Positions 1 to 64,000 of a stretch of 64,000 nucleotides of DNA are shown piece by piece. A model generated the notes under the pieces. It was not told the origin of the DNA, made no database searches, and worked only from the letters and a program-made list of their open reading frames with translations. The DNA is from Pilaira anomala (lineage: Eukaryota; Mucoromycota; Mucoromycetes; Mucorales; Mucoraceae). The stretch covers positions 558,001 through 622,000 of the forward strand of contig JAIXMQ010000007.1 of assembly GCA_025716855.1 (NCBI GenBank), read 5' to 3'. Position 1 is the first letter of the stretch, and every line of letters starts with the position of its first letter. The position numbers and the translations under genes were made by a program.

Positions 1-6
1 AGAGGT

Positions 7-2939
7 TTATGCAAAAGGAGCGCTGAGAGGATCAATGACCTTACCGAGCTTAGTAAGAACTCTAGGCTTGGTCATCTTTGCAAAGGATTGACGAGTGTTC
101 CATTCGTTACCAACGGGTTGACTAATAGATCTTTCATATTGTTCCATGGACTTGAAGGGGAAAGGAACAGAAGTAACGCGATATTTCTCGGCCTATAAAT
201 TATATTATTAGTATATACATCAGAATTAATATATGGCTAACTATTTTTCTTTTTACCTTTTTATTCAATTTCTCATTGATAATAACATGAGAAAGCTTTG
301 CATCCTTTCTTTGTTCAGCATCAATACCCTTTGTGACCTTAAGAATCTTCTTCTTCTTTTTATTCTTCTTGACACCGGCACCAGCCCAAGCACCCCAACC
401 AGGTAAAGTTAAATCCTCTACTTGGTCACCATCTTCTTTAATCTCGGCCATCTTTTCATCCTCGAATTCAGCAACTACATCATCGTTTGCAAAAGCTCTT
501 GCGACAAGTTCACGTTGACTAAATGATACCTTATCAGAATGAACCATTTGATCATCCTCATCGTCACTACCATCGTCTGATTCTGACTCTGATTCACCCT
601 TGGCGAGCTTTGACTTGGCAATATTTGATGTGGTTTTCTTGTTTTGTTGTTGTTTAGTTTGTTGCTTGGGTGTTGTCTTCTTAGTAGGTTCTTGAGGCTT
701 TACAGTCATGACCTTTGTTAAATCTAATTCGACATCCTCTGTTGTATCTTCAGCAGCAGACTTTTCAGCTTTGGTCTTTTTCATCTTGGATATACTGTGC
801 TCAATACGAGTCTCTGTTTGACCTGAAATTGTCTTGTTTTTGGAGGCCTTCTTGGCAAGACGTGATGTATCAGCTTGAAGCCAAGGATTAGCAGATGCAT
901 CTTCATTTAAATCAGCTAAAGGACTTTGAGTCTTTTTCAAGTTGATATGTGAAGATGTACTTGTTTTATGGGCAGCAGATTGTGCTACTTTTTTAATTTG
1001 ACCCGCCTCGTTGATAGAAACTGTACCTACTTCATTATCAGATGCATTGTCACTATCTTCTTGTTGTTGTGCAGAAGGACCTTTAGGCTTTTTAACTTGT
1101 TTTGCTTTAGCACCAAATGCCATACGACCAGGATTATTAGCCACAACAGAATAATGACCATCTTCCTTTTCCTTTTCATCATCATCACTATCAGCAGCAA
1201 GCCATTCCTTTTCGAATTCAGCTACTTCATTTTTGGTAGCATCTAATTGACGTTGAGCAGCATCTTGCATGAACTTCATGGAAAGTAAGCCCTTCTTGGG
1301 TTGGGTATCTTGAGCAATTTCATCATTTAATTTAGTCAACTGATTGTTCACGTATGTTTCGTCATCTAGTTCAGCTTCGTCACTATCTTCAGATTGATCA
1401 CCGTCAATTCTACGACGTAATTCTTCTCCGCGACGTAACTGTTCCATAATGGCATCACGAGTACCTTCATCTTGTGTACCACGAGCTAAAGCACGCTTGG
1501 CCCATTTACTTGTGTTCTTATGCTTTAAAGACATACGTTCTTCTGCTCTACCCATAGCAGCATCCATCTTATCATGTTCTTCTAATTCATGATCAATTTC
1601 AGCCATATCCTTGATTTGAGAAGTCAATTTATCCTTTTCTTTACGTTGCAACTTTCTGTAACTCTTACTCTTGATCTTCTTGAGTCGCTTGTTCTTAATT
1701 TCGTGACGGAACATGAGCTCACGCATCATACGAAGATCTTTACGCTTAGCTTCAACTTCTTCAATTGTAAGCTTGTTTAATTTCAAGGCTTCAAATTCTT
1801 CTAACTCTTCATCCTTCATACCAGCATCTGCAAGCGCTTGAGAGATTTGTTGTTCAAGTGTGCTCTCAGGTTTGAATTTGCTTACCATGGCAGCACTTGT
1901 CTTGGTCTCTTGAGGTAAGTCATTGTTATCTTGCATGGGGAAAGAAAGATGCTGAGCTTCTCTGTTCATTTTGATAGTAGTTTGCCATTTACTGATCTCC
2001 TCGTTTGCTGCAGCAGATGCGGCAGTACGCTCCATACGGTCTTGAACACGTTTAGGTAATGGAGCATCTAATGCACGACGACTTAAGTTTTTTCCTTTAC
2101 CAGCTAATGTCTCAAGACTAGTCTTTAATGAACCAAATGTTGTTTCGTCATCTACTGTGCTCATTAAATCTTGAAGACTGATCTTTTTGGAAGCATCGTC
2201 ATCGTCACGTACAGGCAAGTTGAATTCGCCTTCCTTGTATGCTTCAGTACGTTCTTTAAGTTGACGCTTTTTAGAAATAGTGTCTTCTTCACCAACACGT
2301 CTACGTTTCTTAGATTCGATGCTGTCGATTAAACTGCTGACTTGGTCATCTAAATTCATATTATCCTCATCATCTTCGGATTCTGAGTCTTCGTCAATGT
2401 TATCAAATCCACGGAATTCATCTTCTTCCTCTTCATTGTTGTTGTTGAGCATTTGATCAAGGTCCATATATCCTTCACCATCTTCATCTGATTCCTCTTC
2501 TTCTTCGTCAGAGTCCTCATTTAAATCAATTTCTCCCTTTGGAATAGCTACCTTCTTTTTCAAATGTTTTTTATCAGAAGACTGTAAAAGTAGTTAGTAC
2601 CTTATATATATATATAAGCTTTTTTTTTTTTTTTACCTTGGTGGATCCTGAAAACTTGTAGCCTTCAAAACGCTCTTCATCAGACTCGTCAAATGCTTCG
2701 TCTGAATCAATTTCCTCATCGTCTTCCTCATCAATTTCACCCGCATCGTATTCTAAATTATCTACTTCATCGAGATCATTGGCTTTACGACGTCCAGGTT
2801 CGTCAACTGCTTCAAATACGTCTCTACTAATCTCTTTACTGACAAAATCATCTTTTTCGGTCTTTTTTGATCCCTTTTTGTGAATAGGTTTCTTTTGAAC
2901 TGGTTTCTTTTGGACGCTTTTCTTTTGTGGGCGAGCCAT
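7..2939 (-). CDS. UTP14: Utp14, small-subunit processome protein
   Basis: Nucleolar component of the U3 snoRNP/SSU processome needed for 18S pre-rRNA maturation; in yeast it activates the Dhr1 helicase. Three exons are read: 2939..2637, 2581..257 and 192..7, all phase 0, giving about 937 residues (yeast is about 900). The first intron carries a TACTAAC branch site. The N-terminal third is rich in Asp/Glu and Ser, the middle is Lys/Arg-rich and helical, and the last exon holds the family's diagnostic C-terminal segment (VPFPFKSMEQYERSISQPVG). The start is the ATG of MARPQKKSVQ, the first in the frame. The intron-extended frame near 200-256 runs into stop and is not coding. The homologue call rests on the C-terminal motif and overall composition. 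Confidence 0.93.
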
Positions 2940-4723
2940 TATTTTTATTGAATCTTGAATAAAAAAAAAAGAGTTGCTAAAGTGTCAAATAAATGAAAAA
3001 AAAATTAAGGTCTCGTTCAAGCCGTGACTGTAGTTTGACGAAAAGCAGTCTTTGTCGATTGTGTTTCCAAATAAAGTGTTGAAAGCAATCAAGGGATTAC
3101 TTCTAACTTAAACTTGGTTTGAAAGAATTATAGCCAGTTTTCTAATAATAATTATGATCATGACAAAAGGTTTCCATAATAATTGGTAATAAACGCGTAT
3201 CGGGGTTTTTGGCAGCATCAAACCTCAAAATATAAGCAAATTTCTAAAAGGTTATATATATATATATATGCATTTGCGAGCAATTCCTTTGCTTTCATTT
3301 TCTACCTTTCATTTTTTGTTGCCAAGGCAAAAAAAATATATGTATTTTTTTCTCTAAACTGTGTAAAGCAGTCTGCTATTAAATTATTTGGCTTATTTTA
3401 TAAACGAAATGGTGCAAATTATTATAATCTCAATAAAACTAGAAAAAAATCTTTACTATCATCATCCAAGTTTAAGAACTATCTTTTTATAATGTATTGC
3501 TTTAAAAAATATTTCCTAACATTGGATATACACTCAGCAAATAGATGGTGCCACAATTATGATTGAGATATATTCTCTTCACCTTTTTTGTTATAAAAAA
3601 ATCTGAGACTTTTGCGGCCTTAAATAGAACGGCCTTAAATAAAGCGAGTACTTGCTTCTTGGTAATTGCATGGAATATTAAAAAATGGTGTTACTGTACT
3701 GTGAAAGCTCTTCCTTTTTTTCTTATTAGTTCTACCATAATATTATTATTGTATATATATTATATTATAGTTATACGCATTTATTTAATTTTTTGCTCCG
3801 CTCATGAATATAACTTTTATGGTAGGTGTGGTCGTGTGTTGTAAAAAGTGCCACTCATCTTACGTCTGCTGTCACACATGTAAAAGAGTTCCATGCAAGA
3901 TACCGCGCTGTAACCAATCACCTTTACTGTTTATTTTAAATTGGGGAACAATACTTTTTAAATGATGAATGAAACAAGTGAAAAAAAACTTATGAAGAGA
4001 GATAAGCAAACTTATATTATTTTCTTAATTTTTATCATTTATTTTTATGGGTTTACAAAGATTTTGACTCGAAAAGATATCTAGAAATAATAATTCAGTA
4101 TTTTAATATATTTAAATACGCATTAGAAAAAAAACATTTATAGATTAGAAAACGGGTGGATATTCATAGGTCAATGCAATGAGTCAGATGTCTGTAAACC
4201 CGTAACTGCGTCTGCTTGGTTTATCTTATTCTATTGGTTTTTACGCGGAAAACAATTGTCTAAATGGGATTTTATTGTTCGGTTATGTTCATATTTGGTG
4301 CAGATTATTTGTTTATGTTACTTTGTTGGCTAAGTCGCTATATTAACGCGTTCATATTTTGTTTTAGTTTTTAACTTTCTCGACTGAGGTAACTACCTCT
4401 TTAAGTATTGTTTATAAACAGAAACAAGCCCGGGGCTGGATCTTTCTTAATAGATAATACAATTCGAAAAAATATACTAAAAATACTAAAAACGTGAGTC
4501 TATGTCTATGCAAACAATAAGCACTTGAGTTCCCAACATTAAAGTATAAGCCATAAAACTATTCCTTTCATATTTTCAAAAAAAAAGTATAAAAGCATGT
4601 CAAACTTCTTTTTTTTTTATAGTAATTATTCATAAGAACAAGTAAGAAAATCTTTTACAATACTTTTATTCTTTTTAATTCATAAATTTATTTATTTTTT
4701 TGGTATTTTAGATTATATTAAAT
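2940..4723. other. Intergenic region, no supported gene
   Basis: About 1.8 kb of AT-rich DNA between the divergent starts of UTP14 and the small gene at 4724. Open frames of 90-130 codons occur but are rich in Phe/Ile/Tyr/Lys runs expected from AT-rich noncoding sequence, and none has splice or domain support. It must contain the promoters of both flanking genes. Confidence 0.6.
4588..4711 (+). promoter_or_regulatory. TATA-like box and probable 5'-UTR intron
   Basis: TATAAAA at 4588-4594 lies 130 bases before the ATG at 4724. Between them is a good intron: GTAAGA donor at 4642 and TTTTAG acceptor ending at 4711, 12 bases before the start codon. The likely arrangement is transcription start near 4615-4625, a short leader exon, a 70-nt intron, then the coding exon. 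Inferred from sequence only. Confidence 0.45.
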
Positions 4724-5122
4724 ATGTCTGCTCCATTTAACGTTACCCAAGCTGTTCTTGATGCTACAGAAACTTGTGAACCTATTTCGTTTCCATTAGA
4801 GCAACTAACTTTAATCGTTGGTGCAGCATGTGCTCCTATTGACGCTATAGATGCTTCTGAAATTTTTTGTCCTTCGTATGAACTAGTTGCTCCAGTAGCT
4901 ACCAGTACTTGTCAATTCCTTATGGAAAACGTTTACACCTTAAATCCTAACTATATTTGTGGGGGTCAATGCGCAGAAGTTGCTACACTTGCTGCTCGTG
5001 GTCTTCCTAATGAAGAAGTTGCTATTTCTGGTTCTGCTTCCACCTTACATCCATTTAATTTTACAATTACTTTCGCTTCACTTCTTGTCGTTGCCTTTAT
5101 GTTCTTTAAACGTAGTCATTAA
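4724..5122 (+). CDS. Small Cys-containing, C-terminally membrane-anchored protein
   Basis: Single-exon 132-residue protein that I do not recognise. It has no N-terminal signal peptide (MSAPFNVTQAVLDATE...). Seven Cys residues are spread through the body, including a CGGQC pair near residue 87. The last about 20 residues are a hydrophobic segment (NFTITFASLLVVAFMFF) ending in KRSH, so it could be a tail-anchored protein. Codon use is less AT-extreme than the flanking DNA, and a TATA box plus leader intron lie upstream, which supports a real and possibly well-expressed gene. If the signal peptide were encoded by an upstream exon I could not find it. It has no close neighbours on either side. 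Confidence 0.6.
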   Translation: MSAPFNVTQAVLDATETCEPISFPLEQLTLIVGAACAPIDAIDASEIFCPSYELVAPVATSTCQFLMENVYTLNPNYICGGQCAEVATLAARGLPNEEVAISGSASTLHPFNFTITFASLLVVAFMFFKRSH

Positions 5123-7938
5123 TTTAAATTTTAAGCAATTACATGTGTGTCTGTATAAAAACTTTTTTTCAGACTAATAAATCGATAATTCTTAAAAAAT
5201 GTCTATTTTTTTTTTTTTTTTTTTTTTTGTTAACCATTGGTACTAACATAATTTAATCTTTGTATTGCGCTCCCAAACACTTTATTCTTGCCAAGCTGCC
5301 TACACTTTAATATACATATACATCTCCCGCAGCTTTTCTTTAGTTGAACTTTTGATTTAGGTGAGAGCGACTTTAACTTTATTAATGATTAAAGCGTACA
5401 AACTCTCTATCTTTCTTAAACAGTTTGTAATGAATAACAATGATTTTTTTTTCACTGTTAAATGAAGTGAAGCTATACGTAAATTTTATAAAGTTGTTCT
5501 TCGGCCATTCTTGATTTTATAAAAAAATCCGTTACGATTTTTCTAACTGAGAGGAACCTCCTCTATAAATGGAACAAAATCGATAGTCTCGAGCTTAGAA
5601 TGCCGCCAGATTTTTATAGTTTAAGATGATATTATTATCAGTTACGTGATTTAGTATATAGCCGGCGAAGACATGCTATAAGTTGCTGTTTACCGAAGCC
5701 AAATCAATACAGGAGCGAATAATATCAAACTAGACAAGAGAAGAAGCAACTTTGAGGCCACGTTTAGACTTTTTTGTATCAGACTACTAATAGTCTTTAC
5801 TTTTTCTGCAAAAGATGCTAATATCTTTTGATAAATTTTCCACAGAATTTTCGTAAAATGTTATTGACATTTCGCAAAAGAGCACTTGTGCTACTGATTA
5901 CCATGACTTGCATACCGATAAGCAGGTCTTGATATCTTCTTCTTTTTAGGCAGTTTATATCAAGGCTCTGAACTATATATATATTAATATTTCAAATGGT
6001 AGAGTGTTATTCAAATGTTTTGAAGACATTTTTACTTTTTTTTTTTTTTAGAAAAAAGCGTGGTGTGAAAGAAAAGAGATAAAATAATTGCTTTTTTGTA
6101 ATTAGTTCTATTACTTATATCATTAAATCTTGTTTCTGAGATATTTTTACCAGAGAGATTCATTGTCTAATAACTTTTAATAATAAATATCTCTTTCTGA
6201 ATATTTCGAGAATATAACGGGATATATGTTTAATCTGACTGATCAACAATATTCACATTATTTTCTGACACCTTGTTGATGGTATGATGACTTTTTCTTA
6301 CTTTCTTTTTATCTTGTATTGAGAATCTGATGATCAACATGCTCCTGAAATATTGCCTGTTTCCCTTATATCTATATAGAATCCTTTTATTTTTTAGTTG
6401 AACGGTTTGCTTTTTCTCTGAGCTACATAACCTCATAATCTAAATAATATTTGCAACTTTCTTAATTGAGAATAGTTAAGTTTCACTTCCCAAGCCTTTT
6501 GATGCAAAAATGAATTAAAAAAGTAAAGAGCAAACTTGAAAAACATCTCGCACTACACAGTATAGATCATCGGAAAGTTACCGTTTAAGTTATCTAGATA
6601 TGTGAGTTAAAGTGAAAAGTGTTACAGTTGTATATGTAGTTACATTATGTTTTTTCTTGTACAGATATTAAATATGTTTATTACGGTTCTTTGTAGTGTG
6701 TATATATCTGCTAGATCTGTGTTTTCTATGTATTATATAGTACCCGGAACAAATATTTAAATTATGTTACTTTTACCCAAGCAAATTGATGCTTATACCA
6801 CTGTGATGATAATTGAAAATAAAACAATGACCAATCGGCAGAAACCAACTGAGGTCAAATCCGTGTACATATTAATCATACGTAGAAACACGTTTCTACT
6901 TTCAGCACTTGAGCTCAACAATATATTAGATTTATCTTAACTTTATCTTATATTCACTATCTTGAGAAGTACAGAAGAACGAGGAAACGTAACAGTTTGT
7001 CTGGAACTCCAAACAACATGTTGTTAGAGATCAAGATGTTGTAAAGTAAATAAAAAGAAAGAGGAAAGAACGTAAGATTGATAAGCTCTTTTACGCGTGA
7101 GCACCAGGTTTTGAGTTGACCAACTATGTTTTTATAGGAAAAATGAGAAAAAAAAGAGATTTATAACTAAAAGGTATAATAAGAAAAAAAGGATTTACAG
7201 GGAATTAAATAAAATATAAAATAAAAATAATTCAAGGGATTTTAATAAAAAATCCGTTTAGATATAAAATATATAAGTTAGATAAAGGTAAAAATAAGAT
7301 ATTCTTTGAAATCATGTTATTTGGGAGGGTATTCATATTAAAGAGCATTGGTTAAATGTCCTTCGATGTCTGTATGTAGGGCTCCTTAATATCTTTGTCA
7401 TCTTTGTTAACATTTAAAATAAAAAGAAATAATTTTGAATCTAAAGCTATGTAATATGTATGTTGATAATAATCTAAGATGTTCTATAATTCTGTCATCT
7501 TGTCGTTTTCTTTTTGATAATGATCTTGATGTTGTGTAATATGAGAGATTCTCAGCTAAAAATAATATCATGTTAACAGAATCTAATTGACTTAAATAAA
7601 TTGTTGTTTTGAAAGAACGGGTAAAATAAAAGGAAGATAGAAAGATAAACTAAAAAAGAAAAAAAAAAGGCAAACAGCTTTGAAAGTGAAAATAGAATAA
7701 AGGGAACTGATGATAGTAAAGAAAGGGGATTGGGAATAATAACTTGTCATTAAACTAAAAGTATTAATGCTAACGTTCAAAAGGTAATTGTAGAAAATTA
7801 AGGTACGAGAATCTGACAATAAAAATATTAAAAAGTGTAAAATTGAATTTGATGTCAATATAAAATAAATAAGAGCATGAAAAACGGCAAAAATAAATAC
7901 AAACTCCTCTAAAAATCGAAAAAATGACAAAAAGAACA
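5123..7938. other. Intergenic region, no supported gene
   Basis: About 2.8 kb of very AT-rich DNA with short homopolymers. Open frames are short and low-complexity. I see no splice-connected coding sequence, RNA gene or repeat element here. Confidence 0.55.
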
Positions 7939-8011
7939 TGAGAAATAAGAGAATCGAACTCTTGACCTTCAGATTTGGAATCTGACGCTCTACCAATTGA
8001 GCCAATCTCCC
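7939..8011 (-). tRNA. tRNA-Trp (anticodon CCA)
   Basis: On the minus strand the sequence from 8011 to 7939 folds as a 73-nt cloverleaf. The acceptor stem is GGGAGAT/ATTTCTC (two G-U pairs), the D stem is GCTC/GAGC, and the anticodon stem is TCAGA/TCTGA with loop TTCCAAA, so the anticodon is CCA. A five-base variable loop, T arm AAGAG-TTCGATT-CTCTT and discriminator A follow. There is no intron. B-box GTTCGATTC is present. Confidence 0.95.
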
Positions 8012-8492
8012 AATACATTTTGAGAAAAAAAATAATATAAAAACCAAGACTAAATAAAATTAGTCACGTGATATACACGTGGACAATGTATGACTTTGGC
8101 CAATCATAAACTGATTAAAGCTCCAAGAGCTACTCTAGTTGTTACACATTAAGGGGAACAAGTATGCGACTTCTTGGATTTAATGGTAATACATTTTTTT
8201 GGCGGGAAAAACATAAATTTAGCTGTCTTACACAAAAAGATGATTGAAAACAATAATATTTTTGTATGTGTATATAAAAAAAAAAGGGAGCATCGCGTTT
8301 GTATTATTCAAGGTTTATTATCGAAACTTTATGAACAAGAAACGAAGTTATATTTATGAAATAATTTATTATGTGTAAAAAGAAACGTAATTTTGTAGTA
8401 GATGATAAATAAAATGTACATTTAATAAATACAAGTAATACATTGAATCATATATCAATATGTTGTAATTAATATATTATATAAGAGAAGGG
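8012..8492. other. Intergenic region
   Basis: Short AT-rich spacer between the tRNA-Trp 5' flank and the 3' end of the seven-transmembrane gene. A CACGTG-type E-box-like string occurs near 8065-8080 (gtcacgtgatatacacgtgg, two CACGTG/ACACGTGG strings). No gene seen. Confidence 0.4.
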
Positions 8493-9290
8493 TTATAGTT
8501 TTGTTAATGATTTACGGCTATCATGAGATTCTTGAAGAGAAGGAGAAAAATAATTGCTATCTCCAGAGGTTCTGTCTTCTCGTTTTGCTGTTTGAATATT
8601 TTGGGGGGTATTGGAGTCTATTGGATAAGGGGTTGATGAGGTATCTGAAGCACTGTTTTTAAAACTGTTACGAAATGTATGTATCTGTTGCTGTTGTTGA
8701 ATATCATTTATCGCCATTGTCTCAATATCACTTTCGTTCGAATGAAAATTGAACTCAAAAGTCTTTGATTGACCTTTATGACTTGAAAGTTCTGGATTCG
8801 ATTCACGATTATTTGTAGAGTGTTCCATGTTGAGTCTTTTACTACCTGAATGTGAAGTCACCTTTTTCAAAAAGGTAAATTTTTCGGGTTAGAAAAAAAA
8901 AACGTGGACAAAAAAAGTAAATATTTATTATAGTTACCCAATGAATTGTGGTGACATTAATGGTAACATCAACAGTACAACAAGTCAAACAGACCAAACC
9001 TCTTTCTCTACCTTCAAACATGACTAGAGAAAAGACGTTGGCAAAAGAAGCTACAAGACATACAACTGAAGCAATCATGGTACGTAACGCTACTTCATTC
9101 AATCTTGATGCTTTCCAGTTTATTTTTTTTGATCCAGAACCAAGTTTCAATAAAGGACGAATGAAAAAAATTGTCATATAAAGATTAATCAACTAAAAAG
9201 AGTTCATGTTAGCAACACATAAAATTATATAGCCTTATTTAATCATGCTTACAAAGTCGTAAATCTAGTATAGAGTGCAAATGTTAGGTA

Positions 9291-9346
<56 letters not shown>

Positions 9347-10074
9347 GTGGCAACAAGAAAGCTTACCAAAAGCGGTAGTGATGCAACTGGCTCCAGCCCA
9401 ATGATGCAGATACCAGCTGCGTCTATTTCAGCAATATGAAAGATAATCTATTCATAAAATTATGAGTAAAAGTAGTAATAATAATAAAGGAGAGTCTATA
9501 TATCATTATTGCAGATCTTTTTATTTCTCATACCATAAGTGTGAAAATAGCGATATATGGTGTCATTAAAATTAGGTGAAATTTATATGCTTTTGATTTC
9601 CATCGTGTAGTTCTAATTGATGATACAACATAGACCTTTTCAATTAACCTGAATTAATATGTATGTTAGAAAGGCTAGACAAAAAACATGTCATAGATAT
9701 ATAGTCTCTACCAGGCAAAAATAGCTATTTTGGTTCCAGAATAAAATATATCGCACACCATAATTGATAAAAGACAAGATGTATAATTTCCTATAGCAAA
9801 AAATATAATATAATGAATTTACTTATAGGATTATCATATTCAAGTCTTGCTTACGATTGTTAGTTGTAACTAGCAATGTACTAATCGTTGTAAATGACCA
9901 AGAGAATAAATATAGAGTTAAAATTAACCATCGAGAATAAGTAAGATATCTAAAATGAACATTAAAGGTTTTTATTCCAAATAATAAAGAAATTAAAGAG
10001 ATTGAAAATAATGAAACAATTTTTGCGGCAATTTCAGGACCATCGGGTTGAGAAGATTGCCCAACAAATTCCAT
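8493..10074 (-). CDS. Orphan seven-transmembrane (GPCR-like) protein
   Basis: Seven exons join in frame: 10074..9855, 9790..9712, 9648..9534, 9447..9367, 9264..9253, 9192..8938 and 8861..8493, giving about 376 residues. Seven hydrophobic segments are visible, e.g. VSLFSISLISLLFGI (TM1), LILTLYLFSWSFTT (TM2), VCDIFYSGTKIAIFAW (TM3), LPLLIYDFLINLYMT (TM5) and MIASVVCLVASFANVFSLV (TM6). A roughly 120-residue Ser/Asn/Gln-rich cytoplasmic-type tail follows. The N-terminus is short, without a signal peptide. The fifth exon is only 12 nt (IYDF) and phase 0 on both sides. The layout suggests a G-protein-coupled-receptor-like plasma-membrane sensor, but I see no motif tying it to a named fungal receptor class. 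The last 3' splice site (AAAAAG|GTGACT) is the least certain junction. Confidence 0.75.
9293..9344. repeat. Poly-T tract (A52 in the gene's sense)
   Basis: About 52 consecutive T on the plus strand, inside the intron that precedes the 12-nt microexon of the seven-transmembrane gene. Length in the assembly may be unreliable. Confidence 0.9.
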
Positions 10075-11305
10075 AATTCAAAAAAAAAGAAGAAAAAGTT
10101 ATAAAGAAGAAAAAGAAAAAGATCCACTCTAATCTTCAAATGTCAACTAAATAATAAATTGCCCCTTGATTTTGTATCGTTTATTATCATACTAACACTC
10201 TTATTTTTACTCCTTTTTAAGTTTAGGCGTTTTCTTCTTTTCTTATATTCTTAAAAACTTAGGATCGTCATCTATGACAGCAACAGATAATCCATGAAAA
10301 ATGTATACAGGTCAGTCAAACAAAAAGTTGCTTTAGAACTTGCGGTTTAATTCGATATTTTGGAATGTATTACATTCTATTTCCGTCTCTCTTTCGGAAA
10401 GCTATTGTTTGTTTTCTTTTCCGACCAGGCAGAGGTAGCACAAACTTAAAAATCGACTCTTTTAAATCTCAAGAAATCGTCAAGAGAGAAAGTGAGCTGA
10501 TAACCTCGTTTTCTCCTTGATTTCTGATTTAAATGGAAGACTCCATTAAAGTATACAAAATCTCGTTTTACTAATTTAATATATCAGCAGTATAACGTCT
10601 GTTATGACTTTTTTTACTTTATACTTTGTCAATCAAATGCTGGTGCTACCTACATCCCTCTTTCTCTCTCCCCATCCCTCCTCCCCGTAAAATATGTAGT
10701 GTAACAGAGTTTGTTTTTTAAAGTCTTCTTACCAATTTATTGGTCAAAGACCTTTTTTACTTCAATTTATTGGTTTTAATTAATACTGTTTGCACGAATC
10801 CGTTGATGGAGAGAGAGAATCGGTTTTATTCAGAGTTACACACATGCACGTTCTGAAGAGTATTTTATGTGGATCGAATAAATTTATTTCCTGGTAAAAT
10901 CTTCAAATAATACGCCTCTCCTTCCTCTTACTTGCCAGAAAAAAAATAAAAGATACCGCATGCGCCTTTTATAGAACGTATATTATTGAAACAAAAACTT
11001 GCATGATAAAAAGTTGCATTTTTCAAGTCTAATTCTTATTTAAAAAATGCTTGTTTTGATGGCTCTTCTCGTATAATGTTACATCTATAATGCCTAGCTA
11101 TATCTTTCTCTTCTCAGCAATACTGATAGCATATACTTCCTGATCTTCTTACACTCACATCCCCTTGTTCTATTATTAAACCAAGGAGCTCTTCTATTGT
11201 ATTATCCGGCAATAAGAACGATAAAGTACGCGAGTCATATGTAATTCGTTTTTTATTGAGTAGCAAATTTTTTAAACTTTTCTAATGTACCTCCTTTTCT
11301 ACCAA

Positions 11306-11349
<44 letters not shown>

Positions 11350-12740
11350 AACAATTGACGTTGAAGGTGGCGGTGTCATGGTAAGTCTGATTGATTTTAT
11401 TTTTTTGTTAATTTTAACCTGCTACAGAAATTGAAAAAAAAGGTGTATCATACATATGATTTTTAAAAGTCATCATCTGATTATTTGACATGTTCATGCC
11501 CACTTTTTTACCTAGCTAAAAATTAGTTTTGATAAACATTTAAGTAATAGAGAATATTTTTGTTATTGTCTTTAGTATTGACAAAAGCTCCCCTTGCGAT
11601 AATCAGAAGAAATTCTGAGACGATCATTGTAAAAATAATCCAATAAACAAAATTTATGGACAAGAAAAAGCTTCTTATATGTATCTACATATATAATCCT
11701 TTTTAGTATTTTATCTGCCTTATCGTATAAAATTTTTGCATGTTTGCCAAATTTTATAGGTTTAGTTACGTGTTATTACTTTTCTTTTTCTCAATTACAT
11801 TTTATTTAAAGAATTGACAACTAATTCTAAAATATGTTTTGAAATTTACAAGATTCAAATAGAACTAATCTATCTTGTATTTTATATTTGTAAAAACTGA
11901 GTAGGAGAGTGTTTAAAAAGTATGGATGGTGCTGTCTTCTTAGCGCTATCCAGCTCCTTTTTATTTCCTGCAATTTTTTCAAGTTATCAAAGATATGTGA
12001 AGAGGAAGGTATTTTCTAGACATGCAATATAAAGGTTGAAGGTACGGTTTTTTTTTAAAAATATAACTACAAATATCATTATTTTAGTTTAAGTCATCTC
12101 TTGGTTATTTCTATACAAGTAGTATATTATAATAATGTATTTTGTTTATTACTTCATTTGTCTTTAAAAGTATTTTGTAACAATTTATTTTATCTTCAGA
12201 ATACTAGCACGCTTTGGTTTTTGATAAAAAACGTTTACATGTATATTTGTTCAGGAATGTAATCTTTTATTACAAATTGTTACTTACTAGCCACCTCAAA
12301 AAAAAAAAGAGCTGAGGATAATCCAAATCATCGGTTTCATCTTAATGAAAGGTATTAATAAAGGGTAAATAGCAATTACTGCTTTACATAAATGAAGATG
12401 TCAACTGTTTGACACATGCTCAAAAGAGAGAACCAAAAACTACATCCTTGGGGGTAGCTTGTAATCCAAATTAAAAACACTAGGGAGGTAATGAAAGTGT
12501 TATTCATAATATATTTATCATATCATTTTGTACCTTTTTATAGAAGTTAGCGTATAATCTTACCGTAGACGCTCAACTTGCTGAGATGTTTGTGAAGTAA
12601 AATGATCTACATAGAAAAGAATAGCCACGATTTATTAAAAAATAAGAAGTTCGCTATTTGATATGATATTTCATTGTTTAAACCAATCTTATTTATTTTC
12701 AGAGGTTAAAAAATCCACTTAATTATCGAATATCTAGAAT
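10075..12740. other. Intergenic region, no supported gene
   Basis: About 2.7 kb upstream of the seven-transmembrane gene. It contains a poly-T of 37 bases at 11310-11346 and CT-rich stretches near 10660-10690. On the minus strand two short coding-like pieces flank the poly-T (MTPPPSTSIVSK..., then VIGRKGGTLEKFKKFATQ), but the homopolymer puts them out of frame. I do not call a gene. Confidence 0.5.
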
Positions 12741-12864
12741 ACCTAAATTCTTTTAAGCTTTGACGAGTAATATTGAAGTAGTGAAATAAATTGTTTGTTA
12801 CCACCTGTCTGTATTGCTTTATTTTGATTGGAAACAGGCCCAGATTTCTTACCAATATAAAAAT

Positions 12865-14490
12865 TTACATTATATTCTTTTTGTAATATGATATATAAGC
12901 TGCGAAAGTATCGTCGATATCGGTATAAGCTTCGAGGTGCTCCCAATGTAATAAATCAAAATTTGTATTCGGCATATTGATAGTTATAGGACTCCCATCT
13001 TCCTCTTCGTCACTGGAGTCGTAGTATTGCAAAAGAAGCTTTCTGAGCTTAGGGGGTTTCAAAGACATAAACCTTAGAAAACTATTTTACTCGCTACTTT
13101 CAAGGAGCTCGGTAATATTCAGTTTTGTTACAGTTGTATTTTGGGATACATGATTGCTTAATTCGATTCTTTCATCTGGTAAAGACATTGTAAGCTCTTG
13201 CAGTGAGGGACTTAACTGAAGTATTTGAAATATCCAATCTATATTGCTACAAAAGGCATAAGCGGGAAGTAAGTGGTTTATTTTCGATTTGATGTGGTCA
13301 TTCAATGATTCTATAGTAAGTGAGCGGATCATATTGCCTGACTTCTAAAAATAGATATGTTGGGGATCAATGTCGTCTTTCAAATAATGGAAATTAGACA
13401 AGTAATTTCGTGGCTTTAGATACAAAAATTGGGCTACGTGATGGCAGCCGGGTCGCATTAAAAAAAATCTATACATACATTTTTTTTATGTTAATAAATT
13501 TATTTCAGACTTCAATTGCTTCTTGATCTCTTATTTCCATGTATAAGCTGAGATTTGATATAGCCGTAATAATGCCAAAATTCAATAAATATACTAGAAG
13601 AACAGTATGTTGGCTTGGTTTATTTGCAAGAGTAAGTGGAAATATCCAAACGTCAAAGGATAGAAAATTTTTGCATAACATATTTCAATTGGCTTTGGTT
13701 TTTTATTGCTTCCCAGTTATAAATAAGACTACGAATATTAGGATGAGTGGTTGAATCAATTCTTTGGGTTCGATCATTGTTCCCCAGTCATTTACAGAAA
13801 TCAAGGTAATATCCACTTCTTGTAGGTGCGGATGGCTTTATATTAGCTCATCAAAGCAACTCAATTGTTTATTAGAATGAAAACAAATTTTTACAGTCTC
13901 CAAATTTCCAAATTCATTCTTGATTTGGTCGAGTAATGCTTGATATATCTTTAAGTGATTTAAGTCCGTTCCAAAATGTAACATGTCGTCAATTATCGAT
14001 AAGAGCTTCAAGGTCTTTTTAAATAGTGGAGCGGTATACATATAGCATTCTAAATTTTGACTATTAGATTTTAGTAAGCGTTGTAAGCTAGATGATTAGC
14101 CTTGAGAAGCGGCGTAAGAGATTCGAGTCCAAAATGATAAGTCCTGTCTGAAACTTTCTAGTAGTTGTAACAGATTGGGACATTTTTGTATAATAACATC
14201 TAATAAGCCATGTTCACCCCAGTATTTTTTGTTTATATTCAGCTGGAATTCGCAAAGGGTGTCGATATCTTTGAGATGGCCACTTAGTGTCAGAGAATTT
14301 GATATTGTACAGACATATAGACGGACTTGCTTACTCGAAAACAGTCTTGGGTTGTAACACTAATTATTAACAGAAGCTTTATGCCATTGCTTGCTTGTAA
14401 GTTGACATTTTAATAGATCCCACTTACTTAAATATTTAAATGCAAGTGTCAAAACTTCAAGCGGTAATGGCGATATTATTGAAAATTTAC
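12865..14490 (-). pseudogene. F-box/LRR-type protein pseudogene
   Basis: Reading the minus strand from 14490, an F-box is clear: PLPLEVLTLAFKYLSKWDLL, then CQLTSKQWHKAS. It is followed by leucine-rich-repeat-like text (IIQKCPNLLQLLESFRQDLS; NLETVKICFHSNKQLSCFDE; LQLSPSLQELTMSLPDERIE). From the F-box to about 13770 one frame persists but is broken by three stop codons (after ASVNN, after YAASQG and after FDELI). Beyond that at least one frameshift is needed to continue. The C-terminal part (13332..13087 and 13068..12865) is in separate open frames. F-box proteins recruit substrates to SCF ubiquitin ligases through Skp1, and the LRRs select the substrate. Here the gene looks inactivated, mostly by point mutations. 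Confidence 0.75.
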
Positions 14491-14965
14491 CGTTTTAGTG
14501 GCTTTGCGTATTTAAGTTAAGGAGGAAAAAGGTGTATTCTGATATGTTTTCGCCATTCAAATTACAATTATCATTTGAAGCCTACTAGGAGATTATTTTA
14601 TCTTGATAACCGTTGACTATTCGCACTTTGTATATTAATAAAGCGTAATAGCCTTTATAACCTAGTATGAAAGAGGTTATTATTAGTAGTAATAAGTGAC
14701 CTCGCATACATCGCGCCAAGACATCATCATAAGAGCTCTGAACTTTATTATATATGCATGTTTTAACAGCTTATTTTTACATCAAAAAAATGTATAAACT
14801 TTTTCCCTTGTTCAATATCAGGTATTAGTATATAAATATATGTGTATGCATATATAGGAATAAAAGAACTTAATTTATTATTTTTAGAGTATACGAGATA
14901 AGTGTGTATGTTTATGTGAGAGAGATTTACACTAGCATTGAAAAAAGCCTGTTTTCTTTTACTTT

Positions 14966-16031
14966 TTAATGGATAGGCTTGGTAGACATGTTGGCAATAC
15001 CGGCTTTAGTAGCCATATCAATAACATTAGCATGAGGCTTGGTAAGAGACTCGGGTAAGGTCTTTTTAAACTCTTCAGTAGTCATCCAAGCAAGGCCATG
15101 TTGAAGGATAACAGCTGCACGATGATGGCCACCCTCAATAGTACCCATAGAAGCATGAAGTGTAGCACGTTTCTTGCTTGAGTCATAAGAAGCACGATGT
15201 AAGATATTGTTATCGTAAAAGACTGTCTGACCTGCCTTCAAGTCAACACGTAATTGACCAGGCATCTTGTGGCTCTTGGGATCATTAATTGTGATATCTC
15301 TTTCTGCTTCTGTTCTTACACGACGGTGAGAGTTAGGTACAACAAAAAGACAAGAATCGTCATAAAGAGCGCTATAACAAATTTAAATTAGAAAAAAAAA
15401 AGATAAATGCGAATATTTAATATTATATACTCACGTATTCCATTGTGTACCATAGTGAGGGATTTTGAGTTTTTCAGATTCTTCCTCTTCGGAAGCTTCA
15501 GCTTTGATAGCATCACGGTGCCAGGTTAAATCAAAGTCGGAGTCTTGAGGGTTGATCAAAAGGTTAAATAATTCTTTAAAAAATGCAGTTAGTAAGACGG
15601 ATTTTATTATGATATGTATATATATATATATATATATATTTACCAAGTTGAAGATCTTCATGCTTGGTATGTAATAATTGCTCAACAGCAGCTAATAACT
15701 TGGAAGAGCCATACCATTCAGCAAAAGCAGGTTCCTTGAGATCAGGATGCATCATATGTTGTACACCCCAAACATCAGTACCTTCAGTCCAAGGAGGAAA
15801 TTGTGTACCAACAAGTCGTCTATTTTTTTTTTTTTGTTAGGTAAAAATATAAGGTTACATCAAATTACGTTACCTGTATTGCCAATCACCCTTTCTTGCT
15901 TTGTCTACAGAACGTTCACAAGCTTCTTGAAGCTTGACAAATAAATCTTCAGGGATCAAGTTATCAACAATAACAAAACCATTTTCTTTAATGGCTTGAT
16001 CAATAGGGACGTTGTTAATATCGGTAAGCAT
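14966..16031 (-). CDS. Phytanoyl-CoA dioxygenase (PhyH) family protein
   Basis: Four exons: 16031..15874, 15819..15644, 15573..15435 and 15371..14966, giving about 292 residues, with a TACTAAC branch site in intron 2. It belongs to the Fe(II)/2-oxoglutarate-dependent oxygenase fold. The facial-triad HxD is visible as TWHRDAIK (about residue 125), and the distal His is probably in YDNNILHRASYD (about residue 215), followed by an Arg suited to 2-oxoglutarate binding (KKRATLH). The N-terminal MLTDINNVPIDQAIKENGF fits PhyH proteins. There is no peroxisomal SKL end (it ends STKPIH) and no PTS2 that I can see, so cytosolic action is likelier and phytanate need not be the substrate. Genes of this type in fungi act on diverse small molecules. 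Confidence 0.82.
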
Positions 16032-16642
16032 TTTTTTTTTAACTATTTAACTAAATAATAAAGAACAGGGTAAAAAAGGATTTGTTCAGGGTCTTTCTTT
16101 TTATAGTTTTTTTATAGTTCAGGTCGAGATTTCACACGCTAAAAAGGTAAGGGTTTTCCAGTGTGGTGTTCAAAATTAAAAGATAGCGGAGTAATTTCAT
16201 GAGGGGAAAACATAAGCGCGGACGAATAGAGTCATTCTGTGATACTGAATTGTTTATGTAATCAAATTTTGATGAAAATATTCCCCGGATTTTTGTTTAG
16301 AAATGGTATACCGTAGAATGCAGTTACCAGTAATATGTATTGAAGAGACTCAGTATATTACAAAAAATATATAAAGAAAGAAGCGTAAATACCTTTAGAT
16401 AAAATTAAATGATAAGATATTAAAAGAAAAACTGATATTCTTAGTTTAAAAATCTGGGTCATGTGTAGATGGTGAATCTAAAGTGATAACGAATCGACAC
16501 ACAGTTAGCGCAACACTAAAAGACGGTTTTTGTTTCTCAAAGGGCGGTTACAATTTTCTCAAAAGGCGGTCTCCTCGACCCTCAGTAGATATATTTTACA
16601 GCTCTTCGTGGCATTTTATCAGATAGGATTGCCTTTTAAGCA
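16032..16642. other. Intergenic region (promoter side of the PhyH-family gene)
   Basis: About 600 bases of AT-rich DNA. No coding frame with splice or domain support. Confidence 0.45.
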
Positions 16643-16968
16643 ATCTTCAAATATGTTTACCGAATGTTGTACAAATGCTCGAAGAACTAACTTTCTATAA
16701 ATGTAGAGACTTCTCTCAAATATCGTTGCCTCCTTCGTTGGATCCCAGTTTAGAAAATCTTATTATCGAAGGTCCACTCTCTCAACGTACTGAAGGTATG
16801 TCATATTAACTACATATATCTTTTTTTTAGAAAAACTGACACTCTAAATATGTACTAGGTGAAGCTGTCACTCACGTAACTCAAAGAAAAAGTGGACGAA
16901 CATCGACTAAGGAGAAGGTTGGAAGGTATAAGTATTGTATGACAATAGTTGTAGATTCAGTAGACTGA
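16643..16968 (+). pseudogene. LRR-like gene fragment
   Basis: The plus-strand frame reads LQICLPNVVQMLEELTFYKC then ISLPPSLDPSLENLIIEGPL, matching the rhythm of F-box-associated leucine-rich repeats. It is joinable across a small intron (16796-16858, GTATGT...TACTAG) to GEAVTHVTQRKSGRTSTKEK and a stop at 16966-16968. Upstream the frame is closed by a stop just before the fragment and no F-box is present. It is therefore probably the 3' end of a truncated LRR gene. Assignment is tentative. Confidence 0.35.
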
Positions 16969-17372
16969 CGTCCAGTATAATATTATCAAATCCAACCAGA
17001 GTGGAAGTAAAAAAATAAAGATTAGAAGAATTTAAGAAATAGTAAGTGTATTATTGAAAAGAGACTTCTATTTAATACTTATTTTCCAGTGTGAAGCATC
17101 ATATTAAATAGACAATTATAAAGCAAAAGGCAAGGGTAACGAAATTAAGTAGTGTACCTGAGATATTATTGTAAATTTCATTATTTTTTATTCATATAAA
17201 ATAAAGTAATCATTTGTATAATAAAATTAACATAAACGAAAAGACTATAACATAATACCTAAAAGGTTTTAAATAAGCAAGCAAATAAAATAATAAGAAT
17301 GTATGCTGTTGGACCTTTCAGAATAGATGTAAAAAAAATTTGAATTTTTTAACTGGAGTGGCAGCGATATTT
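16969..17372. other. Intergenic region
   Basis: About 400 bases between the LRR fragment and the 3' end of the minus-strand gene at 17373. No feature seen. Confidence 0.4.
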
Positions 17373-18412
17373 TTATGCTTCAAAAAGATAAAAATCCCAG
17401 CCAAAATTTCCCGTTGTGCTAGGAAGAATTGCTTTGCACAGGTTAGGATCAGCTTCAATATCCACTGGATTTTGTTTAATAATCTTGTTCGTACTCTCTA
17501 TCATTACTCTGGTCTTATATGCAGCGCTAAGTATTGGCAACAATGAAATATAAAAATTGTCTGCTTCTTCTGGTAATTCGAGAGTTCTTTTGTGATTGAT
17601 ACGACAGACATAACCCGCAGGTAAATTACATGTTACAATCGTAAACTTCGTATCTAACTACAAGTAAAAAGGTAAAAAAAAAAATATACATATTAGCAAC
17701 AAAAACCGTAAAGTTTCTGTATGATTTTACTTACCAAAAAAAAAGTAAAAATCCTACAAGAGCTAATTTACGCAAGGAATCGGGATATTTTTGATATATT
17801 AAGTAAAGCATATCTTTTAACACATTTGCCATTTTAGATCCATCAAAGAGCTCTTTTGTTTGATCTTCCATTCGACCGCACTCACAGCATCCGTATTCAA
17901 ATAGTTGACGATAAAAAATCAAGTCCATCTTTCTACCCATTGACCTGCGCACCATTTTTTCAGCTCCAGCCAAGGTTCTTTTAATGTCAATACTTGCTGA
18001 TAAAGACTTGCTTGATTTTTCAGTACTTAATTATGCAAAAAAGAAAAAATTGAGTATACAATTATAGATAGCATTAGGTTAGAAGCACATACTGTACTCA
18101 CCTTCTACAAGTGATTTTGGGGCCGTCAAACACCGTATCAATAAATCTGTAGACACGTCTCATCATATCCCCTTCCAATTGACCGGTGAGGGGTAAATAG
18201 CCCCATTTGAATAAATTTAAATAATCCAAAAAGGTATTTCTTACCCCCTCATGATCAGGACAAGATTCTTCTTGCCCTGATTTTTCTTTCAATAAAGCAG
18301 TATCCTCTGATTCTTTAAGCAAATTTATATATGTTTGCAAGAAAACAGGCACGGCGGTGCAACCTCCGAATGAAGTTACTTTTTCGCTTCGCTTGCCGAC
18401 GGTTATCTTGCC
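17373..18412 (-). CDS. Unknown protein, 5' end unresolved
   Basis: Three joined exons on the minus strand: 18412..18102, 18025..17758 and 17657..17373, giving at least 287 codons. The open frame begins right after a CTTTAG acceptor with no ATG, so one or more 5' exons are missing from my model (or lost). Recognisable pieces are FLDYLNLFKWGYLPLTGQLE, MVRRSMGRKMDLIFYRQLFE, FEYGCCECGRMEDQTKELFD and CRINHKRTLELPEEADNFYI. The spacing of Asp in GRKMDLIF and Glu in CCECGR, with a following TKEL, is reminiscent of a nuclease-like D...E-x arrangement, but I would not assign activity. The donor of the last intron (GTAGGA at 17757) is weak; a better GTAAGT 28 nt downstream would put the next exon out of frame. 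The gene could be intact with an unseen 5' part or a 5'-truncated copy. Confidence 0.5.
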
Positions 18413-19684
18413 CTAAAGATTCTGGACAGAATATTTTTCATACTAAATGCATGCGGAGAAAAAAAGTGTTTGTTATAGAGATTAGACAATGAACTACTTT
18501 GTGCTAAAATCACTGGGGGTCTATGAAATGTTATTATCTTACCGTTAATAGCATGTATTATACACGTTTCAAAGTTGCCCATATCTTGATAATATATTTT
18601 GTCTGGGTAAGGTATGTGATTAAAGAAGAAAAAAATATAGCATTGATAGGACAGGTTCATTTTTTTATATTTGAAATAAAAAAAAAAAAAGGAAGAAAGA
18701 GAAAAAGACAGATAAAGAAAAGGGTAAGAAAGAAAAAAAGATTTATATGTAATGAAACAAACCTGTTTGAGTAACGCGTGTAAAAAAAAAAAAAATAAAG
18801 TCAAAAATAACAAACAAGTGATTAATGCAAACTCATGTGATAATTAGCTCATAACTCGTTACTCCAGAACAAGTTCCTAATGATATTAATATTGTAGGAT
18901 AAACTTAACATATATCATTCATGTTGTTATTAATATTTCTATGATTGATTGAACTTATCAGTCTGTAACTGATCAAATATTTGTTGTAAAAATAAGAGAA
19001 GAACAAACGTCTTTTGCAAAAACCAGCGTCATATGTTGTATGCTTTTTACATTTTTTGCACATATCAGAGAACTTAGTAACAATCTTATACGAATGAGGT
19101 TAATAATTTGCGCGGTAGACTAAGGCTGTAGTGAATTACAGTCTGATCATCATAAACACACCCGAATACTATATTTCTGGTAACATAAGCTGGTAACCTA
19201 GTCGAAACAGTTTCCCTTTTGCAGTTTGATTAAATCATATATATCGTTATTTACTTTTTTCATATTCTTTATAAAACCATACATTTGAGCCTCAATCATG
19301 CCAATTATGCAAGATCCTAACGTAGGCTTATATCATCACTATTTTGATTAAGAAGTGCTGTCAACGGTTAAACAGTACATACATGGCATAATTATTAACG
19401 TTAACAAATTCGGAAATAAAAATTCCTATGATTTAGATATAACATTGCACTCATGATATTTTTAAATAGTATTGACCTACCAATGAAGTCAATTTTTCGA
19501 TACATGTCTTTAACAAATGCCCAATCTTTTACACTATAAACAATGCGCACAATCATTACACCAGTTGAAACAATTAACCAATCACTTGGTTTACAGCGCG
19601 TGAGTTATGTCCAAACTGATAGTCCGGCGATCCTCAAACTCCTTATTTGGAAAAATTGGTTCCTTTTTCTTTCTTCTTTACAAC
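18413..19684. other. Intergenic region, may hold missing 5' exon(s) of the minus-strand gene
   Basis: The stretch 18420-18820 has an open minus-strand frame with a plausible segment (DMGNFETCIIHAINGKI) that could be a degraded or unrecognised 5' exon of the gene ending at 17373. I cannot join it convincingly. From 18840 to 19600 I see only AT-rich DNA, presumably the promoter of the kinase gene. Confidence 0.35.
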
Positions 19685-21781
<2,097 letters not shown>

Positions 21782-22022
21782 TAAAACTTTTTGATTTATT
21801 TAAATGTGAGTGTGTATATACGTTTTTTTGTCTTTATATATATATAAAAAGGAATGTATGTGTCTGTGTGTGTGTGTGTTTGTGTGTGTGTATGTGTATG
21901 GAGAGTGGGGAGGAGGGGGAGAGTTTCTATATTGTTATTAGGATTTAAAATAAAAAGAAGATTTCTTTTTTTTTTTGACGGATTTTTTTTTTTTTTTTTT
22001 TTTCATACATATATATTTTTTT
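21782..22022. repeat. 3' intergenic spacer with TG microsatellite and poly-T
   Basis: Convergent spacer between the kinase gene and the KH-domain gene. It contains a (TG)n tract at about 21859-21892 and poly-T runs near 21980-22020. Both genes' 3' UTRs must lie here. Confidence 0.7.
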
Positions 22023-22160
22023 TTAAATATCAATTCCTGGAGGAGGTCTTGAACCTTTACTATCTTGATCTGATGCAGGCTGACGACGAGGATCGTAACC
22101 TGACGAGCCTGATACAGAAGGAAGGTTTTCCAAAATACTATGTACAACTATATAATATGT

Positions 22161-22191
<31 letters not shown>

Positions 22192-25100
22192 CAGAAAGAT
22201 AAAAACAAATATACGTACCATTCATTTCATCATCAATTGGATAAAATTGATGTGGATGATTATGTTTAGGAGGTGAATTAAGATTATTATTAACAAACCC
22301 ACCACCAGGGTTAGATTGTCTACTGAAATTACCAAGATTTAATTGATTGAACTGTTGGTTATGAAAGGAACTGGGAGAGCTTTGTTGAAAGTTGGGTTGA
22401 CCCGCGTTGAAATGGGACTCAAGCATAGGGTCAGGCATAGATTGACTTGATTTCAATGAGGTAGAAGGAGGGGGTGCTGGATCGTTATACGGATTGAAAT
22501 CGTTTCCGCTGCTTTGCATCATACCAGGATAAAATCCAGAATTATTTCCTTCATTAAACATCTAAAAATTGCTTTTTTGATTAATTCTATGTATAAAAAA
22601 ATAAAACAAAAAAAGTTTTCTTAACTTACTCTCATTTGCATGCTGTCATTGGTTGTATTAGAAGAATAATTGGTTGCACTTCGACGGCCATTCGAGGGAG
22701 GACTTGCCATGTTAGCTGAAGTAAAAGTAGGAGGTCTTCTATTTCCACTACCAGGCATTTGAGTTGACCAAATATCACCACCGCCAGCAGCCGTAGGAGC
22801 AGGAGGCACTGCTTGTGCGAACCCGAAATTAGAAGAAGGTGGGATGTTCATTCTTTGATACCTATAATTTGATAACACAACTCTTTCTTGATCAGTCAAT
22901 TCCATAGGAGCATCAAAAATCGCACGAAGATGGTCTCCGCTGCCATTAGACTGTCCCGAGGTAGAGACAGAAGGTATAGGAGTCTGATGATGAAGTTGCA
23001 TATACGGAGGATTCCAGCTAGCAGTGTTGTTGTTGCTGTTGTTATCAACCAGCGGATTAGGATTAGAAGGGTTGTTGTTGTTGTTATTATTATTATTAAT
23101 ATTAAGGTTATTTAGTGGTTTTGTATCGTTATTTTGGAAATGAAAGAATTGATATGGCTGTGTTGGATTTGGGTTATTGTTAGGGTTGATATGATTACCG
23201 CTATAAATGGCGTCACTGGAGGATCGCATCATGGATACTGAAGATGGATTATGACCGATTAATGAAGGCTGAGCTGTAGCTTGATTTAATAAACTTCGAC
23301 TACTGCTGATGCTGGTTGTACCGGTGTCTAACAAATGATGGCTACTGCTGATCGAAAGTGATTGATTTTTATTGACTCGAGCAAATAACTCATCGGCAGT
23401 TGAGTTTGGGTAGAAGTCCACATTTTGAGTGTTTAAATAATCAAGAGCGATAGTCAATGCATCATGTAAACCGGTATGCACCTTGTCTTTGGTCATTTTG
23501 AAACGAATTAAACCATCCGCCCCTTCCTCTTTTTTACCGGCATCGTCCACTGTATAGGAAATAGGTTCAACAGAGATATCGTGTTCTTGACGAATCAAGT
23601 CAACTACTTGGTCTTGGAAATGATCCGAACGAATGGCAGAAGTAAGTTCTTTGCTGAGAGGAATATGTAAGTCGTATGCATCAGGTACGATCGTTTCCAT
23701 CATTTTAAAGGCAAGAGCCATATGTGCTTCAGGACCCAATAACTCGACATTATTATCAGCTAATTCAGCATCAGGCCAAAGGACATGGGTGTTTGTTTTT
23801 TTAATGAGTTCTTCAGCAATAAAGTTATCTTGATATTCATGAATTAAATCGCGATGAAGGCCAAAGGGAATACGAATGGACTCGACTACGTAATCACGAT
23901 CTTTGGGATGAATGAGTTCCATGACAGCGTGTCTCAGGTTATCTAAATTAATTTGGTTCTTCATGGGAGTACGAGCGACGACATTGTCTTGATTATTATA
24001 ATAGCCACCAAGCGAAGCGAATTCCTCCGTATTTGAAAACTTGACGTAAACACCATACTTTTTCATGATCCTTTGAATGTTCTTACCACCTACACCAATG
24101 ATGCGTTTATGATAAGATTCTGGAACATAAAATGAAATCTCAGCGGGTAATTCTTCTTGTAACAACGTGAGACCATCCAAGGCTTTGGTGAAACTCGTAC
24201 TTTCGACTTCGATAATAAAGTTATAATCATTGATAAACGGCATAAATCTGATTTTGGCACCGGACGTTTTCATAATTTTATTGATTTTTCCATTCTTTTT
24301 TCCTGAAATAAAATCACGTTGTTCATTGGATGATTCTACACGGAAAATTGTGTATTGATGAAAGACTTGAAGGAATTGCATCTCTTGTAATCTTTGGTAG
24401 ACGTTACGAATCGCACGTTCAGCACCCAATACTTCAATACATCCTGGGTCGCTCTTATAAATCACTTCGGAACCAGAGACTTGGGAGAGTTGTGAAACGA
24501 GGTTAGCCAAGTTGGAAGTAGAGTCAAAAAAGGTATGAGCTCCTGTTGAGTCATAGATTGCGCCATCTTGGTTATTAAAGTAGAAGCATGCTTCGTAGAT
24601 ATTACAGGCTTGGAAATTAAGAGCTCTTAATGTACGTTCAGCATTCACTCTGTTCTCAGCATAGACAGTGACTTTATTATCTCCGGAACCAATAGGTGGA
24701 AATTGAATAAAAGCACCTAAAAAAAAATAAATAAATAAAAGAATGAATTTTTCAAGTCAAAAAAAAAATAGAAAGACACTTTACCATTATCATGCATAAT
24801 TTTACGTAATTCGTCACGACGATGTAACAAGAGCCAATCTATTTTTCTTGCATAAAGTGCAGTATCTTTGTGGTACATTGACTTTGCCTGTCAAAAAAAA
24901 AAAAAAATTTTTTTTTTTGGGTTAAAACTTTAAATTTTTTTTTTTTTTTTTTGGTTTCAAAATTTACCTTTTGAACAGCCAACTTATTCAACATATCTTT
25001 AACACGCGATACATTAGAAGGTTCACCAGTAATATAAATAGCAGGTTGATTTAAATCATCTTGGTCATCTGGGTTATTATTATTAGTATCGGCAAAAGGA

Positions 25101-25586
25101 GAGGGAAAGTAAATATTAGTTGAAGTTTCTTCAATAATTGGTAAAAGTCCTGCTCTCTTTCTACCACAAATTAAATATTGTAACTTTAAAGGTAATCGAA
25201 CTATTTCAGTTTTAAATGATTTCTACAATAAACAAAAAAAAAAAAAAAAAAAAATATTCGTTATGTTATTCCGGATATTCAAAAAAATTATAAGGGCGAG
25301 GATTTTTTTTTTTTTTTTTTTTATATATACATTACCTTTTCGTCAAGGAGCACGAGAACACGCACGCGGCATTGTTCAACTTGTGTAGGATTGCCCACGA
25401 TCTCAATGGTTGCAGTATTATCGGAAATGAGTGAAGAGTAGTTGGGCTTTTCAGGTACTATTGTTATTTTTGTTTTTAATTCTTTCTCTAGATTTTCGAA
25501 TTGATCAGACAAGATTGATAAATTAATAGTGGGTGGAATTTGAAGTGTCAAATTGATCTAGATTAGTACAATTTTTTTATTGAAAG

Positions 25587-25618
<32 letters not shown>

Positions 25619-25937
25619 CAAGAGAAAATAAGTTATATTGTTCTTTGTATCAATTCATAAAAAATCAAACCTCTAGTGGACAGTTTCGAAGTAAATCACC
25701 GCGAGCTTCCATCAAAGCTTGAGCAGGTCCAGTTAAGGAAAGGTTATAATCAGTATGAAGTGATAATTGAGGATTTTTTGATTTTGTAGTCAAAACTGAT
25801 ATTTGGCAGCCGGTGGAAGTCATGATATTTTGACATGTTTCTTGAAGGTTGGATAATACTGTTTCTTCATCTTTAGTAACGTACTGAGTGTACTGACCCG
25901 ATAAAGGTGGTGCGTAACAAAATGACAGTACAGCCAT
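22023..25937 (-). CDS. Multi-KH-domain RNA-binding protein
   Basis: Seven exons: 25937..25671, 25557..25336, 25222..24968, 24887..24785, 24716..22630, 22561..22219 and 22147..22023, giving about 1133 residues. KH-type GxxG loops are visible at about residue 415 (FISGKKNGKINKIMKTSGA) and 490 (RIIGVGGKNIQRIMKKYGV). Several other segments have KH-like beta-alpha text (e.g. VRLPLKLQYLICGRKRAGLL in exon 3). The last about 400 residues are Asn/Ser/Pro-rich low complexity, including an Asn run, ending RPPPGIDI. The nearest known types are vigilin/Scp160 and Bicaudal-C: cytoplasmic mRNA-binding regulators. The first intron starts GTTTGA, an unusual donor, and holds a GA microsatellite. No ATG-dependent alternative start is needed. 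Confidence 0.85.
25593..25618. repeat. GA/CT microsatellite
   Basis: (GA)n run in the first intron of the KH-domain gene. Confidence 0.9.
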
Positions 25938-26310
25938 ATATATTGTATCGAGAAGTTGGGTGTTATATGTGTTAAGGTTTTGGTATCTGCAGGTGCGCGT
26001 ATTTATTTAAAAAAAAAAAAAAATTAAATAAAGTGTATCAAAAAAATTGTTATATATATTTATGTTGTATATAAAAAAAAAAAAAAAGAAGAGGGAAAGA
26101 AAAATTTAAAACATGCGAAGGAGAGTTTAACTAGAAATAAAAAAAAAAAAAAAAATTAAAAAAAAAAAAAAAAAAAAGAGGCTCGGTAGTGAGAAACATA
26201 GTGAATGAGAGCCATCAATTTCTTCAAGTGTAAACTGTCTTGTTTAGGGACGTTCTTTCAAATTATGGTACATGCCCAATCAACATTTAAGTATCATCTG
26301 TTTCCGACTC

Positions 26311-26343
<33 letters not shown>

Positions 26344-26363
26344 CTGGTAGTAAGTTTTTGTCT

Positions 26364-26397
<34 letters not shown>

Positions 26398-27539
26398 ATT
26401 AACATGAGCCCTAATACATTATGAAAGACAAAACAAGTTGAAATAGGTAGTATATGTTTACTTTTTTATTTTTTCATTTTTTTATTTTTACGTAACTATT
26501 AATACTACATCTTTTTCAACTCATTTTTGTTGCTTCCATTGGTTATGTTTGAGTTTACGTCACCTCTCGCGTGGCAAATAAAAACAATAACAAAAGTGGA
26601 TTACCTTTTTCATATTCGCAACTCGGAATCATCTAGACTATGTATACAACTTTCTTTTAAGCCCAATTTACATTATGAAAATAAGCACAACTAAAATTAA
26701 AAAGCTTAAATTACCAATTCGGAACAAACAAATAAACAAAATACAAAAACAAATTAGAAAAAAAAAAATCAAAATCCACCAGCAAAAAATCGCATACACA
26801 CGGAGTCTAAATGAGATAAGTACACATATGTCATTTGATAATAATTACAGTTTTTGTTCGTATAAGCTATTATAATGATTACTCTAAAAGACGGTAGCAC
26901 AGAAACTTAATTGTGACACTTTTTTTATTAAATTTGCATATCTAATGTACATACATACTCGCGCACGTGAAATAAAGAAAAAACGCGTCTGTAAAACTAT
27001 ATTCTTGTTCCTGATACAATAAAACAAATAAGACAGTGGAAAAAGGAAAAAACATTTTACATTGTTTACATTTTTATTATTATTGACTATTCTAAGAAAA
27101 GTGTATCTAAAGCTTTCAAAACATTCGCCTGAGAGTCAAAAAAATATGTTATTGTCAATTGACCAGTTCAAGTAAGTCGTACACATTTCATAAAATATTT
27201 TGACGCCATCTCTGAGCTGTTGTTTTCATAAGGATTCAAAAGAGGGAAGGATATTTATCCTCTCTTTTCAATCGGTAAATAGAATATTACTTGCTATCTT
27301 TACCCCTTTACGTGTGCCCATTGTAATTGTTTAAGAAAATGTCTCAGCTTTTCTGAGCCAAATATGTAGTAATTATGTGCTTTATTTCTGTGTAAATGAA
27401 AATATCTCAAATATTCTGCGGCAGTTTTTTGACAGTTGAGAACTGATTTGTTTTCTTTTTCTGGTTCACTGTTTTGATCGGCGATATATGAACCACTGAC
27501 AAAATGAACACTCGGCCAACTATATATTTATAATCAAAT

Positions 27540-27573
<34 letters not shown>

Positions 27574-28118
27574 CGTGTGTACATATATGAAAGGAAATAA
27601 CTTTTTTTTTTATATACAATATCCTTCTTCCATGAAAGATAAATATGTCCAACGAATTTATAACGTGGGGATTATAATGATGCAATTAGAATTGAAACCA
27701 ACAAAATCTTTTTGGCATTAATTTTCAAGTACATTACACCCCGGTGTAACTCTAGAGCTTTTCAACGTTGTTTGTGGCACTTGAAAACAATAAAATACCT
27801 TTTTATAGCATTATATAATGAAATGAGGGTTTATTTCTGATTCTTTTTCTTAAATAATAATCATTCTCTCTCGAATATGCTCGAATAATAGAAAAGAAAT
27901 TGAATTTTTCGTAAAGGGAAAAAAGCAAAATTTCGATTTTTCGAATTTAGCCAATGAATGTGGTTGTACCTTTTTGAAGAATCTTGTGGAAAGAAAATTT
28001 TTTATTTAATAATCCGCAAGGCCTAAAAGGCGCAAGCTTAAAAACTCTCTTGTCTACTCCCTCTTTTTTATTTTTTTTTTTTTCTTCTCATCTTGTAACA
28101 TTTTTTATTACATTTATA
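25938..28118. other. Intergenic region between divergent KH and DnaJ genes
   Basis: About 2.2 kb with many A/T homopolymers (e.g. 26314-26343, 26370-26394 and 27542-27571). Frames are low-complexity. A 7-bp inverted repeat TTACACC-CC-GGTGTAA sits at 27734-27749. No gene seen. Confidence 0.55.
27872..27886 (+). promoter_or_regulatory. Heat-shock-element-like site upstream of the DnaJ gene
   Basis: cGAAtaTGCtcGAAt has two GAA blocks at 10-bp spacing with TGC instead of TTC between them, about 235 bases before the start of the DnaJ gene. Further GAA/TTC blocks follow to about 27945. This is an imperfect match to the heat-shock-factor consensus nGAAnnTTCnnGAAn; assignment is tentative. Confidence 0.3.
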
Positions 28119-29420
28119 ATGGTTAGAGAGACAAAATTTTACGACGTTTTAGGTGTTAGCCCTGATGCTTCCGAAAGCGAACTTAAAAAGAGTTATAGAA
28201 AGTTAGCTTTAAAGTATCATCCTGATAAGGTAAAAATTATAAGAAAAAAAAAAAAAATTTGTTTATACTCAAGGACTAAACATTATAAATAAAAAAAGAA
28301 TCCTGATGCTGGAGACAAGTTCAAGGAAATTTCTCATGCTTACGAAATTCTTTCTGATCCTGAAAGACGTCAAATGTACGATCAATATGGTGAAGAAGGC
28401 TTGAATGGTGGAGCCGGTATGGGTGGTATGGACGCAGAAGACCTCTTCTCTCAACTCTTTGGAGGAGGAGGAGGTATGTTTGGTGGAGGTGGACGTAGAG
28501 GACCGAGTGGACCTCGTCGTGGTAAGGATATGGTGCATGCTTTAAAGGTTAGCCTTGAAGATCTCTATAACGGTAAGACCAGTAAGCTTGCACTTCAAAA
28601 GCATATCTTGTGTACCAAATGTGAAGGTAAAGGAGGTAAAGAAGGATCTGTTCGTAAATGTAAGACATGTAATGGTCAAGGTATTCGATTGATCACGCGT
28701 CAAATGGGTCCCATGTTACAACAAATGCAACAACCTTGTGGTGATTGTCAAGCTACTGGTGAAGTGATTGATGAAAAGGATCGCTGTCAAGGTTGTCGTG
28801 GCAAGAAGGTCGTTGGAGAAAAGAAGATCTTGGAAGTACATATTGATAAGGGTATGCGTGATGGACAAAAGATTACATTTGCTGGTGAAGGTGATCAAGC
28901 ACCTAATATCATCCCTGGTGATATTATTATCGTAATCGATGAAAAGCCTCATCCTCATTTCAAACGTCAAGGTGATGATTTGATTTATGAAGCTAAAATT
29001 GATCTCTTAACCGCTCTTGCTGGTGGTAAATTCGCTATACCCCACCTTGATGATCGTGTCCTCATGGTGAATATTCTTCCTGGTGAGGCTATTAAGCCTG
29101 ATGAATTAAAGGTCATTCCTAATGAAGGTATGCCTGCTTATCGTACTCATACTCATGGTCACCTCTTTGTTAAATTCACAATCGAGTTCCCTAAGCCTAA
29201 CTGGACTTCTGAAGAAAATATCGCTCAATTGGAAAACATTTTACCCCCTCGTCAACCCGTTGGCTCCTTTGGTGATAAACATATTGAAGATGTCGTTATG
29301 GCTGATGCTGCTCCTTATCAATCTAGCTCTCGTACCCGTCATGCTCATATGGATGATGGTTATGAGGATGAAGATGATCACCATGGTGCTGGACCTGGTG
29401 TTCAATGTGCTCAACAGTAA
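28119..29420 (+). CDS. YDJ1: Type-I J-domain co-chaperone (Ydj1/DNAJA type)
   Basis: Two exons, 28119..28229 and 28299..29420, giving 410 residues, the usual length for Ydj1. The J domain carries the HPD triad (LKYHPDK, residues about 31-37), with the intron falling directly after it. A Gly-rich linker ([16 protein letters not shown]) follows. The zinc-binding region then has four CxxCxGxG-type repeats ([32 protein letters not shown]). Two C-terminal client-binding domains and an acidic His-rich tail come next. It ends in CAQQ, a farnesylation CaaX box as in Ydj1, predicting partial ER/membrane anchoring. It stimulates the ATPase of cytosolic Hsp70 and delivers clients. The fourth zinc repeat ends GKK rather than GxG, as in relatives. 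Confidence 0.96.
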
Positions 29421-29613
29421 AAGAAAAGATGAAAATATACATAATTTTTTGTTTTTATTTTAGACCCTCTCTCTCTCTCTTTTATTAATCTATATTTCAT
29501 TTTCATTTTTCCTTTTTTTTTTTTTTTTTTGCATGAAAACAAATAAAATTCTTTATAAATATATATATTTTTTATTTATTTTTTTTCTGTATGTGTATAT
29601 GTATAAAAGTTTC

Positions 29614-30123
29614 TTAAGAAAGTTTAGCTGCCTTTTGGTACAAGCTGGAAACAACCTTATCAACTTGCTTTAATGTCTCAACAGCAGTTTCATAAGTCTT
29701 GTCTTCCTCAGGCTCATCAAAAACAATTAAACATCCAGCACCTTGATCAAGAATACCATGGAACTTTTTATCCAAAATCATTTGAGATAACTTGGCTTCC
29801 ACTTGTTGTGTAGGAAGTTTAACCATATCAGCAATATGAGAAATTTCAACACGAGAAAATGGTTCAATAATACGCACCAAATTTTGTTCCAATAAAGTAT
29901 CATACAATGCTGCAAGTTGAGTACGAATAATAGGATCATTATTCAATTCATTTGTATAAGTAGCTAAAGTAGTTTCAAATTCTTGAAGATTTCTGTTCTT
30001 GTGTGCATGTGCAACTGCCTTCATAGCATCGATTTCTGGTCCTGCGTATTTTAATGCTACCTTTCCACCAACAATAGAATGAACATCCTCAGTCTATATA
30101 GATGTTAATAACGAGAAACTATA

Positions 30124-30194
<71 letters not shown>

Positions 30195-31146
30195 CCACTT
30201 TTTAACTTACCAAGTTTAACATAATCTTACATAACAACATATATTTTAAAGCTAAAATAGCTTTAGGATCTTCTTGACTAGAGAATCCTTCAAAAGTTTC
30301 ATAAAAGTAAGAATAAGCAGTCTTATAATCCTTTTCTTCTGCATGAAGGATACCAGATTGCATATCTAAAGCAGCTTGTAATAAGGGAGGACAATAGATT
30401 GAATTAGCAGAGGTACGAGCAGAAGTCAAAGCAGCTCTTGCCTTAGGAAGGTTACGAAGGGCATGACAAACACGACTTTCTAATAATTGAACTTCAACTA
30501 AAACCATCTTATCATCCAAACGCTTTAATTCCTTTAATAACATAGAGATCAAACTCAAGGATTCATGATACATCTTGTTATCCAAATAAAGTGCAACGAG
30601 ACGTGTCTCAAGGGCTTGCTTTAAAAATAAACGCTTTTCTTGAATACACCATTCAATATTTTCTTTACAGATTTCGATTTGAAGTGGAAGACAGTTGGGA
30701 ATGGCACCAAAGTAATCGATAAGTGAACGAGCTAAATAATAATAATAATAATAGAAAAGTTAATAAATACTAGTAGGATGAAAAAAAGGGTTTCTCTCTC
30801 TATTTTACTCAATTTAGCTGTCTTTGCTTTAGCGATGGTCAACATGAATGGACGAGAAGAACGAATTAATTCAGCAAGTTCATGAGAAAGACTATAAGAT
30901 TGACAATATATGAGTACATTAAATAATTTCAGTTTTTTTTTTTGAAAAAAGTGTTGCATATAGTTACTGAAGATCTCGGTAAAGTTGACCTAAATGAGAT
31001 AAAGCATATTCCTTTTCTCTTGATAATTCTTCAGAATCACCTTGTTCGGACAAGATGGCTTGATAAGCGGAAATAGTTTCTTCAAACTTCTTTGCTTGTT
31101 TCAACTCGTCTGCTTGTTGTAATCTGTTGGATGGAGCTGCGACCAT
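29614..31146 (-). CDS. RPN6: 26S proteasome lid subunit Rpn6/PSMD11
   Basis: Four exons: 31146..30968, 30891..30809, 30731..30211 and 30093..29614, giving 420 residues as expected for Rpn6. N-terminal TPR-like helices ([15 protein letters not shown] repeats; [34 protein letters not shown]) are followed by the PCI domain. The C-terminal winged helix is visible in [20 protein letters not shown] and [20 protein letters not shown]. It clamps the lid to the 20S core and the ATPase ring. It is transcribed divergently from RPN7 across a 308-bp spacer. Intron 3 contains a long CT microsatellite. Confidence 0.95.
30126..30190. repeat. CT/GA microsatellite
   Basis: About 32 CT units within RPN6 intron 3, directly next to the donor side of the intron in the gene's orientation. 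Confidence 0.95.
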
Positions 31147-31454
31147 AGTGTTGTTATATTTCAATAAAAAAAAAGAAAAAAAGATAATGTCAAAGCGGTA
31201 AACTCAGATTATTTTGAAAGGGTCATGAACCTTTAAAAGCGATTACGCGTTCACAGTCACGGACCTGCGTCTTTTGTGAGGGGAAAAAAAGTGAGAGAAA
31301 TGACGCTTTCTTAGGGCGAGGAGTAAGATGTCATGCTGGCAATGAAATAGAAACAAAGTACACGCGTGCACTTTTTTTTTTTTTTTTTTTTAAATCTTTA
31401 CTCTCTCTTTTTCTCCTTTATAACTATATATAAAAAAAAAAAGAAAAGAAAACA
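31147..31454. promoter_or_regulatory. Shared divergent promoter of RPN6 and RPN7
   Basis: The 308 bases between the two start codons must hold both promoters. Seen: a near-palindrome around 31218-31237 (AAAGGGTCATGAACCTTT), an ACGCGT-type string near 31244-31250 and ACACGCGTGCAC near 31361-31372, and a poly-T of about 22 bases just before the RPN7 leader. The ascomycete Rpn4 site GGTGGCAAA is not present. Confidence 0.6.
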
Positions 31455-32412
31455 ATGTCTGCCATTATTGACGATAACCAAGTTCCAAAGATTCCTGATC
31501 TTTCCCTCGCAGTATGTTTGAAGAATACGAGTTGTTTTATCCCATCTAATATATATATATATATATTTTTAAATTGTACATGTAGCATCAGCGATTCATT
31601 ATCAATCAAGGACCTGCTGAATTAAAGGAAGAAGCCAAGAATAAATTGTTTGCTACTATTAAAGAAAAGAGTAACTATAGATAAGATAGATATACTTTAG
31701 AAGAGGATACTGAAAAAAAAAATATATACATTATTTATAGATATGGCACCTTTTTATAAATTGATGGTAGAGGAACTTCAAGCACCTTTCGATCAAGCAT
31801 TATATGATAATATGGTTGCCAAAAACGAAGAAGAATTAAAGAAATTCGATGCTAAAGCAGTTGATGCTGAATTAAATCAAGGCGAAACTGAAATCAACGA
31901 AGCCTTTTTATCTAAAGCTGATTACTATGCAGAAATTGGCGATAAAGTAAGCAAGAAAAGTTAAAATTTCACAGAAAAAAAAAACTAATTTTAAATATTA
32001 GGAAAATGCTTTAATTGCTTATGAAGCTTTGTTAAAGAGATCAATCACTTTAGGTACACGTATTGATATTGTATTTACTTTTGTTCGTATTGGATTCTTC
32101 TTTGGTGATAATAGTTTAGTTCGTCCTAATATTGAAAAGTTGAGAGAATTGATTGATCAAGGTGGAGATTGGGATCGTCGTAATAGATTGAAGGTCTATG
32201 AAGGTGTTTATCTCATGTCCATTCGTGACTTCAAGGGAGCTGCTTCTTTGTTCTTGGATACACTTAGTACTTTTACTAGCACTGAAATCATGTCCTACCA
32301 AGATTTTGTCAAGTATGCTGTCTTGACTAGTTTAATCAGTATGAAGCGTGTAGATATTAAAAAGAGAGTAAGTTTATATAGTGTTATTGCTTAAAAGAAT
32401 CGATTTTAAAAA

Positions 32413-32445
<33 letters not shown>

Positions 32446-32901
32446 GTTTTGGATGCTCCTGAAATTTTAGAAGTCATCTCTGATATTCCTCACCTTGAAG
32501 ATTTCATGACAAGCTTGTATAATTGTAAATATGCACAATTCTTCCGTTCATTAGCTGCTATTGAACAAGCTCATTTACGTACATCTCGTTATCTTTTACC
32601 TCACATGCGTTACTACACTCGTGAAATGCGTATCTCTGCTTATGCTCAACTGCTAGAAAGTTATAGATCTTTAACTGTCACAAGTATGGCACAAGCATTT
32701 GGTATGAGTGAAGATTACATTGATCAAGATCTCTACAAGTTCATTGCTGCCGGACGTCTTAACTGTGTTATTGATAAAGTGAATGGTATCATTGAAACTA
32801 ACAGACCTGACGCAAAGAACGCTCAATACCAATCTGTTATTAAACAAGGTGATCTTTTGTTGAATAGAATTCAAAAGTTGAGCAGAGTTATTGATGTTTA
32901 A
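31455..32901 (+). CDS. RPN7: 26S proteasome lid subunit Rpn7/PSMD6
   Basis: Five exons: 31455..31511, 31586..31670, 31741..31946, 32002..32367 and 32446..32901, giving 389 residues, the same length as human PSMD6. Diagnostic stretches are the N-terminal [14 protein letters not shown] and then [20 protein letters not shown] and [15 protein letters not shown]. The PCI/winged-helix end reads [20 protein letters not shown] and [18 protein letters not shown]. It is a lid horseshoe subunit contacting Rpn3/Rpn6. All intron phases join without conflict. Confidence 0.95.
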
Positions 32902-33446
32902 GCAAAAGAAATAAATAATATATACACACATAATAAATTCAAAGCATTCATTTTTTTACCTTGAAGGAAACATGATTATATGAATCAAAGAGAGAATTAA
33001 GCTTTATTATCGAAAATTAAAATCCTTTTTTAAAGAATGAATAGGCACACAGTCAAAAATGGAACCTGGGAAAGTAAAAAAAAAGGGGACAAAGAACCCT
33101 TGATTTGCACATGACTGTCTACAACAGATAATACATTAAGTTTCCAACGCCTGTGCTCAAGAACGCAATACTTGCAGACTTTTAACTATTGAGCGATCGG
33201 TTCACATAATACAGAATCACAAAAAAAAAAAAAAAAAAAACGCACAGCCAAAACTATTAATTGTACAGGTACTACCTTTTTTTTTTTTTCTCTTGGCTAT
33301 TTGTTTCTCTGTGCTATTATTTATATTTGCCAAGGGCCAAGAAAACTCGAGTAACACTTAGTACTACCAACACCAAGAAAAAAAAAAAGAATATAAGATA
33401 GGGTGATGATTGAGCAAAGACCCTAAACTAAAATAAACAACAAACA
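32902..33446. other. Intergenic region
   Basis: 545 bases, AT-rich, with poly-A at 33222-33240. Contains the RPN7 terminator side and the promoter of the next gene. Nothing else seen. Confidence 0.45.
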
Positions 33447-34887
33447 ATGGCTACTAACAACAACTTCCAAGAAAAGGTGTCTTTACTTCCTATGACTACT
33501 GAAGTAGAGTGTCAAAGATTAGAATGTTACAAGAACAGATCTTATAAAAAGAAATTCAGATTTGTTTCTTTTTTGTTCGCTTTAGTTATCATTTACTTTA
33601 ACTTTATTGAAGTTATTTTGGAGAAGCCTATTCTAGGTTATGAAACGACTCAGGATCTTGCTACTACAAATGAAATTTTGGCATTGAATGAAAATCAGGT
33701 AAGTAACAAGAAAATAACGATATATAATAAACTGTAAAAAAAAAAAAAAAACTTATAAAATATATATAATAATAGATGTCAACTCAAATAAACTCCTATG
33801 GTCTGTGCCATACTATGCCTTCTATTCCATTTACTGGTCGTTCCAAATTTGAGTTTGATACTTCTAAATTTACTGAATTATACATTAATCAAAAAACTAC
33901 TCGAAACAGAAGAAATTCCGTTATGGTTATCGTGAGTACTTTTTTTTTTTTTTTTTTTTTTTTTTATTATTAACTTTTGTGTATTTATATTTTAGGGTGG
34001 CAAAGCAATTATAAAGGAAGACAAGAGTATCTCAAAAGCTATTGTTGATTTCGACATCAAATTTGACACTGAAGATTTACAGGATTTTTACTGGATTGAA
34101 AAAGAACAAGATGATGATAGTGGAATCTATGCACTTACAATTAAGGTATACAGATCACACTTTTTTTTTTTTTTTTTTTTTTTTTTTGTTCTGTTCAAAA
34201 GGCTAACTTTAATTCTTTATAGTCTGATAGTAGCACTTATTTACGATATGCATGTGTCACGATCGATATCATCATTCGTGTACCCGACGCCAAATCACTC
34301 AAGAAACTCGGTATTTCCTTATCCAATAGTAATATTCAACTTGAAGATGAGTTCACATTTGATGAAGTTGCGCTTTCTGTAGCTAATGGTCATATTGATT
34401 TTTCAGAGGTAATAATAATAATAATAATAAAAAAAAAAAGTTGTATATTTGTTGTTGTTATTGTTGTTGTTGTTGTGCTCATTTTTATTTTTTTTAGGGT
34501 ATTTCTTCAGGTAAAACTGGTTTTGTTGTAGCCAATGGTCATGTATCTGGTACAATTGATACTTTATCCGATGAACTTCATGTGTCAATCGCTAATGGTA
34601 GTACAGATATTGTAATCAAAGAAATCAAGGGGGAAGCAATTCCTCTTGACTTGAAAAGTTCAAATGGTCGTATTGATCTTCAAGTACCTACTAGTTTTGA
34701 TAGTGTATTTAACTTGAGGTCATCTACGGGAAAACTTATTGTTGAATCTTCAATTCCTCAAAATATTCATCGCAGTTCATCAGGTGGTTGGAAAAAAATA
34801 ACAGGCTATTACGGGAATAATGAGTTTACTAAAAACTCAATTAGTTTAACTTCTGCAAATGGTAAACTTCATTTAACATATGCTTAA
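33447..34887 (+). CDS. Membrane-anchored beta-solenoid-like protein (DUF4097-like)
   Basis: Five exons: 33447..33698, 33776..33931, 33996..34145, 34223..34408 and 34498..34887, giving about 377 residues. A cytosolic-type N-terminus of about 45 residues is followed by one transmembrane segment (FVSFLFALVIIYFNFIEVI), so a type II topology is likely. The C-terminal half shows a recurring strand motif about every 20-25 residues: SVANGHIDF, VVANGHVSG, SIANGSTDI, SSNGRIDL, SSTGKLIV, TSANGKLHL. This A/S-N-G pattern is typical of DUF4097-type right-handed beta structures, which occur in bacteria and in fungal membrane proteins of unknown function. A cell-surface or lumenal role is inference. Confidence 0.75.
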
Positions 34888-35007
34888 AAAAAATAAATAA
34901 CATCATTCCCTCTTCCTCCCCCAACTTTTTTTTTATATTTCTTTGCATATTATTTATTATTTATATCTACAAAGAGTTAGAGAGAAAGAAAGAAATGTTT
35001 GATCACT

Positions 35008-35040
<33 letters not shown>

Positions 35041-35322
35041 TTTATCATTTGACAATCAGTATTCTATTTACTTGATATTCAACATGAAACCAAGTTTAAT
35101 ATAATCTTTTTTTTTTCGATGTCAGAGAATAATATGTAAATATAATATTTGAGCTCATGTGTAATAAATATATCAAAAAGTTTTTTTTTTCTATGTATGA
35201 AAAATAGATATTTATTCAAAAAAAAAAAAAAAGGAAGAAGAAATGTATAGATGTAATAATGGATAAATAATAAAAAAAAAAGGGGGAGAGTTTAATGATT
35301 TACACATGAAAACATTTTTTTT
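34888..35322. other. 3' spacer between convergent genes
   Basis: About 430 bases of T- and A-rich DNA with poly-T at 35010-35039. It holds both 3' UTRs; no gene seen. Confidence 0.5.
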
Positions 35323-36383
35323 TTAATTTGCTTCAACTTGCTCAGATTTAGCAGGTTGACGAACCCAAATAGAACGATACAAAGGTAACAAAATATCCGT
35401 TTGAGATAAAACCAAAATGTTACGAATTCTGTCCATGTGACCGATGTTTGGTTTATTTAATTCTTGACGTACTTTATCAAACTCTGTTTGTGTAAAGTTG
35501 TACATGACTTGTATTGGCGAGTTATCATGAAAGAATTTCGTCTTGAGTGATTCTACTTGAGGCTGTTGTGCCATCGAATTTACTTGCTCAAGAACCCAAG
35601 CATGAATCAATTGTCTGATCTTCTTTTCTTCATCATTTGTAGCTGAAACTTTATTAGAAATTCTTTTAGAAGCTCTTGTAGATAAAACATTAATCACGTT
35701 CAATAAACGATTAGCACCATTTGCTTCAATCGCTTCTTCTTTTTCATCAGCTGGGAGGTATTGATCAAGTAAAGACTCAAGAGATGCAGCCAAAGAATCA
35801 ATACGTGCATCAACTACAGTCGTCTTCTTTTCTTTTAAATGAGAAACAGCAAATTCAATACGTCCTGTAATGGGCTGGACAAGCTGTTGCGTAGGAGAAG
35901 AGATGGAAGGAAACTGCTTTTCAAGTAAGTCAAGTGATCTGTTACCAAACGTATTGGCCCGAGAAAGAATTGTATTGTTTTGTTCATAGTAAGGTTGGGC
36001 TTGAACAGCTATACTCTGTAACTTTGTTTCAGCATAATCAAGTGCCTTTTGACCAACTGCATGTTGTCGCACAAGGTTTTGCGCTCCCATGAAACTATCT
36101 TGAATAATAGGAATAGATACAAGCCGTGAAAAGAAATTGCCTGAAGAACCATTTGCTACAGTTGCTTCAGGTTGTTTCATTTGTAATTTTTCATCTTCGT
36201 CTTGCCCCATACTAAATCCAGAGTCAGCACCTGTGCTATAAGAATCGTCATCTAATTATAGGAAAATCTCTTTTTAGTGCTATATAGAATATATAGAGTA
36301 AAATCAAAGTTTTTTTTTTTTTCTATACCTGAAGGATGACTGAATTGATCGTCTTCTTCTTGTCTACTAGAAATACTGCTCAT
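35323..36383 (-). CDS. Perilipin-like lipid-droplet protein
   Basis: Two exons, 36383..36329 and 36251..35323, giving about 327 residues. After an acidic Ser-rich N-terminus, the region NFFSRLVSIPIIQDSFMGAQ then YAETKLQSIAVQAQPYY and GNRSLDLLEKQFPSISSP matches the PAT/perilipin pattern: a helix, then 11-mer-like amphipathic segments, then a conserved LE-x-x-FP. Fungal members (MPL1/CAP20 type) coat lipid droplets and restrain lipolysis, supporting oil-rich storage as found in many Mucoromycota. The C-terminal four-helix-like part ends PAKSEQVEAN. There is no transmembrane segment. Confidence 0.72.
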
Positions 36384-36515
36384 TTTTTCTTATTGGTTTT
36401 TATTTTAATATATATATGTATATATAAAAAGAGAGAGAGATTAAATAAAGAAGAAGAAGAAAAATATCTTTAAAGTATATGTGCGCTTTTATACCTTTTT
36501 TTTCTCAAACACTTG

Positions 36516-36560
<45 letters not shown>

Positions 36561-37067
36561 CAATAGAGAGCGTGGAAATCCAAATCCATCCATTTGTCCT
36601 CCCATCTTAATATATACACTGGTGACCAAAAATCATACTTCTTTCACAGGCTTTAATGTTATATTCTGCTCTTTTTCTTTTTGGGTGGTTTTTATATTCG
36701 ATTAAAAGAGGAGAAAAAAAAAAAAGTAGTTCGATTTATTTTTTCCTTTATTAATAAAAATATTGTGGAATAGAAAAAAAAAGATCCACTTGAATATTTA
36801 GTTTATGGTGTGAAAATGTAATATCTTTACCCACAAGTATGAAACTTGTTTACATGTAAAGAATAACAAGGTACCAGATTGTCTCTCACGAGCAGAAAGA
36901 AAAACATTATTTCAGACACGCATGTTAAATTTTAAGCTACACACCTAAAAGGTTTTTGTTACAAAAAAGGTAAATTGGATATTTAAATGTCAGATATTCT
37001 TTAATAAAAAACTTACGTGTAAGCATCAATCAGTTTTTAATACTGAGACATAGGGGGAGTTTTTTTT
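36384..37067. other. Intergenic region
   Basis: About 680 bases with a poly-A tract of about 36 bases at 36522-36557. Contains the promoter of the perilipin-like gene. No gene seen. Confidence 0.5.
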
Positions 37068-37508
37068 TTAACTTCTGAACATTGCTGGTATTTCACCGTT
37101 TTTAGTAATATTCCAGGAAATATGATGCATGTTTCTTGAGGCGTTTCCGTCTCTTTGCCAAATGGTATTACAAGTCTTATGTAAGCAGAGTAATACGCTA
37201 AACAAAGGAACAACATCAATACGAACATTCTGCTTCTGATTTCGAGAACAGTTCGAGCATATCTATTTAGATAAAATAAAAATTAGTCTACTTACAAATA
37301 TGAATGCTTAAATTGCCATTACTTACCCTGGAAGTCATATATTCAGTTACCAGAACAATTACTAACAAACCTTTAAGTTCAGCCTTCTTCAATAGTTTCA
37401 CCATGCGACGTGCCAAACCAGGAATTGTACCTCTCTCATAGTGGAAGGAAAGGCAACATCTCCAAGAGCTACAAGCGGGATTCTGTTGTCTTGTTCAAAT
37501 AGTTTCAA

Positions 37509-37539
<31 letters not shown>

Positions 37540-38449
37540 CTTCCCTTTATCCTTTATTGTTGTAGTTCCTCCTGTTCTTCGCTTCTTCCTTTTCTATCTT
37601 ATCTTGGGTTTTCTTCGCTTCGGGTCATTAACTTTTTGTTTAAAATCCCTTTTCAAATACTTCTTTCCTCCTGTTACAAACATATTAACAATTTCTGCAT
37701 CAGCTCGTTATATCTGCCAATGTAATTTAAAAACCGGAGAGCAGTAAAACGATTATCATAACAGGATAAGATATTACCAAGATTGTTAAGAACAGAGTGA
37801 ACGTATAGGGTAAATGTTTCAATATTGTCAGTCTTGTCTGTTAAGATATCTCTTTCGGCTAAAAATTTTCTGCTTGTTTTCTTGAACCCTGCGCGTGTGT
37901 AGTACTCGTCGGTTGAATATTTCCGTACTTGATGAGGATCTTCGCCATACCCATCAGAAGCTGTAAATATGGTTTTTAGTCCAGGATCAACGTCCCACAA
38001 ATGGAATCTTTGGTTAATTTCTTCACCAGTAAAATCGCTCAAGTCAAGATCTGGAAGTGCTGCCTGTTGTTGTCTTGGACCAGCCAAGATAAAAATCAAT
38101 ACCACGACCATCTGTTCATACCATGTTGGTGAACATTTCTTTACTGTTACTATAAAAAAAATAAGTAGTTAAATACTTAGCATAAAAATTGACAAAGATG
38201 CTATACTTTGAATATAATACTCACTAATTCAAATCAATTCATAGGAGACCACAATCCAATACTTCACTAAATAATCTTGTCGCAGCCTCATGTTTTGTAT
38301 TATCATCTGCATTTTCATCTAATATTCCCATATTTACTCCGGTTTCGTTTTGGACATTGGAACGAGGGTGAAAAGTTTATACTTTTTAACTGATTCAGAT
38401 ATACTGGGTCTGACACAGTTTTGGATATCGATATTGTTGCGGTTTTCAT
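37068..38449 (-). pseudogene. Decayed Fanzor (eukaryotic TnpB-like) nuclease gene
   Basis: Minus strand. The RuvC-I motif is intact in FHLWDVDPGLKTIFTASDG (Asp codon at 37986-37988), followed by RKYSTDEYYTRAGFKKTSRK. Then come a basic segment (TGGKKYLKRDFKQKVNDPKR), IPLVALGDVAFPS, GTIPGLARRMVKLLKK, and LVIVLVTEYMTSR (Glu codon at 37342-37344). An intron (37326-37263) leads to the zinc-ribbon-like ICSNCSRN...CLHKTC and the terminal TIWQRDGNASRNMHHIF (RuvC-III Asp at 37149-37151), with a stop at 37068-37070. This order is the TnpB/Fanzor signature. The reading frame is broken by frameshifts near 37712 and 37440, a stop at 37594-37596, and a poly-A insertion at about 37511-37539. The N-terminal half is fragmentary (VNMGILDENADDNTKHEAAT at about 38330-38270; MKTATISISKTVSDP from 38449). 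Confidence 0.72.
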
Positions 38450-38537
38450 GGTATGTACAATCTTGAATTTCTTAATTGTTCTTGCGTTGTTGCGATGAAA
38501 TTAATGAGGAACGTCAATTGATCATTTTTTAAGTTTA

Positions 38538-39310
38538 AAGCAGTTCTGAAAAGAGAGTGATCGCGAATGCACCAAAAAACCAAGAAAGACAGCCTGTTTT
38601 TTTTTCTGCTGAAAATTTTAAATCGGCTGCTTGTTGATAAAAAAAAAAACGTTTGCTCCATGCGTATGTTATGTCAACTTGGACTTCGTCGAAGGTTCTT
38701 ATGTTATCATTATTGTATGCCTCGAATATTGTAATATTCGATACATGCGTTGTAAAAAAAAAGCCCTCCAGGGTTAGCAGATACTGAGGTCAGAATAGTG
38801 GGTACGTTTGTAATTCTACAATCAGCGATAATAATGTTTGCTACATTTAAATTGCCGGGTGAATTTTCTACTGTTTCAGGCCATGCTAGACCAGTCCTTG
38901 AATTAATTGAATTGTTAAAGACGAAATGACAGAGTGAAACAGAACAAAAATTTTTACATAGAAAGACAAAATTTCTTAATTCTGAAAAAAAAAAAAAAAC
39001 TTCTTTATGACTAATTATTAAGGTTGATCTGAACGAAGTAAAAAATGTATAGTCTAGTACATCACTCGTGTAACTCTTTTTGACGGGATTTCTTTCATAC
39101 GCCAATATTACAAGTCTAGATTATGCTAAAAGAACCATTTCGTCATTATCAGCTAACCACAAGGCTTTTAATAACTTTATGTAAGCGTGTCATAAAAAAC
39201 ATTTGGCGCTTATTTATATTAAGATCTTCATACCAACCGTTAATAATACTATTATTTCCTTCGATGGAATTACTAAATAAAGATTCTACTAATAGTCATT
39301 TTCTTTATTG
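38538..39310 (-). pseudogene. Second decayed coding locus, family not recognised
   Basis: On the minus strand, coding-like text continues over several frames: WYEDLNINKRQMFFMTRLHK, then TGLAWPETVENSPGNLNVAN, IIIADCRITNVPTILTSVSA, then ITIFEAYNNDNIRTFDEVQV and DLKFSAEKKTGCLSWFFGAF. Joining them needs frameshifts, and homopolymer runs interrupt the frame (about 38641-38649, 38984-38999). I cannot name the family. It may be a separate gene or a transposon part adjoining the Fanzor-like relic. Confidence 0.35.
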
Positions 39311-39450
39311 GGATCGTTAGAAGTTTTAAAGACAATATTTATTTCTGATAAAATATATGAAGAAGAATGAAGTAAAATATAATATAATAATAATTATAGC
39401 TTGAAACAAAAGGATTATTTTTTAGAGATTTGTAGGGGAACTAAACAAAA

Positions 39451-39452
<2 letters not shown>

Positions 39453-39496
<44 letters not shown>

Positions 39497-39575
39497 TTTT
39501 TTTTTTATATTTTTTTTTTATATTTTTTTTTTATATTTTTTTTTTATATATATATTTTTTTTTTTTTTTTTTTTT
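39453..39575. repeat. Poly-T tract with ATAT punctuations
   Basis: A pure T run is followed by repeats of a TATA block plus about 9-10 T, four or five times, then more poly-T. On either side is a similar short string (aaacaaaaggatt near 39403, 39443 and 39587), suggesting local duplication. Confidence 0.85.
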
Positions 39576-39600
39576 GTAGGGAAGCAAACAAAAGGATTAT

Positions 39601-40524
39601 TCAATATTTGTTGATAATACTGTTGGCGGCCTTTTTAAATTTTTTGAAAATTTTGGGAGGCTAATGGGTGGGAAAAAAAAAGACGTTAGTAAAAAAAAAA
39701 AAAAATATTGGTGTATGTGTGAATCAGCTTACCTTATTTGAAAAGCTCAAATCTTTATCTACAAAAGCCCAACCTTCATCAAAGGTTGGAACGTTTGGTT
39801 TTTGGACAAGAACCATATCATCGATATCTTCAGTATGTAAAGAAATGCCATCTTTCATATGGATAGTATCTTTCATAGCATCGGCAAATGCAGCTGGATA
39901 CCAGGTTGATTCATGGTAAAGTACACCAGCAGAAAGGTCAGTACCAAGATCACTAACATCATCATCACTAACATCACCAACATCACCAACATCACCAATA
40001 TCACCAACATCACCAATATCACCAACATCACCAGCATCACCAGCATCACCAGCGTTAGTTTTATACAAAGATTTACTATCTTTCAATTTGAGAGCATCGG
40101 CAAAGGAAGCTGGATACCAAGTGGATTTACCAAGAAGTGCTGCAGCGGAAATATCAGTACCAACACCATTAACATTTGCTTTTGCTTGAGATTCATTGCG
40201 GCCCATTGATTTCTTCTCCATAACAAAAAAGTTATACACAGCGAAAGCACCATTGACAAGTGATTGAGCAATACCAGTTGATAAACCTTTAACCATAATA
40301 TCAAGACATTTACGGCGGGGCACATAGGAATCCATAAGCTCTTCCATTTCTTGAGTGACACGAGGAGGTACATGATAAGGATCATATTGGGCATCTGTAG
40401 TATAATAGCTGGTTGAACGTTTATAATCCTTGATAGAGGAATTGAGGCTGTCAAAACAGCTGGCGACGTAGAAAAGATATTGTCTTGCAAAAGCAGAAAC
40501 AGAATAAAACTCGAATGAGAACAT
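39601..40524 (-). CDS. Unknown protein with GDV/GDI repeat and internal duplication
   Basis: Two exons, 40524..39733 and 39660..39601, giving about 283 residues; the intron has an ACTAAC branch site. The second exon encodes a basic tail (PPKIFKKFKKAANSIINKY). The N-terminal about 110 residues contain helical, partly hydrophobic text (MFSFEFYSVSAFARQYLFYV; VKGLSTGIAQSLVNGAFAVY). A module is present twice: GTDISAAALLGKSTWYPASF-ADAL and GTDLSAGVLYHESTWYPAAF-ADAM. The copies are separated by an acidic 9-nt-based repeat of GDA/GDV/GDI units. Near the end is DDMVLVQKPNVPTFDEGWAF. I do not recognise the family. Conserved STWYPA blocks and an intact two-exon frame argue for a functional gene. Confidence 0.65.
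39958..40053 (-). repeat. Coding minisatellite (GDV/GDI/GDA)
   Basis: In-frame tandem repeat with a 9-nt period (GGTGATGTT variants), giving about ten Gly-Asp-Val/Ile/Ala units in the unknown protein at 39601-40524. Copy number is likely polymorphic. Confidence 0.9.
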
Positions 40525-41590
40525 AGTTATTAAGACTTTAGAATAAAATAAAGTAGTTGTTTGAATAAAGAAGAAGAAAAAAAAAAAGAGGGTGAAAGGA
40601 CAACCAGCTTTATATAAGATAAAGTTTACTAGAAAGACTGTTTTTTTAAAAAAGGTATTTGTTTATCAACACAACCATCAACCTAGTTTTTTTTTTTATA
40701 GCCCAGTTATTAAAAAGGTTATGTAATCATAGGAAGTACACAATGCAAATTAATTTTCGGTTCTTTAGTCTGGAACACATCCGAAATAATATGATAATTC
40801 CCATCAGATCTTATACAAAAATATTTTTCTAACACCCAAATAAAACCTAATTTCACTTTCCTTTATTTCATATAATAATAGGAATGCTCATATGATTCAA
40901 GAAATGCATCACTTTAATTTGTCATTTGATGAAATAGTTTTCTTTTTTGCTTTTAATTTTACCGTATGACATGTCATTAATCTGACAGCTCTTGTTGATT
41001 TGAAGTGGAAAAAAAAAAAAAAAAAAAAAAGCTTAAATAAACCAAAATACTTGGGTTTCAATAACAAATTCATTACCTTTTCAGTTAAACTTACAGTATT
41101 TTTTTTTTGAAATAGAAAATTCTCATAATGTCAACTCATAAATAAGCATTGGTACGAAACTTTAATTTTTGAAATATTATTCTAATTTATAAAGTAAGAG
41201 GCTTTTTTATTTGTCCGCACCAAGAAAGATGATATTGATGAAACGCAAACATGTTTATTTAATTTCTTTATTACAAAACAAAACATGAATCTTTCATGCC
41301 ACTGCTTCTTTGATTACATATACACTATCCAGGCAAGACATTTCATCAAGAAAGAACAACTTTGAAACCTGTAGTATAATATATCTGTTAGTAATGTGGT
41401 AAAATATTATTGAATAATTCCATTAACTTTATCACTAATAAATTTCAATAAAAAAAGCTCTTTATGAAAAGACACTCACAGGTCTCAATCGGCTGTAATG
41501 TTCTAGCGAAGAGAGTAGATCAGCTTAAAATGATAAATATTTTTTCTTCTCCGCAATATACAAAAAGGTTATCAACAGAAGAAGTTAGTA

Positions 41591-41833
41591 ATGGCAAGAG
41601 AAATTAAGCAAGACGAAGTCGCAAAAAATATTGTGTTACATAAAGCTGATATCGATGATCCCGGATTCTATTTGGAGTTGTCATATATGAATACGCATAT
41701 GGTGACTCCAGAAGCAATGCTAGCTGAGGGGATAGAACCGCCATGCAGACGACATAATAATTCTTATATTATTTATTGCTTGCAAAATAGTGGGTGTTTC
41801 AGTAGAAAATATGAGATGGGCTTACACAGGTAA
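41591..41833 (+). CDS. Small hypothetical open frame
   Basis: An 80-codon frame (MAREIKQDEVAKNIVLHKAD...YEMGLHR) with balanced amino-acid composition, unlike the surrounding AT-driven frames. It stops in a sequence that also resembles a splice donor (CACAG|GTAATG), so it could be the first exon of something longer or a gene remnant. Family not recognised. Confidence 0.25.
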   Translation: MAREIKQDEVAKNIVLHKADIDDPGFYLELSYMNTHMVTPEAMLAEGIEPPCRRHNNSYIIYCLQNSGCFSRKYEMGLHR

Positions 41834-42539
41834 TGATAACAATAGTTTTAATGAGAAGGAAGAAAATAATTTACATGTATAAGCTTTATAGAATAAAAGA
41901 ATTAATATACACTGATGCAGTTAGAGTAGTAAGAGCTAAATTTTAAGAAGAAAATGCAGCTACATGGATTAAGTCTGATTGACCATCCTATCTGTTATTT
42001 AAAGTAATGTAGCTGTTTATTATCCTTAATAATTAATGTTCCCAGTACTCTTGTATATATTTTTTATTATAAAGTCTCAAAATAGTTAAATAAACATTTC
42101 AAAGTAAAGTCCTTCAATATTAACTATTTTATTAAACAATACTATATCCAGAAAATTTTAAATTTAGATGGGCAGATGATTGTATATAAAGATATATTTT
42201 TTTATATGTAAAAAATATACTTTCTCTAACAAAAACTGTTTTCCTTACATGCACTACAAATGGAGAGTGCATGTAGCAATACGGTGCAGTTAAATTCTAA
42301 AAGTCATCAAGAAGAAAAGTTAGCAATTATATCTATATTTACATTGTATCACATTATACTTACAAACACTTCTTTCAATCTAATTTTTATATATTTCTTA
42401 AGAATTTTTGTGTAATTTTCAGAAACATGAAGAGCCGATAACCGGTTGTGTTTCTATTTATGGACTACTTGTAATATCGACAAACAGTAATTGGTTAATT
42501 GTTATTTTTATTAATATAGCGATAGTTATTTATTAATTT

Positions 42540-43830
42540 TATGAAAAGTAATCTCTTGCGAGAAACAGGTAAATACCACAGAAAGATACATAAGAGGATG
42601 AGTGAAGTTACTTCTGCCCTTATTGCTAGATTAAGAAAGGATACAGCTTCTCAACTTCCTATCTAAAAGGTAAAGTTAATATTTACCAGTATTTAGATTT
42701 TATTTCTCAAGAAAAGGCTGCAATTGAAGTTAGAGATGATATATACACTTGTATAGCTGGTCTCATTTTATATATGAGTAGACATGATAGAAATAATACT
42801 TACACACAGATAAAAGCTTATATTGTTGAAAAAGTTATATATCCAATAGCTTAAAAGTCTTGACAATTGTTTGGGAAGATGCAACGAATGGTTCCGATAT
42901 CTGGAAAACTCACGCATCAAATGCTTGTGTAATGCTTTAAATATTTTAGTTAATAAATAAATCACTTTTTTTTTTTCTTTTCTTCAAATCAAAATAAAAG
43001 ATGCTGAATCCCCTTAACCATTACCGTCTTAATCCTCTGTGGTTTCGAGATTTCTCTCTGAACAATAAGGGTGATCTGTTCAAAATTTTTTGTCTTGGAT
43101 CTCCTTCCAAAACTTCAAATAACTTCCAACTTTTTTTTTTTTTTTAGAAGACTAACTTCCAACAATACATATGCAAATATTTTAACTTTGAGTATTCATA
43201 TTAATTACTTAACCTGTAGCTATAATATTTACTAGACGTGTTATGTTTAGTATCATAATGTCAATGTTAAGTAAAAATAGATATGTAGATACAATAAAAA
43301 AGATTAATAAGAACATAAAATGGGTTTTTTTTTATCCAATGCTAATACATGTTATCAATTTAATATCCATATTTTTTTTAAACTATTTTATACTTCAAAT
43401 GCCTTATAGAAGAGATAGACAAAAGTTAATTCATGACCTGTGGTCAATTCAAAAAAAGGAAGATGATTTTATTGGCTGTTCAAAAATTCTTCCAAGACAT
43501 TTAGAGCATTGAAATGACCACCCTTAATATTTCCACCATCTACCAACCACAATTATCAGATGAAGAAGAAGATAATAATACGGCGACAATTATGATGATG
43601 AAGAAGAGGAGAAGGAGGAGGAGGGGGAGGGGGAGGGGGAAGAAGAAGAAGAAAAAGATAATCGTAAAAACATTACAAACCAAGACTCGAGCAAGGTTAA
43701 CGATCTTTACCAGCAATCTTGTAAATCCTCTCTTACTCGTTTCTCTGAGAATCGATAAAAAGTTTGTTATGCCTTCAGCATATAAAGATGATCCTAATAT
43801 CTTAAAATTTGTTCTAATAAATAATTAAAG
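42540..43830 (+). pseudogene. Broken coding-like region, unassigned
   Basis: Plus-strand text in shifting frames: VTSALIARLRKDTASQLPI, AAIEVRDDIYTCIAGLILYM, LTIVWEDATNGSDIWKTHAS, then MPYRRDRQKLIHDLWSIQKK and an acidic DDEEEKEEEGEGEGEEEEE stretch. Many stops and frame changes separate them. It could be one decayed gene or several transposon-derived pieces. I could not identify catalytic motifs. Confidence 0.3.
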
Positions 43831-44769
43831 GAACTTAACAAACATCGTAAGGACCACCATTGCATATAGTTACTTCAAAGACTGTAACAAACTTCTTAGA
43901 CTTCCAAAAAAACATCTTGCTTTTAGTTAAACCATCTTCTAATATTTAAAACATTTTTATTGGTACTAAACTATTCTTGGGACAATATTTGTTTAGTTAA
44001 TTTGAACTAATCTAAATGTAAAACAAGCACAGAATAAACTCTTACCAGAAAAATGAATAAATCATATATAATTATAATTGTTCAAAACAAGTGGTCCATT
44101 TTAACAAGGTACAATATAATAAAAAACTAAGATAGAAATTTTATGTCTATGCGTACGATGTTCTAGTAGAATATCGTGACAAAATTACAATCTAGCGGGT
44201 TTAGTTGGACAAGTTGAGATGCTTTAAACGATGTACCTTAAATCACCGAGTTGCGATAATATTGTATTAGGAGGTTTATTTCAGTCTTGTTACTAACCAA
44301 TATGCAAAGTATAATTTAATAATTATGTGCTTAACCTTTACACCTAAGAAAAAAAATCAACTCAATGCATTTTAGACAAAAATTGTTTTTTTAAAAAATT
44401 GTTTTTTTAAAAAATTGTTTTTCAAGTAAAAGCCTCAATAAAGAATATAAAGAGAGAATCTCACGTGTTCATTCAAATAATACATACACCAAACACTTTT
44501 TTTCTGGTTTTAAGTAACCTTGGCAAAAATATAAAATAGATTTATACAATAGACAGAGTATTCTACTCTATAATAACATTTGAAAGTAAAATTTCGTGTT
44601 TGCTTATCTTTTTTAACTTTACAGGGAACACAAGCTGTGATTGATTTTGTTTTATTTATAAATGTTCAAAAAAGGATAAAATAACTTTTTTGAACCCCCA
44701 ACACTTGTATTTTCTGCTTTTTTTTTTACTGCTCTCTGTTTTTTTACTCTTTTCACGGATCGTTACATA

Positions 44770-47532
44770 ATGTCAACAACACAAGAAGAAGGTACACCTA
44801 TTTCAAGGCAAAGAGTCAGTAGAGCTTGGTAAATGACTGATATTTAAAAACAAGTCTCCCCCCCCTTTTTTTTTTCAAAAGTAATAACCTTTCAAAGAAA
44901 AATAGTGATTTATGTAGAAAAAAAAAAGTAAAGTGCGATGGAGCAACACCCGTTTGTACTAACTGTAAAAATGTTGGGCTTGAATGCACTTTTCAAGACC
45001 TGACGAAAAAGGTATAAAACTTTGTACTGTAATTTATGCTAAACATAAAACTGACATTCTCCTGTTATATGTACATAAAAAAAATAGCGTGGACCACCTA
45101 AAGGATATATAGAAGCAATAGAGAACCGATTATATAAACTGGAGAATTTTCTTGCTGGAATGGCTAAAGGAGGGGATGATAAATCCAAACAACTCTTGAC
45201 AGAACTAAATTCACCATTAGAAACACCAACAGGAGAGCAAATTAAAGCTCGACCAGTGAGAAGAGCGCCTAGATCAGAAAAGAGTAAAGTATTTTTCTGG
45301 CAACAAGATAAAGCAGGAAAACGAAAACGAGAAAGTCTATCAAACGAAGAAGAAGGGGAATCAGTAGATGAAGGTATAGGACAATTAGCTATGGATGAAA
45401 ATGGTCAAGTACGCTATTTAGGTAAATCATCCGGGTATTATCTACTTCAAAATAGTCGAACTTATCAAAATGGTGCGTTTCATTTCGCAAACTATGGGAA
45501 TAGACCAAGATATGAAAAGAGATTAAATAAGTCAGACCCAACTCAATTACCACCAAAAGATTTATCTCAGCATCTTGTTGGATTATATTTTGATCATTTT
45601 TATCCTTTTTTACCATTATTTTATAAACGTGATTTGACAGCATCTACGACAAATACAGAAAATAAAACTATATCTCCGTTATTGTTAAACTCAATCTATG
45701 CAGTTGCTTCACGTATATCACCTGATATTCGTGTCAGATCGGACCCTGCTTCTCCTGATACCGCGGGTGATGTTTATTTTGAAAGGGCAGAGAAATTATT
45801 GGATGAATCTTATGATTTACCAAGTATATCCACCGTACAGGCACTCTTATTATTAGCAAGTCATCAACATGGTCGAATGAAGTCAGCAAGAGCATGGCTT
45901 TATAGCGGGATGGTATAAGCTTTAGAAATACAGTTTTTATATATCAACAAACTAAAAAAAAAAAAAAAAAAAAAAACTTATGAATAATTACAGGCTTTTA
46001 GAATGGCTCAAGATCTAGGTCTTCATAGAAATTGTGATCATTGGAATATACCACCAGATGAATGTGAAAGAAGAAAGAGGGTATTTTGGTGTTGCTTTGT
46101 AGTAGATCGACTCGCTAGTGCCATGTACGGTCGCGCCTCAACATTTGAAGAAAGAGACTGTGATGTACCTTTCCCGTCTATGGATGATCCAGAAGCTATT
46201 CAAGGTAGCAACGTTCGTCTACTGGATACATTTATAAACTTGATAAAAATATGTGAGGTTCTTGGCCATGTTCTCAAAGATATTTATTATGTTCGATCTT
46301 TACAAAATACTGCCAGCAAACAAGCGGATACGGTGTTAACGACTTGGAATAAACGGTTACACCAATGGTATGATCAATTACCGGATTCGTTGCAGATTAA
46401 AAAAAATTGTCCGACACTTCCCCCAACGGCTGTATGTCAGCTTCACATGATTTATCATACTACGGTTATTTTATTACACCGACCTTTTATACCTGGTCCA
46501 AATCAAAGTTTGGTTGCCTGTGTCTTACCATGCGCTTCCATTTGTTCCTCAGCTGCAGACTCTGTGCTCTCCATAGGAAATGCTATGTTGTCTGAAAATA
46601 AGCTGCGATATGTTATGAATTATGCAGTGTATTATATCTTTACAAGCGCTATTATATTTATCAAGAGTGCGTTCATTAAATATCCTCATGATAATACAAC
46701 CATGAGTCATCAACATAATAAGTCATTGGATGCTAGAGTCAAAGTGACTCATTGTATGCGCGCACTCGATGAAATCGAAGGAACTTGGACTACAGCTAGT
46801 AAAAGCTGTCAAATTCTAGGTGAATTATCTGGGTTTAGAGATTTTAATTCAAATTGGTCTCAACAGCAACAAAATCAACATGTACCTGAATATCAAAATT
46901 CACAACAAGTAATGGAACCAACTAATTTACGATTTTCTGTACTTGGTGACGCTAACAGAAAAGAGCAAGCATTTCAATCTCCCCGTGATAACATGGAGTT
47001 TAATACAACAGATCTTCCTTTTCAAATGAAAAAAGAGCATGTACAACAACCACAAGAAAATTCTTCTCCCTCTTCTACAGCAGACCCATTTGCAGCGCCT
47101 GGCATTATTCCAATGACAGATACAAGACAATATCATCAGTTAGGTACTGCATTTTGGGGAGTTCCTTCTTCTTTAGATGTCAATGAGTGGGATAACTTTA
47201 TGAATTCAGCAGCAGCAGCAGCAGGAAGTGATAATCATCATTCGGAAACTTACTCTCAGGATAGGCCATTTGAAACATCATCAGTCGTAGGAAATTATTC
47301 GACAGAGAAACCACAACAACATTTGATTCATACTGATCAAAATGTGGATATTTTATCGGGTGTATCTACTCCATTGGAACGTAAGGCGCCGCCTACTTTA
47401 TTGAGTTATTTACCTCATTTACAACAGCAGCAGCAACAAAATAATAATCAAAGTGCTACGGCTAGTGATGGCAGGCCATCATCATCATCATCGAATTCAG
47501 GACGTGACTTGGCTAATGCTCATTACTGGTAA
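44770..47532 (+). CDS. Zn2Cys6 fungal transcription factor
   Basis: Four exons: 44770..44828, 44906..45011, 45088..45912 and 45994..47532, giving about 842 residues. The binuclear zinc cluster is built across the first intron: SRAC|DLCRKKKVKCDGATPVC-TNC-K-NVGLEC, with six Cys at the usual spacing near residues 20-47. A linker (KKRGPPKGYIEAIENRLYKL) is followed by a short coiled-coil start. The fungal-specific middle-homology region contains LVGLYFDHFYPFLPLFYKR, ARAWLYSGMAFRMAQDLGLH and ERRKRVFWCCFVVDRLASAM. The C-terminus is Gln/Asn/Ser-rich with poly-Ala and poly-Gln. It is a nuclear DNA-binding regulator; target genes cannot be told from sequence. The exon 2 acceptor was chosen because only it restores the ACDLC motif. 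Confidence 0.93.
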
Positions 47533-47538
47533 AAAAAG

Positions 47539-47580
<42 letters not shown>

Positions 47581-48423
47581 CCGTCTTTTTGTAAATATAT
47601 AATAAATGCTAATAATGAGATATACACCCATTAATGCATTTTCGACTCTATGAATTGTTGAACTAGCTATAGAAAGATCTTTTATCTATCTTATCTTGGT
47701 AGGTAGATAGACATGAAAATTATCATAAGAATAAAAAATAGGATCTTCATATCCATTTGCGAAGCAAAAGCCCATTTAAAGTGACTTTTGAAGAAGTGAG
47801 AGCCCAGTCGATATTTTTCAGCCTCAAACCCATTTAAATAAGAAGCAAGTTCTTTTCTCAATATATATATAGCTTTCTACTTAAAAGATGTATAAGTACA
47901 CAGATCTAAACTTTTGCCTCCCCCCCCCACCCACTTTTTTTTCTTTTCTCCTTGGTTTAAGCGATTTAGGAAGAGCGAAAGAGAGCCAATTTTAGTTGTC
48001 TAGGTTTTCATACTGTGCTTCCACTCGAATGTTGAAAACTCTGCCCACTTTTGTGAAAATTTTTGCTCACTCTTAAGCTAAATTTCCCAATTTAATTTGC
48101 CCACTAAAAAGAGACTTATTCCAAAAAGTGGGGAAATACTTGGAGCAACTTCTATTAAAGTTACACAAAGGTCGGAGTTGAACTTGTTTGTAGATTGAGC
48201 AATTACCAAAAGATGGAGAGATCATGTAATGAAGATAGCTACACGAATACTTATCGTAGAAAAAAAACTTTGCATATTTGAAAAGAGCCAGATGATGGCA
48301 ATCTAAAACTTTGTTAAAATTTAAAGATTGGATAGCGCGTTGACGAGTTGATTTTTTTACTGAGTAAAATCAAATAAAAAAAATACTTAGCGGAGAGAAG
48401 GGTTCGGGGTTCGTCTGGTCAAA
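47533..48423. other. Intergenic region up to transposon relic
   Basis: About 890 bases with poly-T at 47542-47578 right after the regulator gene. A GCCCACTTTTGTG string at about 48044-48056 is repeated in inverted form near 48439-48453, possibly transposon terminal repeats. No gene seen. Confidence 0.45.
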
Positions 48424-48464
48424 TTATTTTTCTTTTAAGTGGGCACAAAAGTGGGCGAAAGCAC

Positions 48465-48562
48465 GTCTAGTAGAATAGCGCGCAAACCCTTCAAAAGATG
48501 ATTGAGCAACTTGGTTGCTAGCGTCTGCAATTATTTGAGGAATAGTATCTTTTTTGAGTATA
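48465..48562 (-). repeat. Inverted copy of the transposase 3' end
   Basis: The minus strand reads DTIPQIIADASNQVAQSSFE and GFARYSTRR, near-identical to the C-terminus of the plus-strand transposase at 49441-49540 (DTTPRIIADAINQVAQSSFE, GFARYSTRR). This forms an imperfect inverted repeat of about 100 bp flanking the relic. Confidence 0.8.
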
Positions 48563-48664
48563 AAGTCTCGGACGACTAGGATACTTACTGGAACTAAAGA
48601 CCTGAGCTTTATTATTATTCTCAAGATTATTAATATTTATTCTTTTCTTGTGATATAAATTCAA

Positions 48665-49573
48665 TGCTGCTGACCCAAGAATTATTGAACCTGAAGGAGA
48701 ATTAACAGTGGCAACCAAAAATTTAGTATCTGACTTTCATTACAAGTATCCTACTGCTACCATAGATCAGTTGATGGGTGAGATGAATAACAGCTTTGAG
48801 GACCTAACCATTTCGAAAAGAACGCTCTACCATCACATGGCTGACTTATAGATTTTCACCCTTAAGAAGGCCCAATTGGAGCCGGTAGAAAGAAACACTC
48901 CAGAAAGAATCCAAGCGAGAAATCAATGGGCAGAATGGTGAAAGAGATTGGTGTTGACTATATGAATAACAGTGTTTTTATCGATAAGTTAGGATTTAAT
49001 GCAAACCTGAGAAGAACTCAAGGTTAAGCGCCAAAAGGGGAGGCTGCCAAAGTCAAAGTACTTACGGCTAGAGCCAATTCAATTTCCATCTTGGGCGCCA
49101 TTTCTGCTAGAGGCTTGATTAAAATCAGCTTGAGAAAGCCCATGCCTTCTTCAAAGAAAAGAAAGCTAGCCGGTGGCAGAAAGCAGCAAACAAAGGGTAC
49201 GGTAACCAATCACTATTATGTCAATTTTATTAAAGACGTTCTTGCTAAGATGGACAAATTTCCTGAAATGAAGGGACATTATCTAATTATGGACAATGCG
49301 CCCATACATGCAGGTAAAATAATTGGCGAGATGATCAAAGAGCGTGGCTACAAATGCATTTGCCTACCACCTTACTCTCCAGAACTCAACCCAATAGAAC
49401 AATTTTGGTCTGTTGTTAAAAGTAGTGTAAAAAGAAAATTTATGCTCAAAAAAGATACTACTCCTCGAATAATTGCAGACGCTATCAACCAAGTTGCTCA
49501 ATCATCTTTTGAAGGGTTTGCGCGCTATTCTACTAGACGTTTTGATGACTGCCTTGCAAGCCGTCCTATTTAA
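48665..49573 (+). pseudogene. Tc1/mariner (IS630-like) transposase relic
   Basis: The N-terminal part reads TATIDQLMGEMNNSFEDLTI then SKRTLYHHMADL, a helix-turn-helix type region. It is followed by KKAQLEPVERNTPERIQARN, then the first catalytic Asp context NNSVFIDKLGFNANLRRTQG, the second GHYLIMDNAPIHAGKIIGEM, and the third LPPYSPELNPIEQFWSVVKS. These three give the DDE triad of the superfamily. Stops occur after MADL, after AEW and after RRTQG, and one frame change lies around 48940. Only the last 160 codons (from 49091) remain open. It is non-autonomous now. Confidence 0.85.
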
Positions 49574-49831
49574 CAAACAATTATATACAGTACGACACCC
49601 TTTTTTTTAAAGTGCGACACTTTAACTTTTTTTTTTGCGACATCATTTTGGCAAAAGGTGTATTTACTCAGAACACTTTTTAAGGGGGCTCAGACGGTAG
49701 ATAAACAAATATACGCTGTTTTAATTGAAATTTGTTCGTGTTTAAATTACATTCTAAATTTAATTTGTCCTTCTTTTTTTTTTTTTTTTTTTTACTTTTT
49801 TTTGTTGTTGTTGTAAATAGAAAGTCTCGCC

Positions 49832-52800
49832 ATGTCGACGTTAGCGGTAGGAAAGACAACGCCTTCAGCCAAAGCCTCACGACAATCAGTTGAACAAGTG
49901 GCAAGTGACTTTAATACGGATCCAGTTCGAGGGTTATTCAGTTCAGATGTACTTGGGTTGCGTGGACTGTATGGGTCAAATGAATTAGAAGCAGACGATG
50001 ATGAATCTTTGTTTAGTAAATTTATTGGGTCATTTAAAGATCCACTCATCTTGTTACTTCTCGGTTCAGCTGTTATCTCTGTTCTTATGGGTCAAATCGA
50101 TGATGCTATCAGTATTACTATGGTACAAAACGCATAAAGTATTACTCATAACTTTTTTTTTTATTAACTTGTTTCTTTTTGGTAGGCTATTATCATTGTA
50201 GTTACAGGTAAAAATTTTTTTTTAATAAAAAAGAGAGGATACGAAAAGGGTTAATTAGTTTAATTTTATTTTAGTTGCTTTTATTCAAGAATATCGGTCG
50301 GAAAAGTCATTAGAGGCTTTAAATAAATTAGTGCCACATCACTGTCATTTAGTGAGGTAAGTGCACTTAAATAGATAATATAAAAATAGAAAATTATGAA
50401 AAAAAATAGATGGTAACCAAAAAAAAAAAACAGAGATGGACAATTATGTGATGTTTTAGCTAATGACTTGGTACCTGGGGATGTAGTTCATTTCGGATTT
50501 GGCGATCGTATTCCAGCCGATTGTCGATTAACAAGTTGTGTTGGTTTAGAAATTGATGAGTCCAACTTGACAGGAGAGAACAGACCTCGTCGCAAGATCT
50601 CTGAAGCCATACATTCCAGTTCATTTGGAGAATTAGCCTTAAACGAACGAGAGAATATAGCCTTTATGGGTACCTTGGTACGTCAAGGACGTGGTGAAGG
50701 TATTGTAGTGGCTACAGGAAAGAACACTGAATTTGGGCATGTATTTGCTATGATGCAAGAGGTAGAGGTCAGAAAGACCCCACTTCAAATCAGTATGAAT
50801 GATTTAGGAAAGCAGTTGAGTATGTTCTCTTTTGCTGTCATTGGTGTCATTGTATTGATTGGTGTGATTCAAAAGAGAAGTTGGTTGGATATGTTTACTA
50901 TTGGTGTCAGTTTGGCTGTTGCAGCTATTCCCGAAGGATTACCTATTGTTGTTACTGTCACCTTGGCTTTAGGTGTGCTTCGCATGGCTAATAGAAAGGC
51001 AATTGTTAAACAGTTACCATCCGTAGAAACATTGGGAAGTGTTAATGTAGTTTGTGCGGATAAAACGGGTACTTTGACTGTCAATCAAATGACGGTAACA
51101 AATGTGTTTACGGCTGAAAATCAAGAAACTTTTGATTATGAATATAAAATACCTCAAAGCATGTCAGAAGCTTTACGTCAAACTCTTCGCATTGGTAAGT
51201 GATCGACAAAATGGAAGAAAAGAATTTCTGTTTCTTTTTTTTTTAACTCACACAAATGCTATTCAGGTAATTTGTGTAACAATTCTCAAGTTGGTGAAGG
51301 TGGTAAGATTTATGGTCAGCCTACTGAAATGGCGTTATTAGATGTTGTGCTTCGAAGTGGTATGCAGGACGAGCGTATGGTAAATATTTGTATAAACTGC
51401 GTGTGTTACAATATCGTATTTAATTTTTTATTTATTTATAAATATAGCATTACGATCGTTTAGATGAAGTACCTTTCAACTCGGAAAACAAGTATATGGC
51501 TGTCACCTGTCGTGAAAAGGACGATCAAAATTCAACTGGAACAGTTTATATTAAGGGAGCTACAGAAGTTATCATGGATAAATGTACAACATATTATACT
51601 TCGAGTTATACTCGAGTCCCTTTCACACCTGCATTAAAGGAAGCAGTAATTCAACACGTAGGAGCTATGAGTTCTCATGGTCTTCGTGTATTAAGTACTG
51701 CATTTGGAGAAAACGAAAATGATTTATGTTATACTGGATTTTTAGCTGTACATGATCCACCACGTCCTGGTGTAGGTGATGCCATTAAGAAATTAATTCA
51801 AGGTGGTGTTAAGGTGGTAATGATTACAGGTGATGCAGAAGCTACAGCCATGTCAATTGCTCGTCGTTTATGTATTCCTACAAATGCTAAAGGAAGTTGT
51901 TTAACTGGATACGATATTGAACATATGTCTGAACGCCAACTTCAAGAAATGATTCATACTGTCTCTGTTTTTGCTCGTACCACACCTAAACATAAATTAG
52001 CCATTGTACGTGCCCTTCAAGAAACAGGTGCAGTGGTTGCTATGACAGGTGATGGTGTAAATGATGCACCTGCTTTAAAGATGGCAGATATTGGTATCTC
52101 GATGGGTAAAAGTGGAACAGATGTCTCAAAGGAAGCATCCGATATGATTTTGGTAGATGATGATTTCTCAACTATTTTACATGCTATTGAAGAAGGAAAG
52201 GCCATCTTTTATAATATTCAAAATTTCTTGACTTTCCAACTGAGTACAAGTATCTCTGCACTCTCTTTAATTGCTATTTCTACTTTGTTTGGACTCAAGA
52301 CACCTTTAAATCCTATGCAAATTCTTTGGATTAATATCATCATGGATGGTCCTCCTGCTCAATCACTTGGTGTAGAACCAGTGGATCCTGAAATCATGAA
52401 GAAACCTCCAAGAGCTCGTAACTCGAATATTTTAACAAGACCATTGATTACGCGTGTATTGACTGCTGCATTTATTGTTACTATGGGTACAATGTTTGTT
52501 TATATTTCTGAAATGGCTGATGGTGTTGTTACTAACAAGGATGCAACCATGGTAACTATTTAAACGAAGTATCATTTTATATGCGGATCACTAACCTTTT
52601 CTTTTTTATTACAACCAGACATTTACTACATTTGTTTTCTTTGATATGTTTAATGCTTTAGCCTGTAGATCAGAAAAGCAATCGATATTTACGGTTGGAT
52701 TCTTTTCAAACAAGATGTTTAATTTAGCAGTAGGAGGATCACTTTTGGCACAGATGTTTGTGATTTATATTCCATTTTTCCAAGGTATTTTCCAAACAGA

Positions 52801-52975
52801 AGCACTGTCAATTTATGAATTAGGAAAGATTATTATGGTGACAAGTACAGTATTTTGGGCGGATGAAATTAAAAAGATGATTCGTAAAAAAGGATTAGGT
52901 ATTACAAGATCTGCTGGATCGTATCGTATCATTCATACTGCACAAGATATCGAGGATGCTATCGATCTTGTCTAA
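49832..52975 (+). CDS. PMR1: Secretory-pathway Ca2+/Mn2+ P-type ATPase
   Basis: Seven exons: 49832..50122, 50186..50207, 50275..50356, 50434..51194, 51267..51379, 51448..52551 and 52619..52975, giving about 909 residues (yeast Pmr1 is 950). The second exon is a 22-nt microexon. Motifs in order: actuator ESNLTGEN; M4 [20 protein letters not shown]; phosphorylation site CADKTGTLT; nucleotide-binding YIKGATE; hinge [16 protein letters not shown]6 [20 protein letters not shown]. The IPEGLP and NxxMD patterns are those of SPCA/Pmr1 pumps, which load the Golgi with Ca2+ and Mn2+. The N-terminal [19 protein letters not shown] start precedes M1. The ATG is the first in frame, after a poly-T leader. 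Confidence 0.93.
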
Positions 52976-53073
52976 ACCTTTTCTTTTTTCTTTCATATAC
53001 TTAGAGAACTTTGTTATTAATACCTTTTTCCTTTTCCTCACTTTATTACACTATTATAAACTTTTAAAAAAAG

Positions 53074-53142
<69 letters not shown>
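53074..53142. repeat. CT microsatellite
   Basis: About 34 CT units, 100 bases after the PMR1 stop codon, probably within or just past its 3' UTR. Confidence 0.95.
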
Positions 53143-53143
<1 letters not shown>

Positions 53144-53335
53144 GAATAATAAAAATAAATGGATTTTTTTACATGATTTTCTCTCTCTCTCTATTTGATA
53201 AATATATGTATTTTTTTTTTTTTGTATGTCTACCACTTTCAAACAAAAATCTTGAAGCTAATGTTAAAATAAAAGTCAAGAACAGCTATAAGCATTTTGC
53301 TGCTTTTTCATAAGCCATTATAAATGCCCCTACAC

Positions 53336-53391
53336 GGGTACGGCTTACTTTTTGCTTTTGCAGTCACGGGTACGGGTACGGGTACGGGTAC
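53336..53391 (+). promoter_or_regulatory. GGGTAC tandem array upstream of the first module gene
   Basis: Four perfect head-to-tail GGGTAC units at 53368-53391, preceded by a single unit at 53336-53341. Both the single unit and the array continue into the same flank, GGCTTA. The array ends 24 bases before the ATG at 53416. A mirror array stands before the convergent paralogue. Function as a promoter or leader element is inference. Confidence 0.7.
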
Positions 53392-53415
53392 GGCTTATTC
53401 AGTTGTTGAATCTTT

Positions 53416-54456
53416 ATGAGTTTACCTACGAAATTAAAGCCTGGAAAAGATCTAATGGCCAAAGAAGCCCTAAGAGATCCTAAAGTCATAAATCTCATCA
53501 CTGAATCTCTGGTAAAAACAACAGACGATTATTTCATTGGAAACTGCGAATGGAAAGACGGTACACGCTCTGACATGGTTCTTGAGCCGAAGAACGCTCT
53601 CTCAGATCTTCCTCCTCTAATCGTGGAAATTCAGCATACGATTAACAAAGCATTCATGAAAAGAGCTGTTAGCTTTTGCTTACAAGCGTTTGCAAGATAC
53701 CATAAAGATCCTATAATATTGATAATTTGCGTAGAGAAGCTTAATCAAGATAATATACATGTGAAACTAAGCAAGCTCCCAGGTGCCTTCTCATACTTTT
53801 CAGAACCATGGGCCGAACACTGCTATATTATTTCTAAAGAAAGTACCAAAGATAATCTGTCGATCCCCCTGCACCCATTAGTTGCACTTGGTTCTTTTTT
53901 TACAAACCGTAGTCTCTCATTAGCAGACCATCCATTCAAAAATGATCCAACGGTTCAATATTTATACACCTCAGCAATATTGCAACATCAAATTAGCGTC
54001 ATTAACAAAGATATTCCGCTTTCATTTATGGATTTTCAACTTATGGAGTATGATAAATTATTGACACTCGCACATTCACTTGGTCAACCACAGTTGGGAG
54101 AAGCCGTAAATGATGCAAAGACAAGAACTCTGACGATGAAAAGGGGATATGAAGAAGTATTTATTACTGAATCTTCATTAAATAAAAAAAAAACGAGTGT
54201 CCCACCACCAACAACATCCACACCCACCACCGCAGCTGACAGGAACGATAGCAAGTTTGAAAAAGCCATGAAATTTGTCGCTGAATTTAAACAAAAGAAA
54301 GAGGAGAAAGAGGAAACAATGGATTGGGTCGCTTGTTTGAAAGAAGGAAAGGACTTGAATATATTAAAGTATAAAAATTCTGAATCATTACGCCAACAAT
54401 TCATCAAGTATACCAAAAGAAAGTCCAAGCAAACAAATTCTGATAATTCAAATTAA
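53416..54456 (+). CDS. PD-(D/E)XK nuclease-like protein, intact copy
   Basis: Single exon, 346 residues. The core shows the nuclease-like order: CEWKDGTRSDMVLEPK (Asp), then LPPLIVEIQHTINKAFMKRA (E-x-Q) and a following alpha-beta unit (CLQAFARYHKDPIILIICVE). This resembles the D...E-x-Q form in Rpn/PDDEXK_2-type putative nucleases, although that assignment is by eye. Further conserved blocks are FSEPWAEHCYIIS and HPLVALGSFFTN. The C-terminus after residue 250 is a Pro/Thr linker (VPPPTTSTPTTAADRND) and a charged helical tail (EFKQKKEEKEETMDWVACLK) ending in basic residues. It is convergent to a diverged paralogue at 54930-55506 and lies between the 3' ends of PMR1 and KAP123. It may act on DNA or RNA; unproven. 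Confidence 0.65.
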   Translation: MSLPTKLKPGKDLMAKEALRDPKVINLITESLVKTTDDYFIGNCEWKDGTRSDMVLEPKNALSDLPPLIVEIQHTINKAFMKRAVSFCLQAFARYHKDPIILIICVEKLNQDNIHVKLSKLPGAFSYFSEPWAEHCYIISKESTKDNLSIPLHPLVALGSFFTNRSLSLADHPFKNDPTVQYLYTSAILQHQISVINKDIPLSFMDFQLMEYDKLLTLAHSLGQPQLGEAVNDAKTRTLTMKRGYEEVFITESSLNKKKTSVPPPTTSTPTTAADRNDSKFEKAMKFVAEFKQKKEEKEETMDWVACLKEGKDLNILKYKNSESLRQQFIKYTKRKSKQTNSDNSN

Positions 54457-54929
54457 ATAAACAACTTTAATATTGAACACCTATTTTTATCAAATTATCT
54501 TTCTTTTCATTTCCGTATTTTTTTAAAACCCTGTTGAATACAGAACTTAGGGCCAATGTTTTAGTAATTGATAAAGGAATCATGGATCAGATATTTGACA
54601 TTTAAACTTTACTGTTGAATTAGTAATTATGATTTATGAGTCATTATGTGCTTGTTAGTTGATGTGTATTTTATGAATTATATTTTATATGTGTAGATTG
54701 TTATATTATGTTGAGTAGAAGTAAAATGTCTATTAAGTAACGTCAGATCGCGGCAAGTCTATAACTGATGAGCGGCACTCAAGAAGGACCAATTTGGATA
54801 AAGAAAGTAAATATCCATAAAATAATAAAAGGCTCAGAAACTAATAAGCTTGCGTTCATATTTAAACGCAAAACCGTTTAATGATAGGCAGGTTTAAATC
54901 TAATTGTGGGTGAACTTAACTATTATTTA
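54457..54929. other. Spacer between the two convergent paralogues
   Basis: About 470 bases of AT-rich DNA between the stop codons of the two module genes. No coding frame seen; it holds both 3' UTRs. Confidence 0.5.
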
Positions 54930-55506
54930 CTAATTTTTGATTATATCCCTCATAATGGGATTGCCAATATATCGCAGCTTTTGTTTCTGCATTTCATCAT
55001 CTGAAAAATAGATCGCAAATACTACCAACGGGTCAAGTTTGTTTGATTCGTCTTCACTAAGGTTAATTGCATTTTTGAGGATAATTAGGTACTTTTCCGC
55101 CCACACAGTACTCTCGAACATCTGTCTATGAGAATTTTCCAAAGTGGGTGATAGCAGTGATCTTACTGACGAGGAGATCTTATCAGTACAAAGAATAACA
55201 AGCGAAGGCTGAATGTCAAAGCGGTAGAATATCTCCAAGCATTTTTCAACTGATTTTTTCATCGAAATTTTTGTAATTTTTGACTGAATCTCCAAAAGGA
55301 TTGAACGTGATTGAGCCATATAAAGAACAAAATAAGAACCATTACCCAAAAATTCTAATTGAACAAAACTGAAATTAGGACAATCCTTTTTTATAATGGA
55401 TTCAGCAAGCAATTTAATAAATGCAGGGCTTTGTAAAATTTTATAACTAAAGAGTTATCAGTAAAGTATTCAAATTGGCTTTACAGGTTTACCTACTTTC
55501 ACTCAT
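54930..55506 (-). CDS. PD-(D/E)XK nuclease-like paralogue, shorter and with the Asp lost
   Basis: Two exons, 55506..55493 and 55446..54930 (46-nt intron, phase 2), giving about 176 residues starting MSESSYKILQSPAFIKLLAE. It aligns along its length with the 53416 gene: SRSILLEIQSKITKISMKKS against PPLIVEIQHTINKAFMKRA, FESTVWAEKYLIIL against FSEPWAEHCYIIS, and DPLVVFAIYFSD against HPLVALGSFFTN. The E-x-Q is kept, but the upstream Asp is replaced (GNGSYFVLYM where the other has GTRSDMVLEP), so a nuclease centre is unlikely. It lacks the Pro/Thr linker and charged tail. The frame is intact, which suggests retained function or recent loss. An inverted GGGTAC array stands 50 bases upstream of its ATG. 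Confidence 0.55.
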
Positions 55507-55556
55507 TGTAATCAAAACTGAAGAGTAAAATAAACTGTCTTTGTCGAACTGCAACC

Positions 55557-55581
55557 GTACCCGTACCCCGTACCCGTACCC
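55557..55581 (-). promoter_or_regulatory. GGGTAC tandem array upstream of the paralogue
   Basis: Four GGGTAC units on the minus strand (GTACCC on the plus), with one extra base between the middle two, ending about 50 bases before the ATG at 55506. It mirrors the array at 53368-53391, so the two arrays form a long-distance inverted pair around the module. Confidence 0.7.
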
Positions 55582-55750
55582 GTATATTCAATAAATACGG
55601 ATTATTTTCGTCGTTTATACTTTTTAACTGTTTTTATCTTAAACACAAATGATTATATTATGGTGAAAAAAGGGAGGAGGGAAATTATAAAATGTAAATA
55701 TATGAGAAAAAAAAAGTCTAAAAATGTGTGTGTATTTATGGAATCTATTT

Positions 55751-55973
55751 TTACAAGAAGCGAGCCAAGTCACTGCCAGAAATACCTAAAGAAGGAGATT
55801 GGTTATTCAATACGCGTAATAAAGCAATAAGCTCCACACGAGTATCATCATTTAATTGGTCTTCATGTGACAAGACGTGATGGAAGATGGGAAGGAAATT
55901 AGGAATTTGACTGTGAACCTATACATATAAAAAAAGTTAGTCATGTCGAAAAAAATACACATAAAAAAAATAC

Positions 55974-56013
<40 letters not shown>

Positions 56014-59000
56014 TACAAAGGTATTATTAGCACGGAAGAGTGAAAACAAACAATTAAAAACAGGTTCATTTTCTGCAAAATCAATCTTAAGAGGAAGTAC
56101 ACTTGTGAAAACAGGTAAAACTTGATCAAGAGGTACAGCATCAGGACGGGCAATAATCAATCTAGCGACAGCACCTGTAGCGTTATCAGTAATATTAGGT
56201 ACAGGCTGGTTTTGGAAAAGAGGATGTAATGCAGTCAAGATGATTGGGTATTGTGAGCTCAAATCGATTTGAGAATTACCGACAAGGATACCTAAGGCAT
56301 ATGCAGCGTTACTACGAACTGAATGATCTTCATCACCACATGCTTTAATAAAAAGTTGAAGTAAACGTTCTGTATGAGGAGTGACGGCGCTCTTGATACC
56401 AGTAATACATTCACCGAGACAACCAATGGCCATGGAACGTTCAGTGGGAGTCTTTGATTTCTTGTAGTATTTTGCAATCAAGGGCATAAAGACATCAAAG
56501 TAGGAAGAATAGGACTCGCCTACGGTTTCACAGATCGTAGCTACAAGGTCACCAGCAGCACTGATCAAAAGAGATTCAGATTCGGCTTCTTCTTCTTCAT
56601 CAACGAAATCATCATCATCATAAGTTTGTTGGCAAATGGATCTCTTCTCAAAGATATCAAGTACGTTACGAGAGATCTCTTCAAGATGATCAGCAATAAT
56701 GCTAGGACCCATTAATTTGAGAGACTGAATTAATTCTTGACAGATTTGAATGACAACCATCTTATCATCTTCGTCCTTCCACATAGTCAAGACAGTAGGA
56801 ATAATAATATTGATCATGTTGATAACGTTTTCATGAACAGGGTATGCAATAGGTAAACCGGACTTCCATTCTTCAGATCCAGACATGAGATAAAATGTCT
56901 TTAGGAAACTAAAGAGACTTCCAACAACAGCTTTACGTACACCGTCAAAGAGATGGTAAGAGAGCTCAGTCAATTCTTGGACGGATTCTTCAACGTAAGG
57001 TAAGAAATGAGTTTGTGTACTTTCAAAAAGTTCGCCAAGTGCATCAGCAGCAAATTCCTTTTCATCTGCAATAGCAGAGTTGAAGTTGAATGCACTTTCA
57101 TCATCTTCATCATCGCCGTCACCTAAAGTGAGATCAATTTCACTTCCTAAATTAGCTTCATCTTTCTCTTCTGCTTTACAAGAAGCAATGATGGGAGGCA
57201 TGACAGTAGGAAGATAAGGAGCGAATTCTTCGCCAAAGACACGAGCCATGATGGAAAAGAAAGCATAAGAACATTCACGAAGACGAGGAGAGTCCAAGTC
57301 AAGTTGTTCAATAGCAAGATGCATTAAATCCTGAGTGAATGGTCTGAATTTAGCGGCGCCTACAGCTTCTGCAATTGCACCAGCAGAGTCAGTAGCTACA
57401 CCACGAAGTAAAGCTTCATCAGCACCTTCATTTAAAGTCATTAAATGACGAATACGAGGCATGACACTGCTAAAGTAAGGTTCAAATCCTTCACCAGCAG
57501 CATGTGCAGCACTACCAATGGCAGCCATGACAGTAGCCTTGGTCTCAGTTTGAGGCGCGTTATCTAAAAGGAATAAGAGCTTCTCCATCAACATGGGCAA
57601 GTATTGAAGTACTTCATCACCTAAACTCTCTAAAATAGCATCCAAAGCATTACATGCGTGTTTGGTGACTTCAGGGTTGGTATCATTCATCAAGTTGAAA
57701 ACAAGTGGAAGTAAAACTGAATGACTTTCTGAAATCTCAGCAGGCATCTCTTCAGCGAGACATCCAAGTGCCATACAAGCTGCACGACGTACAATGATCT
57801 CAGGGTCTTGAAGTCCGGAACAAACAAGTGGTAATAACTCGTTTAATTTAGGGCTCATGAACTCCGCACAACCTTCAATGATCACTGCAAAGGACATCAT
57901 GGCAGCTTTACGATAGTTGGGGTCAGGATTTTGCATATATGCTATTACAATTGGCATAACAATTGGGAATACCTGTTGAGGAGGCATGTTGGTTGCGAGT
58001 GCGTTCAAGACTTTGAAAGCCAACTATATAAAAAAAAAGTTTAGTATATCCCGTCATTTCTTCCCTTAGAATTTTTTTTTTATCTCTATACTTACACGTG
58101 AGGGAGAATCTTCATCGACATCTTCGGGATCTTCTTCCGATCCGATAGGCATTAAACCTTCTACAATAAATCCGACCATTTTTAAACTTCTAATTTTGTT
58201 TTGCTTACTATAAGAGAAAAAAAAAATAAGTACACTCCGCTTATAAATATATAGATATATATCAGTTCAACTTACTATACAGCGGCCCACATGAGGAAAG
58301 AAAGAGCCATGACACGAAGAGAGTCATCCAAGTTACGGTTAGAACCAATAGTTAAAAAGAATTTGATCAAATCAACTAAATGAGTAGATAAAAGAGGTGC
58401 ATCCAACATCAATAAAGTATCAAATACTTCAAAAATTTCGCTAGCACTCTCTTCATCACCTTCCTTTAAACATTGTTCCAATACATTTACCATACCGGGA
58501 ATCATCAATCTAAATGATTTCTAAAACCACACATATTTTTAGTATTTTTTTATCCCTTCCACACTTTTTTTTACCAATCTACTTACAATATTCTCTTTAT
58601 CATCATTTTCGATGAATTCAGCTAATTTACCCAAAGTTCTACAGATTAAAGAGTTAGTAAAAAGTTATACAATTGATTTTCTACCCAAACAGAAAAAAAA
58701 AAAATACTTACAAGACGGTGGTTACTCTAACACGCTTACTTTCGGGATCAACAATAGCTTTTGAAAAGAGATCAAAGAGAGGAGCAGTATGGTCCATAAA
58801 GAAATCTGCAATCACTTCAAAGAGAGTATATAAACAATAGGTACCGACTTCACGATGAATGGCAGTATGGCTAGCACAAGCCTCATTTAAAAAGCCTAAT
58901 AACTCGGGCCATTTATTTTCAGGAACATCGATACGAGCAATGGAAGAAATGACACGTGCAGTTGAATGACGAACCATTTCACTATAAAAAAAAAAAAGAG

Positions 59001-59479
59001 TTAGTTGATGTGTATGCATAACAAAGTTGAAAGGAGAGAAAGAGAGAGAAATACTTTACTGTTGTTCATTCAAGGCAATTTGTAATAATTTGGCACGGAT
59101 AATCGCTTGTGCAGGCTCGGGGATCTCTTGCCAACGCTTTGAGATACGTTTTCTTAACTCGACAGCTGCTAACTGACGAACAGGATGATGTGGTGAACGA
59201 TGAATGATCTCAACAAAGGCTGGAATACAATCAGCTGAAACATAAAATTGTGTGTTTAAGGTAGAAGTGGCCTGAAATAAGGGTAAGTTATAATGTAAAC
59301 TCTTTAACTTATTACTTTATATAAGAACTTACTTGTCTAATAGTGTCAGAGTCTTGTGCTGTTGCAAGCTTAGTTAAAAGTTCTTCAAGTCCATTTACAA
59401 ATTGCTGTAAAAGTATGTCAGTAACTACATTCTTTTTTTAAATGGTAAAGTATTTTGTTCCTTTAGATATTACCTCCAT
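55751..59479 (-). CDS. KAP123: Karyopherin/importin beta (Kap123/importin-4 type)
   Basis: Nine exons: 59479..59474, 59404..59333, 59271..59060, 58981..58712, 58638..58587, 58520..58276, 58207..58096, 58023..56017 and 55918..55751, giving about 1047 residues. The first coding exon is only ATGGAG. The start MEQFVNGLEELLTKL and the early VRQLAAVELRKRISKRW are the importin-beta N-terminal RanGTP-binding type. HEAT repeats follow throughout (e.g. VRRAACMALGCLAEEMP; VTKHACNALDAILESLGDEV; VRSNAAYALGILVGNSQ). An acidic insertion (DLTLGDGDDEDDESAFNFNS) is typical of the Kap123/IPO4 branch. It imports ribosomal proteins and histones H3/H4. The branch assignment, versus Kap121/IPO5, is by the N-terminus and acidic loop. 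Confidence 0.88.
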
Positions 59480-62017
59480 TTTTAAAAAATTGTACTGCAA
59501 AAGAAGAAAAAGTTAAAAAGAAAAGTTTTTTTTTTTTTTGTATTTTGAGAAAAGCGCAGATTGGATTTCCGCTTAAGTTTGAAAGGCATTTAAACAGCCA
59601 CTCACCAGTCCCCTAAACACAGACCTTATTGGGTAAATTATATTCTTTCTCGTTTGTTCGAAGGTTTGTTACTGGTGCTAGAAGTTTGCCCAAAAAGCAA
59701 AAAGTATTTATATATTTTTGTAAATAGTACTGACTTTGGCATGCTTTTTTGTATACATATCTCTACATGTATAATATATTTATAGACCGTGAGTACTTTA
59801 TGTCTAGCGAAAACAGCAATAGTTAGTATTCTTCAGACATTTCATTAAAAAGATTTTTTTTCTATCAAATAATATTCTTATACCCTATAAAATATACTCG
59901 CTGATTATACATAGATAAACAGGCATTTATTATTGTAAAGAGCATTACTGCTGCTAAGAAATAATGCGTGACAACAACAACAAAAAAGTTGACTGAAGCG
60001 TAATAAAATGTAAGGGTTGAAAGAGTCATCTGAAACATTTTCTTTTTTTTTTCAATAAAGACCAAAATTTCTTTAAAGAAAACACATGTCTCAGAATCAA
60101 GTTTACTCGATATATATACATATATATCTTTAAATATGGATAGGAAAGGAAAAAGTGAGCAAGAACAATAAAAGAGGAAAAATGACTGACAGGATTCTCT
60201 CTCAGCTGTCAATTGCAGATTCCATGATTTCTGTCGCTAAAACGGCCATCACCTGTCAAATTTCTTTGTTTTTTCTTTTCAGCCTCCCCTTTTTTCGTAC
60301 ATAGAGAAATCAAAAGAATTAGTGATAAAAAAAAGTTACTTTTAGTCATTTTTCTGATAGAAAATCAATCTGGTTTTTCTTAAGATGGAAAGAGAAATGG
60401 ATGATATATATCAAGAGATGCATTTTAATGCATGAAGTTAATTTCTCGATTTTCTGCACGTTTTACAGAAAGGCGCATATATCATCGTCTTTATCATAAG
60501 ATTCTTATAAATTGATTCAAGACAAAGCTTTATACTCTTTTTTTTTTTCTTCTTCTTCTTCTTCTTCTTCTTTGAATTTGAAAACAATAGATGAGTAAAT
60601 AAGGCTTTGACTCAAGCTATATACCATGTATATTAATTTTGGATGTCTTTAATAGTGATGATACAATATTCTTGTTTTCGACACATCCCTTTATACTTGA
60701 AGGATAATTATCGGCTTAAGATACGTAATAAACATGTGTGACGACTGTACATTTGAGCATGAGCCTTGAAAGAAAATTTAACATGCATAGTAACTGCACA
60801 CACTGTCATTTTTTTTAGTTACTCTATACATGATGGATGTAACGCGTCTATTTTCAGTATTACGCAGATTTTCAAACACGTTTATTACTCATTTTTTTAC
60901 TTGAAAAAAATAGAATCTTTATTAAGGAAATGTATACATATATATATATATATATATATGTAAATATAGCTACATAGCATTTGTTTTTTTAGTCAAGTAG
61001 CAAAGGAAAAAAGAATAGGTGTGTTGCTTATCCGATAAAAAATCTTTTAGAGTTACTTTGGGAAATGATACATTACCGATATTTAACCTTACCGACTTTA
61101 TTTTTAAGCTGCTGTAAAAAATCGGTAATGCGGTAACGAAAGAATAGCGTATAAGGTTAATGAGGCAAAGAAAGGGTAACGAAAGGGTAACTGATGTGAT
61201 CGACACATGATACATGTATATGTATATTACATAAGCTATGAAGATCACATTTTAATATCCGTCTGACTAATGTATAATTAGGTTGTCAAATATATCAGCC
61301 AATGAGAACCGATCTAGAAATGGCATAATAATTTGTTGATGCAAAATATGCAACAATACTCAATAAAAAAAAAAGGAAAGCTCTAGAATCATTATATATT
61401 CACAAAATCATTGAAATTTAAGCATAAGCATCAATATATGGCTTTTATAATGTATATATTTTAAGTGTAAACCTATAGTTATAATCATTATTTTGAAAAG
61501 TTGACTTTTTTTTTTTTTTTTTTTTTTGATTCGCTTATCATGACTCAATAGTTATATGTCTGTCTACAGTTAATACAGCGCCAAAGGGCGTAATTACGTC
61601 AAATGTTTTTGTTGATTTTTCAAAAAAAAAACATGGGATAAAAGTTAAGAGAAATACGGAAGGAGTATACATACATACATTACTCCTTAGCTTGACATGA
61701 ATTTATGGCTAACGCGAAGCTACTTCTTAGCATAATTATATTAGTCTTTTTTTTCAAAAGGATTAGAGAATGTTTTTTTTCAGTTGGCTTGGATGGATGT
61801 AAAGGATCGGCAATCGTGTTGTGCTTTTTTTTTTTTTATAATTCCGGTAAAAAAAAAACTTATAGCTTATTAGCAAGAAAAAATGAATGACTATATTTTC
61901 ATCAGTAAAGTTTATGACGCCAATTTTTTTTTTTCATGTGAAGAGATACATATATCTCAGATTAGTAGGTATTCATGTTGTAACACTTAGTAATTGGTTC
62001 AATGTAATAATTTAAGT
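59480..62017. other. Intergenic region, no supported gene
   Basis: About 2.5 kb upstream of KAP123. AT-rich, with a (CTT)n tract near 60549-60570 and (TA)n near 60940-60960. Open frames are short and dominated by Phe/Ile/Lys/Tyr. Nothing with splice or domain support. Confidence 0.5.
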
Positions 62018-62518
62018 TTACTGTCGCTCTGATATTCTCTATGCTGCTAATAATGGTAAAAATGTGGAGTATCCTCCGATTATTGTAGGGATTCAGCAGG
62101 TGGTGAATCAAAAGTTCATTTATCATTTAATTAATTATGTCAGCCACGTGTATGATAGATACAACGTTAGACCTATTATTCTTGTTATTGTTGCAAATTC
62201 CTTTGTCAGCTTAAATTTTCAAGAGCATTTTACCACAAGCAGCAAGAACAGTATGTCTTTTAGAAGCAATCTGCAAACTATGGGCAAAAGAATGCCTCTT
62301 TTTTTAACTCTTGAACTTGTATCAATTACGGTCTTCTTTACTGTGTCAAATATGCAAGTCTGGGTCCGAGACCACACAGCATTTCTTTGTCTCGTGATTT
62401 TACAAGTGGTCCTTTTGGGAATCTCAACTGGCCGCTTTACAACTAACTGCAAAGTTCCCAACTCCAGAGTCAGTTTGTTGGCCTTCCATGTAGACATTAC
62501 ACGAAGAGTCTGGTGAGT
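62018..62518 (+). pseudogene. Third, broken copy of the PD-(D/E)XK-like gene
   Basis: Plus-strand text matches the 53416 gene: CRSDILYAANNG against RSDMVLEPKN, YPPIIVGIQQVVNQKF against LPPLIVEIQHTINKAF, YDRYNVRPIILVIV against FARYHKDPIILIIC. In the next frame AICKLWAKECLFF stands against the WAEHCYIIS block, and a frame change then returns to ELVSITVFFTVSNMQ against HPLVALGSFFTNRSL. So the copy has frameshifts, no start codon in place, and the E of E-x-Q changed to Gly. No GGGTAC array precedes it. Confidence 0.6.
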
Positions 62519-63167
62519 TAATCGATGAGGGCTATCTTCCTTTCCTTAGGAACCAAATTAGAAATTATCTGGCGCCATCACTGGATGTGCATCTTTGATA
62601 ACACGCCTTGGTCCAACGTTTCTTGCTGAATCTTTATATAATTATTCTCTTTCTCACTATCCCACCACGGCTGCTAAATCTCATGAACTTATATAGACAC
62701 TAGCTAATAACTTCCTCTTTAACTCATTATTTTAATAAAAGCTTGTGAATTAATACAAATACAAAGCTATTGTGCTCTAACTAATAATAAAAAAACAACG
62801 CTTTAAATATGCGTATTATTTAATGGTGCACTTCAAATGAACTAAAGCTCATTCTGAACAAAAATCAAATACCCAAAACAAGCTTTTTAGCTAACAGTAA
62901 ATAAAGAATATATTTCCTCGTTTAGTTATTCTGTTTACCTCCTGTTTTGCCTATTTTATACTGCTACTACTACATTTAATTTACAGGTGCTTACCAAGTG
63001 GTGTTTACCATCTTTTTTATTTTTTTATTTACTAAAATGAGGGCATAATACTGTTCATTGAGGTGGGTTTGCTCGAAAATTTTAATTATAGATAAATTAT
63101 CTTGAATAATGAGCAAAAAACGTTGTCTTCATTGCCTCTCTCTTCCTCAAATAACTATTATTTTAAA
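62519..63167. other. Intergenic region with possible relic tail
   Basis: Pieces such as SHYPTTAAKSHELI near 62660-62700 may be remnants of the upstream relic, but no frame is continuous. Otherwise AT-rich DNA. Confidence 0.35.
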
Positions 63168-63615
63168 ATGGATACTATTACCCAACTCCCAGATAAACTT
63201 TTACATGAAATCACCAATCGATCAAATACATGACAGCAATTCAACTTGACCATGGTCAACAGCAAGAAATTAGCTGAATGTATCTTCTGTCGCCTACCCC
63301 CTTGGTAAAAGTTTCACCCTTAGAAACGATACTATTATGAGTGGGGTTTTCACGCAAAGTATCAGGGAAATCATCTTGCACATGAATATCAATTATAACA
63401 CGCCTCAAGTACAGCAGCTTGCTTCCCTTGCCCTTGTAAGATGCAATCAAAATATATCGGTTCGAACTGCCAGAAAGTTGCTGCATCGCATTCCAACGTA
63501 TAACTTTGGCCATCCATTCAGGACTGCTCGTAATACCCTAGCCAGATATTATGACATGATTGAGGCTGGTGATAATAACACATTGGAGGAAAAGATTAAA
63601 AAAAAATGCATTTAA
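63168..63615 (+). pseudogene. F-box-type gene remnant
   Basis: Begins with ATG and an F-box-like start, MDTITQLPDKLLHEITNRSN, followed after a stop codon by QFNLTMVNSKKLAECIFCRL. After a frame change it continues as SGVFTQSIREIILHMNINYN and PQVQQLASLALVRCNQNISV. The final frame is open to a stop at 63613-63615. It is inactivated by one stop and one indel in the first 150 bases. F-box proteins link substrates to SCF ligases; this one is no longer translatable as a whole. Confidence 0.55.
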
Positions 63616-64000
63616 ACTCTTAACGTTTGGTGGAGACGTTTAATATCCTAACTTGTATTAACTAACCACTCATTCGTTGTTATAAATAAATCACTTTTTT
63701 TTTATTTTTTACTCTCTCTTTATCATACAAAGCATGAACCTTTTTTTTTTTTTTTAGTAGTAGAATTAATAGTAATAAAGTGTCTTTTGATATATTAAAT
63801 GTACTATCAACTATTAAATTATTCAGGAACGCATTTGACACTCATCTTACTTTCAAGCTGATGTAGTATAAATCAATCGTCATTCGTTACGTAAATACAT
63901 ACAAATATTTACAAGAAATTTCTCAGTATGTGTACATACAATACTACTATCGCTGAAAATCTGTCAAGCCACTCAAGTTTTTGTTTAAGGCTAATATTTC
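63616..64000. other. Intergenic region at window end
   Basis: AT-rich DNA with poly-T runs at 63696-63704 and 63742-63756. Nothing recognisable. Confidence 0.4.

What the first reader, a model, noticed from the sequence alone, without database searches (positions are those of the whole stretch)
53336..55581. Two convergent nuclease-like paralogues framed by inverted 4x GGGTAC arrays
A self-contained 2.2-kb block between the convergent 3' ends of two housekeeping genes (PMR1 and KAP123) holds two diverged paralogues facing each other. Each has exactly four tandem GGGTAC units directly upstream, reading in its own direction (24 and 50 bases before the ATG). The paralogues have a D...E-x-Q core like PD-(D/E)XK proteins. 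The layout could be a small mobile or selfish module, or a lineage-specific gene family with its own shared control element. I know of no described system with this arrangement.
Basis: partly seen in the sequence, partly recalled or inferred. Interest (0 to 1): 0.82.

Follow-up and report, generated by a model that had tools for sequence, protein, structure and literature searches.

The report
Two-gene mobile element with hexamer-array ends
In a mould genome, a 2.2-kb block of two facing nuclease-like genes turns out to be one copy of a transposon-like element whose inverted ends carry short tandem DNA repeats; related gene pairs recur elsewhere in the same genome and relatives of both proteins in related moulds, while the way it moves is still open.

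Summary

GGGTACGGGTAC occurs at 4 places in 34.25 Mb. Three are copies of this block (98-99% DNA identity); the fourth is a solo 64-bp piece of its end. The flanks compared share no homology, so the arrays mark the element's ends. They belong to a terminal inverted repeat: a 25-bp block plus array stands at the long-gene end here and, inverted, at the short-gene end of the C172 copy.

A diverged convergent pair on C112 has arrays inside inverted repeats of about 200 bp; another, on C35, lies within TACAGTYGTTCC ends, close to those of Tc1-like transposons here. Gene models of three other species appear to read through similar arrays.

The long protein is predicted PD-(D/E)XK-like. Best reading: a transposon-like element carrying a nuclease-like gene and an active-site-deficient partner. 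Its mobiliser is unproven; Tc1-like help is favoured.

The parts
53333..53397 (+). left terminal repeat: GGGTAC unit (53336-53341), 25-bp block (53343-53367), (GGGTAC)4 (53368-53391)
   Evidence: sequence; 64-bp 100% copy at C182; 25-bp block found at 3 places genome-wide with up to 3 mismatches
53416..54456 (+). long gene, 346 aa, PD-(D/E)XK-like (D53, E71, Q73) with a helical C-terminal half
   Evidence: ORF; 85 matches in own genome, itself included; family in Mucorales; AF2 pLDDT 88.3; fold comparison; motif conservation
54930..55506 (-). short gene, about 170-176 aa: exon 55506-55493, intron 55492-55447, exon 55446-54930 (one possible model); active-site D replaced by Y, E-x-Q kept
   Evidence: splice model; public model P0068 = BD770DRAFT_407629; relatives
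55557..55581 (-). right terminal array: 2 GGGTAC + extra G + 2 GGGTAC, reading into the short gene; the 25-bp block is absent here

Best explanation
The block is one copy of a TIR-type DNA transposon-like element of Mucorales. Its ends are inverted repeats containing a hexamer array; the two genes converge because each is read inward from one end. Shown: several copies, unrelated flanks, homology ending at the arrays, diverged pairs inside inverted repeats. Inferred from peptides only: similar arrays beside the family in other species. Inferred: the arrays serve as promoter and as binding sites for the mobilising protein; the long protein is a PD-(D/E)XK nuclease; the short one is a catalytically dead paralogue that modulates it (inhibitor or targeting partner); movement is by a Tc1-like transposase acting in trans or formerly encoded in cis.
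For: Three copies plus one end fragment account for every GGGTACGGGTAC match in the genome. No homology at E 1e-3 among seven 3-kb flanks. The same 25-bp block plus array stands at the long-gene end (window) and inverted at the short-gene end (C172). C112 pair: 97-bp (100%) and 108-bp (96%) inverted repeats with an array at their inner end before each gene. C35 pair inside TACAGTCGTTCCGATAC / TACAGTTGTTCCGATAC, outer ends 1,981 bp apart. C68 member inside a 42-bp TIR beginning TACAGTGCTTCC; the same 12 bases bracket a DDE_3 ORF on C42. C161: TACAGTCGTTCC end, arrays, a broken Tc1-like transposase gene, then a convergent family gene. TACAGTSSTTCC sites within 3 kb of family clusters: 9 observed, 0.87 expected, at 7 of 52 clusters. 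Tc1-like transposase homology beside 6 of 27 family loci examined, of 52 clusters. 6 of 7 short-type genes have a long-type gene converging on them; these are 4 independent pairs, as three are the GGGTAC copies. Apparent read-through arrays: Thamnidium P0069, Rhizopus microsporus P0074, Mucor saturninus P0067, unnamed P0005.
Against: No target-site duplication is proven; outer ends differ between copies, unlike precise transposase-cut ends, and the window's own right end lacks the 25-bp block. The GGGTAC copies lack TACAGT ends. Listed DDE_3 hits (150 of 197) lie near only 4 of 52 clusters against 1.56 expected, weak; 2 of the 6 transposase-flanked loci, C196 and C160:500k, are copies of each other. 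Of the 7 clusters near TACAGTSSTTCC, the C1:868k sites both lie to one side of the family match, and the C203 and C182:600k sites were not inspected. Many members are solitary or differently arranged. The pattern TWCGNKx3 is not commoner than its reversed control (20 against 32 matches); only its placement is informative. No insertion polymorphism, empty site or expression data could be seen.
Confidence: 0.72

Rival explanations
1. Host gene pair with a shared regulatory array, duplicated a few times by segmental duplication; the arrays are binding sites of a host transcription factor and not transposon ends.
For: Arrays lie 24 and 50 bases before the ATGs; other family members also have hexamer-like arrays upstream (C147 and C112 members); some long ORFs without internal stops stand alone.
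Against: The flanks compared share nothing beyond the block; homology limits coincide with the arrays; a solo end fragment exists on C182; paralogous pairs lie inside TIRs; 28 of the 85 matches contain stops (my count).
Confidence: 0.15
2. Toxin-antidote style selfish pair: the long protein is a damaging nuclease, the short one its inhibitor, which penalises loss of the element (functional analogy with bacterial RpnL/RpnS).
For: The short protein lacks the D in 9 of 9 but keeps E-x-Q in 10 of 10 aligned sequences that cover the places; in Benjaminiella it is closer to ours (82%) than the long one (63%); Rpn precedent (abstract and first paragraphs of PMC10327210).
Against: Most family clusters have no detected short partner; the broken C112 short copy, left out of the alignment, has G for the E; RpnS is a C-terminal piece of the same gene, whereas here the short gene is a separate paralogue of the N-terminal domain; no functional data.
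Confidence: 0.25
3. The long protein itself is the recombinase of an autonomous element, cutting at its array ends, and Tc1-like parts nearby are nested neighbours.
For: The GGGTAC element has no other large ORF; arrays differ between subfamilies; transposase remnants lie at a minority of loci (6 of 27).
Against: TACAGT ends at C35 and C68 resemble or equal those of Tc1-like elements of the same genome; outer ends are imprecise.
Confidence: 0.12

Closest known systems
Non-autonomous Tc1/mariner (IS630) elements
   Same: TACAGT-type ends at C35, C68 and C161, Tc1-like transposase homology beside some members, small size
   Different: carries two convergent PD-(D/E)XK-like genes and hexamer arrays; the GGGTAC copies have neither TACAGT ends nor a transposase
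Transposons with subterminal repeats (hAT elements such as Ac/Ds; Kat1) and Mutator-like elements with long TIRs
   Same: short repeated motifs just inside the ends; TIRs holding promoters and transposase binding sites are stated for Mutator elements (starts of the abstracts of PMC4763223, PMC3260210, PMC3310237 in the listing; the Ac hexamer is recalled)
   Different: no hAT or Mutator transposase was seen in the element, though none was searched for by profile; here the repeats form one tight tandem array; function not tested
Rpn (recombination-promoting nuclease, PF04754 / PDDEXK_2) of bacteria
   Same: PD-(D/E)XK-type proteins in several copies, horizontally moved, with long and short products (abstracts of PMC5350276 and PMC10327210)
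   Different: no Pfam match for the window's long protein; fungal; the short partner is a separate convergent paralogue

Membership tests
TIR-type (class II) DNA transposon | copies at several sites with unrelated flanks | tested here: met
   3 copies + 1 end fragment; no homology among 7 flanks (the C172 long side is lost, and one C182 flank is partly N)
TIR-type (class II) DNA transposon | inverted repeats at both ends | tested here: met
   arrays inverted at both ends of the window copy; 25-bp block plus array at opposite ends of window and C172 copies; about 200 bp at the C112 pair
TIR-type (class II) DNA transposon | target-site duplication | tested here: inconclusive
   TA stands next to several outer ends, but ends are uneven and the arrays contain TA themselves
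Tc1/mariner | DDE/D transposase in the element | tested here: not met
   absent from the window block; a broken one sits in the C161 relative
Tc1/mariner | TACAGT-type ends as in Tc1-like elements of this genome | tested here: not met
   not in the GGGTAC copies; present at C35, C68 and one side of C161
PD-(D/E)XK superfamily (long protein) | alpha-beta-beta-beta-alpha-beta core | tested here: inconclusive
PD-(D/E)XK superfamily (long protein) | conserved D ... E-x-K/Q | tested here: met
   D53 45 of 49, E71 48 of 52, Q73 47 of 52 ungapped rows of 61
PD-(D/E)XK superfamily (short protein) | catalytic D | tested here: not met
   Y or W in 9 of 9 covering short-type rows, C178 included
Rpn / PDDEXK_2 | Pfam model match | tested here: inconclusive
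   window long protein 0 Pfam families up to E 10; 2 of 61 relatives reach PDDEXK_2, best E 0.047; genome search silent, but so were the controls

The most novel reading that the evidence does not exclude
A eukaryotic transposon whose own mobility enzyme is a PD-(D/E)XK nuclease working as an active/inactive paralogue pair on hexamer arrays in its ends, with array sequence and protein co-diverging among subfamilies.
Probability: 0.12. Interest if true: 0.85.

Novelty: new variant of a known kind. Interest (0 to 1): 0.55.

Why it matters
It would add an undescribed family of small mobile elements in Mucorales, with a nuclease-like gene and a conserved partner that has lost the catalytic D. Because the ends are compact and repeated, the roles of array, nuclease and partner can be tested directly with short DNAs and two small proteins. 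It also explains a recurring class of uncharacterised Mucorales gene models, some of which seem to carry translated array sequence.

Tried and rejected

Not in print: the titles and abstract starts listed by searches show no paper on this element or family; only open-licence papers are held, so this is weak. Papers: abstract, first paragraphs and outline of PMC10327210; abstract and outline of PMC5350276; passages of PMC4905642; all others only as search listings.

Full report
Observation. The block is as described, with corrections. On the left, a GGGTAC unit (53336-53341), a 25-bp block (53343-53367) and (GGGTAC)4 (53368-53391) precede the ATG at 53416 by 24 bases. On the right, two pairs of units separated by an extra G (55557-55581) precede the minus-strand ATG at 55506 by 50 bases. 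Five matches to GGGTACGGGTAC in the window stand against 0 in each of 100 shuffles. The long ORF is open at 346 aa. The short one needs a small intron; my model and the public protein (BD770DRAFT_407629, P0068) differ slightly. The two are paralogues, 28% over 151 aa, E 1e-12. Flanking domains fit PMR1 and KAP123; orthology was not tested.

Organism. Contig lengths 979433 and 771846 in public Pilaira anomala records (P0058, P0068) equal those of contigs C112 and C193 of this genome, so the window is from P. anomala, Mucorales.

Mobile block. GGGTACGGGTAC has 14 overlapping matches at 4 loci of the 34.25-Mb genome; the reversed control has 1. C1 and C172 hold copies of both genes at 98-99% DNA identity in their main stretches; C182 holds only 64 bp of the left end at 100%. 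Seven 3-kb flanks from the four loci show no mutual homology at E 1e-3; the long-gene side of C172 is lost and part of one C182 flank is N. At the short-gene side of all three copies, and at the long-gene side of the two that have one, homology stops in or just outside the array. The other two copies are damaged: C172 lacks the 5' part of its long gene and a piece of its short gene; C1 has 1.58 kb of foreign sequence in place of part of the long gene and a small deletion near the start of the short one.

Arrays are inside terminal inverted repeats. The 25-bp block was found at three places, allowing 3 mismatches: at the long-gene end in the window, in the C182 fragment, and at the short-gene end of C172; the stretch shared between long end (window) and short end (C172) is 51 bp at 96%. 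C1 keeps only the inner part of the block, and the window's right end none of it. A diverged convergent pair on C112 shows the same plan on a larger scale: a 97-bp (100%) and a 108-bp (96%) inverted repeat, interrupted on one side by other DNA, with GTTTCG-type arrays at the inner end before each gene. This accounts simply for 'each array reads in its own gene's direction'.

Link to Tc1-like transposons. The C35 pair lies between TACAGTCGTTCCGATAC and its inverted near-copy, outer ends 1,981 bp apart. The C68 member lies in 42-bp inverted repeats beginning TACAGTGCTTCC. On C42 the same 12 bases bracket a 370-aa open frame with DDE_3. On C161 a TACAGTCGTTCC end is followed by (CGGTTA)3 and GGTAC x5 arrays, a broken Tc1-like transposase gene and, converging on it, a family gene; no such end was found on the other side. 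Genome-wide TACAGTSSTTCC has 83 sites against 9 for the reversed control; 9 of the 83 lie within 3 kb of 7 of the 52 family clusters, 0.87 sites expected. Of these, the two C1:868k sites lie to one side of the family match, and those at C203 and C182:600k were not inspected. Transposase homology flanks 6 of the 27 family loci for which I held DNA (of 52 clusters), two of the six being copies of each other; listed DDE_3 hits (150 of 197) lie near 4 of 52, 1.56 expected, which is weak. TE-rich neighbourhoods could inflate these counts. The GGGTAC copies themselves have neither TACAGT ends nor a transposase.

Arrays in relatives. TWCGNK x3 has 20 matches at 16 sites, fewer than its reversed control (32 matches, places not seen), but 6 of the 16 sites lie within 3 kb of a family cluster, 0.17 expected; four of the six belong to the GGGTAC copies, the others are C147 and C161. 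Other species' proteins seem to contain read-through of such arrays before the family's start: Thamnidium elegans short gene (YGYGYGYGY, fitting TAYGGN units), R. microsporus short gene (HPKFAYFIGHGLGLGL), M. saturninus long gene (HPKIAYFIGHGHG), and an unnamed metagenome long gene (GHGFGHGHGF). A near-identical peptide before a SHORT gene in one species and a LONG gene in another fits one inverted terminal repeat; the DNA was not seen.

Mechanism. Shown: copies, inverted ends, recurrence of the pair. Inferred: promoter and binding role of arrays, nuclease activity, dead-partner regulation, mobilisation by Tc1-like transposase. Uneven outer ends and the lack of a proven target duplication are the main weakness.

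Noticed in passing
window 49142-49573: Fragment of a Tc1-like DDE_3 transposase (143-aa ORF, E 1.5e-19) just upstream of the PMR1-like gene.
   Followed up: partly
L074 (G000:C53:22200-25600): Near-perfect 1.48-kb palindrome (98.5%) with two diverged long-family genes facing each other; C152 has a similarly spaced pair.
   Followed up: partly
L031 and L032 (C160:313k and C160:234k): Two copies 79 kb apart (98.6%), each with a 436-437-bp inverted repeat containing family fragments.
   Followed up: no
L052 (C1, inside long gene) and L053 (C172, next to long gene break): The same foreign sequence abuts the broken long gene in both decayed copies, at different positions.
   Followed up: no
P0044, Mucor circinelloides HMPREF1544_05396: Gene model joining a Tc1-like DDE_3 part to the family domain; fusion or annotation artefact unknown.
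   Followed up: no
L054 4201-4321 (C182): Tc1-like transposase remnant about 540 bp from the solo array fragment, with an N run on the other side.
   Followed up: no
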